Source: a virus. Taken from it: a DNA stretch of 36,924 nt. The notes beneath the pieces were generated by a model. The model saw only the letters and a program-made list of their open reading frames with translations, had not been told where the DNA came from and searched no databases. The position numbers and the translations under genes were made by a program. The stretch spans positions 1 through 36,924 of IMG/VR virus record IMGVR_UViG_3300042561_000300; one strand, 5' to 3'. This document shows, piece by piece, positions 1-36,924 of the stretch (positions are counted from its first letter, which is position 1; every line of letters starts with the position of its first letter).

Positions 1-127
1 GTGCAACCTCAGTGCGGATTAGTTTTGCGTTTTCAGGCGAAAGCAAGAACTCTAAGAAAGGCAATTGCTCACGCTGTCCAACTTCGATGAAGAGTTCGCT
101 AAGTGACATTTGCACATTAGGACACTC
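1..127. repeat. Terminal 127-bp direct repeat, left copy
   Basis: Bases 1-127 are identical to bases 36798-36924. Both copies lie in the 5' part of the capsid gene on the minus strand. Joining them gives one continuous reading frame, so the window is a circular sequence of 36,797 bp written with a 127-base overlap. The length 127 equals a k-mer size widely used in short-read assembly, which makes an assembly overlap more likely than a true packaged terminal repeat. This last point is inference. Confidence 0.95.
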
Positions 128-151
128 TGATAGAATGCGAGATATAGACAT
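1..151 (-). CDS. Major capsid protein, N-terminal fragment (continues at 36924)
   Basis: This is the 5' end of the gene described at 35902-36924. On the circle the frame stays open upstream of the GTG at 115 and the ATG at 109 to an ATG at 151. From there the protein would begin MSISRILSECPNVQM, giving 348 residues in all. The ATG at 151 is preferred because it gives the longest product with a normal start and leaves a leader of about 94 nt after the promoter at 246-253. The internal ATG at 109 is the alternative. No Shine-Dalgarno sequence is visible before either. Confidence 0.65.
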   Translation of the reverse strand, partial: MSISRILSECPNVQMSLSELFIEVGQREQLPFLEFLLSPENAKLIRTEVA

Positions 152-245
152 GATAATGTAGTTTGGAGTTTCTGCCAGTTGCAAAGGCCGACAGGTGCGC
201 CTACTTTGCCGCGATAAGTTGCGGCTCACTACATCATAGATGGTG

Positions 246-253
246 CAAAGATA
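246..253 (-). promoter_or_regulatory. Capsid gene promoter, -7 element TATCTTTG
   Basis: On the minus strand TATCTTTG matches the Bacteroidota -7 consensus TAnnTTTG. It lies just downstream of the terminator at 257-286 and about 94 nt before the ATG at 151. A good TTTG -33 element at the usual spacing is not clear; a TTG lies 23 nt upstream inside the terminator stem. The position between a terminator and the most highly expressed virion gene supports the call. The leader contains a small GCCGC/GCGGC hairpin and a 13-bp motif (227-239) that also adjoins the promoter at 8074. Confidence 0.75.
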
Positions 254-256
254 AAT

Positions 257-286
257 AAAAAAAGCCTGCATTGCTGCAAGCCTTTT
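257..286 (-). terminator. Rho-independent terminator after the scaffold block
   Basis: Read on the minus strand, a 12-bp stem (AAAAGGCTTGCA with TGCAGGCTTTTT, two G-T pairs) encloses a GCAA tetraloop and runs into seven T residues. It follows the 90-residue gene and precedes the capsid promoter, so it separates scaffold-block transcription from capsid transcription. Confidence 0.85.
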
Positions 287-339
287 CAAATTGTGCCTAA
301 ACAATTAGTATGAGAGAATAAAGAACGAGCTGCAATATA

Positions 340-612
340 CTAAGGCAATTCGATTCTACCAAAAAAAGGTTTATCACTTACCGACCTTCGCCCCTCGCAG
401 CTCCAAAGCTGCCGAGCCCACCAATTCGCCGAGCCTTTCGGAGAAGGGATGCCATTACTACGAGCGCAGTAAGAGTTGCCTGCATCCGTGCCGGGGTTAA
501 TCCGATACCCTTCAGCGCCAAAGTGAATCTCATTGCCGTCATCGTCTACCGCTTTATACTTTTTGCCAGCGCGATCGGATGCCGTGACATTGTACCCCTC
601 ATACTCCGGCAT
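340..612 (-). CDS. Hypothetical 90-residue protein after the scaffold
   Basis: The product is a small, soluble protein with no membrane segment. Its N-terminal part (KKYKAVDDDGNEIHFGAEGY, then a PGTDAGNSYCARS stretch) resembles short phage and virus proteins of unknown function that carry a K-Y-K-A-V, I-H-F-G-A, G-D-S-Y-C-A-R-S pattern. The C-terminal half is W-, C- and R-rich (NWWARQLWSCEGRRS), which could suit nucleic-acid or metal binding, but that is only inference. The start codon overlaps the 3' end of the 53-residue gene by 14 nt. It is the last gene before the terminator at 257-286. No function can be assigned from sequence. Confidence 0.7.
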   Translation of the reverse strand: MPEYEGYNVTASDRAGKKYKAVDDDGNEIHFGAEGYRINPGTDAGNSYCARSNGIPSPKGSANWWARQLWSCEGRRSVSDKPFFGRIELP

Positions 613-760
613 AGGTCGATTGACTTAGTTTATTTTCGAGATATGTAAGCACAATCTCAAGTGCTTTTGTGAGGTCGGCAGGGCTTACCATTTCGCTGTG
701 TTTGCCTTGCCGCCAATCTGCGTGGTGCATCAATATCTTATACGCTTGCTTGATTGTCAT
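599..760 (-). CDS. Small 53-residue protein between scaffold and 90-residue gene
   Basis: The frame runs from an ATG that overlaps the scaffold stop in an ATGA arrangement and ends at a TGA inside the start of the next gene. It begins MTIKQAYKILMHHADWRQGK and continues with SEMVSPADLTKALEIVLTYL. The length and the D-W-R-Q-G-K, P-x-x-L-x-x-A-L pattern resemble very short helical proteins often seen in Bacteroidota phages, with no known role. Overlaps at both ends indicate translational coupling within the scaffold operon. Confidence 0.75.
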   Translation of the reverse strand: MTIKQAYKILMHHADWRQGKHSEMVSPADLTKALEIVLTYLENKLSQSTYAGV

Positions 761-1581
761 TTGGTAAAGAATCGAGGGTTAACACCTTTCATGCGTTTGT
801 CGGTCTGTGCTTCAATCGGCGGGATGATAGCCTGCCCCGGTCTCGGTACACGCTGCCCAGCCGATGGGTTCTTCATAATGATGCCCGCCGCCGTAGCTTC
901 AGCAAGCAGCACATCGGAGAGGTTCAGGAATGAGCCCGCTTTCTCTTTGCTCTTCAATCGCTCGCCGCTGTTCTTATCCTTAACGAATATATTGCCATCG
1001 TCTTCCAAGTCGATTGCATACTTCTCCCCGATGGTAGCTTTGAAGCCTTTGATGGTAAACTCATTCACCGATGGGTCGAGCTTGATGGCTGAGAGCTCCT
1101 TCTCGAAGGTGTGGTTAATCTTGCTCTGCTTTTGTTCGTCCGCAATCTTAATCTTGAATTGCTCGAACTGGTTAATGGCTTCTTGCCTTGCAGTGTCAAC
1201 TTCAGTAAGTTTGCGCTCGAGTGATTTGTGCTTCTTCTCCCACTCCTTCACCAGCTCTTCGCTGCCCGACTTATCGGCTCGCTGTTGCCACTCTTCTTGC
1301 TGTTTCTCATAAGCCTCTCGAGCTCGCTCGGATGCCATGCGTAAAACATCTTGCGCCTTTTTGTCCTTGAAATCTTCTTCAGTGAGCGTAACTCCGAAGG
1401 GCTCAAATGCTCGTTTAGCAACGTGGGCAATTGTGCCGTTAATCTTTCCGAGCTTTTCGCTTAGCTCCTTGCTGTTTACCCAGTTCTCCTGAAACTTCTC
1501 CTTTGCTTCCTCGAGGTTCTCGGCTTCGTTTAGGTTTAGGAAGTTCACTATCTCCAGCGCTTCCTCCGGTTTGATCGGCAT
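757..1581 (-). CDS. Capsid scaffolding protein
   Basis: The 274-residue product is highly charged and helical, with a long predicted coiled coil over roughly residues 85-155 (EKQQEEWQQRADKSGSEELV then KEWEKKHKSLERKLTEVDTA). The C-terminal region is rich in P, K and R (QRVPRPGQAIIPP, then TDKRMKGVNPRFFTK), as expected for a basic tail that contacts coat subunits. Position is the strongest evidence: it lies between the minor head protein and the major capsid gene, as scaffolds usually do. It would assemble with coat protein into procapsids and leave before DNA packaging. No protease motif is visible, so the protein is probably ejected or cut by another protein. The start at 1581 overlaps the preceding small frame by 143 nt. 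Confidence 0.75.
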   Translation of the reverse strand: MPIKPEEALEIVNFLNLNEAENLEEAKEKFQENWVNSKELSEKLGKINGTIAHVAKRAFEPFGVTLTEEDFKDKKAQDVLRMASERAREAYEKQQEEWQQRADKSGSEELVKEWEKKHKSLERKLTEVDTARQEAINQFEQFKIKIADEQKQSKINHTFEKELSAIKLDPSVNEFTIKGFKATIGEKYAIDLEDDGNIFVKDKNSGERLKSKEKAGSFLNLSDVLLAEATAAGIIMKNPSAGQRVPRPGQAIIPPIEAQTDKRMKGVNPRFFTK

Positions 1582-1705
1582 ATATTTGAGGGGTGTTAAT
1601 TGGTTGCAATATTAATTCCTTTGCGCCCTTCTTAGTAAGTAGGTGCTCGGCCACCATATCGGATGCTTGAATGATTCGGCCATCTGAGAGTATTAAATGT
1701 CTCAT
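1439..1705 (-). CDS. 88-residue protein opening the scaffold block
   Basis: The frame starts at an ATG just 4 nt after a TACCTTTG promoter element, so its mRNA is probably leaderless. Residues 1-43 (MRHLILSDGRIIQASDMVAE, then HLLTKKGAKELIL) look like an ordinary folded small protein. The remaining half overlaps the scaffold frame and is a low-complexity K/R/G/S/E stretch that could be a by-product of that frame. Either two genes overlap by 143 nt, or the small protein ends earlier through an event not visible here. The first half is convincing as a gene; its function is unknown. Confidence 0.6.
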   Translation of the reverse strand: MRHLILSDGRIIQASDMVAEHLLTKKGAKELILQPINTPQIYADQTGGSAGDSELPKPKRSREPRGSKGEVSGELGKQQGAKRKARKD

Positions 1706-1709
1706 GATT

Positions 1710-1717
1710 CAAAGGTA
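1710..1717 (-). promoter_or_regulatory. Scaffold block promoter, TACCTTTG
   Basis: The minus-strand TACCTTTG matches TAnnTTTG and is followed by AATC and then the ATG at 1705. A TTTT lies 18 nt upstream where the -33 element is expected, which is weak. The spacing implies transcription starting at or next to the ATG, giving a leaderless mRNA. It is divergent from the plus-strand promoter at 1745. Confidence 0.7.
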
Positions 1718-1744
1718 AGAAAGTTTTCAATGCCTAAAATACTT

Positions 1745-1752
1745 TAACTTTG
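1745..1752 (+). promoter_or_regulatory. Plus-strand promoter TAACTTTG for the glycosyltransferase
   Basis: The plus-strand TAACTTTG fits TAnnTTTG and lies 16 nt before the ATG at 1769. It is the only such element placed ahead of a plus-strand gene. The two divergent -7 elements (1710 minus, 1745 plus) share a 63-bp intergenic region, so their polymerase footprints overlap and may compete. Confidence 0.65.
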
Positions 1753-1768
1753 AGTTTTATTTATACAC

Positions 1769-3151
1769 ATGATAGGAGTAGCAATAACCACCCACAATCG
1801 CAGAGACACCGCGCTTGATACAGTTGCCAAGTGGAAAGCATTGCTTCCGAGTGATGCCATAATGATAGTTGTAGATGATGCAAGCGCTGACCCATACCCA
1901 GATGCGGACCATCGATTCGATGTCAATGTTGGAATTGCAAAAGCAAAAAACAAATGTATCGAGCTGCTCATTGACAAAGGCTGTGATGAGCTATTCTTGT
2001 CAGATGATGATTGCTATCCTACTTCACCGGATTGGTGGAAAGCCTATGTCGAAAGTCATCAGCCATTGCTTTCCTACACCTTTTCGGTTGTGGCAAGAAG
2101 AATCCAAAATGGCAATCGCCTACTGAAAGTATACGGTGCCCATAAATGGTATTCAAATCCTTGCGGCTGCATGGTGTATATCAATAAAAGTGTAGTGGAT
2201 AAAATAGGCGGTTACGATGACCAGTATGCGCTTTATGGTGATGAGCATTTGGACTACGCTATCCGAGCCAAGAATGCTGGACTAATTCCGCATGCTTTCA
2301 TGGATGTATCAGAGCCTTTGTTTTATTGCTTGGATCAGGCTGGTAATTCTCGGACCTCAAGGTTAGATGTTGCGGCGCAAAGTTACCTCAGCCATAGAAG
2401 ACTATCTCAGCAAAGAGATAGCAAAGCTTTTGTTTCTTACAAAGAAGCTGACACCGGATTGCAAAAGCCTTATGTGCTGTCAAGTTATTTTAATTACTCG
2501 ATTGATCCACAGAGAAAGACTTTATTGCCCAATGCAGTGGATCAGCTTTTGCCCTTAATGAATAGCTGCAAAGATTTAGGAATTCGATTGGTCATCTTAA
2601 CCAATTGCGACTTTGAAAATCAAGGCACAACCGAATTTATAAAGATAGAAAATCCGGACCATAAATTCAGCCCGAATGACTTTCGCTGGTTGATGCAGTT
2701 GGACTACATCCAAAAGAATAGAGCAAGCCATGTGTGGTGCGTGGATGCGACCGATGTTGAGGTGCTTCGTAATCCTTTTGAGGTTAATGAGAATTTGCTG
2801 TATGTCGGCTATGAGAAAGGCCAGACACTTTCCAGCCCTTGGTTAAAGTTAAACCAATGGCGGCATTGCAAAAGCCCCAAGTACATGAGTTTGTATAGAC
2901 ATGCAAGGAGCTTGGCCCTGTTGAATTGTGGCGTTGTTGGCGGTGCTTATTCTATTGCCCTTAGATTCTTTCAGCTGATGGCAAATGAAACATATTTCAA
3001 TGTGCAAAAAGCATCAATACCGATGGACATGGCAAGCTTCAATTATGTGGTTTATTCTCACTTCGCTAATGACTTTACAACTGGGCCTGAAGTGGTGACA
3101 GAATTCAAAGCGGATGAACGCAATACCGTGTCAATGTTTAAGCATAAGTAA
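1769..3151 (+). CDS. Two-domain glycosyltransferase (GT2-like N-terminus plus second GT-A-like domain)
   Basis: The 460-residue product begins with a GT-A fold of the GT2 family: MIGVAITTHNR, a VVDDAS nucleotide-binding motif (residues 34-39) and an LSDDD acidic metal-binding motif (77-81). A second part from about residue 240 looks like another glycosyltransferase domain, with WCVDATDVEVLRNPF (D326 and D329 as a DxxD-like metal site) and a GVVGG stretch. The enzyme would transfer sugars to a phage or host acceptor in the cytoplasm. It is the only plus-strand gene, has its own promoter and ends one base before the stop of the convergent minor head gene with no terminator between. Location among virion genes favours virion glycosylation; modification of host surface sugars is the alternative. 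Confidence 0.8.
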   Translation: MIGVAITTHNRRDTALDTVAKWKALLPSDAIMIVVDDASADPYPDADHRFDVNVGIAKAKNKCIELLIDKGCDELFLSDDDCYPTSPDWWKAYVESHQPLLSYTFSVVARRIQNGNRLLKVYGAHKWYSNPCGCMVYINKSVVDKIGGYDDQYALYGDEHLDYAIRAKNAGLIPHAFMDVSEPLFYCLDQAGNSRTSRLDVAAQSYLSHRRLSQQRDSKAFVSYKEADTGLQKPYVLSSYFNYSIDPQRKTLLPNAVDQLLPLMNSCKDLGIRLVILTNCDFENQGTTEFIKIENPDHKFSPNDFRWLMQLDYIQKNRASHVWCVDATDVEVLRNPFEVNENLLYVGYEKGQTLSSPWLKLNQWRHCKSPKYMSLYRHARSLALLNCGVVGGAYSIALRFFQLMANETYFNVQKASIPMDMASFNYVVYSHFANDFTTGPEVVTEFKADERNTVSMFKHK

Positions 3152-4063
3152 TTAATCAATAAACCCCTCAGCTCTCGCTCGAGCTTTGACCGTCTCCGGC
3201 ACTTTTCTTTCGGGCACTGGCACAAGATAGTGCCGACAGTTCCACCCCCCTACAAGTGTAAATATCGACTTACTATCTGTGCCGTCAATGCGCCCAGCCC
3301 ATGAGCCGTCACGAATGTCATTGATGCCAGCACTATTCTTACCCGCGCCCCATGCCTCAATTTCCTTGCGATGGTAGATGCCTCCCTCACGGTTTTCGCA
3401 GAATGGCCGCGTTGTGTCAATCTCACCGCCGAGGTATTCAAACCATTCGATGCCGAGCTCATCATTGACAGCGGCTGAGTAGCTTCGGTCTGCAACGGCT
3501 TGCGCGGTGGTGGCTGTGGTCTTGATGTTGGCAAGCAGCCGCCCATCATTCGCCTCCGTTCCGGTGACAATCCCTTCCAATGCAAGAACGGCCTCGCGTA
3601 GTGGTGCGCGTGCTGCGATGTTCGTGGTTAGTTGCTCGAGGAAGGGCTGCGTGAATCGAGCATCCAAGCCAGCGCCAAAGAATGTGTTAATCGCATTCTG
3701 CTTGGATATTTGCAACAATTGCTTTTGCACTTCGGTCGGCTCGAATGCGCTTTCGAATGTTCGTGCAATCTCGTTAGTCAGCTGCACTCCTTCATCGATT
3801 GAGCCGAGGAAAGAGCGAACCGCCTCCTTATATTCGCTGCCCGCGAGCACCTTCTTGAGTTCATCAGCAATCAAACCAATGCGCCTAATGTTGCCTTCGG
3901 TTTGCTCGATGTTTCCGGCTGCTGTGACATCCATATCATCGAGAATCGGGCGAATCTTGCGCCATATCTCAGCCTGTGTCTTAATCGCAGCCGTTGCCAG
4001 TTTATCCGGCACCGACTCGAAGAGCTTAATCTTTTGGTTTACGAGCGAATCAAATGATGCCAT
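3152..4063 (-). CDS. Minor head protein (SPP1 gp7 / Mu F-like)
   Basis: The 303-residue product has a long helical N-terminal region and a C-terminal domain typical of the Mu gpF/SPP1 gp7 family: TRPFCENREGGIYHRKEIEAW near residues 215-235 and GGWNCRHYLVPV near 270. These provide the conserved R-x-F-C and C-R-H elements. Family members sit at or near the portal vertex and take part in capsid assembly and DNA ejection. The gene overlaps the 3' end of the portal gene by 14 nt, the standard portal-minor head arrangement. Its stop abuts the stop of the convergent glycosyltransferase with no spacer. Confidence 0.85.
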   Translation of the reverse strand: MASFDSLVNQKIKLFESVPDKLATAAIKTQAEIWRKIRPILDDMDVTAAGNIEQTEGNIRRIGLIADELKKVLAGSEYKEAVRSFLGSIDEGVQLTNEIARTFESAFEPTEVQKQLLQISKQNAINTFFGAGLDARFTQPFLEQLTTNIAARAPLREAVLALEGIVTGTEANDGRLLANIKTTATTAQAVADRSYSAAVNDELGIEWFEYLGGEIDTTRPFCENREGGIYHRKEIEAWGAGKNSAGINDIRDGSWAGRIDGTDSKSIFTLVGGWNCRHYLVPVPERKVPETVKARARAEGFID

Positions 4064-5957
4064 TCAGAAGTTCCTGTTGCGCCTGTTGAATCGGGTCGAG
4101 CTGCACGGCAATCCTATCTGATGCTAAGCGGTTAAGTGCTGCAATCTGCTCGGCCATCGGTAGGTCGATGAAGCGCTCAGCATCTTCGGTCGGGATATGA
4201 TTGCGAATAAGCTCCATGATTAACTGTGGTGCGCTGTGATGAATTACATCTTGGTACTTCTCGATGGTGCCATTAGCAACGCGCAGGGCGATATCTGCCG
4301 AGCTCATCAGTAGCAATTCATCAGCGTTGAGGATTAAGTCATAAACAGCACTTGTCTCTTCATCGGTGTAGTGAATCGCCTTTATGTAGTTGTAGACATT
4401 GCTGAAGGTAATCGATGGCGGTACGCCTGCCTTAACACCTTCGCTTATTACAGCCAAGTAATCGCTCGGGGTGCTGATGTCGAATGATGTCGGGTACACA
4501 AGATTGACACCGCCAAAGTTTTCGCCGTAGCGCATCTTGCCCATCGTCACCAAGCAGAACTCATAAAGGTTGAATAGCTGGTCAGAGATAGGCTTAATAA
4601 ACGCATAGAGAGCACGTAGCTTATTCAATGAGCCTGTGGCTGTCGATGCTTCGCCGATGGTTCCTGTTTCGTCTGAGCTTGGCAAGTGCAATATCCTGCG
4701 AGCCTTTGCCATTTGTTGCTCAATCTCGGTGCGAAGGAAGTTCAGCGTGTCCATTGGTGGGCTAACGAACTTCAGATACTCTCCACTAAGTGCGCTGTCA
4801 CCTTCGCTCAATGCTGTCTTAGGCTTAATCAGTAGCATTCCTGTTGGGCTGAATCGGCTCTTAACACCTGAGCCATTACAGCTCGAGCATGTACGGTACC
4901 CGCCATTGATGGGGTCAAAGATTTGCCCATCCTGACACTTGTTACCCTCGCGATCGGTGAACTCGCAAATCTCACCCAGCGCCACCATAAACGGAAACGC
5001 ACTTGTGGCTTTGCTGATTTGCAAGTAGCTTTCATCGAGAATCACTTGGTCGAGCAATGGCACGGCTGTGATGAATGGAGACTGGAAGTTAATCTCACCA
5101 CCGATAAGCTGCGGCATCCCTTGCAGCTTTTGCGCTGGTACATAGCCAAGGTTGTGCGAATAGTATAGCTCAGGTTCGCTGAATGTGTAGTCCGACTTCT
5201 TGCCGATTTGATACACCTTCCAGATGTTCATCGTGTCATAAATCTCTAACACGATGCCGCTCTTCTCTTCCTTGCTGCCGTTGCGCACCTTTGAATAGTC
5301 ATCTGTAATGACCATGTAATACTGGCCATAATCTTGCCCGACAATGCTCTTGCATGAGTAGTATTCAGGCATCGGCCTTATCAGCTCGTTGCTGATTATC
5401 TCTTCGCCATCTTCATTCTCATAGGTATCAACATCATTTGGCTCGATTGCGATAATGCCATTCGGGTCGATTAGCTTTAGCGTTGGGAGCATGGTCTTAA
5501 CAAATGCCTCAAGCGAGCCGAAGCGTTCAATCTCTTGGTTCACGTAGCGCTGGAAGGTATCCTCGCCAAAGATTGGCTCGAGCTCGGGGCTGTATCGGAT
5601 GCTCCAATTCTGGTCCGCGAACGCACGGCTTATCGTGGCTTTGAAATCCTCAAACACGCTGAGCGTTGTTGGCTTATAGTTCGCTCGGATATACTCAGCC
5701 TGTGCATCGGTTTGGTTAGGTGCGCGCACGCTGAGTAGGTGTGCCGGGTAAATGTCAGGCCGGGTATGCGGCAAGATGCTGTCATACATCTTAGCGGCAT
5801 AGTTATACCCCGGCCAATACTCAGGATATTGACTCACGCCTGTGCGCTGCTTAGTGATTGGATTGATAGGTGTCTTCATTGCTGCGGCTTCCCAGCCCTT
5901 ATGCAGCATTGCAAACCTTTGAACAATCTTATCAATGTCCTCTATGCTTAGTGCCAT
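4050..5957 (-). CDS. Portal protein with a zinc-ribbon-like insertion
   Basis: The 635-residue product has the length and position of a siphovirus portal, directly before the minor head gene, and would form the dodecameric ring at the capsid vertex for DNA packaging and exit. The N-terminal region contains PGYNYAAKMYDS and repeated acidic stretches; the C-terminal half contains SSDETGTIGEASTATGSL, like the conserved loop seen in other portals. An unusual insertion near residues 327-365 carries paired cysteines (CEFTDREGNKC and CSSCNGSG), a likely zinc ribbon. The start overlaps the stop of a 26-residue frame (TAATG), implying coupled translation. No Shine-Dalgarno sequence is seen. Confidence 0.85.
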   Translation of the reverse strand: MALSIEDIDKIVQRFAMLHKGWEAAAMKTPINPITKQRTGVSQYPEYWPGYNYAAKMYDSILPHTRPDIYPAHLLSVRAPNQTDAQAEYIRANYKPTTLSVFEDFKATISRAFADQNWSIRYSPELEPIFGEDTFQRYVNQEIERFGSLEAFVKTMLPTLKLIDPNGIIAIEPNDVDTYENEDGEEIISNELIRPMPEYYSCKSIVGQDYGQYYMVITDDYSKVRNGSKEEKSGIVLEIYDTMNIWKVYQIGKKSDYTFSEPELYYSHNLGYVPAQKLQGMPQLIGGEINFQSPFITAVPLLDQVILDESYLQISKATSAFPFMVALGEICEFTDREGNKCQDGQIFDPINGGYRTCSSCNGSGVKSRFSPTGMLLIKPKTALSEGDSALSGEYLKFVSPPMDTLNFLRTEIEQQMAKARRILHLPSSDETGTIGEASTATGSLNKLRALYAFIKPISDQLFNLYEFCLVTMGKMRYGENFGGVNLVYPTSFDISTPSDYLAVISEGVKAGVPPSITFSNVYNYIKAIHYTDEETSAVYDLILNADELLLMSSADIALRVANGTIEKYQDVIHHSAPQLIMELIRNHIPTEDAERFIDLPMAEQIAALNRLASDRIAVQLDPIQQAQQELLNGII

Positions 5958-6037
5958 TACGCAGTTGCTTTAGTGGTTGGTTGGTTTATGATGTGCGAGC
6001 CGCATGACTTTGAGCGGCAAAATGTTAGTGCTTTCAT
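5957..6037 (-). CDS. 26-residue micro-protein between methyltransferase and portal
   Basis: The frame MKALTFCRSKSCGSHIINQP, then TTKATA, fills the whole gap between two genes. Its ATG overlaps the methyltransferase stop (ATGA) and its TAA overlaps the portal ATG (TAATG). Such overlaps at both ends are the usual sign of coupled translation in this genome. The C-x4-C-x3-H pattern could bind a metal. The alternative is a coincidental open spacer that merely lets ribosomes reinitiate at the portal start. Function unknown. Confidence 0.6.
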   Translation of the reverse strand: MKALTFCRSKSCGSHIINQPTTKATA

Positions 6038-6561
6038 CGTTGCAGTATTGTTATGCCACGCCCTTCTGGTGTGTTAAGGGTGACTGTGTTATACTTATAA
6101 TACCATGCATACTCTACCACTTTTCGCGGCCCCTCGAGATGGATTGTATCATGTAATATGATTAGCCCGCCTTGGTTTATTAAAGTCTCAGCAATCTTGA
6201 ATTCTTCGAATACATGGTCAAAGCTGTGGTCTCCATCAATAAAGATAAGGTCAAAATGCGCATGCGGTAAATCCTTTAATTCATCGAGTGAATTGCCAAG
6301 GATAAATTCAATTGATTTGCCACCTTCTTGCATTGCTTGCTTAGTCTTGTCAGTGCGATAGTCATTGATATCAATTCCAATATACTGACCACCTTGCGGA
6401 ATGCCATTGATAAGATGCTGTGCTGTCTCGCCTTCAAAGACTCCAATCTCAAGCACGGTCTTGTACTTGCTCATCTTGATTAGCGATGCCATAAACGCTC
6501 CGCATTCATCTTCAGAATTCCATTCATGGCGAACAACTTCTTTATCGCTTAGGGTCTGCAT
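6034..6561 (-). CDS. Class I SAM-dependent methyltransferase
   Basis: The 175-residue product shows the class I methyltransferase fold: motif I VLEIGVFEGETAQHL (residues 36-50, E38, G40, G44), an acidic end of strand 2 (IGIDIND, D64), and FDLIFIDGDHSFDHV (about 103-117). The IDGDHS motif is typical of the Methyltransf_24/CmcI-like group, which often O-methylates sugars or small molecules and can use a metal bound by these acidic residues and His. It overlaps the glycosyltransferase upstream by 20 nt, so both are made together. The likely substrate is the sugar added by that enzyme; this link is inference. Confidence 0.85.
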   Translation of the reverse strand: MQTLSDKEVVRHEWNSEDECGAFMASLIKMSKYKTVLEIGVFEGETAQHLINGIPQGGQYIGIDINDYRTDKTKQAMQEGGKSIEFILGNSLDELKDLPHAHFDLIFIDGDHSFDHVFEEFKIAETLINQGGLIILHDTIHLEGPRKVVEYAWYYKYNTVTLNTPEGRGITILQR

Positions 6562-7462
6562 GCTTATGGTCGGTTATTCTGTGAATGAAGTATTTGTGCT
6601 GGATGCCGTCCTCTTGCATCCATGCTTTGAGTTTTCGGTCGAGCCAGTCGATGTAAAAGCTGGGAGTGAATCCTTTGCCGCCAAAGTAGCTCATTAAATA
6701 AAACTTGCTTTCAATTTCTGAATAGCTGTATTGCCTCTGCATCTGAAAGCATATGGCATCAATATCTTCCGGCTTGTACTTAGCCTTGCCGAATGCCACA
6801 TTCATATAAAGCTCATCAGGCTGGCCACCTCCCCACTTCATTCGAAGCTTGCCAAGCGGCATCGGGTTGTTGAGGTATTCATTCGAGGCAATGGCGTATA
6901 TCTTTTCGCTCGTTTCACATTTCTTGATAAACTGAATCGAGCTGTTAATTGCGTAAATCGTGTCGGACGTATCCAGTCCAAAGTGGTCCCATACATGATC
7001 AGCCCACGCCCATTGCATGTCCCTGAAGTCTCTGCCTTTGTCAATGGTATGCTCACCCATGACATGAGTAATATATGGCGCATCTGATGCCATGCAGATA
7101 TCAATCAAAGGCTGCAAGTCTTTGAGGCATACAGCATCGACATCAAGGTATAGGTTGTTGTGGTATGGCAAGTAATCGAATAGCAATACCTTCGCCTTGC
7201 CGGGGTCAAGTTTCTTGTTCGTGTATATATGCTGCTCTGGAAGTTCAACGTGTATATCAATCACATGCAGTAAATCATAGCAGTAATACAAAGCACGATC
7301 TTTTGCATCGCTTATCAATGCAATCTGCAAATCCTTATTGAATCGCTTAATCGAATAGGCCAACAGATAAGCCGCTTGATAATACTGAGGCTTACCAAAA
7401 GCAACAAGCACTACCCCGCTCGAGGTAGGCTTGCCGCTTTGATTTGTTGGTTGAATATCCAT
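6542..7462 (-). CDS. GT8-like glycosyltransferase
   Basis: The 306-residue product starts with a strand-loop (VVLVAFGKPQYYQAAYLLAY) typical of GT-A enzymes that act on nucleotide sugars. It carries a clear DxD motif in NNLYLDVDAVCL (D107, D109), followed by a GG-Q-PDE motif near residue 214-220, as in GT8-type and related phage enzymes. It would use Mn2+ and a nucleotide sugar to glycosylate a protein or saccharide in the cytoplasm. Its ATG overlaps the stop of the tail-tube-like gene (TAATG) and its 3' end overlaps the methyltransferase. Being co-transcribed with a tail protein and portal suggests virion glycosylation. The acceptor cannot be read from sequence. Confidence 0.85.
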   Translation of the reverse strand: MDIQPTNQSGKPTSSGVVLVAFGKPQYYQAAYLLAYSIKRFNKDLQIALISDAKDRALYYCYDLLHVIDIHVELPEQHIYTNKKLDPGKAKVLLFDYLPYHNNLYLDVDAVCLKDLQPLIDICMASDAPYITHVMGEHTIDKGRDFRDMQWAWADHVWDHFGLDTSDTIYAINSSIQFIKKCETSEKIYAIASNEYLNNPMPLGKLRMKWGGGQPDELYMNVAFGKAKYKPEDIDAICFQMQRQYSYSEIESKFYLMSYFGGKGFTPSFYIDWLDRKLKAWMQEDGIQHKYFIHRITDHKHADPKR

Positions 7463-8001
7463 TATCCAAAGATGCCAGCAGGGGCATCGTATTGTGCTGG
7501 GATATTCTTATCGCGCCATGAGAAGGTAACTTCGTAACGCTGCAATTCATTGTTCTGCTCAGGCAAGATGAAGTTCGCCGATGTGGTAATACCTACAGGA
7601 GGGTCGATGTAAATCACCTTTCCGCTGTCGCACATGAATGCGAGCACCCATGCGATACGGCGATTGTTTACATCATTCCAGAAAGTATTATTTTCATCAG
7701 TTACGTTTGCATCGTACAAGGTTGCGGTTCTATCTTCGTTGATACGAATAGGAGTACCGCAGCCGATCGGGCTGTCAACTGTCACCGGTGAGCCAGCAGG
7801 CAACGCGAAACGGATGTCCTCAATTAGCTTCGCAGTTCCGGCAGTGATTAATGCCTCAACTTCGACCGCATCTGAAGGGTCAACCAATTCGGTTCCACAA
7901 GCGCCCACAAGGATAGCAGACACGCCACCAAGCTTGTATTCATTGCAGTTTACTAAGTTGTGGTCAAGTAGCGAAGAGTCGCAGTAGCTTACACAAGCCA
8001 T
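7462..8001 (-). CDS. Putative major tail tube protein
   Basis: The 179-residue product is predicted mostly beta, with a Cys-rich N-terminus (MACVSYCDSSLLDHNLVNC) and a strand-rich C-terminus ending YEVTFSWRDKNIPAQYDAP. Size, beta content and an independent promoter with a 72-nt leader suit a highly produced tube subunit. A tail tube gene is otherwise missing from the tail cluster, and this is the best candidate. Against it, tube genes usually precede the chaperones and tape measure, while this one follows the tail-tip genes. An appendage or head decoration protein remains possible. The next gene overlaps its stop by one base. Confidence 0.55.
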   Translation of the reverse strand: MACVSYCDSSLLDHNLVNCNEYKLGGVSAILVGACGTELVDPSDAVEVEALITAGTAKLIEDIRFALPAGSPVTVDSPIGCGTPIRINEDRTATLYDANVTDENNTFWNDVNNRRIAWVLAFMCDSGKVIYIDPPVGITTSANFILPEQNNELQRYEVTFSWRDKNIPAQYDAPAGIFG

Positions 8002-8073
8002 AGTAGTAGAGATTTAATTATTGTCAGCCTGTTGAATAGGACGGCATAACCCCTACGTACCTATGATGTAGTG

Positions 8074-8081
8074 CAAATATA
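8074..8081 (-). promoter_or_regulatory. Promoter TATATTTG of the tail tube/portal block
   Basis: The minus strand reads TTTG, 17 nt, then TATATTTG, a full two-part Bacteroidota promoter. It begins at the stop codon of the preceding gene and leaves a leader of about 70 nt before the ATG at 8001. Immediately downstream lies CACTACATCATAG (8061-8073), which recurs in the opposite orientation in the capsid leader at 227-239. Confidence 0.8.
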
Positions 8082-8086
8082 CGAAT

Positions 8087-9757
8087 TTATTCCTGATACA
8101 AATTGATGAAGTTCTCCGTTGTTATGCGCTCGTTATCTTGCGTAAGGATAAACGGCTCATCTGCGTTGTCCAATATCGAAGGTAGGCAGTCAGCATCCAC
8201 GCCAACACATACCGTCTTGCGGACTTTCTCCTTCTTCTTATACAGCTCGATTGTCAAGCTGCCAAGGTCATCGGCATTGTCGTATTCAATGGTCGGGAAT
8301 TCATTGTCGGCTGGGAAGGATAGCTCACCATTCACATAGCAATTATCGAAGTAGAATACAATCGAGAGGAAGTCGAGCACGTACTCAGGCAAGCGCCCGA
8401 AGTGGTAGCTGAGTTTCTTTTTGCGATCTACAAAGCTCGCTTGCCATCTGCCCGATGCGTATCTGAAGAGGTCGGTATCGGTATCGTATTGCGGTTGGAA
8501 TCTTCGCCCTTCCAATCGGATGCCTGGAAGAAATGATGTGCCGCTGAATCCGAGCCCGAATTGATTCTCGCCGTTGCAGCCTTCAATCTTAAAGAAGCGA
8601 CATTCATCGCTGAAGTCACCAATCTGAATCAGGTCGCTGTACTTGTCATACTTCGCCCAGTTCTTATCAGCTCGCACCGTGATGCGCGTAACAGTTATCT
8701 CGCCATCGAGCGAAGCGCCAAACTGCGAACCGAGTAGGCTCAATGCTCCGGACTGCGTTACTGTTATCGTGAAGTTATAAGTTCCCGCTGTGCTTATGGC
8801 TGTGGCGTAGTTAACCCCATCCACCTGAAGCCGTAGCCGCGCATTGGCAATCGAATCGACCTCGATGGTCACATAGTAATCCGTGTCCTCGCATAGCTCA
8901 GTAATCGACTCAAGGCTTGTGGCATTACCGATTGCCGTTAGGTCAATCTGCGCCTCGCCGCCCCCAATGTTCCAAGTGTCTGCTCCAGTTACCGCCACGC
9001 TACTCCAGCCAAGCGGCGGGCAATCGATGCACCCACCCCAATCGTTGAAGTAAGGATTGTAGATGTAATACTGCCCGCATGTGTTGGTGCAGAAATCAGC
9101 AATCGCTAAACGATAGCAGCCAGGTTCAATATCGTAATCAGCCAAGGCAATGCCAGCCGTTAGGTATTGGTCTTTCGTTGTGAGCACTGGGTCGAGCCGC
9201 TCAACCACAGCCAGCGTTGTAGCATCAACAATGCCCGCGAATAACGCGCCGTTGCAGTTCGGCTGGAAGTCATCAATGGTAACGCTCCCGATGAACTCTT
9301 GGATGGTGTTATTCGTGGCGATGATTAAGTCCTGAATGTTGCTGTTGTTATTTGCAGGGATATCGAGAGCCTTCAAGTAAATCGTGTGCGTACCCACCGC
9401 GCTCACCTGAACCTGATCGCCGTTAGTAAAGCCAACGATTAAGGTACCAATCGCGCCGGTATTAATTGTGATGGTCAGCTTGAACTCAAGGCAATTGATA
9501 AACTTCTTATACCCGAACACTACGCCCTGATTGCCGGGCGAATCAGGAAAGGTTATGGTGCTGTTGTTAATCGTGCAGCCGACATTAGAAATCACGCTAT
9601 CGAACTGCAAGTAACCGCACTGCCCTGCTTCGAGTTGCCAGAATAGTTGATCGTTGAAGTCGGCAAGCTGGGCGAACTCAGAGCCGCATCCCTCGCATAC
9701 CTCGGGCAATGTGCTGCTAAATATTATCGGTTGGTTAGGTATCGATGTATAACTCAT
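8087..9757 (-). CDS. Tail-tip/baseplate structural protein, Cys-rich
   Basis: The 556-residue product contains beta-rich jelly-roll-like segments in the first 360 residues that resemble carbohydrate-binding modules (TFPDSPGNQGVVFGYKKF; later ITVTQSGALSLLG). Cysteine pairs are frequent (CEGCG, CTNTCG, CIDCPP). The C-terminal 190 residues (FKIEGCNGENQFGLGF through the end) form a more compact domain with RYASGRWQASFVDRKKKLSY. Its place after the tape measure and another large tail protein points to the tail tip, possibly with a receptor-sugar contact. No enzymatic motif is seen. The start overlaps the preceding gene's stop (ATGA). Confidence 0.65.
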   Translation of the reverse strand: MSYTSIPNQPIIFSSTLPEVCEGCGSEFAQLADFNDQLFWQLEAGQCGYLQFDSVISNVGCTINNSTITFPDSPGNQGVVFGYKKFINCLEFKLTITINTGAIGTLIVGFTNGDQVQVSAVGTHTIYLKALDIPANNNSNIQDLIIATNNTIQEFIGSVTIDDFQPNCNGALFAGIVDATTLAVVERLDPVLTTKDQYLTAGIALADYDIEPGCYRLAIADFCTNTCGQYYIYNPYFNDWGGCIDCPPLGWSSVAVTGADTWNIGGGEAQIDLTAIGNATSLESITELCEDTDYYVTIEVDSIANARLRLQVDGVNYATAISTAGTYNFTITVTQSGALSLLGSQFGASLDGEITVTRITVRADKNWAKYDKYSDLIQIGDFSDECRFFKIEGCNGENQFGLGFSGTSFLPGIRLEGRRFQPQYDTDTDLFRYASGRWQASFVDRKKKLSYHFGRLPEYVLDFLSIVFYFDNCYVNGELSFPADNEFPTIEYDNADDLGSLTIELYKKKEKVRKTVCVGVDADCLPSILDNADEPFILTQDNERITTENFINLYQE

Positions 9758-11760
9758 GGAAGTAGTTTGTTTGAACGTAGCTCGAATTGCGCGGCCTTGC
9801 GCATCACTGACTCAATCTGAATGTTCTTTATGTAGGTGTCAATCACCGCAAGGCTGTCATCCCTGCGACCAAGTTGTATCGGCTTGGATGTCTCCGATGT
9901 GATGGCGTTAATCTCTGCCATCGTGAGCGGGCGCTTGAACTTGTAGAGGTAGGCTTGCACATCGTTAATGTCCACAGCCTCGAGCTCGGGTGGAGCAAGC
10001 GGTAAACCAAAGCCTTGAAAGTAGCTCGTTACTGGAACGCCGTCAAATGTCAGGGTAGGGAAGAGATATATATCAGTATTGCCACCGGTGAAACTTGACT
10101 TAGCTGATACATCGGTTCGTACTAAATCGCCAGCATTGCATACGAATGTTTGATTCTTTGTTATCTGCATTATACCAGCACTGACACCGCTGCCCGCAAT
10201 GAATGTCACCCCACTGTTATATGTGGCAAGAGGATTGCCTAATGCATCAAAATGATTAATGGAACAGAACGCATACTTATCGAATACTTGTGGGAAGAAT
10301 TTTATGCAGTAAACCACCTCAAACACATATACCCCTGTGAATGGTACCGTGTATGTACTTGAGTTAAATAAGTTATTCGGGTCTACTGAATCTATCCAGG
10401 TAACAAAGTTCCCGTTATAACCTGAATAAGATGTATAGGCTGTGTTAGTCTCAAATGCTACGGTAGTTGAACCGGATGGCGGGCGAACTACAAAGAATGA
10501 TGTATCATTTTGCGTGAACGGCTGTTCCAAAAAAGAAAACAGCGAATTAGGATAGCCGCTAATCCAATTGCCGCTCACGCTGTCATTGGTAAACACGCCG
10601 TTATAAACAGTCTGCCCGATGTTGTAAGGGTCATATTGATTTGCAGCATAGCCCGCCGGTATCGTGTTGTTAAACGCAGATTGTATGATTACCGGATTGG
10701 TATCATAGTTCTCCACGTTGAAGCGATACATATCCTCAATCACATTCGTGTCAAAGATTACATCTTCAGTTTTTAATCGAAGTATGTTAGATGTATTGCA
10801 TTCGCCAATGAATCCGAATGTCTCAATCCTGAATCCTCTGAATGGAGTTTGATTAAACGTGCATTGTGTGTTACCGCTATCGCATTGGCCTTGCTCTAAA
10901 AACGGATTACCGCCAAACTCAGCCGCCGCATAAAGCCGTGTTGTGTCGAACTTCATTTCAATTTCAGGCTGATCGTAAAGGTTAGCCGATGCGCCTGATT
11001 GCTGGAAGTATGCAATCGGCTCGATGCGTATTAGTGGTCTGCCATTGGCTTGCTTTTCAAAGCCCATGCCGAGGTTTAGCTTTTGCTTCATTGCGAGATA
11101 AAGCTGCTCAAAGCTCACGACGATATCTTGCTGCAATAAATTGCGAACGCTTAACCCCACAGTGAGCACAGTCACATCGTTAGTCGGGAATGAATAGGCA
11201 AATAGATTCGAATCAAAGTCAATTAAGCCATCGCTCATGCAGTTCACAAGATGCGCAAAGGCATCGTAAACAGCAACACCGAATGCAGTGTTCGGGTCAT
11301 AGTTTCCTGTTGCTGGATTGAATAGTACAAGCGGCCTAATCGTTGGCGGGGTTATCTGTGTGCCGTTCTTAGATAAGGACAAAGCCATCGAGAAAGGGAT
11401 GCCCTTGTTGTTGTTTATCTTAGTGCTGAAGGTCTCATCGTATACCTTTGTTTTGACCTGACACTTATCCAAGTCGAACACTGATTCGGTCACGATTACA
11501 TAGCCATCGACTAAGTGCTCCCACGTTCCCTCGCTGCAAATATATTGCACAGTCACCCGCACAAGCTCGCAGTAACCCGATGTTGCAAGTTTATTGTAAA
11601 GATAGCCGAACACATCGCCGCCAAAGATTAACTCATTGTCGAACGAAACGATGCGGGCTCCGATGTTGCTGTCCTCGGTTATATTAATGCCGAAGTCCTC
11701 AGGGTTAAGCGGCTGGCCTCGGTCAAGATTGTCAATTAAAAACTTAATTTCTACTGCCAT
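9754..11760 (-). CDS. Large tail-tip (distal tail/hub-like) protein
   Basis: The 668-residue product follows the tape measure directly, overlapping it by 10 nt, where distal-tail or hub proteins are encoded. The N-terminal domain (MAVEIKFLIDNLDRGQPLNP and onward) has a strand-rich start like tail-hub folds, then a mixed region with SFEQLYLAMKQKLNLGMGF, and a beta-sandwich of about 130 residues (VAFETNTAYTSYSGYNGNFV, then TVPFTGVYVFEVVYCIKF) that resembles C1q/TNF-like phage appendage modules. The C-terminal segment returns to a hub-like fold (PLTMAEINAITSETSKPIQL). It probably forms the cone or hub at the tail end. No peptidase or lysozyme motif is visible. Confidence 0.65.
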   Translation of the reverse strand: MAVEIKFLIDNLDRGQPLNPEDFGINITEDSNIGARIVSFDNELIFGGDVFGYLYNKLATSGYCELVRVTVQYICSEGTWEHLVDGYVIVTESVFDLDKCQVKTKVYDETFSTKINNNKGIPFSMALSLSKNGTQITPPTIRPLVLFNPATGNYDPNTAFGVAVYDAFAHLVNCMSDGLIDFDSNLFAYSFPTNDVTVLTVGLSVRNLLQQDIVVSFEQLYLAMKQKLNLGMGFEKQANGRPLIRIEPIAYFQQSGASANLYDQPEIEMKFDTTRLYAAAEFGGNPFLEQGQCDSGNTQCTFNQTPFRGFRIETFGFIGECNTSNILRLKTEDVIFDTNVIEDMYRFNVENYDTNPVIIQSAFNNTIPAGYAANQYDPYNIGQTVYNGVFTNDSVSGNWISGYPNSLFSFLEQPFTQNDTSFFVVRPPSGSTTVAFETNTAYTSYSGYNGNFVTWIDSVDPNNLFNSSTYTVPFTGVYVFEVVYCIKFFPQVFDKYAFCSINHFDALGNPLATYNSGVTFIAGSGVSAGIMQITKNQTFVCNAGDLVRTDVSAKSSFTGGNTDIYLFPTLTFDGVPVTSYFQGFGLPLAPPELEAVDINDVQAYLYKFKRPLTMAEINAITSETSKPIQLGRRDDSLAVIDTYIKNIQIESVMRKAAQFELRSNKLLP

Positions 11761-14408
11761 GTGTATCGCGAATCCCCGCCGTTAATGTTTACAATCATTT
11801 GCTTGCCCGCCATTGTCTTATTCAGCCTATCGAGCTTGCGCTCCATCGCCTTGCTATTCAGCGAAGCATTAACCGTAATGCCATCGCGCTTGTTATTCAT
11901 CGCATAGTTGAGTATTGCAGGGCGCACATAACGTTCGTCAATTAATCGCCTGAACGCTGCGCTCGATGTGTTAATCGCATCCAGTTCGCGGCGGTTGCGC
12001 ATTACTGAGTTCTTATTCACAACGTACTCACCACGCTCGGCTTCAATCAATGTACCGCCCGCTTCATGGCTTCGCCCGCCTACTGGTCCACCCTTTTTAA
12101 ACTTAGGGATGGGTGTCGCTGCAATGATGGCAATCTGAGCCAAGCCGGCAGCAAGTGCGATGCCCGCTGTTACTGGGTTAGGTAATGCCTTGGCAACAGC
12201 GGCAGCCGTAGCAATCGTTGCTTGGAATATTGCCGCAGCCCTTTCGGCTTTCGCCTGCTTGGTTTTTTCGGCTGATATCTTGAGCTGAGTCCTTGTGTTT
12301 AAGGCATCAAGCTGCCTTTGCTTATCTACCTCTCTTGCTGTGCTGCCCTCGATTGCCAACTTCTCTGCTTCGCTTGCCGCATTGATTTCCTCGATTCTCT
12401 TTTGCGATTGAATGCCTTGCAGCTCAATGATGCTTCCAAGTGTATCAGCAACCGCCTGCGCAATCTCAAACGCTTGGTCGATTGCTTCATCAGTTGACTT
12501 CTTACGCTCTGCTCGGATGGCTTGCTCGGTCTCGGCGTTGATGAGCTTTATCTCGCTGGCATTGTCTTTGGCTAATTCAAGGCGCTTTTGTGAATCCAAT
12601 TCAATAAGCTGAATCCTTCTTTCGAGCGATGTGCCTTCAGTTACCTCAAGCGTCTTAATTGCATTGATTTGAGCATCTAAGCCAGCGATTCGAATATCGC
12701 TTGTTTCTTTGGCTAACTTCTCCGCTGCTTCCTTTTCCTTTGCCGCTTTCTCCTCAAGTGCCTTTTGGTCAATCGCTGCAATGTCCTTTGCCGCTTGCTC
12801 TTTGATTGCTAAGATGGCATCTTGCAGTTTCTTTTCTTCAGCACTTCCGGCTGCAAACTTAGATTCCAAAAACGCCTTTTCAAGTTCTTGAATCTTAGCG
12901 TTGCTCTCGCTTAGTATCTTTTCGCGTTCATCCAATTGCGCCTGCAAAGCATCGGTCTCTAACTTAGCTAAGTTTTCACGTGCCTTGGCTACATCTTCAG
13001 CGGATTTCTTTTCAGCCTCAGCTCGTTTCTTTGCTTCCTCTTTGGCTTTGTCGGATGCTTCCTTTGCAGCAGTTGCTCTGATTACTTTTATATTGTTCTC
13101 AGATTCATCAACAGCGTCCTTAGCTGCTTGAGCTGTCTCAATTGCTGCTTGTTTTTGTTCTTGATTTAATTTTATTATATCAGTTGATGCAAGCTGATAG
13201 TCTTTAAGAATCTTCTTATTTGCAGCAATTATAGCCTCTTCACGTTCGATCTCAAGTGCTGTTGTATTTCTTCCAGCTGCTTGTTCAACTGCGATACGTC
13301 TTTCGTACCCATCTACTATTGCTTTGGTAGCAGCATTCTGCTTCTTTGCGGCTGCATCAAATGCAGCACCAGCTCTCTCAGCATCGCCTGATGCACCTAC
13401 CCACTCTTTGATTGTATCTACCACACCTCCAATCGCGTTGCTTACTGTCTTGAATCCCGGTATCGAATTCTCCAGGGCTTTCTTCACCTTTTCAAAATTC
13501 TCAACTAAGGCGATAAGACCAAAGACGAATAAACCTATTCCTGTGGCAGCAAGTGCAATTCTTAATCCTTTAAGCAACCCAGTGGATGTACCAACGACTA
13601 CATTGTAACCAGATTGAACAACTGTTGCCAATCCTGTCTTAGCTGCAAGTTGTTCTGTAATAATTGCGCGGCCTTGCTCAAGTGCTGAAGTTATAGCCAT
13701 TATGGCCTGAAGCCTCACTAATGTCTTTTGCAACTCTTCATTCTCAGCACCGAACAATGCAGCCGCTCCTTCAACTGCTTGAAATGCTGAGCCTACCAAT
13801 TCCACTGATTGAACGAATGCACCAAACTTAGCACCTCGTTGCGCAAGCGCATCGACCTGTGCATCGGTTTCTTGAATTGCTCTTTTGACATTAGCAACCT
13901 CCTTAACAATATCCTTGAACTCTTTAGTATTGGTTTGGCCAGCAAGTGCTAAGTCGTAGAGCTTATCTTCAAGCTCTCCTATTCGCCCAGTAGCTGCATC
14001 GGTAGACTTGGCGTATAATTCAACAGCACGGTCTGCGGCAATGATGGCCGACTTGTATTCTCCAACTGCCTTAGCAATGTCTTTGAACTCGTCTGTGTTG
14101 CGCTGGCCTGCGACAGATAATTCACGAAGCCTGTCTTCAAACTTAGATACATCTTGCGCTGACTTAATTACAACAGATGAGGTCTGCTTAAGTTCTTTGT
14201 TTAGGTTATCAAGGCCGGTCTTAATCTTCTGATTTGCGAAAGCATTGGCAATGTTATTGCCAGCCTCTTTGAAGCTGTCACTTACCTTTTGCGCAGACAC
14301 TTGCGCATCTTTTACAACTTCACTGTTGGCTTTATTTACTTCGTTGACTGTTGCCTTCAGGCTCGTTGCCTCGGCCTCATAGATAATCTCAACCTTTGCT
14401 GCTGCCAT
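11751..14408 (-). CDS. Tape measure protein
   Basis: The 885-residue product is the longest in the genome and is overwhelmingly helical. Long coiled coils rich in A, K, E and Q occupy about residues 1-200 and 360-700. A hydrophobic segment near residues 275-300 (ATGIGLFVFGLIALVENF) and a second at about 735-770 (ATIATAAAVAKALPNPVTAG) are typical of tape measures, which set tail length and enter the cell envelope at infection. By the usual rule of about 0.15 nm per residue the tail would be near 130 nm. The C-terminal HEAGGTLIEAERGEYVVNKN motif is common in tape measures. It follows the chaperone-like genes, as expected, and confirms a long-tailed siphovirus. Confidence 0.92.
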   Translation of the reverse strand: MAAAKVEIIYEAEATSLKATVNEVNKANSEVVKDAQVSAQKVSDSFKEAGNNIANAFANQKIKTGLDNLNKELKQTSSVVIKSAQDVSKFEDRLRELSVAGQRNTDEFKDIAKAVGEYKSAIIAADRAVELYAKSTDAATGRIGELEDKLYDLALAGQTNTKEFKDIVKEVANVKRAIQETDAQVDALAQRGAKFGAFVQSVELVGSAFQAVEGAAALFGAENEELQKTLVRLQAIMAITSALEQGRAIITEQLAAKTGLATVVQSGYNVVVGTSTGLLKGLRIALAATGIGLFVFGLIALVENFEKVKKALENSIPGFKTVSNAIGGVVDTIKEWVGASGDAERAGAAFDAAAKKQNAATKAIVDGYERRIAVEQAAGRNTTALEIEREEAIIAANKKILKDYQLASTDIIKLNQEQKQAAIETAQAAKDAVDESENNIKVIRATAAKEASDKAKEEAKKRAEAEKKSAEDVAKARENLAKLETDALQAQLDEREKILSESNAKIQELEKAFLESKFAAGSAEEKKLQDAILAIKEQAAKDIAAIDQKALEEKAAKEKEAAEKLAKETSDIRIAGLDAQINAIKTLEVTEGTSLERRIQLIELDSQKRLELAKDNASEIKLINAETEQAIRAERKKSTDEAIDQAFEIAQAVADTLGSIIELQGIQSQKRIEEINAASEAEKLAIEGSTAREVDKQRQLDALNTRTQLKISAEKTKQAKAERAAAIFQATIATAAAVAKALPNPVTAGIALAAGLAQIAIIAATPIPKFKKGGPVGGRSHEAGGTLIEAERGEYVVNKNSVMRNRRELDAINTSSAAFRRLIDERYVRPAILNYAMNNKRDGITVNASLNSKAMERKLDRLNKTMAGKQMIVNINGGDSRYTWQ

Positions 14409-14508
14409 TTTGAGCCTTTATTTGTGCCTCAAATTTAAGCAAATAAGTTGAAACATCGGAGGCCATTAACTCATTGAACTCAGAGATGCTTCCACCAGCC
14501 AATGCCAT
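14389..14508 (-). CDS. Small gene before tape measure (tail-chaperone GT-like part)
   Basis: From the ATG at 14508, which overlaps the previous stop as TGATG, the frame encodes 39 residues (MALAGGSISEFNELMASDVS, then TYLLKFEAQIKAQ...). The same frame stays open upstream to 14619 inside the preceding gene and reads like protein there (RAKRSADTFREQV). Tail-assembly chaperones before tape measures are often made as a short form and a -1 frameshifted long form. This frame is -1 relative to the preceding one, so it may be made as a fusion. No classic slippery heptamer was found by eye. Its stop overlaps the tape measure start by 20 nt. Confidence 0.6.
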   Translation of the reverse strand: MALAGGSISEFNELMASDVSTYLLKFEAQIKAQNGSSKG

Positions 14509-15149
14509 CACTTGCTCGCGGAAGGTGTCGGCTGATCTCTTAGCCCTGCTTTGCGGTGAGAGCTCAACTGGCGTAACGCCTCGTGCAGCTTGCGAAGTTC
14601 TACCGTGTTGTACTCCCAAAGCGTTTGAAACTCGTCCGCTGAAATATTGAATAAGGGCATCAGCGGCTCGATACCCAAGCGGTAAAAAAAATCGTGAGCA
14701 CCCCCCTTGCTCAACGCCTCAAATGTTTGCAACTTCTGCTGATGTATGTCGGGGTTAATCTCTGCCGGGTTCTCGTCCTCACGTATTATCCAAGTCGCTG
14801 CGATGTTAAGCAGTATATCGCGATGGATTACCGTGTTCTGCCTTTCGCGGATTACGTGGATGTATGCGCCCATCAATGCCGCTGTCTTAGGATTGCTCAA
14901 TCCAGCGCTGAGTGCCTTCTCCATCTCAGTGAGTATCTTCTCCATCTCGCTGCCGCTTAGTCCGCTGCTTAATCTCTCAAGCAGGCTCATGCTCATGGAG
15001 AACCTCTCGAGGGGCATGTTCAATTCTTTCGGGAATCGGTAGTACCTATGCCCGCTATGCTTGAATACTTCAACGAGGTTGTACGTGGTGGGTTTACTGC
15101 GAGTAAATGTTGATCGAAGTCGCTCGCCTAATCTTTTGAATAATTTCAT
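14508..15149 (-). CDS. Putative tail assembly chaperone
   Basis: The 213-residue product has a basic N-terminus (MKLFKRLGERLRSTFTRSK) and a mostly helical body (LLERLSSGLSGSEMEKILTE; then LSNPKTAALMGAYIHVIRER). Immediately upstream of the tape measure, and followed by a short frame in the -1 register, it fits the tail-assembly chaperone slot (lambda G-like). Such proteins bind the tape measure and help tube polymerisation. No sequence signature is diagnostic, so the call is positional. Its start overlaps the upstream gene by 56 nt. Confidence 0.55.
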   Translation of the reverse strand: MKLFKRLGERLRSTFTRSKPTTYNLVEVFKHSGHRYYRFPKELNMPLERFSMSMSLLERLSSGLSGSEMEKILTEMEKALSAGLSNPKTAALMGAYIHVIRERQNTVIHRDILLNIAATWIIREDENPAEINPDIHQQKLQTFEALSKGGAHDFFYRLGIEPLMPLFNISADEFQTLWEYNTVELRKLHEALRQLSSHRKAGLRDQPTPSASK

Positions 15150-15348
15150 CCAGTGTGTTCTTTGTGGTAATCTCTTTATCGTTGCTCATTAGCGTTATGA
15201 ATGTCCGCTCTGCGTGTTCATCCTCATATACCACGCTGATGTCGCTGGTGTTAATAATCAGGTCAAGCCATCGCTCATCCTTGTCGAGCAGCTCGTCCAC
15301 TTCATCCTTGTGCTGCAAGGCACTTACTAAGATGAAGCCGGTCATCAT
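15094..15348 (-). CDS. Hypothetical 84-residue tail-region protein
   Basis: The likely start is the ATG at 15348, which follows the upstream TGA closely (MMTGFILVSALQHKDEVDEL). An in-frame earlier start at 15378 would add ten residues within the upstream gene. The product is a compact alpha/beta protein with an acidic middle (DELLDKDERWLDLI) and no membrane segment. It looks like a small regulatory or accessory protein of the tail cluster. No family was recognised. Confidence 0.65.
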   Translation of the reverse strand: MMTGFILVSALQHKDEVDELLDKDERWLDLIINTSDISVVYEDEHAERTFITLMSNDKEITTKNTLDEIIQKIRRATSINIYSQ

Positions 15349-15349
15349 G

Positions 15350-15568
15350 TCACCAGTGTAACAGCGGGCAGGTTTCATCAGGCACTCGTGTCTTAGCAGG
15401 AAGGAAGCATCCGCATTCGCGGCAAGTGTCCGTTAGCTTGATGCGGTATGGACACTCCTTGCAGATTGCCATGCGCGGCTTCGATACCTCGCGGCTCTCC
15501 TTCGTGTCGAACGCCCACAGCGCCCAGCCGTGTGCGATGCTCTTTAGTTTCTTTAGCATTCTAAGCAT
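15350..15568 (-). CDS. Small zinc-ribbon protein (72 residues)
   Basis: The product has a basic N-terminal helix (MLRMLKKLKSIAHGWALWAF) and a C-terminal metal-binding motif: C36-x2-C39, then C49-x2-C52-x-C54 and a final C68. This pattern of short phage-encoded zinc ribbons is frequent next to virion genes of Bacteroidota phages, with no known function. Its start lies inside the 3' end of the upstream frame; an ATG three codons in is also possible. Zinc binding is inferred from cysteine spacing only. Confidence 0.75.
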   Translation of the reverse strand: MLRMLKKLKSIAHGWALWAFDTKESREVSKPRMAICKECPYRIKLTDTCRECGCFLPAKTRVPDETCPLLHW

Positions 15569-15900
15569 TCGAGTAAGTTTACAAAAGCGGGTTCCTCGGT
15601 CACGATGTCCTTATTCACTACGCTGAAGCTGATGCAGTCATACTCAACTTCGCAGATGGTAAACTTTGCACAGCCATCAAGTCTAATCGTGTAGCCTTGC
15701 AGCGCATCAATCTTCGCGCCCTCGATCATGAGTGTGCCATCAAGTTCGGACTGTGCGATGAATGTCTGCATGCGCTTGGTCGCGTTGTGCGTTAGCGTTA
15801 TGGTGTAAGACTCTTCGGGCTCTACATAGCCGAACTGAATGCCGCCATTGCAAGCCGCAACGCTGATGCCTGAATCGAAACATGGTGAACATACGCTCAT
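15553..15900 (-). CDS. Hypothetical 115-residue beta-rich protein after the large terminase
   Basis: The ATG at 15900 overlaps the large terminase stop (ATGA), which decides the start; an upstream GTG/TTG start inside the terminase is unlikely. The protein begins MSVCSPCFDSGISVAACNGG, a Cys-rich head similar in style to the tail-tube-like protein at 7462-8001 (MACVSYCDSSLL). The rest is predicted beta strand with an acidic end. It may be a virion or head-tail joining component. No family was recognised. Confidence 0.7.
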   Translation of the reverse strand: MSVCSPCFDSGISVAACNGGIQFGYVEPEESYTITLTHNATKRMQTFIAQSELDGTLMIEGAKIDALQGYTIRLDGCAKFTICEVEYDCISFSVVNKDIVTEEPAFVNLLECLEC

Positions 15901-17174
15901 AAGTATCGCTTTAGAATTGCGTTCACAAAGTAACGAAAACAATCTAAGAAGTCAGCACGCTCGGCAATGTTTTTTCGATTGGTCTTTATGATGCTGCCAT
16001 TGGCATCGCACTGCACTTGCTTCGCATCGAAGACGAATCCCTTGCAGCGCTTTGAGTTCACGCGGATGTCGAGCTTGCGAAGTGCTGCGTTGCAATCGAT
16101 GCGGCTGTTGTAGTGCGTTGGGTTAGCCGGTATCAGGAACTGGCTGTCGCTCATGCCGAGCCGCCGCTTTATCATCGTGTATGCGCTGGAGTTATCTCGC
16201 TGTTGAACCGTGCCACCCTTACCCATCGCATCGCCTGTAATCCTGATGAGCCCCATCGGGATGCCGAGCGCAAGCACAGCATCGCAGAAAGCATCCACGC
16301 TGCCCTTCTCAATCTTTATCTCATCCACCACCACAGCGCCTCTGCCAACGTGCTGAAGCACCAAGGCACACAGCGGGTTAATGTTGAAGTCAACGCTGAT
16401 GTGCACTGGCATGTTGCGGTTGAGCTGCACGCTGTCATCGATGTGCTTATCATCGCTCCACTCATACAGGAACGGATTCGCCACATCGTCCATCACATCC
16501 CAATCGCCCTCCACGAATCGTGCGTACTGCACTGGCGGTAGCTCCTTCAAGCTCTCGAGGTACTCGGCGGGTATGTGCGGGTTATCGGTAATCTTGCTCG
16601 GGATGAATGTCCACCGCTCAGGCAAGGTGCCTTCCTTATAGCGCTCGTAAATGATTGACTTCACCCAGTTGTTCGCCGGGTTGCAAGTTGCCAGGCACAC
16701 GATCGGCGGCTGGCCTATTGCCTTGTTCCAACTTCCGATGCGCTCTTGGACCTTGTAGAATGTTTGCTCTTGCAACTCATTCACCTCATCCAAGCCAGCT
16801 CCATTGACCTCGAGCCCTTTGAATCGGTTGAGGTCCTTGTCATCGTCAAAGCTCTCAGCCATGAATAGCAACTCACTGCCGTTGATGAATGTCACTACTT
16901 GCGTGTCGCGGTTCCAGCTTTCCACGTACTGGTTAACGCCATCGTCAAGTATCGAGTTGAATGATGGAAACGTTGTGCGCTTTAGGTCGGGCAGGCTGCG
17001 GCGAATAATCACCCATCGGCTGCGCGGGTATTGCAGCGCAAGGTAGCTGAGAGTTAGCAACAGCCAATACGTTTTGCCGCCACGAATTGCGCCACCGAAT
17101 ACGATGACACGGTATTGCCCTGACTCAATTGCCTCGAATGCTGTTGTCTGCCTGCCTGTGAGTTCGAAGTTCAT
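15897..17174 (-). CDS. terL: Terminase large subunit
   Basis: The 425-residue product is the packaging motor. Walker A is GGAIRGGKT (residues 27-35), Walker B is GAGLDE (125-130, D129 and E130), and a coupling motif CLATCNP follows near residue 160. The C-terminal RNase H-like nuclease domain shows acidic positions in HISVDFNIN, ITGDAMGKGG and DFLDCFRYF. It cuts concatemeric DNA and drives it through the portal by ATP hydrolysis. The length is normal for a compact terminase. Its ATG overlaps the stop of a 41-residue membrane protein (TAATG). It is separated from the portal by the whole tail cluster, which is unusual. Confidence 0.95.
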   Translation of the reverse strand: MNFELTGRQTTAFEAIESGQYRVIVFGGAIRGGKTYWLLLTLSYLALQYPRSRWVIIRRSLPDLKRTTFPSFNSILDDGVNQYVESWNRDTQVVTFINGSELLFMAESFDDDKDLNRFKGLEVNGAGLDEVNELQEQTFYKVQERIGSWNKAIGQPPIVCLATCNPANNWVKSIIYERYKEGTLPERWTFIPSKITDNPHIPAEYLESLKELPPVQYARFVEGDWDVMDDVANPFLYEWSDDKHIDDSVQLNRNMPVHISVDFNINPLCALVLQHVGRGAVVVDEIKIEKGSVDAFCDAVLALGIPMGLIRITGDAMGKGGTVQQRDNSSAYTMIKRRLGMSDSQFLIPANPTHYNSRIDCNAALRKLDIRVNSKRCKGFVFDAKQVQCDANGSIIKTNRKNIAERADFLDCFRYFVNAILKRYL

Positions 17175-17299
17175 TATTCTTCCTCATCATTCGGGTCGGG
17201 CAGGCAGTCGATAATGTGGCGAAGCACAAGCACCAGGCAGTACGCAAGCCCAACCATGAACAGGGTGAACACCACTCCGATGCTGATTGCTTTAAGCAT
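17174..17299 (-). CDS. 41-residue membrane protein between terminase genes
   Basis: The frame begins MLKAISIGVVFTLFMVGLAY, forming one transmembrane helix (about residues 5-28), and ends with an acidic DPNDEEE tail. The ATG overlaps the small terminase stop by 8 nt and the TAA overlaps the large terminase ATG, so it is embedded in the packaging operon. A role as a holin-like or other small membrane protein is possible but nothing specific is visible. The overlaps and clean hydrophobic profile argue for a real gene. Confidence 0.65.
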   Translation of the reverse strand: MLKAISIGVVFTLFMVGLAYCLVLVLRHIIDCLPDPNDEEE

Positions 17300-17606
17300 T
17301 GCCATCCTCTTTCGTCTTGATGATCACCAACGGCTCGGTGGTCTTTAGCGTGGTCTCATTGGTCTGCTTCGGCTTGCCGTATGCGCGGTCGAGCAACAAC
17401 TCAGCTGCGCGGGTGTCTCCCTTCTTAGCTCTTGCATGCAATGCGTTGAGTATCTCTTCAGCGGCAGTCAGCCCATCCTTGCCTTCCTTGCCGAGCACGT
17501 TAGCCAAAAGCACATGAAGCTCGGGCAGCTTAGGCGGTCGGCCATTAGGGTTGCCGCTTTCGCCCTTCTTGAACTTGGTGTGCTCTGGTGGTATTCCCTT
17601 TGGCAT
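17292..17606 (-). CDS. Terminase small subunit / DUF5681-like DNA-binding protein
   Basis: The 104-residue product carries the FKKGESGNPNGRPPK motif (residues 12-26) of the DUF5681 family, which is common directly upstream of phage large terminases. A helical body follows (LTAAEEILNALHARAKKGDT, AAELLLDRAYGKPK). The basic GNPNGRP stretch probably contacts DNA. Small terminases recognise the packaging start and regulate the large subunit. The upstream sequence is A-rich without a Shine-Dalgarno sequence. Confidence 0.8.
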   Translation of the reverse strand: MPKGIPPEHTKFKKGESGNPNGRPPKLPELHVLLANVLGKEGKDGLTAAEEILNALHARAKKGDTRAAELLLDRAYGKPKQTNETTLKTTEPLVIIKTKEDGNA

Positions 17607-17626
17607 TTTCCCTGATTTTACCCTGT

Positions 17627-17767
17627 TTACCTTCTACGTGCTTTGCGGTACTTCTCAGCCTCAGCCAGTGCGATTGCCTGCGCTTGCTGAGGTGGATATC
17701 CTTCGCCAATTAGCTTGCGGATGTTCATGCTGATTACCTCTTGGCTGTCTCCTTGGAATAGTGGCAT
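17627..17767 (-). CDS. 46-residue conserved phage micro-protein
   Basis: The frame reads MPLFQGDSQEVISMNIRKLI, then GEGYPPQQAQAIALAEAEKY and RKARRR. It matches a short protein type seen in many unrelated phages, with a P-L-x-x-G-x-S-x-E-V-I-S-x-N-I start and a P-x-x-Q-A-x-A-I-A-L-x-x-A core. Its function is unknown; the basic end suggests nucleic-acid binding. The gene sits 3 nt after the previous stop and 20 nt before the small terminase. A weak TAAATTTG lies 6 nt upstream of the ATG, but no -33 element accompanies it. Confidence 0.85.
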   Translation of the reverse strand: MPLFQGDSQEVISMNIRKLIGEGYPPQQAQAIALAEAEKYRKARRR

Positions 17768-17770
17768 AAT

Positions 17771-18154
17771 TTACAAATTTACTAAATTTTCGTACATCTT
17801 CCCCTCTTGCGTGATGTTGATGCTGAAGCCTCGTTCAACAATCTCTTCGTATTGCGATTGGTAGATGAATAAGTCATGCAGGCCACCATCGATGAAAGCC
17901 TTTGCCGTGAAGCCCTCAATGCCGCTTTTGTCAGAGGTTGGCAATAGGATGCCGAGCTTGTACTCGATATCTCGCTCCTTGCTTAAAACAAGTTTGTTGA
18001 TCTTGCTGAACTTGCGCACATCGTCAATGGTAATGCCAACTGCGATGTCATACTCGAGTGCCGGATGCGTTAAGTAACCAAAGTAACAATGGTCGCGCAT
18101 GTACTCAGAGTCGACAAACATGCCGGCTCTGAGTCTGGTGGTTTGGTTAGTCAT
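17771..18154 (-). CDS. Hypothetical 127-residue protein
   Basis: The product is a soluble alpha/beta protein beginning MTNQTTRLRAGMFVDSEYMR. It includes a strand-rich middle (DIAVGITIDDVRKF; EYKLGILLPTSDKSG) and an acidic-aromatic end. The ATG overlaps the previous gene by 8 nt. It is the third gene of the packaging transcript that starts at 18597. No family was recognised. Confidence 0.65.
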   Translation of the reverse strand: MTNQTTRLRAGMFVDSEYMRDHCYFGYLTHPALEYDIAVGITIDDVRKFSKINKLVLSKERDIEYKLGILLPTSDKSGIEGFTAKAFIDGGLHDLFIYQSQYEEIVERGFSINITQEGKMYENLVNL

Positions 18155-18359
18155 CTTTGCGTGAGTGATATCGCATGCAATCTAAATCTATCCAATCAAG
18201 TTCGGGCTCTTCGTCATCGTCATGGATTGGCTCATTGTTCGCTGGAGCATATTGCATGTCTCTGAGATATATTAAGAAATTCGGATGTTCAGTGTTCACT
18301 GTCTCAATCCCGAAGTGCTTAATGCACATCTGTTCTTTGTACTCTAAGTAGTCTGGCAT
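18147..18359 (-). CDS. Hypothetical 70-residue acidic protein
   Basis: The ATG at 18359 (MPDYLEYKEQMCIKHFG) is preferred; an in-frame TTG at 18410 would add 17 residues overlapping the upstream gene but reads poorly. The C-terminal half is very acidic (DDDEEPELDWIDLD), a style seen in small phage DNA mimics or protein-binding peptides. No family was recognised. Confidence 0.6.
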   Translation of the reverse strand: MPDYLEYKEQMCIKHFGIETVNTEHPNFLIYLRDMQYAPANNEPIHDDDEEPELDWIDLDCMRYHSRKDD

Positions 18360-18403
18360 AGTGTGTGTGTTTTGATTGTGTATTGCATTTATCGTGCCAA
18401 AGT

Positions 18404-18592
18404 TCAGCAACCGTGTTCCGGTTCGTGTTTCTTTGGTTTAATGGTCAAGCCGGAAAGATAATTGCGGACCATCATGCGCACGGTCTCTTTTGCTGATAGT
18501 GGAACGCGGAAGGATATCGTTGACATGGCTTCGCCGTACATCGACTTACGCCCGGCACCTGATCGCCTACCGCCTCTTTTTTGTGTGTTCAT
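18404..18592 (-). CDS. Small DNA-binding protein, ribbon-helix-helix-like
   Basis: The 62-residue product starts MNTQKRGGRRSGAGRKSMYG and continues with MSTISFRVPLSAKETVRMMV. A basic G-A-G-R-K-x-x-Y-G-E arm followed by an S-F-R-V-P strand and two helices is the layout of ribbon-helix-helix phage regulators. It is the first gene of the packaging transcript, with TACCTTTG only 4 nt before the ATG. It could control late transcription or help terminase recognise DNA. The function is inferred from fold style only. Confidence 0.65.
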   Translation of the reverse strand: MNTQKRGGRRSGAGRKSMYGEAMSTISFRVPLSAKETVRMMVRNYLSGLTIKPKKHEPEHGC

Positions 18593-18596
18593 TGTG

Positions 18597-18604
18597 CAAA
18601 GGTA
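18597..18604 (-). promoter_or_regulatory. Packaging/tail block promoter, TTTG-N19-TACCTTTG
   Basis: The minus strand shows TTTG, exactly 19 nt, then TACCTTTG, a textbook Bacteroidota promoter. The G of the -7 element is followed by CACA and the ATG at 18592, so the transcript should start at or next to the initiation codon. It lies between the end of the early genes (stop at 18606) and the start of the packaging genes and probably serves a late transcript. Confidence 0.85.
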
Positions 18605-18605
18605 T

Positions 18606-18842
18606 TTATTTGTTTGTGTTTTGCAAATTAATATTATTCTTGTGCAGAAGCCTCAGCCAGTTCAATGCCTTAATCGTGTATGTGCGATGCACTGATGTGC
18701 CATGCTCAGCTATTGTCAGATACCTCGCAAGCGATTTGTGCGCCTGTTGCGTTGAGGTGTAAGTTAGCGGCCCATCCACAAGCGTTGCCTCATCTGGAAG
18801 CATATCGGTCATGTAGTGAATTATCTTGTCATACTTAGTCAT
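18606..18842 (-). CDS. Hypothetical 78-residue protein
   Basis: The product is a helical, basic protein (MTKYDKIIHYMTDMLPDEAT; SLARYLTIAEHGTSVHRTYT). The pattern of short helices with an intervening turn could fit a small winged or other helix-turn-helix domain, but no firm match was seen. It overlaps the nuclease gene by 8 nt at its start and is the last gene before the packaging promoter. Function unknown. Confidence 0.6.
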   Translation of the reverse strand: MTKYDKIIHYMTDMLPDEATLVDGPLTYTSTQQAHKSLARYLTIAEHGTSVHRTYTIKALNWLRLLHKNNINLQNTNK

Positions 18843-19161
18843 GGTTTATGATGTTTAAGAATTCTTCTTCGTTTCGCACTATGTGGTACTCATGGCCGAG
18901 TGATCGGCAAATCTTTTCAAATCGCTTTTGCTCTTCCGACTGCTTTCCGGTGTCGGTCTTCCATTCAATCCAGCATGTCCGACCTTCCGGTTTCAGGTAG
19001 CACATATCGGCAACGCCAGACACAACTCCCATGGCTTTGTTCATTGCACCTTTGATGCCGTTCTCGCTGTTATTATTGATGGCAAATACTCTTCCACGCA
19101 AGTCGGGGCGGGCGTTCCATAGGTTTGTGAATGCTTTAGATTGGGCTTTTACTTCGCTCAT
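18835..19161 (-). CDS. VRR-NUC family nuclease
   Basis: The ATG at 19161 (MSEVKAQSKAFTNLW) gives 108 residues. An in-frame GTG at 19173 lies inside a repeat unit and is less likely. The PD-(D/E)xK core is clear: GVADMCYL with the catalytic Asp, CWIEWKTDTGKQ with E-x-K, and QSEEQKRFE after it. Stand-alone VRR-NUC proteins in phages are thought to resolve branched DNA or trim replication intermediates. It lies beside the repeat array and the primase-helicase, consistent with replication or recombination. Confidence 0.88.
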   Translation of the reverse strand: MSEVKAQSKAFTNLWNARPDLRGRVFAINNNSENGIKGAMNKAMGVVSGVADMCYLKPEGRTCWIEWKTDTGKQSEEQKRFEKICRSLGHEYHIVRNEEEFLNIINHD

Positions 19162-19164
19162 AAT

Positions 19165-19454
19165 TGTTGCCACTTAGTAAGGTGGCAACAAGGTTGTACA
19201 GCCCAAAAATCTTCTGTATCGCAATCGCTGCAATGATTACAGCGATTTGTTGCCACTTGAGCCAAAAAAAGCCCTGTTAGTATAATATGTGTGTGTGTGT
19301 GCATGTGTGTGTGTGTGTGTGTATAAATATTGTTAAGGTATGAAAAGTAAGTGGCAACAGTGGCAACAAATGGCTATAAAGCTTGGTATCATTGGGCTTG
19401 AAGTGTTGCCACTTGCTTTTTTGAAGTGGCAACAAAGTGGCAACACTGGCAACA
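19165..19454. repeat. Iteron-like GTGGCAACA array, candidate replication origin
   Basis: The 290-bp region holds eight exact copies of the 9-mer GTGGCAACA: plus at 19182, 19351, 19360, 19426 and 19437; minus at 19165, 19248 and 19404 (left ends). A ninth copy at 19446 differs at its first base. Copies at 19351/19360 and 19437/19446 are directly tandem. The array also includes an inverted repeat AATCGCTG/CAGCGATT (19223-19247), an A7 tract, a TG microsatellite and AT-rich patches. It fills the gap between the primase-helicase and the VRR-NUC gene. Iterons plus AT-rich DNA next to replication genes suggest an origin; a repressor-binding cluster is the alternative. Confidence 0.75.
19288..19322. 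repeat. TG dinucleotide microsatellite
   Basis: A run of about 17 TG units, interrupted once by CA at 19302-19303, lies in the centre of the iteron-like array. Alternating purine-pyrimidine DNA of this kind can adopt non-B structure and is prone to length change. It is flanked by AT-rich segments on both sides. Confidence 0.9.
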
Positions 19455-19456
19455 TA

Positions 19457-21580
19457 TCACATCGGATTTTTATTGATAAAGTACATTCTAACAATCGAAT
19501 TTCCACGGCGTTTGCGGTCTTGCGTATAGCCTAATGAAGTCAATATCGAACCGATACGCTGCGTGTTTAGGTAATTGAACTTTGTCTCAATCATAAGGTA
19601 CTGCTGGATATCGGTTAGCGACATCCACTCGCCATAGCTTTCGGAATTTGCCGGACTCAGCTTCTTGTGGATTAGGTCCTCTTCAGGTGTTGAGTGCTTG
19701 AACGCATCAGTTGATTGGTTGAGCTCTTCGATATCTTGGCGCAATACTGTGTAATCCCAGCCGTTGCGATACATGGCATAAATCTCACGCCATAGGGCAA
19801 CCTTATCGCACTTGTTGTATTCATTTTGGTCAATCCCAAGTATGTGAATAGGTATCTGCCTACGGTTGCCAGTTGGATCGTTGAGTATCTGCGTTTCGTT
19901 CGATGTACCGCAGAACACTGCAAGCCTACGAAGGTCGAGCGACACGCGGCCATAGGGTTCGCGCACGTTGATGAACTCCTTCGATGTTAGCTCCTTGAGT
20001 CGCTTCTCTTCCTTTTTGGACTTACCGCCGTATTCATCATCGAGGATAATCAGTTTCAGGCACATAAGAATCTCGTCATCCTTTCCGGCATCCATCTTCG
20101 ACTCAGCGAATAGGTACCTGAGCTGCTTGGGTAGCAAGTAGCGGAACCAGTGTGTCTTTCCTGTGCCTTGCTTCTGACCTGAGAATATCAGCACCAATGG
20201 AGAGTGGTTGCCATAGGCAGATGCTACCACAGAAACCAGCCATTTGCAGATCCACTTATCAGCATTTGGTGTGTCAGTGATTACGCTGTTAAGCAAATGT
20301 GTAAGGTTCGGGCATTCGTCCTCGGTGTGCAGTTCATCTTCAAAGAACTCATGCAGCGGGTTGTATGAGTCGATGCGATTGGAAAAGATAATGGAAGTAA
20401 CCAGGTCTTTTGTGGACTCTTTGAATACGGCTTTGCAATCGAGAAAAATCGAGTTAATGTCACTGTCATCGATGGCCCTTCCGTTGAGTTCAATCTTGCG
20501 CGTAACTACGTTTTTTCTTAGGTCGAAAGTTCGGATAAATGCCGCAATGTCAGCGCTTACGTTCTCCGATTTGAATTTAATATCCTTTGCTACTATCTCA
20601 TTGACAACTTTCGTGCTTTGTTCCGGGCTGATGCCTGCCACTTCGAGGCTGCGCACGATGGCTTCAGGCGAAAGTCCAGCGGCACGTTGCGAGCTCGCAG
20701 CGCGGAGTATCTCCTTGGTCTGCTCGGAGTATGCCTGTATTCCGTTTTGCTTGGCGTGGTAGTAAATGGTTGCTATTGTGGACCGCTTGCCCTTGCTCTC
20801 GCTGTGGTTCTTTAGGCATGCAGTGTACTGGGCATTGCAGTCATCGGAGTTGTATTTGGAAGAGTGCGATGACAGCGTGTGGAAGTAGTCGCGACCACCT
20901 TCGCCAAATTCGGACACCAGTGCGTATGCGATTTGAATCCACTCGGAGTAATCTTCGCAGAGGTTAAGCCCTTTGCGGTCCATCGCGGCGATCATGGCAT
21001 CGAAGTCGGTTTTAACTACCGCTACCTTAGCGAGCTTGCGCTCTTTGGGCTTGGCGAGGTACTTCTTGAACATGACGGCCTTGGTATTGATGTGAATCCA
21101 AGGGTCATAAGAGATGAAGCGAGCACGCGATACGTTCTTTCCGGATTGGTCAACGATGAGCTGGTAGGTGTGGTATAAGTAAGATGCGATGCCATTAAAC
21201 GCATCGAGATGGCGTGTGCCATCGATTTTCACTATCAGGCATAGTCCATGTCCACTGATGGAAGTAAACGCAGCGTAAACGTAAGAATCGCCTTGTACGA
21301 GCTTCTTGGTATCTTCAGGATTGTCGATGTTGTCGATGTCGATGGCAATGAATCCAGAGTGCGCTCGGATGGCATCGTCCTTTCGAGCCGAGAATGAGCC
21401 GCTGATGGTGACAAGCGGTGCGGTTTTCTTGAGCTTGTCACGTTCGGCCTTGTCAGGTGTTGACCTAACTTGCAGAACTATGTCCTGCCATTTGCCTGTT
21501 CTGACTCCTTCCAAAAAGGAACTGAGTTCGATGTCAATGTCTTGATTGTCATAGATGTTTTTGTATTGTGAGATGAGCAT
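19457..21580 (-). CDS. VirE/BT4734-type primase-helicase
   Basis: The 707-residue product combines three parts. Residues about 1-170 match the VirE N-terminal/BT4734-like primase region (FLEGVRTGKWQDIVLQVRST; GFIAIDIDNIDNPEDTKKL). A PriCT-like helical segment follows (EDYSEWIQIAYALVSEFGEG, near 220-260). The C-terminal helicase has Walker A GQKQGTGKTHW (near 470) and Walker B LIILDDEYGG, followed by an arginine-rich sensor region (VSLDLRRLAVFCGTSNETQI). It should prime and unwind phage DNA. Its start overlaps the DEAD/DEAH helicase gene by 103 nt. The stop lies 3 nt from the repeat array, which suggests the array as its target. Confidence 0.88.
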   Translation of the reverse strand: MLISQYKNIYDNQDIDIELSSFLEGVRTGKWQDIVLQVRSTPDKAERDKLKKTAPLVTISGSFSARKDDAIRAHSGFIAIDIDNIDNPEDTKKLVQGDSYVYAAFTSISGHGLCLIVKIDGTRHLDAFNGIASYLYHTYQLIVDQSGKNVSRARFISYDPWIHINTKAVMFKKYLAKPKERKLAKVAVVKTDFDAMIAAMDRKGLNLCEDYSEWIQIAYALVSEFGEGGRDYFHTLSSHSSKYNSDDCNAQYTACLKNHSESKGKRSTIATIYYHAKQNGIQAYSEQTKEILRAASSQRAAGLSPEAIVRSLEVAGISPEQSTKVVNEIVAKDIKFKSENVSADIAAFIRTFDLRKNVVTRKIELNGRAIDDSDINSIFLDCKAVFKESTKDLVTSIIFSNRIDSYNPLHEFFEDELHTEDECPNLTHLLNSVITDTPNADKWICKWLVSVVASAYGNHSPLVLIFSGQKQGTGKTHWFRYLLPKQLRYLFAESKMDAGKDDEILMCLKLIILDDEYGGKSKKEEKRLKELTSKEFINVREPYGRVSLDLRRLAVFCGTSNETQILNDPTGNRRQIPIHILGIDQNEYNKCDKVALWREIYAMYRNGWDYTVLRQDIEELNQSTDAFKHSTPEEDLIHKKLSPANSESYGEWMSLTDIQQYLMIETKFNYLNTQRIGSILTSLGYTQDRKRRGNSIVRMYFINKNPM

Positions 21581-23019
21581 AGTTCTGTGAGTTTGTCTTG
21601 TATGATCTGCCTGTGGTATTGGTCAAAGCGTTTACCCTTTTCGCGGCACCAGAGCCTCGCAAGTTCGTGAATTTCTTTTTCGATTTGTGCGTAGTGCTGA
21701 TGTGTTAGATTGTGAAATATGCGCACAGCCTTGTTAAAAACTTGCTCAATTAACACAAAGAGAGAGCGGTACTCCTTGTTATGTGCCTTTGATTCGATTA
21801 TCTTTTTTACATCAATAGCCTTGCTAACTTGGATGAACTTCTCGATGGCTTCGTCCTTTGGTTTGATTACTTGGAAAGCATGGCCGCAATCGCAAAGGCG
21901 AACAGCGGTGTGCATAAGTGCGCCGCAATCAGGGCATTCTTTCACCGGAGCCACGCCTTCGCCTGGCTTCTTCGGGTTGTGGAAGATATTGCTCCAGTTG
22001 CGAGGCGATGACCAAAGTCCGTGCGTGATGCAGTTCCCACCAAGATCGATGATGGTGAATGCGAGCTTCACGGAATGTGGCCGTGCTCCGCGCCCGCACA
22101 TCTGAAGCCATAAGGGCATTGATGCTGTGGCCTTGTTTACGATTACTGTTTCGATGTCGGGCTGGTCGAATCCGGTAGTGGCGATGCCGATGTTGTTGAG
22201 TATTGCATCTGGCGTGTTGGCAAACCATTGCAGCACCTCAGCCCGATCAGGCGAGTCAGCATCGAGATGGCGCGAGTTGAATCCAGCGGCTTGGAATGCT
22301 GCATTGACGGCCATCGAGTGCTCGACATTGCAATTGAAGATAATTGTCTTTTGGCCGAGTGAGTGCTGCTTGTATGCGTTAACTGTTGTCTCGATGTACT
22401 TAGGCGCTTTGAATGCCGCTGCCATCTGTGCTGCATCGAACTCGCCCGCTTTCATCTTCAGCCTTGCGCGGTCGACAATCTGAGCGGCTGAGTAGGTCAG
22501 CTCTGGGCATAAGTAGCCTTGCTCAATTAGGTCGGGGATATCGATGCCGCACACGATGTCATCAAAGTAGTTGCGCAAGGGATTGGTCTTGCGAGCTGCC
22601 AATGGCGTTGCTGTGAAGCCGATGATGTACTGAGAGGTGAAGTGCTCGATGACCTTGGTGAAGTTGCCGATGTGCACTTCATCGACAATCACCAACCCGA
22701 TGTTAGTGAACTTGTCCAGCCGTTTGTATGCAGTCTCAACCATTGCCACATAAACGCGAGCATGCGGGATTGACTTCATGCCAGCGGTTACAGATTGCGT
22801 GGGTATGCGAATGGCTTTCGTGGCCTGTGCGAGTAGTTCTTCACGATGCACAAGGATTAGGATGTCGCTTGTGTTGCGTGCTGTGAAGCGGTCGCAAATA
22901 GCAGAAAAGCATACCGTCTTGCCTCCACCAGTTGCGAGCTGCGCAACCACCTTGCGATTGCTGCGCAGGCTCGCTGCGATGTTATTGATGAAAGTCTCCT
23001 GATAGGGGCGAAGTGTCAT
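21478..23019 (-). CDS. DEAD/DEAH-box superfamily 2 helicase with C-terminal zinc ribbon
   Basis: The 513-residue product shows motif I QLATGGGKT (27-35), motif II VDEVH (112-116), motif III TATP (136-139) and motif VI QMCGRGARP (near residue 330). This places it with UvrB/RecQ/type III restriction-like SF2 helicases found in phage replication modules. A C4 zinc ribbon follows (CPDCGALMH and CDCGHAF, about 365-385). It probably unwinds or remodels DNA in replication or recombination. It overlaps the 70-residue gene upstream by 4 nt and the primase gene downstream by 103 nt. Confidence 0.9.
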   Translation of the reverse strand: MTLRPYQETFINNIAASLRSNRKVVAQLATGGGKTVCFSAICDRFTARNTSDILILVHREELLAQATKAIRIPTQSVTAGMKSIPHARVYVAMVETAYKRLDKFTNIGLVIVDEVHIGNFTKVIEHFTSQYIIGFTATPLAARKTNPLRNYFDDIVCGIDIPDLIEQGYLCPELTYSAAQIVDRARLKMKAGEFDAAQMAAAFKAPKYIETTVNAYKQHSLGQKTIIFNCNVEHSMAVNAAFQAAGFNSRHLDADSPDRAEVLQWFANTPDAILNNIGIATTGFDQPDIETVIVNKATASMPLWLQMCGRGARPHSVKLAFTIIDLGGNCITHGLWSSPRNWSNIFHNPKKPGEGVAPVKECPDCGALMHTAVRLCDCGHAFQVIKPKDEAIEKFIQVSKAIDVKKIIESKAHNKEYRSLFVLIEQVFNKAVRIFHNLTHQHYAQIEKEIHELARLWCREKGKRFDQYHRQIIQDKLTELCSSHNTKTSMTIKTLTSNSVPFWKESEQANGRT

Positions 23020-23228
23020 GAATCAAGGCGCTTATCCATTGGTATAAAGTCCGAGCCATTGCCATGCACGGTCTTGATGAAATCCACCTCAACCTTTGCT
23101 GAGTTGATGATCGTCTGAGCCACATCGGTGATGGCTTTCGCCTTTTCGATTTCCATGTCACCATCTTTGAGCATTTCGATTACTTCGAATAGATGGTCTC
23201 TTAGGTGTTCAATCTTGTTCCTTGCCAT
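23016..23228 (-). CDS. Conserved 70-residue phage protein
   Basis: The protein begins MARNKIEHLRDHLFEVIEML and continues through DMEIEKAKAITDVAQTIINS to AKVEVDFIKTVHGNGSDF. A helical protein with an E-K-A-K-A-I-x-x-V-A-Q-x-I-I-N-S-A-K-V-E motif of this size is common in phage recombination and replication clusters, with no settled function. It overlaps both neighbours, indicating coupled translation. Confidence 0.75.
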   Translation of the reverse strand: MARNKIEHLRDHLFEVIEMLKDGDMEIEKAKAITDVAQTIINSAKVEVDFIKTVHGNGSDFIPMDKRLDS

Positions 23229-23838
23229 GATTTTTAAGTATTTTTTTGAGTTTAGAAATTGTTTTCATTGTTGATTTTAGCTCTTCAGGATAGCGATGGA
23301 TGGTGTTAAGTCGCATGTTGCTTTCGCGATCTACCAGCATGAGGTTCTCGATTTGCCAGTTCTCCTTATTGCCATCTATGAAGCGCAGGAATTTGCCTTT
23401 CGGTATTGGGCCGTTCTCGATTTCCCAGGCAAGCCGGTGAGTCATCACCCAGCCATTGAGCCCTTCTTTGACCTTTGTCCAGTGATAGCCTTCAGAATCG
23501 ATGCGAGTCCATCCCACAGGCTTGTAGTTTGCCGGAATGTGGCCAGTCTTAAAGTGCGTATACTCGGGTGCATTGTTGTTGCCCTTCACACCTTTGTTCC
23601 AAGGGGTGTGTCCTTTGGTGAATCTATTCTTAACCCCTGCAATTGCCACAACTTTGCCGTGCACCTCTCGGATATACTCAGGCGCTTTTTTTAGACCAAG
23701 CTTGTGCGCGATGTTGTAAACGCTTGACTCAGATATGCCAAGAATTTTGGCAATCTCTGCCGTCTTAGTGTGCGAGTAATACTCCACAACGTAATCGATG
23801 ACCAGCTGGCCGTGTCGCTTACTTCCCATAATTGCCAT
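23209..23838 (-). CDS. HNH-like protein with N-terminal helix-turn-helix (degenerate HNH)
   Basis: The 209-residue product has a helix-turn-helix in about residues 18-50 (AEIAKILGISESSVYNIAHK), an NUMOD-like basic linker (TKGHTPWNKGVKGNN) and an HNH_3-like domain (THRLAWEIENGPIPKGKFLR, then DGNKENWQIENLMLVDRESN). The usual HH pair before DGN is replaced by R-F, so a key His of the nuclease site is missing, although the MTHRLAWE His and the Asn residues remain. It may bind DNA or cut poorly. It overlaps the upstream nuclease gene by 20 nt. Free-standing homing-like endonucleases often invade this type of cluster. Confidence 0.8.
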   Translation of the reverse strand: MAIMGSKRHGQLVIDYVVEYYSHTKTAEIAKILGISESSVYNIAHKLGLKKAPEYIREVHGKVVAIAGVKNRFTKGHTPWNKGVKGNNNAPEYTHFKTGHIPANYKPVGWTRIDSEGYHWTKVKEGLNGWVMTHRLAWEIENGPIPKGKFLRFIDGNKENWQIENLMLVDRESNMRLNTIHRYPEELKSTMKTISKLKKILKNHGKEQD

Positions 23839-24409
23839 CGAATTGATTTAGAAAGCCTGCGATTAGCTGAAAGGCATGGTCGAGTTCTTGCTGGTTGTGG
23901 CGGTATAGGTAGAGGTCTTTGAACTGCCCCGACTTTTTCACCTTTGGAGGCACGCCGATGTAGTAGAAGTCTTTCGGATCCCAGCCCATCAGCATGCAGT
24001 ACCACACAGCCTGCACATGGTTGAAGTGCTTTATCATGTCATCAGCGAAGGCTTGCAGATTCTTCGCCGTTGTGGTCTTGACATCAGCGATGATCTTCAT
24101 CTCATCCCAGCAGATATCCATCGCACCTTTGGCGAGCACGGTCTTATCCCCAAAGGTAAGTTCAGTCACCACGATGCGCTCCTTTTCGCTTTTGTCAAAC
24201 AGCTCACCAAGCAGCTCGACCTGGTGAATTGCATCGTAGGTGTTGCGCACTGCATCGCCCATCTCTGAATAGTCGCACTCAAGCAGTGAGTAGTGGAAGT
24301 CCTTGCCATAGTTAAGCGATGCCTTAGCGTAGCTGATGTCTCCAGTGTAGTGCCGTTTGATTCGGCTTGCGCTTACGGCTGGGTAGTTGATGTAATCTTC
24401 GCGTGTCAT
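23819..24409 (-). CDS. RecB/Cas4-like PD-(D/E)xK exonuclease
   Basis: The ATG at 24409 overlaps the upstream stop (ATGA) and gives 196 residues (MTREDYINYPAVSASRIKRH). The nuclease core is visible: H-Y-S near residue 40, then AKGAMDICWDEMKIIADVKT with the D-x(n)-D-x-K active site, and FNHVQAVWYCMLM with the Q-x3-Y helix. The N-terminal SASRIKRHY resembles DUF3799/exonuclease VIII-type proteins. It would process double-stranded ends for recombination together with the SSB-like protein of the same transcript. No RecT/ERF annealing protein was recognised nearby. Confidence 0.82.
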   Translation of the reverse strand: MTREDYINYPAVSASRIKRHYTGDISYAKASLNYGKDFHYSLLECDYSEMGDAVRNTYDAIHQVELLGELFDKSEKERIVVTELTFGDKTVLAKGAMDICWDEMKIIADVKTTTAKNLQAFADDMIKHFNHVQAVWYCMLMGWDPKDFYYIGVPPKVKKSGQFKDLYLYRHNQQELDHAFQLIAGFLNQFDGNYGK

Positions 24410-24636
24410 GATTCGTAGGTTAAGGTGTAGTAATGTTGCCCATCTGAATACTCGATTGGATTCCATTCTTTAGTACCATTATCAAAAGCATCAACTATCT
24501 GCTCCTTCTCAATTGCAATATACTTGTGAAAGTTATTCAGGAACTGCCTGCCCTTGTCGGTATGAACTTCAAAGAATTCCGGATGCAATTCTCTTAGCTC
24601 GGTCATTAGTTGCTGCACTGCTGTCTTAGTTGCCAT
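24406..24636 (-). CDS. Small helical protein, 76 residues (paralogue of 24626-24841)
   Basis: The product (MATKTAVQQLMTELRELHPE; then FLNNFHKYIAIEKEQIVDAF) shares layout and residues with the 71-residue neighbour: a T-A-V-x-x-L start, a helix with E-F/F-F, E-K/E-R-E before an I/M-x-x-A/M-x-N-G turn and a final aromatic tail. Short proteins of this type are widespread in Bacteroidota phages and have no known function. It overlaps both neighbours. Confidence 0.7.
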   Translation of the reverse strand: MATKTAVQQLMTELRELHPEFFEVHTDKGRQFLNNFHKYIAIEKEQIVDAFDNGTKEWNPIEYSDGQHYYTLTYES

Positions 24637-24841
24637 AAGTGTCGGTAAAATATTCGTTAGCTGTTTGCGGCCCTTCGATTATGCCTTCCGCTTTTCCGGC
24701 ATTGTACATCTGCATCATGTATTCGCGCTCAACTACCTTAGCAGTCTCGAATGCCTCTGCAAAGAAAGGCCCCATTTCGGATGCGAGCTTGTTCTGAATG
24801 GTTAGTCGCAGCCATTCAACTGCTGTCATTTTAGTTGGCAT
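24626..24841 (-). CDS. Small helical protein, 71 residues (paralogue of 24406-24636)
   Basis: The product (MPTKMTAVEWLRLTIQNKLA; then FETAKVVEREYMMQMYNAGK) ends with TANEYFTDTYGN. It belongs to the same small family as the next gene, and the two overlap by 11 nt in tandem. It follows the AT-rich insert; the sequence before its ATG is part of the 16-bp direct repeat at 24839-24854. Confidence 0.7.
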   Translation of the reverse strand: MPTKMTAVEWLRLTIQNKLASEMGPFFAEAFETAKVVEREYMMQMYNAGKAEGIIEGPQTANEYFTDTYGN

Positions 24842-24854
24842 GTTTTATCGTGTT
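24839..24854. repeat. 16-bp direct repeat, proximal copy flanking AT-rich insert
   Basis: CATGTTTTATCGTGTT here is identical to 25663-25678. Each copy contains the last three codons of a gene (Thr-Arg-stop on the minus strand) and the ATG of the next. The two copies bracket 25665-24845, the AT-rich two-gene block. Confidence 0.9.
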
Positions 24855-25426
24855 TTATGTTTGATTTCAATATTCAGAATCTCATTAGCAATATCCAAAA
24901 CCAATGGTTTATTTCGGTAAGGATATTTTTCAAGGTTGTACAACAGGCTCCATAAATTAGAAGTTACTTTCGTTTTTTTGCCATCTAAATGATTTTTTAT
25001 CCCATGGCAATAATCTCTTACAAAATCATTAGTTGCATTACCGGTTAAAATTATTTCAGAGGCTTTTGTATATTTTGCAGTTATTGATATTTTAGGGTAA
25101 TCACATATGTTTAACCAAAAACCATCTGTAATAAAACTATAACTGTTGGTTGTATGATATCTTTTAATACTATAATTAAGTTCTAATTCCTTAACCCAGC
25201 TAAAGACTTCTTTTATTATTGATTCAACGCAATAATCATAAGCATTACGCCAATCGTTATTAAAGTATTTTTCTTTAATCAATAAGCCTATATACGAATT
25301 ACAAACTTGAATATGCTGTTGTATATGGTCGAAAGGGCTTGTTATTGAAAAATATCTGTCAATGTGTTTTTCATGTGGCAGGCATTTACATTCGCCATAT
25401 GTGTGAACTATTTTTTCAGCATTCAT
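24845..25426 (-). CDS. AT-rich 193-residue protein of unknown function (inserted gene)
   Basis: The product is basic and aromatic, with stretches such as YFNNDWRNAYDYCVESIIKE and SLLYNLEKYPYRNKPLVLDI. Several cysteines and histidines occur near the N-terminus (ECKCLPHEKH). Base composition is clearly more AT-rich than the flanking replication genes, with A/T-ending codons favoured, which indicates foreign origin. With its upstream partner it lies between 16-bp direct repeats. Accessory genes of this kind often carry anti-defence or host-specific functions, but nothing here identifies one. Confidence 0.75.
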   Translation of the reverse strand: MNAEKIVHTYGECKCLPHEKHIDRYFSITSPFDHIQQHIQVCNSYIGLLIKEKYFNNDWRNAYDYCVESIIKEVFSWVKELELNYSIKRYHTTNSYSFITDGFWLNICDYPKISITAKYTKASEIILTGNATNDFVRDYCHGIKNHLDGKKTKVTSNLWSLLYNLEKYPYRNKPLVLDIANEILNIEIKHKTR

Positions 25427-25665
25427 TCCTCAAAGTTTTTAGATTCAACTTCCCTCAAACTTACTGAGCTTCCAAATTCTCGATTATGGCTTTCAATTCT
25501 CATTTGAGTTGATGCCCTATCGAGCTCATACTTTAACGAATTATTTGCCTGCTTTGCTAAATTAGCTTGTGCCTTCGCTTGGTCAACTGCTATTTCGTTT
25601 TTGTCAAGTTTCTCCATTTGATCAAAAATAAAATGGAGCAGAGATTTGTTGTTTACTGGTTTCAT
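25423..25665 (-). CDS. AT-rich 80-residue coiled-coil protein (inserted gene)
   Basis: The product (MKPVNNKSLLHFIFDQMEKL) is mostly helix with a heptad-like centre (AKAQANLAKQANNSLKYELD). It overlaps the 193-residue gene by 4 nt and shares its AT-rich composition, so the two form a unit. It could be a partner or regulator of the larger protein. No family was recognised. Confidence 0.65.
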   Translation of the reverse strand: MKPVNNKSLLHFIFDQMEKLDKNEIAVDQAKAQANLAKQANNSLKYELDRASTQMRIESHNREFGSSVSLREVESKNFEE

Positions 25666-25678
25666 GTTTTATCGTGTT
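25663..25678. repeat. 16-bp direct repeat, distal copy flanking AT-rich insert
   Basis: This is the second copy of CATGTTTTATCGTGTT. Removing one copy and the DNA between them would join the coiled-coil gene (25669-26292) directly to the 71-residue gene (24626-24841) with an intact junction. Confidence 0.9.
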
Positions 25679-26292
25679 ATGGTTTGTATTTGTTCTTCGT
25701 AAATCTCAATGCCAGCGATGGCGGTCACTCCGCACTTCTCCATTGCCTTGAGCAAGTTCTGCGTGAGGTCTTCGGGCTTGTACATTCCCGAACCGAATAG
25801 GACACTCAGCACCTTCATCCAATCCACTTCGCCAGTGATTCGAGTTCTGCGGATTGTGCGAATGCCTTTGATGTGGCTGTGCTGGATGCTTACATTAGCG
25901 AGCTGATCGGTCAAGTCGGCTATCGATCGGGATTGCTCCTGAATGCGCTTTTGTTCTTCTTGCTGCTTGCGATTAAGCTCGGCAGTGTACTTCAGCATCT
26001 CAGCTTTGGTCGATGCGATGAAAGCCTGGAGCGGTTCGGTGGCATCTGACTCGATGCGCATGAGCTCTTTCTTATAGGCATCGAGCGGACCGGTGACCAT
26101 CTTACGCGCATCTTGTATAGCTTTGACAGCGGCGTTAACCTGAGCGATGGCGTTGGATGCGGCGGTGTATTGGTTTTGGCTTTCGATTGGCTGAATGTTA
26201 GCCGTTAGCCTCTGAGCATTTAATGTCTCGGGAGAATTTATTGATTGATACAATTTCTCGATAGGAATTGTTATCTTTGCGATACTGTTCAT
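25669..26292 (-). CDS. Coiled-coil protein of the recombination cluster (DUF1351-like)
   Basis: The 207-residue product has a long central coiled coil (about residues 50-130, KAIQDARKMVTGPLDAYKKE then NRKQQEEQKRIQEQSRSIAD) and a smaller C-terminal domain (RITGEVDWMKVLSVLFGSGM). The A-R-K-x-V-T-G-P-L-D pattern resembles DUF1351-like phage proteins next to RecT, ERF or SSB genes. It may assist the SSB-like protein or nuclease. It follows a bidirectional hairpin at 26308-26344. Confidence 0.65.
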   Translation of the reverse strand: MNSIAKITIPIEKLYQSINSPETLNAQRLTANIQPIESQNQYTAASNAIAQVNAAVKAIQDARKMVTGPLDAYKKELMRIESDATEPLQAFIASTKAEMLKYTAELNRKQQEEQKRIQEQSRSIADLTDQLANVSIQHSHIKGIRTIRRTRITGEVDWMKVLSVLFGSGMYKPEDLTQNLLKAMEKCGVTAIAGIEIYEEQIQTITR

Positions 26293-26307
26293 GTGTTTTG
26301 TATTAGT

Positions 26308-26344
26308 AAAAGCCCGGCTATAGTGTGTATGCCGGGCTTTTTTT
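26308..26344 (+). terminator. Strong hairpin between SSB-like and coiled-coil genes
   Basis: AAAAGCCCGGC and GCCGGGCTTTT form an 11-bp perfect stem with a 12-nt loop. On the plus strand it runs into seven T residues, the better terminator orientation. On the minus strand, where transcription runs, the stem is followed by TTTTAC, so it may attenuate rather than stop early transcription, or protect the 3' end of the SSB-like mRNA. Confidence 0.65.
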
Positions 26345-26355
26345 GTGGTTAGAAA

Positions 26356-27003
26356 TTAGAATGGACTCTTATCGTCTGACTCTGAGAATAGTGAATCGAA
26401 GTCTGTGGCTGATGCCTCCCACGTTGGCGCTGGCACAGCTGGCTTGGCGGTAGTTCGCGCAATCCATTCATCGCTCTTGCGAATATCTTCCTGAAGGAAC
26501 TCCGGCAGCTTTGCGAATACCTCAGCATTGTGCTCGGTTGTGTCATAGGTAAGCAGCTCGTTAATTGCAGGCGGGCAAGCGAAGCCTTTAGGAAGCGGAG
26601 AGATGCTCATGATGTTGGCGTATGTCCTGTCCTCTTTGCCATTATGGGCGATGTTAACCATGCCGGGATGTCCAAGTAGCTTGGTGATGTCGAAGTCAGC
26701 GGCTTGCGCATCTGTGAGCTTCTTGCCAATCCATGACTCGATGAACTTGCGAAGGGATGCTTTCTCGCCCATTGTGAGGTTGAATACTGTCTTCACATAG
26801 AAGGGCTGTTCGCCTTTGTCCTCGCTGAACACAGCGGTCTCTGTTGGCAGTTCAAAGAGGAATTGAACTTTGCGTTTCTTGTTGCCCCACTTTTCATCGA
26901 AGGTAGTGCCCTTGTCGATGATTTGGTAGCAGCGCGCAGGATATGCGCCTTCGGGTGCGATTTGGCGGGTTTGACTTCCGCCTGAGTTTACTGGTGCTTT
27001 CAT
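26356..27003 (-). CDS. Single-stranded DNA-binding-like protein (DUF669-like)
   Basis: The 215-residue product has an OB-like N-terminal region (GAYPARCYQIIDKGTTFDEK, NKKRKVQFLFELP) and ends DFDSLFSESDDKSPF. An acidic tail ending in S/D-P-F is the hallmark of SSB-type proteins, which use it to recruit partners. Phage SSB-like proteins of this kind coat single-stranded DNA during replication and recombination. The neighbours (coiled-coil protein, nuclease, helicase, primase) fit. Homology to bacterial SSB itself is not visible. Confidence 0.75.
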   Translation of the reverse strand: MKAPVNSGGSQTRQIAPEGAYPARCYQIIDKGTTFDEKWGNKKRKVQFLFELPTETAVFSEDKGEQPFYVKTVFNLTMGEKASLRKFIESWIGKKLTDAQAADFDITKLLGHPGMVNIAHNGKEDRTYANIMSISPLPKGFACPPAINELLTYDTTEHNAEVFAKLPEFLQEDIRKSDEWIARTTAKPAVPAPTWEASATDFDSLFSESDDKSPF

Positions 27004-27014
27004 AAGTAAAAAGA

Positions 27015-27326
27015 TTAAATTGAGGTTAAAAGTGCTTGAGTTGATTGTTCGTGAAGGTATTCAGTGACATATGCAAACTGGTTGTGGAATTCTTCCATGT
27101 TGCAAGGGTCATAGATGCGCTTCTCAGGCGGTACGCCGTGCTCCATCGAGCGGTGATACTGGCGTGCGAGATTTGCTGCTTGGCTGTCGCATCGGGTGTA
27201 AAGCCCCTTGATGCAGCCGTCATTTACAACCATCACCATTGTGCCGGTGAGATGGTTGTAATGGAAAAATTCAGTGCCCTTCCAATTCTTGAAGGTTGTC
27301 GCTGGTGATAGTTCTGGTGTGTTCAT
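27015..27326 (-). CDS. Hypothetical 103-residue early protein
   Basis: The product (MNTPELSPATTFKNWKGTEF; then GTMVMVVNDGCIKGLYTRCD) is a small mixed alpha/beta protein with a C-terminal helical part rich in H, Y and Q. No motif was recognised. It lies between a GC-rich hairpin and the SSB-like gene in the early transcript. Confidence 0.65.
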   Translation of the reverse strand: MNTPELSPATTFKNWKGTEFFHYNHLTGTMVMVVNDGCIKGLYTRCDSQAANLARQYHRSMEHGVPPEKRIYDPCNMEEFHNQFAYVTEYLHEQSTQALLTSI

Positions 27327-27359
27327 GTTTATTTATATTTGAAATGTTTAGAAAGAAAT

Positions 27360-27377
27360 GGGGGCGGTTAGGCCCCC
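27360..27377 (-). terminator. GC-rich hairpin after the first early gene
   Basis: On the minus strand GGGGGC and GCCCCC pair around a 6-nt loop, followed by ATTTCTTTCT. The T run is interrupted, so it is a weak terminator or attenuator. It lies between the 65-residue gene and the 103-residue gene. Confidence 0.5.
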
Positions 27378-27384
27378 GTGAAAT

Positions 27385-27582
27385 TTAGTTGTTTAATGAT
27401 TCAAGATAAAGCATGTATTCTGTTTTCATTCCAGCATCAAGCATTTTAATGAATTCAGGATCGTTTCTTGAAATGCAAATCCATTCACCATTTCCTAAGA
27501 TGAAGAAATTGTCACCAGTTCCAAATTCGAAAGCTTCGTCTTTTGTTTTGTAAGATTGCGGAAAGTTGATTGTTGTTGTCAT
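27385..27582 (-). CDS. First early gene, 65-residue hypothetical protein
   Basis: The product (MTTTINFPQSYKTKDEAFEF; GDNFFILGNGEWICISRNDP) is small, acidic and AT-rich in codon choice. It sits 29 nt after a canonical early promoter and before a hairpin, so it may be made at a higher level than the genes beyond. First genes of phage early transcripts often act on the host, but nothing specific is visible. Confidence 0.7.
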   Translation of the reverse strand: MTTTINFPQSYKTKDEAFEFGTGDNFFILGNGEWICISRNDPEFIKMLDAGMKTEYMLYLESLNN

Positions 27583-27611
27583 GGCGTTTATTTTTCGTTG
27601 TTTTGTTGAGG

Positions 27612-27619
27612 CAAATGTA
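27612..27619 (-). promoter_or_regulatory. Early block promoter, TTG-N19-TACATTTG
   Basis: The minus strand reads TTG, 19 nt, TACATTTG, then a 29-nt A-rich leader before the ATG at 27582. It lies in a 125-bp AT-rich gap and probably begins the replication transcript. No Shine-Dalgarno sequence is present in the leader. Confidence 0.8.
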
Positions 27620-27707
27620 AATCCTTATTTTGAATTCACAATACTTAAACAAAGAAAAAAGTAAACCACCAGCGCGAAAAATCGCAAGTGCTTAATAATC
27701 AACGCAA

Positions 27708-28352
27708 TTATTTTGCGCGACCAATTGCGAATCCTGTAATGCCACCAAGTGCGAAAGCGAATGCGCGTGTTTCGTACCACTTCTTCGGAGGCTCGGGCAC
27801 GATTATGTTATTCATGCCGGTAACGGTCACATAAGGGTTATCGATGCCAAGCCTAACAACCTTATCACGCTTACGCGATAGGAAGCCCTTACGCAGCGTA
27901 TCTCCAATCGCAACGGTATAAGACACCGGAATGATAATTGAGTCCAACTGAAGCCGTCCTAAGCGGTTAATTTGCCCACCTATCTCGAGCCACTTACCCG
28001 GCCGATGGAAGGTGCGAGGCAGGCGAAGGTGCGGAAAGCTGTCAATGTACACGGTCTCGCCGAGTTGAATCTCGGTCTTAATCTTGGTCCGCGTTTGGTA
28101 GCGTATTACCACCTCAGGCTCACGCAGCTCGAGTGCTTTAATCCTTGCCCCTGCAATTGCCAGCTGAATCGATTGCGAGTATATCCAACTGCTGTCCTGA
28201 TTGATGCGCACCACATACTCATTATTGAGCGAATCGAGATACATCGCATTGCTTTCGGCCTCGCCTAATGCTCCACAAGTGCGCATCAAAAGCAGCAAAA
28301 GAAATAAGCATATTACTAATAGGCTGAGACTGGTTACGTTGCTTTGCTGCAT
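27708..28352 (-). CDS. Membrane-anchored spanin-like or envelope protein
   Basis: The 214-residue product has an N-terminal transmembrane segment (SLSLLVICLFLLLLLMRTCG, about residues 8-27), a periplasmic-type domain with a helical part (AMYLDSLNNEYVVRINQDSS) and strands (RYQTRTKIKTEIQLGETVYI), and a C-terminal glycine-rich hydrophobic segment (FAFALGGITGFAIGRAK). Proteins of this layout next to endolysin genes in Bacteroidota phages may act as spanin-like components in outer membrane disruption. A role in phage adsorption or exclusion is possible. It follows the HisKA-like gene in the same transcript. Confidence 0.6.
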   Translation of the reverse strand: MQQSNVTSLSLLVICLFLLLLLMRTCGALGEAESNAMYLDSLNNEYVVRINQDSSWIYSQSIQLAIAGARIKALELREPEVVIRYQTRTKIKTEIQLGETVYIDSFPHLRLPRTFHRPGKWLEIGGQINRLGRLQLDSIIIPVSYTVAIGDTLRKGFLSRKRDKVVRLGIDNPYVTVTGMNNIIVPEPPKKWYETRAFAFALGGITGFAIGRAK

Positions 28353-28519
28353 TTTATCAGTTCGTTTAATCGTTTGAGGTAAGTGCTCTTATCGCGCAGC
28401 TCGTTGAGCAATATATCGCCCGCCACCTTAATCGGCATTGACTTCTCGGCAATGTAAACTGCCAGCACCTTCACAAGTCGCTCATCGCATTCGCAATCGG
28501 TCGCTGGTAGGTTGTTCAT
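28334..28519 (-). CDS. Hypothetical 61-residue protein
   Basis: The product (MNNLPATDCECDERLVKVLA) is a small helical protein with a C-x-C near the start and a basic end (KRLNELIKCSKAT). Its ATG overlaps the stop of the HisKA-like gene (ATGA), so it is translationally coupled to it. No family was recognised. Confidence 0.65.
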   Translation of the reverse strand: MNNLPATDCECDERLVKVLAVYIAEKSMPIKVAGDILLNELRDKSTYLKRLNELIKCSKAT

Positions 28520-29082
28520 AATTGCCGTGTTGCTTTCTTAACTAACAGCCGAATCACATTGTCGAGCTTTTCAACACTATCTTCGAGCATTTTCATCACA
28601 CCATCGCGCTCCTGATCGGTTGCCCATGTATGCTCATTTATCATTTTCACCAAGCCACCAATCGATGTCAACGGCTGCCGAAGCTCATGCGATAGGGTAA
28701 ATCGGAACTCTTCAAGAAGCATCTTTTGCCGTTCATATTCGTGGTTGCTTATGGAAGTAACATCGACCAGTTGAATGCCGATGAAGTGCAGCATATCGAC
28801 AATCGCGTAAACATTCCACATGTTGAACCGCTCGGATGCAATCTTCTGCTTTGTCTTTGCGTATGCCCGAATCGGGTCAGGCGATTTGCTTTGCGCCTTG
28901 CGAATGGCTGCAAGCAATTCATCGCGGTCGCTATCTTGCGCTGCGATGTCGAGGATATTGCCGGGCTTTATGTGGCTGGAGTACTCGCGGAATAGGTCAT
29001 TCGTGGTGACGATGTTGCCATCCCTGTCGGTGATCACATAGAAGAGGTCAATTGATGACTCAAGGATGTGCAGCGATGCCAT
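28516..29082 (-). CDS. PAS + HisKA protein lacking the kinase ATPase domain
   Basis: From the ATG at 29082 the product has 188 residues. Residues about 5-115 form a PAS domain (SSIDLFYVITDRDGNIVTTN; IQLVDVTSISNHEYERQ). Residues about 120-185 form the dimerisation/phosphoacceptor helices of histidine kinases: the H-box FTLSHELRQPLTSIGG with phosphoacceptor H132 and P137, then a second helix (DGVMKMLEDSVEKLDNVIRL). The protein ends exactly where the HATPase_c domain should begin, so it cannot phosphorylate itself. It could dimerise with host kinases, act as a phosphotransfer or phosphatase partner, or block signalling. Its own promoter lies 4 nt before the ATG. It is placed next to the lysis genes. 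Confidence 0.85.
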   Translation of the reverse strand: MASLHILESSIDLFYVITDRDGNIVTTNDLFREYSSHIKPGNILDIAAQDSDRDELLAAIRKAQSKSPDPIRAYAKTKQKIASERFNMWNVYAIVDMLHFIGIQLVDVTSISNHEYERQKMLLEEFRFTLSHELRQPLTSIGGLVKMINEHTWATDQERDGVMKMLEDSVEKLDNVIRLLVKKATRQL

Positions 29083-29086
29083 GCTG

Positions 29087-29094
29087 CAAAGATA
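29087..29094 (-). promoter_or_regulatory. Promoter TATCTTTG of the HisKA-like gene
   Basis: Minus-strand TATCTTTG is followed by CAGC and then the ATG at 29082. A TTG lies 22 nt upstream. The 4-nt gap predicts a leaderless transcript. The element lies just after the stop of the upstream 130-residue gene (29097), so it makes a separate unit of the HisKA-like, 61-residue and spanin-like genes. Confidence 0.8.
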
Positions 29095-29096
29095 CG

Positions 29097-29489
29097 TTAA
29101 ACCGAACGTAAATCCGCAATTAATGAACGCCATGCTGGCACACATCCGAGCGCATACTTGATGGTAAGCAGCATCGTGAAGGTCAGCACAATTCCGTTAG
29201 CGAGTATATCGTAATTCATAGGCGTTGGCATTTCCGGCTCGTTTCTTACAGCGTGAGTTTTCGGGATGTAATACGTGGCGGCTGGGTATAAAGATACATC
29301 ACACGGCTGAATCGTGTCGAATGCTGTTAGCACTTTCGGCTTTGCCGGCTGTGCCATGACCGCCTGAAAGCTCTCACGATTCGCTTGGGCGAATGAGGTG
29401 TCTGCATTAGCAGCCTCCCAGCTCATCGTGTCAATGTTGAGCTTGCTGTAACGCACTACCTTTATTGTATCTCTTCTAATCTGTTGCAT
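29097..29489 (-). CDS. 130-residue membrane protein of the lysis region
   Basis: The product has a soluble N-terminal part of about 90 residues with a P-rich segment (QPAKPKVLTAFDTIQP) and one transmembrane helix near residues 95-115 (GIVLTFTMLLTIKYALGCV). It overlaps the holin-like gene by 14 nt. Position after the endolysin and holin-like gene suggests a lysis accessory role. No family was recognised. Confidence 0.6.
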   Translation of the reverse strand: MQQIRRDTIKVVRYSKLNIDTMSWEAANADTSFAQANRESFQAVMAQPAKPKVLTAFDTIQPCDVSLYPAATYYIPKTHAVRNEPEMPTPMNYDILANGIVLTFTMLLTIKYALGCVPAWRSLIADLRSV

Positions 29490-29679
29490 CGCTTTTGGCT
29501 TTTGGTATGTACCCTGCTGCTAATAGTGCTGCAATGATGGCGGTTAATGTCTCGGCTGTTATCACTTTGAAGATTAGCAAAAAGATGGACACCAAAATCA
29601 TAAGCGAACCGATTGTGCCACGCCAGTGCTTCACAATCACATCGAGTATTCGCCTTGGTTTGGTAGCCCTTTTTCGCAT
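29476..29679 (-). CDS. Holin-like small membrane protein
   Basis: From the ATG at 29679 the product has 67 residues (a GTG at 29694 would add five). A basic N-terminus (MRKRATKPRR) precedes two hydrophobic helices (IGSLMILVSIFLLIF and TLTAIIAALLAAGYI), with a charged end (KAKSDATD). This is the layout of two-helix holins, which open the inner membrane to release endolysin. It lies directly after the endolysin gene. Confidence 0.75.
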   Translation of the reverse strand: MRKRATKPRRILDVIVKHWRGTIGSLMILVSIFLLIFKVITAETLTAIIAALLAAGYIPKAKSDATD

Positions 29680-29724
29680 ACCTAATATACGCACACGCCA
29701 GCGCGGCGTTGGGGCAAGATGCCG

Positions 29725-30183
29725 CTAAATATTACACAATGAGAAATAGAGATTCGCCTCTTCGCGCCTGCGATTGGTCAGCCCTGAGAGCACCTTCCCG
29801 CCCGCCTTGTTCCAACGAAGGAACTCATCGAGGATGCTCGGGTCCGCTGAGTTGGCTTTGGCTTTCTTTAGCAGCGTTGACTTAACCAATGCGCCAGTCC
29901 CTACGTTATAGGCGAAGCACACAAGCGCATCGAACTGGCATTGGTTGAGATTAGGTAGGTGTTTATTGACGGCTGACTCGAATGGGTCAAGCGTGGATAG
30001 TAGCAATTGCGTTGCTTCCTTTTCGCCGCTCAGCTTTTCGCCGAGCATTACCTTCTTTCCATTCGGGTATCGTGTCGAGCCGTAGCCTATGGTCGGCACT
30101 CCGGCGGGGCATAGGTAGCTTGAGAGCCTCAATCCCTCGTACTTCTTAATCAAATTAAGCCCGAGAATTGAGGTGGAGCGCAT
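29725..30183 (-). CDS. GH24 endolysin (T4-type lysozyme)
   Basis: The 152-residue product matches T4-type lysozymes: Y15-E16-G17 with catalytic Glu, then LCPAGVPTIGYG with C25 in place of the usual catalytic Asp and T31, keeping the E-x8-C-x5-T spacing. Further conserved parts are QFDALVCFAYNVGTGAL (about 92-108) and GLTNRRREEANLY near the end. Cys at the second position is a known natural variant in lambdoid lysozymes. There is no signal peptide, so release needs a holin. The ATG overlaps the stop of the upstream gene (TAATG). Confidence 0.92.
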   Translation of the reverse strand: MRSTSILGLNLIKKYEGLRLSSYLCPAGVPTIGYGSTRYPNGKKVMLGEKLSGEKEATQLLLSTLDPFESAVNKHLPNLNQCQFDALVCFAYNVGTGALVKSTLLKKAKANSADPSILDEFLRWNKAGGKVLSGLTNRRREEANLYFSLCNI

Positions 30184-30677
30184 TACAAAATTTCGTATTG
30201 AGCTACTATGTAAATAAACGAATAACTGTATGCTGTTGTAGTGCTTTTAACGGTTACCGAACATTTGTCATTTGTGGTGTCTGCACTTAGCCCCCATTGA
30301 GTTAATTCAGCAGGGTCATCGTTATGCGCTACTATACCGAACAGCTGTTTTGCCTGCGTGAAATCAGATGCTACTGGAAGCGTTAAATTGAACGAGCCCA
30401 AAGTTTCTCCTGTGGCTAAATCAACCTGTAAATAATAGCTGCAATTTACAATGTTATCAATACGTTGGTAGAATGCCTGAATAGGTGTTACAGTGCAATC
30501 CACCTCGTCAGATGGTGTAGGCGTGAAACTCCCACTATCAAACTGCGGCATACCCGCGTAGATGTTTTGCACCTCGATTTGCTTCGATGTATTGCTGCTT
30601 GTATCAACGATATACATGATGTCATCGTTCGCTGCCGTTGCTAAGGGTGTTAAGTCGGTTACTTTTACGCCTGCCAT
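30183..30677 (-). CDS. Appendage-type virion protein (164 residues)
   Basis: The product starts MAGVKVTDLTPLATAANDDI, a K-V-T-D-L-x-P-L start that recurs in tail-fibre-type proteins of Bacteroidota phages, and continues as a beta-rich domain (GSFNLTLPVASDFTQ; KCSVTVKSTTTAYSYSFIYI). It probably forms a small tail or fibre appendage. It has its own promoter at 30693, shared with the lysis genes downstream. Confidence 0.6.
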   Translation of the reverse strand: MAGVKVTDLTPLATAANDDIMYIVDTSSNTSKQIEVQNIYAGMPQFDSGSFTPTPSDEVDCTVTPIQAFYQRIDNIVNCSYYLQVDLATGETLGSFNLTLPVASDFTQAKQLFGIVAHNDDPAELTQWGLSADTTNDKCSVTVKSTTTAYSYSFIYIVAQYEIL

Positions 30678-30689
30678 AGTGGTAAGTTT

Positions 30690-30893
30690 TTACAAAGGTA
30701 ATACTTCTTTTGGAATATATTCAATCGCTGGCAATTGCTTCACCCATTCGATGGTTGTGCTGCTTACCTCTTCGCCGCTTATTATCCAATTGCCATTCGC
30801 ATCTTCGATCGGGTTGAATGTCATATCTGCGACATATTGAACGCCGCGTAATTGCTCAGCTTGTTCGGGTGTTAGTTGGTATACTTGTGTCAT
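30690..30893 (-). CDS. Small protein of the fibre cluster (67 residues)
   Basis: The product (MTQVYQLTPEQAEQLRGVQY; NPIEDANGNWIISGEEV) resembles short proteins found next to tail fibre genes in Bacteroidota phages, possibly fibre chaperones. Its last three codons and stop are part of the next gene's TACCTTTG promoter. The start overlaps the upstream stop (ATGA). Confidence 0.7.
   Translation of the reverse strand: MTQVYQLTPEQAEQLRGVQYVADMTFNPIEDANGNWIISGEEVSSTTIEWVKQLPAIEYIPKEVLPL
30693..30700 (-). promoter_or_regulatory. Promoter TACCTTTG before the appendage and lysis genes
   Basis: The minus strand shows TTG, 21 nt, TACCTTTG, then TAAAAACTTACCACT and the ATG at 30677. The element overlaps the last codons of the upstream gene. 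The leader TAAAAACT also follows the -7 element at 35785, so the two sites share a 12-bp TTTGTAAAAACT. Confidence 0.75.
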
Positions 30894-31702
30894 ACTTGCC
30901 GTCCTAATGTGGTGTTGAATGCTTGAATCGCTGTGTATAGGTTAGCTGATTCGGTATCGTTTAATCCTGTGCCCAATGTGGCAAATGCGCACTGTCTATT
31001 TGAGTATCGAGATATTGTACTCGGGTCAGACCGCCATGCTGAGATTACCATGTTAACAGTCGGAATGCCTGTGCTCGCAGTTGTTCCGCTCAGAGAAACT
31101 GAACCATTCTTAAACAGTTTAACGACATTGCTGGCTGTTCGTGTCACCAAGTAATGCCCAGTTGAACTTGTATTTGCAACGGTATTACCTGCGGTCTCAT
31201 TGAATGCCCCGTAGAATAAATCACTTAATCTTATAAGTACATATGTAATTGGGCCAACACCTTGCCCAGCTCCGAATTCGTGAAATAAACCAGTGGTATT
31301 GGTTCGTGAATAAAAGGACATGCTCGCAGAGTTTTGTTGTGTACTTAGCCAAAAGGTATCAGCGTAAGCATTGGTACCATTCGGCAGCGCACCATTAGTC
31401 GAGTGAGTCCAGCCGCCAACGAAATTCAAGCGATAGGCTGCATCGGTATCAGCCGGGTTCTTTAGATTGAACTTATGAGTTGTGGCAGTGCCCCCGACCA
31501 TTGGATATATGGCTTCGAGCTTTGTCCAAACAGATGCCGTTTTCAACGCAAGGACCAACGTATTAATGGCATTTTGCTGCGTTCCATCAGTTATACCAGC
31601 GGCAGTGATGAATGCCTGCGCATCGGGGTCAACTAATGAGCCCGCCGTGCCGAAGGTTAAGTTAGTAATAAGCCCGGTATCGCGCCGCGTTAGAATCCTC
31701 AT
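30890..31702 (-). CDS. LamG/concanavalin-like appendage protein
   Basis: The 270-residue product has a short helical region (PDAQAFITAAGITDGTQQNA) and a larger beta-sandwich with a conserved AIYPMVGGTATTHKFNLKNP motif and LNFVGGWTHSTNGALPNGTN. This pattern is widely found in tail-associated proteins of phages of Bacteroidota and others and is read as a lectin-like (LamG/concanavalin) fold. It probably contributes to receptor binding on the host surface sugar coat. It is co-transcribed with the fibre gene. Confidence 0.75.
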   Translation of the reverse strand: MRILTRRDTGLITNLTFGTAGSLVDPDAQAFITAAGITDGTQQNAINTLVLALKTASVWTKLEAIYPMVGGTATTHKFNLKNPADTDAAYRLNFVGGWTHSTNGALPNGTNAYADTFWLSTQQNSASMSFYSRTNTTGLFHEFGAGQGVGPITYVLIRLSDLFYGAFNETAGNTVANTSSTGHYLVTRTASNVVKLFKNGSVSLSGTTASTGIPTVNMVISAWRSDPSTISRYSNRQCAFATLGTGLNDTESANLYTAIQAFNTTLGRQV

Positions 31703-32055
31703 ACGATACGATTTACATAGCCGGTTATATTGATGACATTCGCCGCCGTTGCGAATGCTCGAACGGTTAATGCCGAGCCGGTATCGACAAGTATAAGCCC
31801 CGGTATCACTAAGAATATCCCCGAAAGCGCTGCAATGCCGACTGTGATGCTGTCATCGGGCGCGGTTGTGCCACCCCACTGAATCGTCAATGTACGCAGC
31901 ACCGAATCGGTATTGTTGGCATAGAGATAAATCTCATCGGTTGAGGCAGAGCCGAGCGTGGTGTGTATGGTTGTTCCGGCTGATGCAGTTGCAACAACTT
32001 TTATCGGTCTGCCGCTTGTGCTTGCGCTTAGTTTAACTTTCGAATACGTTGGCAT
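31699..32055 (-). CDS. Small beta-rich virion protein (118 residues)
   Basis: The product (MPTYSKVKLSASTSGRPIKV) is almost entirely beta strand with many T and S residues and ends with a hydrophobic strand (VRAFATAANVINITGYVNRI). It is like short fibre-associated or decoration proteins of phages. It lies 1 nt after the fibre gene and overlaps the next. Confidence 0.65.
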   Translation of the reverse strand: MPTYSKVKLSASTSGRPIKVVATASAGTTIHTTLGSASTDEIYLYANNTDSVLRTLTIQWGGTTAPDDSITVGIAALSGIFLVIPGLILVDTGSALTVRAFATAANVINITGYVNRIV

Positions 32056-32056
32056 T

Positions 32057-34180
32057 TTAGGAGAATATTTGAGTGAGTAGAATTATTTGGTCTTCAGTTG
32101 GCGAGGTTGGCAATGTAGCAAGCGAGCCATCGCCGCGCACATACTGCGAGGTTGTGCCTGTTGGGGTGTTGAACTTGCCGTTGAATGTAGTCCAATCGCC
32201 GCTGCTTAATGCGCCTCTGTTGCTTGCGCTGGCAGTAGGTAGATTGAATGTATGGGTAGTGCTTGCCGAGCTGATGCCGAAGTCGGTGCCACTCGTGCCC
32301 GTTGCGAAGTTTTGCACTTGAGCAGTTAAGCCATTCAATGCGTTTAGCCCTGTGGTAAATGTTGTGATTACTTGGCAAAGGTTGTTGTCCTCGGTATGCA
32401 GCGTAATGTTTCGACCTGATGTGGTTACAAAAATGCGCACTGCGAGCCTGTCAGTTGCAGCCAATACAGTCGAAGGTACTGCAAGGGCACTAACATATAA
32501 ATCGACTACCGTGCCGCCTGTAATGGCTTCGGGATTTGTAGACCCTGATGAGATTAACGTAAAGGTTGCGCCATCGTACTTGTAAAGCTCCATGTAAAAG
32601 CTCGGATTTCCACCGCCACTCGATGCGTTAAAGTAGGTCTCAAAGTTCCAATTTCCTGAAGGGATTGCCAAAAGATTCGGGTCGCCTGCATCCGTTATGA
32701 ATTGCGCGATATAGCCATTGCCTTGCGCATTTGTTCGCGTGAAGTTCGTGCCAGCTCCAAGAATCGGAGTTCTGCTCATTTGGAAGTAAGCATTTCCCCC
32801 AATCGTGCCTTGACTGATTGAGCCGTTTAGGTAATAGTTAACCGATGCGCCACCGCCACCGCCTAAAGGGAAGTTAGCGAGTGAGCCATCGCCACGCACG
32901 TACTGGCTCACAAGTCCATTGGCAGTTATGTCAACACTTGGCGTTGTGGTTGAGTTAGGTACTGCAACGCTGAATGCTGGATTTGTCGGGCTTGGCACAG
33001 TTGCCGCAACCGATGTAACCGTGCCATTTGTGAGTGTTGGGAATGGCTGAGGTGCGCCCGTTCCATCTAAGTAGTCAGTATTGCTGCCCGTTGGCACATC
33101 GAACTTGCCATCGAAGGTATTCCAATCAGCCGAGCTTAGGTAGCCGTCCGTGGTTGAGTCAGCTTGCGTAATGCTGATGTCGGGTGTAGTGCCACCGCTT
33201 GAGCTTATCGGCAAGGTTGCTGTTACATCTTCAACGATTGTAGCTGGTAGTACAGGAATCGTTGGCTTGTTTAATATCTGATTATTGCCGCTCGTAGCGT
33301 TCCAATCTGAAGGCTGTTGAACTGTTGGAAAACCAGCGCCAAGATTAACCCAGTAGCTTGTGTTAGTTGGAAGGATTGAATCGTTCGCCGCGATGCACCG
33401 ATAGACATTGCCATTATACCAAACGATGTTCCCAATCGCGTAAGCATTGCCTGTTGCGCTTAAATGGTCAGTCGTAAACGGCAAGGCTATCAATGTGCCA
33501 CCACCACCACCGCCACCAATTGCCACAAGCGGGTCGGATGGTGTGCCGTTGCCGGTTATGGTAACCCCATCCACAGCAACAGATGTGAGGCAAGGCTCAC
33601 ATGGCTCGAAATCGGGCAGGGGAATATCGCCAGTTTGGCAAGTGTCATAGCAGCCATCCTCGGATGAGGTGCTGACATTCACATCCACATCAATTGCAAC
33701 CGCTGCCCACTCATAGTTAACTGGCAAATACTTAATCTCATTTTGATACCCGCTCGGCACAACCTCATAAGCGATTGCCCCGATTGCAGTTTTGAATTGC
33801 GGGTCAGTGCCGCTAATTAAACGAAGCACCCTCGATGCCACCCAGTCCTGTGCATCGGCTGAGTCGCAAGGTAAATGGCTTTTGCGAACCATTGCGTATG
33901 CCGTCATCGAGAAGCGTGTCTCATAGATTGAGCGGCAGCCTGCCAGCTTGAGCGAATCGTTTTTGGTCACGTTAATCTTGCCACGCTTGGCCCAAAAAAG
34001 AGTGCCCTGTTTCGCATCATAATCCGTTACAGGAATCGCTTGGCCGTTGCCGATGTAGAACGCCCACGCCTTATCATTGCCCTCGCCTACAAGCTCGCTA
34101 AGGCCGTAAATCTTATCGAAGATATTGCCGACCTCAATGCGTTGGTTAAGCCTGTCGAGAATGGTGGAAAGTATATTCAT
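32057..34180 (-). CDS. Fibre protein with a tail-completion-like N-terminus and repeats
   Basis: The 707-residue product has an N-terminal region of about 190 residues (ILDRLNQRIEVGNIFDKIYG; WAFYIGNGQAIPVTDYDAK) unlike a fibre and more like a small tail or neck protein. A Cys-rich patch (CYDTCQTGDIPLPDFEPCEP) and a GGGGGGG hinge (residues about 222-228) separate it from a fibre part with internal repeats: SSADWNTFDGKFDVPTGSN near 375 recurs as SSGDWTTFNGKFNTPTGTT near 660, and QYVRGDGSLANFP recurs as QYVRGDGSLATLP. A jelly-roll-like domain lies between. It probably attaches to the virion by its first part and projects a fibre. Confidence 0.75.
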   Translation of the reverse strand: MNILSTILDRLNQRIEVGNIFDKIYGLSELVGEGNDKAWAFYIGNGQAIPVTDYDAKQGTLFWAKRGKINVTKNDSLKLAGCRSIYETRFSMTAYAMVRKSHLPCDSADAQDWVASRVLRLISGTDPQFKTAIGAIAYEVVPSGYQNEIKYLPVNYEWAAVAIDVDVNVSTSSEDGCYDTCQTGDIPLPDFEPCEPCLTSVAVDGVTITGNGTPSDPLVAIGGGGGGGTLIALPFTTDHLSATGNAYAIGNIVWYNGNVYRCIAANDSILPTNTSYWVNLGAGFPTVQQPSDWNATSGNNQILNKPTIPVLPATIVEDVTATLPISSSGGTTPDISITQADSTTDGYLSSADWNTFDGKFDVPTGSNTDYLDGTGAPQPFPTLTNGTVTSVAATVPSPTNPAFSVAVPNSTTTPSVDITANGLVSQYVRGDGSLANFPLGGGGGASVNYYLNGSISQGTIGGNAYFQMSRTPILGAGTNFTRTNAQGNGYIAQFITDAGDPNLLAIPSGNWNFETYFNASSGGGNPSFYMELYKYDGATFTLISSGSTNPEAITGGTVVDLYVSALAVPSTVLAATDRLAVRIFVTTSGRNITLHTEDNNLCQVITTFTTGLNALNGLTAQVQNFATGTSGTDFGISSASTTHTFNLPTASASNRGALSSGDWTTFNGKFNTPTGTTSQYVRGDGSLATLPTSPTEDQIILLTQIFS

Positions 34181-34731
34181 TTATTCATAGCATTAATGAT
34201 TTGTTGCACAAGCTCGGCTGCATGGTCCTCGAGCATCTCGGCTTGCTCTTCCGCTGTCGGCAAAAAGATAGTGCCGTATTTCGCCTCTAAGCCATCAATC
34301 TTGCCCTCTTCGGATGCGGGTACTGTTATCGCTGCTTCCAATCCTTCAGTCAATACCTCGGATGAAAGGAAGCCGCCTTTCAATCTTCCAGTTAACTCCA
34401 AAGGTAACTTGCGCGAAGTGCCTTTCTTTAGTTCGGCATAACCGCCTGGAAAGAACAGCGACTTAATCGGCTCGCCACGTTTGCCGACCTTGTATTTACT
34501 TGGTGCCGATGCCAACGCTCGCGGGCTTACATATATCGGCGTTGTCTTGTATGGCACAGTCGGCAATTTCTCGCCCGCCGTGTTTGTGCCACCGCTGGAG
34601 CCAGTGCCGAATATCCGCTTAAACATGATGCGCTTCAATTCACGAACAGGGCCATACAAAGCTGTGAACTTCGATGTCCAACCCTCATACAACGAGTCTA
34701 AGTTCTTTTGAATTTCGGCGGGTGTCGGCAT
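34177..34731 (-). CDS. Head-tail joining (neck/gp10-like) protein
   Basis: The 184-residue product has a helical start (MPTPAEIQKNLDSLYEGWTS), a basic middle (SKYKVGKRGEPIKS) and a C-terminal helix (EEQAEMLEDHAAELVQQIIN). A R-L-K-G-G-F-L-S-S segment in the middle of a protein of this size resembles HK97 gp10-like or virion morphogenesis proteins. The place after the capsid gene and a probable adaptor supports head-tail joining. It lies 1 nt after the upstream gene. Confidence 0.55.
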   Translation of the reverse strand: MPTPAEIQKNLDSLYEGWTSKFTALYGPVRELKRIMFKRIFGTGSSGGTNTAGEKLPTVPYKTTPIYVSPRALASAPSKYKVGKRGEPIKSLFFPGGYAELKKGTSRKLPLELTGRLKGGFLSSEVLTEGLEAAITVPASEEGKIDGLEAKYGTIFLPTAEEQAEMLEDHAAELVQQIINAMNK

Positions 34732-34732
34732 G

Positions 34733-35770
34733 TTATGGCAGGGCTGTAACGTACTTCATGTTCTTTCTGCAATCCCAGCAATGCGTGTCATCAGGCAGGC
34801 GCATGTTCTGCAAGGTAGCGCCGAGGTCTTCGCTATATCTTGTTGCTGCGATGTCGCGAGCTGCCATGATTCCATCCATGAGCTCGGTCTTGTTCTGCCC
34901 CCGATTCACTATAACCGTTGTATTAACTCGCTGATTCGGGCTAATCGTTAGCGCATAGTTGTAAATCTCAACCGCTGTGGCATAGGCTAACGCTAATGCC
35001 ATCGTGCCACCTACCGAGCACAGCCATCCTTGGCGGTCGCAATTCACATTGTACGTGAGGCTCATGCCTGTGGTGTACTTACTCGATTTGCTTGTCAGCA
35101 CATTCGTGCCATCGGTTGTAAGCTCGATGCCTATCGCATCCACGAAAGGACAGATATGCGATTCCTTAATCCCGCCTCCGCAGCTTGTGCAAGTGCCTCT
35201 CTTTGGCGTGAACTTCACCGTGTTGATATCTGACTCATAGACGATGGCGATGTCCATCTTACGCTTAGCTGAGGTGAATGTCTTGCCGATGAACTGATCG
35301 AGCGCGCCCTCGGCATAGGTGATTGTTTCAATCAACTTGCCAGTGGTCATATCGAATATCAAGATAGGCACGTTCACATTAGCAGCATCGATTGCAAGGT
35401 TAATGTCGGCAAGGTAAAAGTTGAGATAGCTAACCGTATTCGGGTCAATCTTCAACCTGATGCCGCCATAATTGCCAGCACCGAGCGCAGTCTGCACGTT
35501 GGCATAATTGGACACAACTTGCCCAACGCGCTTACTCTCGATTATCGTGTCGCTCTTCATCATTGGGCTGAGCTTAGTCAGCACATCTGATGAAAGTTTG
35601 CGCCATGCAAAGGCTCGCTTATCTTCGAACAGCTCAACGCCGTTGCGGTATTGGTCCGTGATAAGTTGCCCGAGAAAGGTTTGGTTAATGCCGAGGTCAT
35701 CGATGTAGAGCCCAGTCGATGGCTCTGGTGATTCGCAGTCTCTTAATCCGAGTAGTGATTCAATGCACAT
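34733..35770 (-). CDS. Putative virion protein after the capsid gene, CxxC-containing
   Basis: The ATG at 35770 (MCIESLLGLRDCESPEPSTG) is preferred over a frame extension into the terminator. The 345-residue product has a central domain with CTSCGGGIKESHICPF (about residues 195-212) as a likely zinc site and a C-terminal CWDCRKNM pair. Its N-terminal motif (Y-I-D-D-L-x-G-I-N) is typical of a common Bacteroidota phage protein encoded after the capsid gene. It may be an adaptor or structural protein of the neck. It has its own promoter at 35785. Confidence 0.65.
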   Translation of the reverse strand: MCIESLLGLRDCESPEPSTGLYIDDLGINQTFLGQLITDQYRNGVELFEDKRAFAWRKLSSDVLTKLSPMMKSDTIIESKRVGQVVSNYANVQTALGAGNYGGIRLKIDPNTVSYLNFYLADINLAIDAANVNVPILIFDMTTGKLIETITYAEGALDQFIGKTFTSAKRKMDIAIVYESDINTVKFTPKRGTCTSCGGGIKESHICPFVDAIGIELTTDGTNVLTSKSSKYTTGMSLTYNVNCDRQGWLCSVGGTMALALAYATAVEIYNYALTISPNQRVNTTVIVNRGQNKTELMDGIMAARDIAATRYSEDLGATLQNMRLPDDTHCWDCRKNMKYVTALP

Positions 35771-35784
35771 CTCTTTAGTTTTTA

Positions 35785-35792
35785 CAAAGATA
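35785..35792 (-). promoter_or_regulatory. Promoter TATCTTTG of the neck/fibre block
   Basis: Minus-strand TATCTTTG directly follows the T run of the terminator at 35794-35824 and precedes the ATG at 35770 by 14 nt (TAAAAACTAAAGAG). The T run of the terminator touches the promoter, so the two form one compact boundary module. A clear TTTG -33 box is not seen because the region is part of the hairpin. Confidence 0.8.
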
Positions 35793-35793
35793 T

Positions 35794-35824
35794 AAAAAAA
35801 GGAGGGCACGAAGCCCTCCCTTTA
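35794..35824 (-). terminator. Rho-independent terminator after the capsid gene
   Basis: On the minus strand GGGAGGGC pairs with GCCCTCCT around a 5-nt loop (TTCGT), extended by three A-T pairs, and is followed by seven T residues. It ends the capsid transcript. It is the strongest terminator in the window. Confidence 0.92.
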
Positions 35825-35893
35825 TTGCGTGGTTAGATTATCCAATCCGCTTTGGGTTAACAAGTCCTCATCCGCTTGGGATAGCAGGCTCAT
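35822..35893 (-). CDS. Possible 23-residue peptide after the capsid gene
   Basis: The frame reads MSLLSQADEDLLTQSGLDNL, then TTQ and stop, and fills the space between the capsid stop and the terminator. The D-E-D-L-L-x-x-S-G-L-D-N-L pattern looks protein-like and short helical peptides do occur after capsid genes in phages. The DNA carries a short direct repeat AAGCGGAT, so it could also be non-coding. It has no overlap with the capsid gene. Confidence 0.4.
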   Translation of the reverse strand: MSLLSQADEDLLTQSGLDNLTTQ

Positions 35894-35901
35894 TAACCCG
35901 A

Positions 35902-36924
35902 TTACGGGTTTACGATCTCAACACAGTTCACATAGTTAACACCAGCATACTTGTCGGCTGATTCGTAAATGTCAGTTGGAAGCGTTACAATCTTTCCAGT
36001 TGTAGTCAACACAATCGACAAATTACCGCAATCATCCTTCATGGTAAGGTCAACAGGAACTCCAGCCGGTGTGAACACCAAGGTCTTAGAGTAGTTTGAA
36101 CCAGCCACAGGCGTGATGCCCTGATTCCAATCAGCAAGATTAAATGATAACCACTGAATTGCTCCGGCAGTAGTTACCAAGTTTTTAAGCTGCGAACCTT
36201 GAGCCGCTGCAACGCGAGAATCGTAAGAGAATCCGAAACCGTTTTGCTGGCTGATAGCCAACAAGTCGATGCCGAACTGAGTGCAGCAACCAGCCTGCAC
36301 CGCGTTAGCATAACGCTGCATCTCAGCACCACCAAATACCACAGGCGCACCTGGATAGTTAGCCATGCGAGTTGCTTGAAGGATGTCAGCAAGGGCGAAC
36401 TCGTTCAATGCTTGCCCGCCAGTCTGGCGAGTAGCAACGCGCAAGCAGTCACCACTTACAGTGTAGTACCCTGACACCTCAGTGCCCCAACTTCCGATGT
36501 CAGCAACAGCCTGAACAGCGGCAGCAGAAGCAACCTTGCGATCAAGTACATCCATCAAACGCATTACCGACTCAAGCACATAGCGAGAGTTCTCTTGGCA
36601 ATGGCGAGCGATGTCAGCAGCATTGATCAGCTGAGATGCTTGGTACGTGTCAGTCACATCCAACGTATACGTGGTTGTGCTGTCTCCGTAAGTGTTCGTT
36701 GAGGTACAAGCTAAGATGTCACCATCTGTCTCAACTTCGGTCTCAGGCAAACGCTGAATCCAACGTGCTTGTACTGTTTTTAATTTACCGCCACCGGGTG
36801 CAACCTCAGTGCGGATTAGTTTTGCGTTTTCAGGCGAAAGCAAGAACTCTAAGAAAGGCAATTGCTCACGCTGTCCAACTTCGATGAAGAGTTCGCTAAG
36901 TGACATTTGCACATTAGGACACTC
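35902..36924 (-). CDS. Major capsid protein (continues at left end of window)
   Basis: The product is read here from the window edge to the stop at 35902; its first codons are at 128-151. The full protein is about 348 residues (334 from the internal ATG at 36906). The sequence has a helical start (SLSELFIEVGQREQLPFLEF), an E-loop-like beta region and a long helix (NAADIARHCQENSRYVLESV, then MRLMDVLDRKVASAAAVQAV), then a beta-rich end (LVFTPAGVPVDLTMKDDCGN). It follows the scaffold block and has its own promoter and terminator, as expected for the most abundant virion protein. A HK97-like fold is likely by gene order but is not proved by sequence. Confidence 0.75.
   Translation of the reverse strand, partial: ECPNVQMSLSELFIEVGQREQLPFLEFLLSPENAKLIRTEVAPGGGKLKTVQARWIQRLPETEVETDGDILACTSTNTYGDSTTTYTLDVTDTYQASQLINAADIARHCQENSRYVLESVMRLMDVLDRKVASAAAVQAVADIGSWGTEVSGYYTVSGDCLRVATRQTGGQALNEFALADILQATRMANYPGAPVVFGGAEMQRYANAVQAGCCTQFGIDLLAISQQNGFGFSYDSRVAAAQGSQLKNLVTTAGAIQWLSFNLADWNQGITPVAGSNYSKTLVFTPAGVPVDLTMKDDCGNLSIVLTTTGKIVTLPTDIYESADKYAGVNYVNCVEIVNP
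36798..36924. repeat. Terminal 127-bp direct repeat, right copy
   Basis: This is the right-hand copy of the repeat at 1-127. It cuts the capsid gene, whose N-terminal codons continue at positions 128-151 at the left end of the window. Confidence 0.95.

Follow-up and report, generated by a model that had tools for sequence, protein, structure and literature searches.

Results

An iteron array lies between a primase-helicase gene and a nuclease gene

The window, by which we mean the whole stretch of viral DNA analysed here (36,924 nucleotides; IMG/VR record IMGVR_UViG_3300042561_000300), carries a 290-bp array of short repeats between two genes of the minus strand, and the features at this locus are as follows.

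18835-19161, minus strand: VRR-NUC-like nuclease (Pfam, PHROG), on the opposite side of the array from the primase-helicase; it does not track the repeat motif and serves as a negative control
19165-19256: VRR-side iteron set near the VRR-NUC start, three exact copies of GTGGCAACA at 19165-19173 (minus), 19182-19190 (plus) and 19248-19256 (minus); homologous sets in relatives
19285-19325: 41-nt strictly alternating purine-pyrimidine tract (TG/CA repeat with a central TGCA) between the iteron sets
19351-19454: primase-side iteron set near the primase stop codon, six copies at 19351-19359 (plus), 19360-19368 (plus), 19404-19412 (minus), 19426-19434 (plus), 19437-19445 (plus) and 19446-19454 (plus, the near copy CTGGCAACA); homologous sets in relatives
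19457-21580, minus strand: primase-helicase, 707 aa, the proposed initiator (Pfam; PDB match 7pds, VapE; AlphaFold2 model)
19457-19663, minus strand: C-terminal winged-helix domain of the primase-helicase, about residues 640-707, the proposed origin-binding domain (AlphaFold2; Foldseek match to RFX; covariation)
19469-19525, minus strand: wing hairpin, residues 686-704, of which 691, 696 and 698 covary with iteron bases
19535-19564, minus strand: recognition helix, residues 673-682 (AlphaFold2; covariation)

As described in the original prediction, the region from 19165 to 19454 holds eight exact copies of GTGGCAACA in both orientations (five on the plus and three on the minus strand) and one CTGGCAACA, and most copies can be extended to the 11-bp AAGTGGCAACA. 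The statement that chance cannot account for eight copies was borne out by dinucleotide-style shuffles of the 290-bp region, in which no 9-mer reached more than four copies in 2000 trials. Elsewhere in the 36.9-kb genome GTGGCAACA occurs exactly once, at 1283, and a genome-wide scan of 400-bp windows ranked 19165-19454 as the top short-repeat array, with nine copies of TGGCAACA compared with at most three copies of a comparable 8-mer per 400-bp window in the rest of the genome. The array ends 2 nt from the primase stop codon (19457) and not 3 nt, as had been given. The inverted repeat AATCGCTG/CAGCGATT that had been listed among the elements of the site is indeed present, but it is absent from the close relatives L001 and L016 and is therefore probably no working part.

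The primase-helicase consists of a BT4734-like N-terminal domain of the archaeo-eukaryotic primase type (Pfam, 2e-15), a PriCT-2 domain (PriCT_2, 7e-14), a VapE-like helicase (2.3e-28) and a DUF3874 C-terminus, and it matches the VapE-like protein 7pds in the PDB (E 4e-11). No Pfam match to a Rep_3 or RepA_N initiator domain was found among the ten genes around the array.

The genome encodes a terminase large subunit, a tape-measure-like protein, a lysozyme and other virion proteins, and the window is thus a full tailed phage and not a PICI satellite, which would not carry full virion and packaging genes. An exact 127-bp direct repeat at both ends (1-127 and 36798-36924, enclosing a unique genome of ~36.8 kb) indicates that the genome is probably complete, either circular or terminally redundant. 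A DNA similarity search against known phages returned no match. Cultured relatives share 32-36% primase identity and a Chitinophaga prophage relative shares 42%, and it is on these relatives that the probable assignment to a Bacteroidota host rests; the array is not present at the prophage locus (L152), the sole relative that came from genome contigs. The window also encodes, at 28516-29145 on the minus strand, a phage protein in which Pfam detects a HisKA phospho-acceptor domain (4e-7).

The array is conserved in relatives while its sequence varies

Using the primase-helicase as query, we retrieved 80 loci from IMG/VR, with more added later, and surveyed the array in the window and in the 76 relatives with a readable, classable region. 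All 77 sequences have at least five copies of a repeat core past the primase stop codon, in both orientations and at the same spot as in the window, and all 77 retain an alternating purine-pyrimidine CA/TG tract of 23-53 nt, which bears out the attention that had been drawn to the TG microsatellite. The repeat itself differs among phages, with all copies inside one array switching in concert, and we distinguished 16 motif classes, assigned by eye from computed k-mers; the variants include AAGTGGCAACA, AAGTTGTCCA, AAGCTGCAACA, AAGCTGTCCA, AAGTGGTCCA, AAGTAGTCCA, AAGTTGATACA, GATGATGCA, GGTGGTGCA, GCCTGATGCA and GTGCCTGTCC, among others. On a tree of primase residues 1-600 from 76 phages the motif class changes at least 33 times.

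Among cultured distant relatives, no comparable array was found past the primase of Nonlabens P12024S or Cellulophaga phi46:1. Flavobacterium phage mumin6-2 (L155 4738-5570; MN812221 about 16886-17718) has an AGGTAAC array with nine GGTAAC copies before VRR-NUC, and an annotated nuclease gene (PF10544) sits between its primase and the array, an arrangement reminiscent of the origin-directed nuclease Odn. The whole-genome skew minimum of mumin6-2 falls at 8.6 kb and not at the array (17.4 kb), in a genome with genes in both directions.

A scan of 2.9 million viral contigs for inverted iteron pairs found eight contigs, seven of which have this primase. The exception, L158, has three copies near an integrase-like gene, comprising an inverted GTTGCCAC/GTGGCAAC pair at 839-874 and another TGGCAACA, and no relative of this primase was found on the contig. 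TCC-motif inverted pairs in the viral contigs were only chance-like ones, so that satellites or other elements sharing these iterons found no backing in the scan beyond L158. In addition, one contig (IMGVR_UViG_3300008259_000070, 40,001 bases) holds two primase loci with unlike arrays, L007 and L027, the latter with a primase that lacks residues 207-255; this contig may represent two joined phages or an assembly artefact.

GC skew reaches its minimum beside the array

The GC-skew check proposed with the original prediction gave a favourable outcome. In each of 11 complete or near-complete genomes, of which the window is one, the detrended cumulative GC skew bottoms out downstream of the array, at a distance of 17 to 1593 bp, and the minimum at third codon positions lies between -969 and +1641 bp from the array; the minimum is thus within 1.7 kb in 11 of 11 genomes and up to 1.6 kb off in several, and these genomes are related and therefore do not count as independent tests. 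Gene direction does not explain the minimum, since more than 90% of the coding sequence is on one strand. In the window the third-codon skew shifts from -0.147 to -0.079 with no change of sign.

We considered whether the array could instead be an operator or promoter, through which a regulator or the primase-helicase controls the downstream VRR-NUC and late genes while the origin lies elsewhere. Its place between two same-strand genes would suit such a role, as would four promoter-like matches where 1.9 are expected. However, this promoter signal is weak, the skew minimum is found at the site in 11 of 11 genomes, and the array is kept in L004, L058 and L143, where sequence other than VRR-NUC lies downstream. 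Together with the finding, described below, that the motif classes track the primase winged helix and no other neighbour, these observations make an operator very improbable.

The repeat motif follows the C-terminus of the primase-helicase

Covariation with the repeat was screened over 2407 columns from 15 neighbouring gene families encoded within about 6 kb, by comparing unlike-motif with like-motif pairs among close pairs of phages (85% identity or more across primase residues 1-620). All of the ten top-ranking columns belong to the C-terminal 64 residues of the primase (residues 644-703), a region in which physical linkage of wing and array means that hitch-hiking could inflate some columns (for example 642-647 and 701-703). 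The top column, residue 696, differs in 261 of 415 unlike-motif pairs and in 0 of 114 same-motif pairs. In leave-one-out nearest-neighbour prediction the winged helix gave the right motif in 88% of cases, compared with 60% for the rest of the primase and 41% for VRR-NUC, and with close relatives removed these values were 70%, 32% and 22%, respectively. When independent pairs were drawn from the primase-core tree, Lys696 accompanied the TCC half-site in every one of the ~12 that differed (p about 0.0005). By these comparisons the predicted C-terminal winged helix of the adjacent primase-helicase is the only neighbouring segment that tracks the motif.

The original prediction had named the primase N-terminus, the 78-residue protein or the 62-residue protein as possible binders, and none of these agrees with the data. 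It is the C-terminal winged helix, and not the N-terminus, that tracks the motif; the 62-aa ribbon-helix-helix-like protein is identical, and the 78-aa protein nearly identical, in L002 and L003 despite their unlike arrays. No column of VRR-NUC, the terminase-small candidate, the second helicase, HNH or other neighbours rivals the primase C-terminus. The same comparison bears on the idea that the array serves packaging (pac) or partition and is recognised by a DNA-binding protein such as the small subunit of the terminase. Within 2-3 kb there are indeed the large terminase gene and a candidate for the small one, and the 62-aa protein nearby is basic, but no covariation with the motif was seen for this candidate, the 62-aa protein or the 78-aa protein, and we give this idea almost no credence compared with recognition by the primase-helicase.

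A predicted winged helix with a residue/base correspondence

AlphaFold2 models the last 60-70 residues of the primase-helicase as a winged helix with pLDDT of about 83-91, within a full-length model of lower overall confidence (pTM 0.46). It comprises a helix at 673-682 and wing strands at 686-692 and 695-704; the second strand holds 696 and 698 in alternating positions, and 691 lies on the first. The best Foldseek matches of this domain are RFX DNA-binding domains (1DP7, 8ZJR; probability 0.96-0.99, E only 0.09-0.14) at a sequence identity of about 12-14%; a PDB sequence search with the primase C-terminus gave nothing meaningful, and no sequence match to a solved P4 domain was found. GGCAAC in the window iteron and GGTAAC in mumin6-2 both look like the X-box half-site of RFX factors. 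RFX1 uses its wing to read the major groove of DNA and its helix to read the minor groove (PMC4333399), and the putative specificity residues of the phage domain sit where the wing and helix of RFX1 contact DNA. RFX1 is, however, a eukaryotic dimeric transcription factor, and we do not claim the phage domain as a member of the RFX family.

Matched variants of winged helix and array occur in dozens of relatives, and pairs of amino acids and DNA letters can therefore be read from the alignments. In 76 sequences, residues 691 and 696 correspond to the 3' half-site, 698 to the middle bases and 674/678 to the 5' end.

R691 with I696 or V696: CAACA
R691 with L696: ATACA
G691 with L696: ATGCA
G691 with K696: GTGCA
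K696 with another residue at 691: TCC
Residue 698: R with TGG, A with TAG, M with xTG, T with TTG or CTG (consistent after GGTGGTGCA had been split anew as GTG|GTGCA in knowledge of the residues)
Q674/S678: 5' AAG
N674/Q678: 5' GTGC or GCC

Exceptions are L070 and L161, in which L698 is paired with a less strict repeat of the TGG type, and the L080 clade, an outlier that combines T696 with CAACC. Close pairs illustrate how few residues accompany a switch. Between L018 and L024 there are 9 differences in 707 residues, of which R691T, S694N and I696K are the three in the wing, and the array changes from CAACA to TCCA (TCC type); 17 differences, four of them wing changes, separate L023 from L021, with a change from ATACA to TCC; and 11, with T686Q, Q687K and R698T among them, separate the window from L016, with a change from TGG to TTG. 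Outside the first set, L143 (I696, R698, array AAGTGGCAACA) and L098 (L696, M698, array GATGATGCA) fit the code, and a far clade combines V696 and T698 with CAAC cores, with residues and arrays viewed together and hence not blinded in these three cases; L161 also agrees with the covariation, despite its exception at 698. The distant relatives L109 and L145 have wholly different repeats (AACCCCTACACA and ACAAGGGTACA) and other wing residues, so the code reaches past the rule given here.

Wing codons and array change together

In DNA alignments of related phages, identity stays at ~90-97% until the wing codons or the final few hundred bases of the primase gene are reached, falls to 65-81% over the array and is back at 91-95% at the start of VRR-NUC. 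The sharp drop over wing codons and array points to a cassette of about 0.4-0.7 kb that is exchanged or co-mutated, and as the wing codons adjoin the array, recombination or co-mutation replaces both together.

Such linkage might by itself produce covariation, if wing codons and array merely co-travel on recombining DNA with no specific recognition between them. A sharp divergence block of 0.4-0.7 kb spans these two elements, and C-terminal columns beyond the wing differ too. Yet VRR-NUC, although just as near to the array on its other flank, is a poor predictor of the motif, identical residue/base pairings turn up repeatedly in independent lineages (Lys696 with TCC in all ~12 pairs) and in far clades, and the key residues alternate on one wing strand. 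Linkage alone is therefore insufficient and very unlikely to be the whole explanation, and we favour specific recognition of the iterons by the wing.

Discussion

Our analyses indicate that the array is very probably the replication origin of this phage, bound by the C-terminal winged helix of its own primase-helicase in the manner of P4, SaPI and PICI replicons. The original prediction of an origin beside the primase-helicase is thereby strengthened, as the covariation of motif and putative initiator, the GC-skew minimum and the match to known origin layouts all speak for it. Several copies of the primase-helicase would bind the 11-bp AAGTGGCAACA through their C-terminal winged helices, the wing hairpin reading the iteron core and 3' half and the helix the 5' end. 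The two iteron sets flank the conserved alternating, AT-flanked tract at 19285-19325, which is the likely unwinding element; the bound proteins would form helicase rings and open this tract, and their own primase domain would prime synthesis. Since one protein would bind, open and prime, no separate initiator would be needed. Joint replacement of wing codons and array would create new origin specificities, and phages of different motif classes would be mutually incompatible.

This arrangement resembles that of several characterized replicons. The C-terminal domain of the SaPI Rep helicase recognises a short-iteron origin directly downstream of its own gene (PMC7581432, citing Ubeda 2007), and PICI origins always have two iteron sets around an AT-rich stretch (PMC6092414). 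Similarly, the array in the window lies directly downstream of the putative initiator gene with two sets flanking an AT-rich stretch, and the helicase is related in sequence to 7pds, a solved VapE-like structure. Self-initiating replicons of this type have an AAA+/SF3-like helicase of the VapE/D5 type, alone or fused to a primase, a C-terminal winged-helix domain and a downstream iteron origin of two sets with an AT-rich stretch; we found the first in the primase-helicase, the second in its AlphaFold2 model and the third at the array. Such replicons are further marked by specific iteron binding of the C-terminal domain, which the strong covariation would predict for the phage, and by autonomous replication from gene plus origin, for which the skew minimum at the site gives indirect support. 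In contrast to SaPIs and PICIs, the replicon described here belongs to a full tailed phage and has a BT4734-like primase and an alternating purine-pyrimidine tract. The alpha protein of P4 likewise unites primase, helicase and a winged-helix origin-binding domain, which binds repeats at ori and crr (PMC4234260) and whose fold has been grouped with RFX1 (PMC10516667), a relation that Foldseek also suggests for the phage domain. The P4 alpha primase is of the TOPRIM type (PMC4234260), whereas that of the window is BT4734-like.

A parallel for the covariation comes from PLE satellites of Vibrio cholerae, in which the RepA DNA-binding domain covaries with the origin iterons, the two are exchanged as one module and only cognate pairs replicate, and in which this has been linked to an origin-directed phage nuclease (PMC8263062). 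PLEs have a RepA_N domain, three ~30-bp semi-palindromic iterons and two module types, while the group studied here has a predicted winged helix, 10-11-bp sites, about 16 motif classes and a residue-level correspondence. Phage lambda, moreover, can be blocked by extra origin copies (PMC4488673). By analogy, PLE swapping and the blocking of lambda suggest plausible reasons for fast origin turnover.

More tentatively, and short of regarding it as probable, we propose that this phage group may often change the 'password' of its origin by swapping a cassette of about half a kilobase that holds wing codons and array, probably because it competes with co-infecting relatives or satellites or faces decoy origins or nucleases directed at origins, and that the wing may follow a largely modular amino-acid/base code that is readable from natural sequences alone. 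Joint replacement of wing codons and array would create new origin specificities, and phages of different motif classes would be mutually incompatible.

In a search of the literature on Bacteroidota phages, which was not exhaustive, we found no paper on this array or code. The about 16 natural, matched initiator/origin specificities, including phage pairs that differ at few wing residues, form a series that makes a specificity code of P4/SaPI/RFX-like winged helices, and the reason for origin diversification, directly testable, and mumin6-2 offers a cultured relative as a laboratory system. Our findings would locate the replication origin in a large group of uncultured phages and extend the PICI-type origin layout to ordinary tailed phages, in which diversification of origin specificity may provide a route to incompatibility and to escape from parasites.
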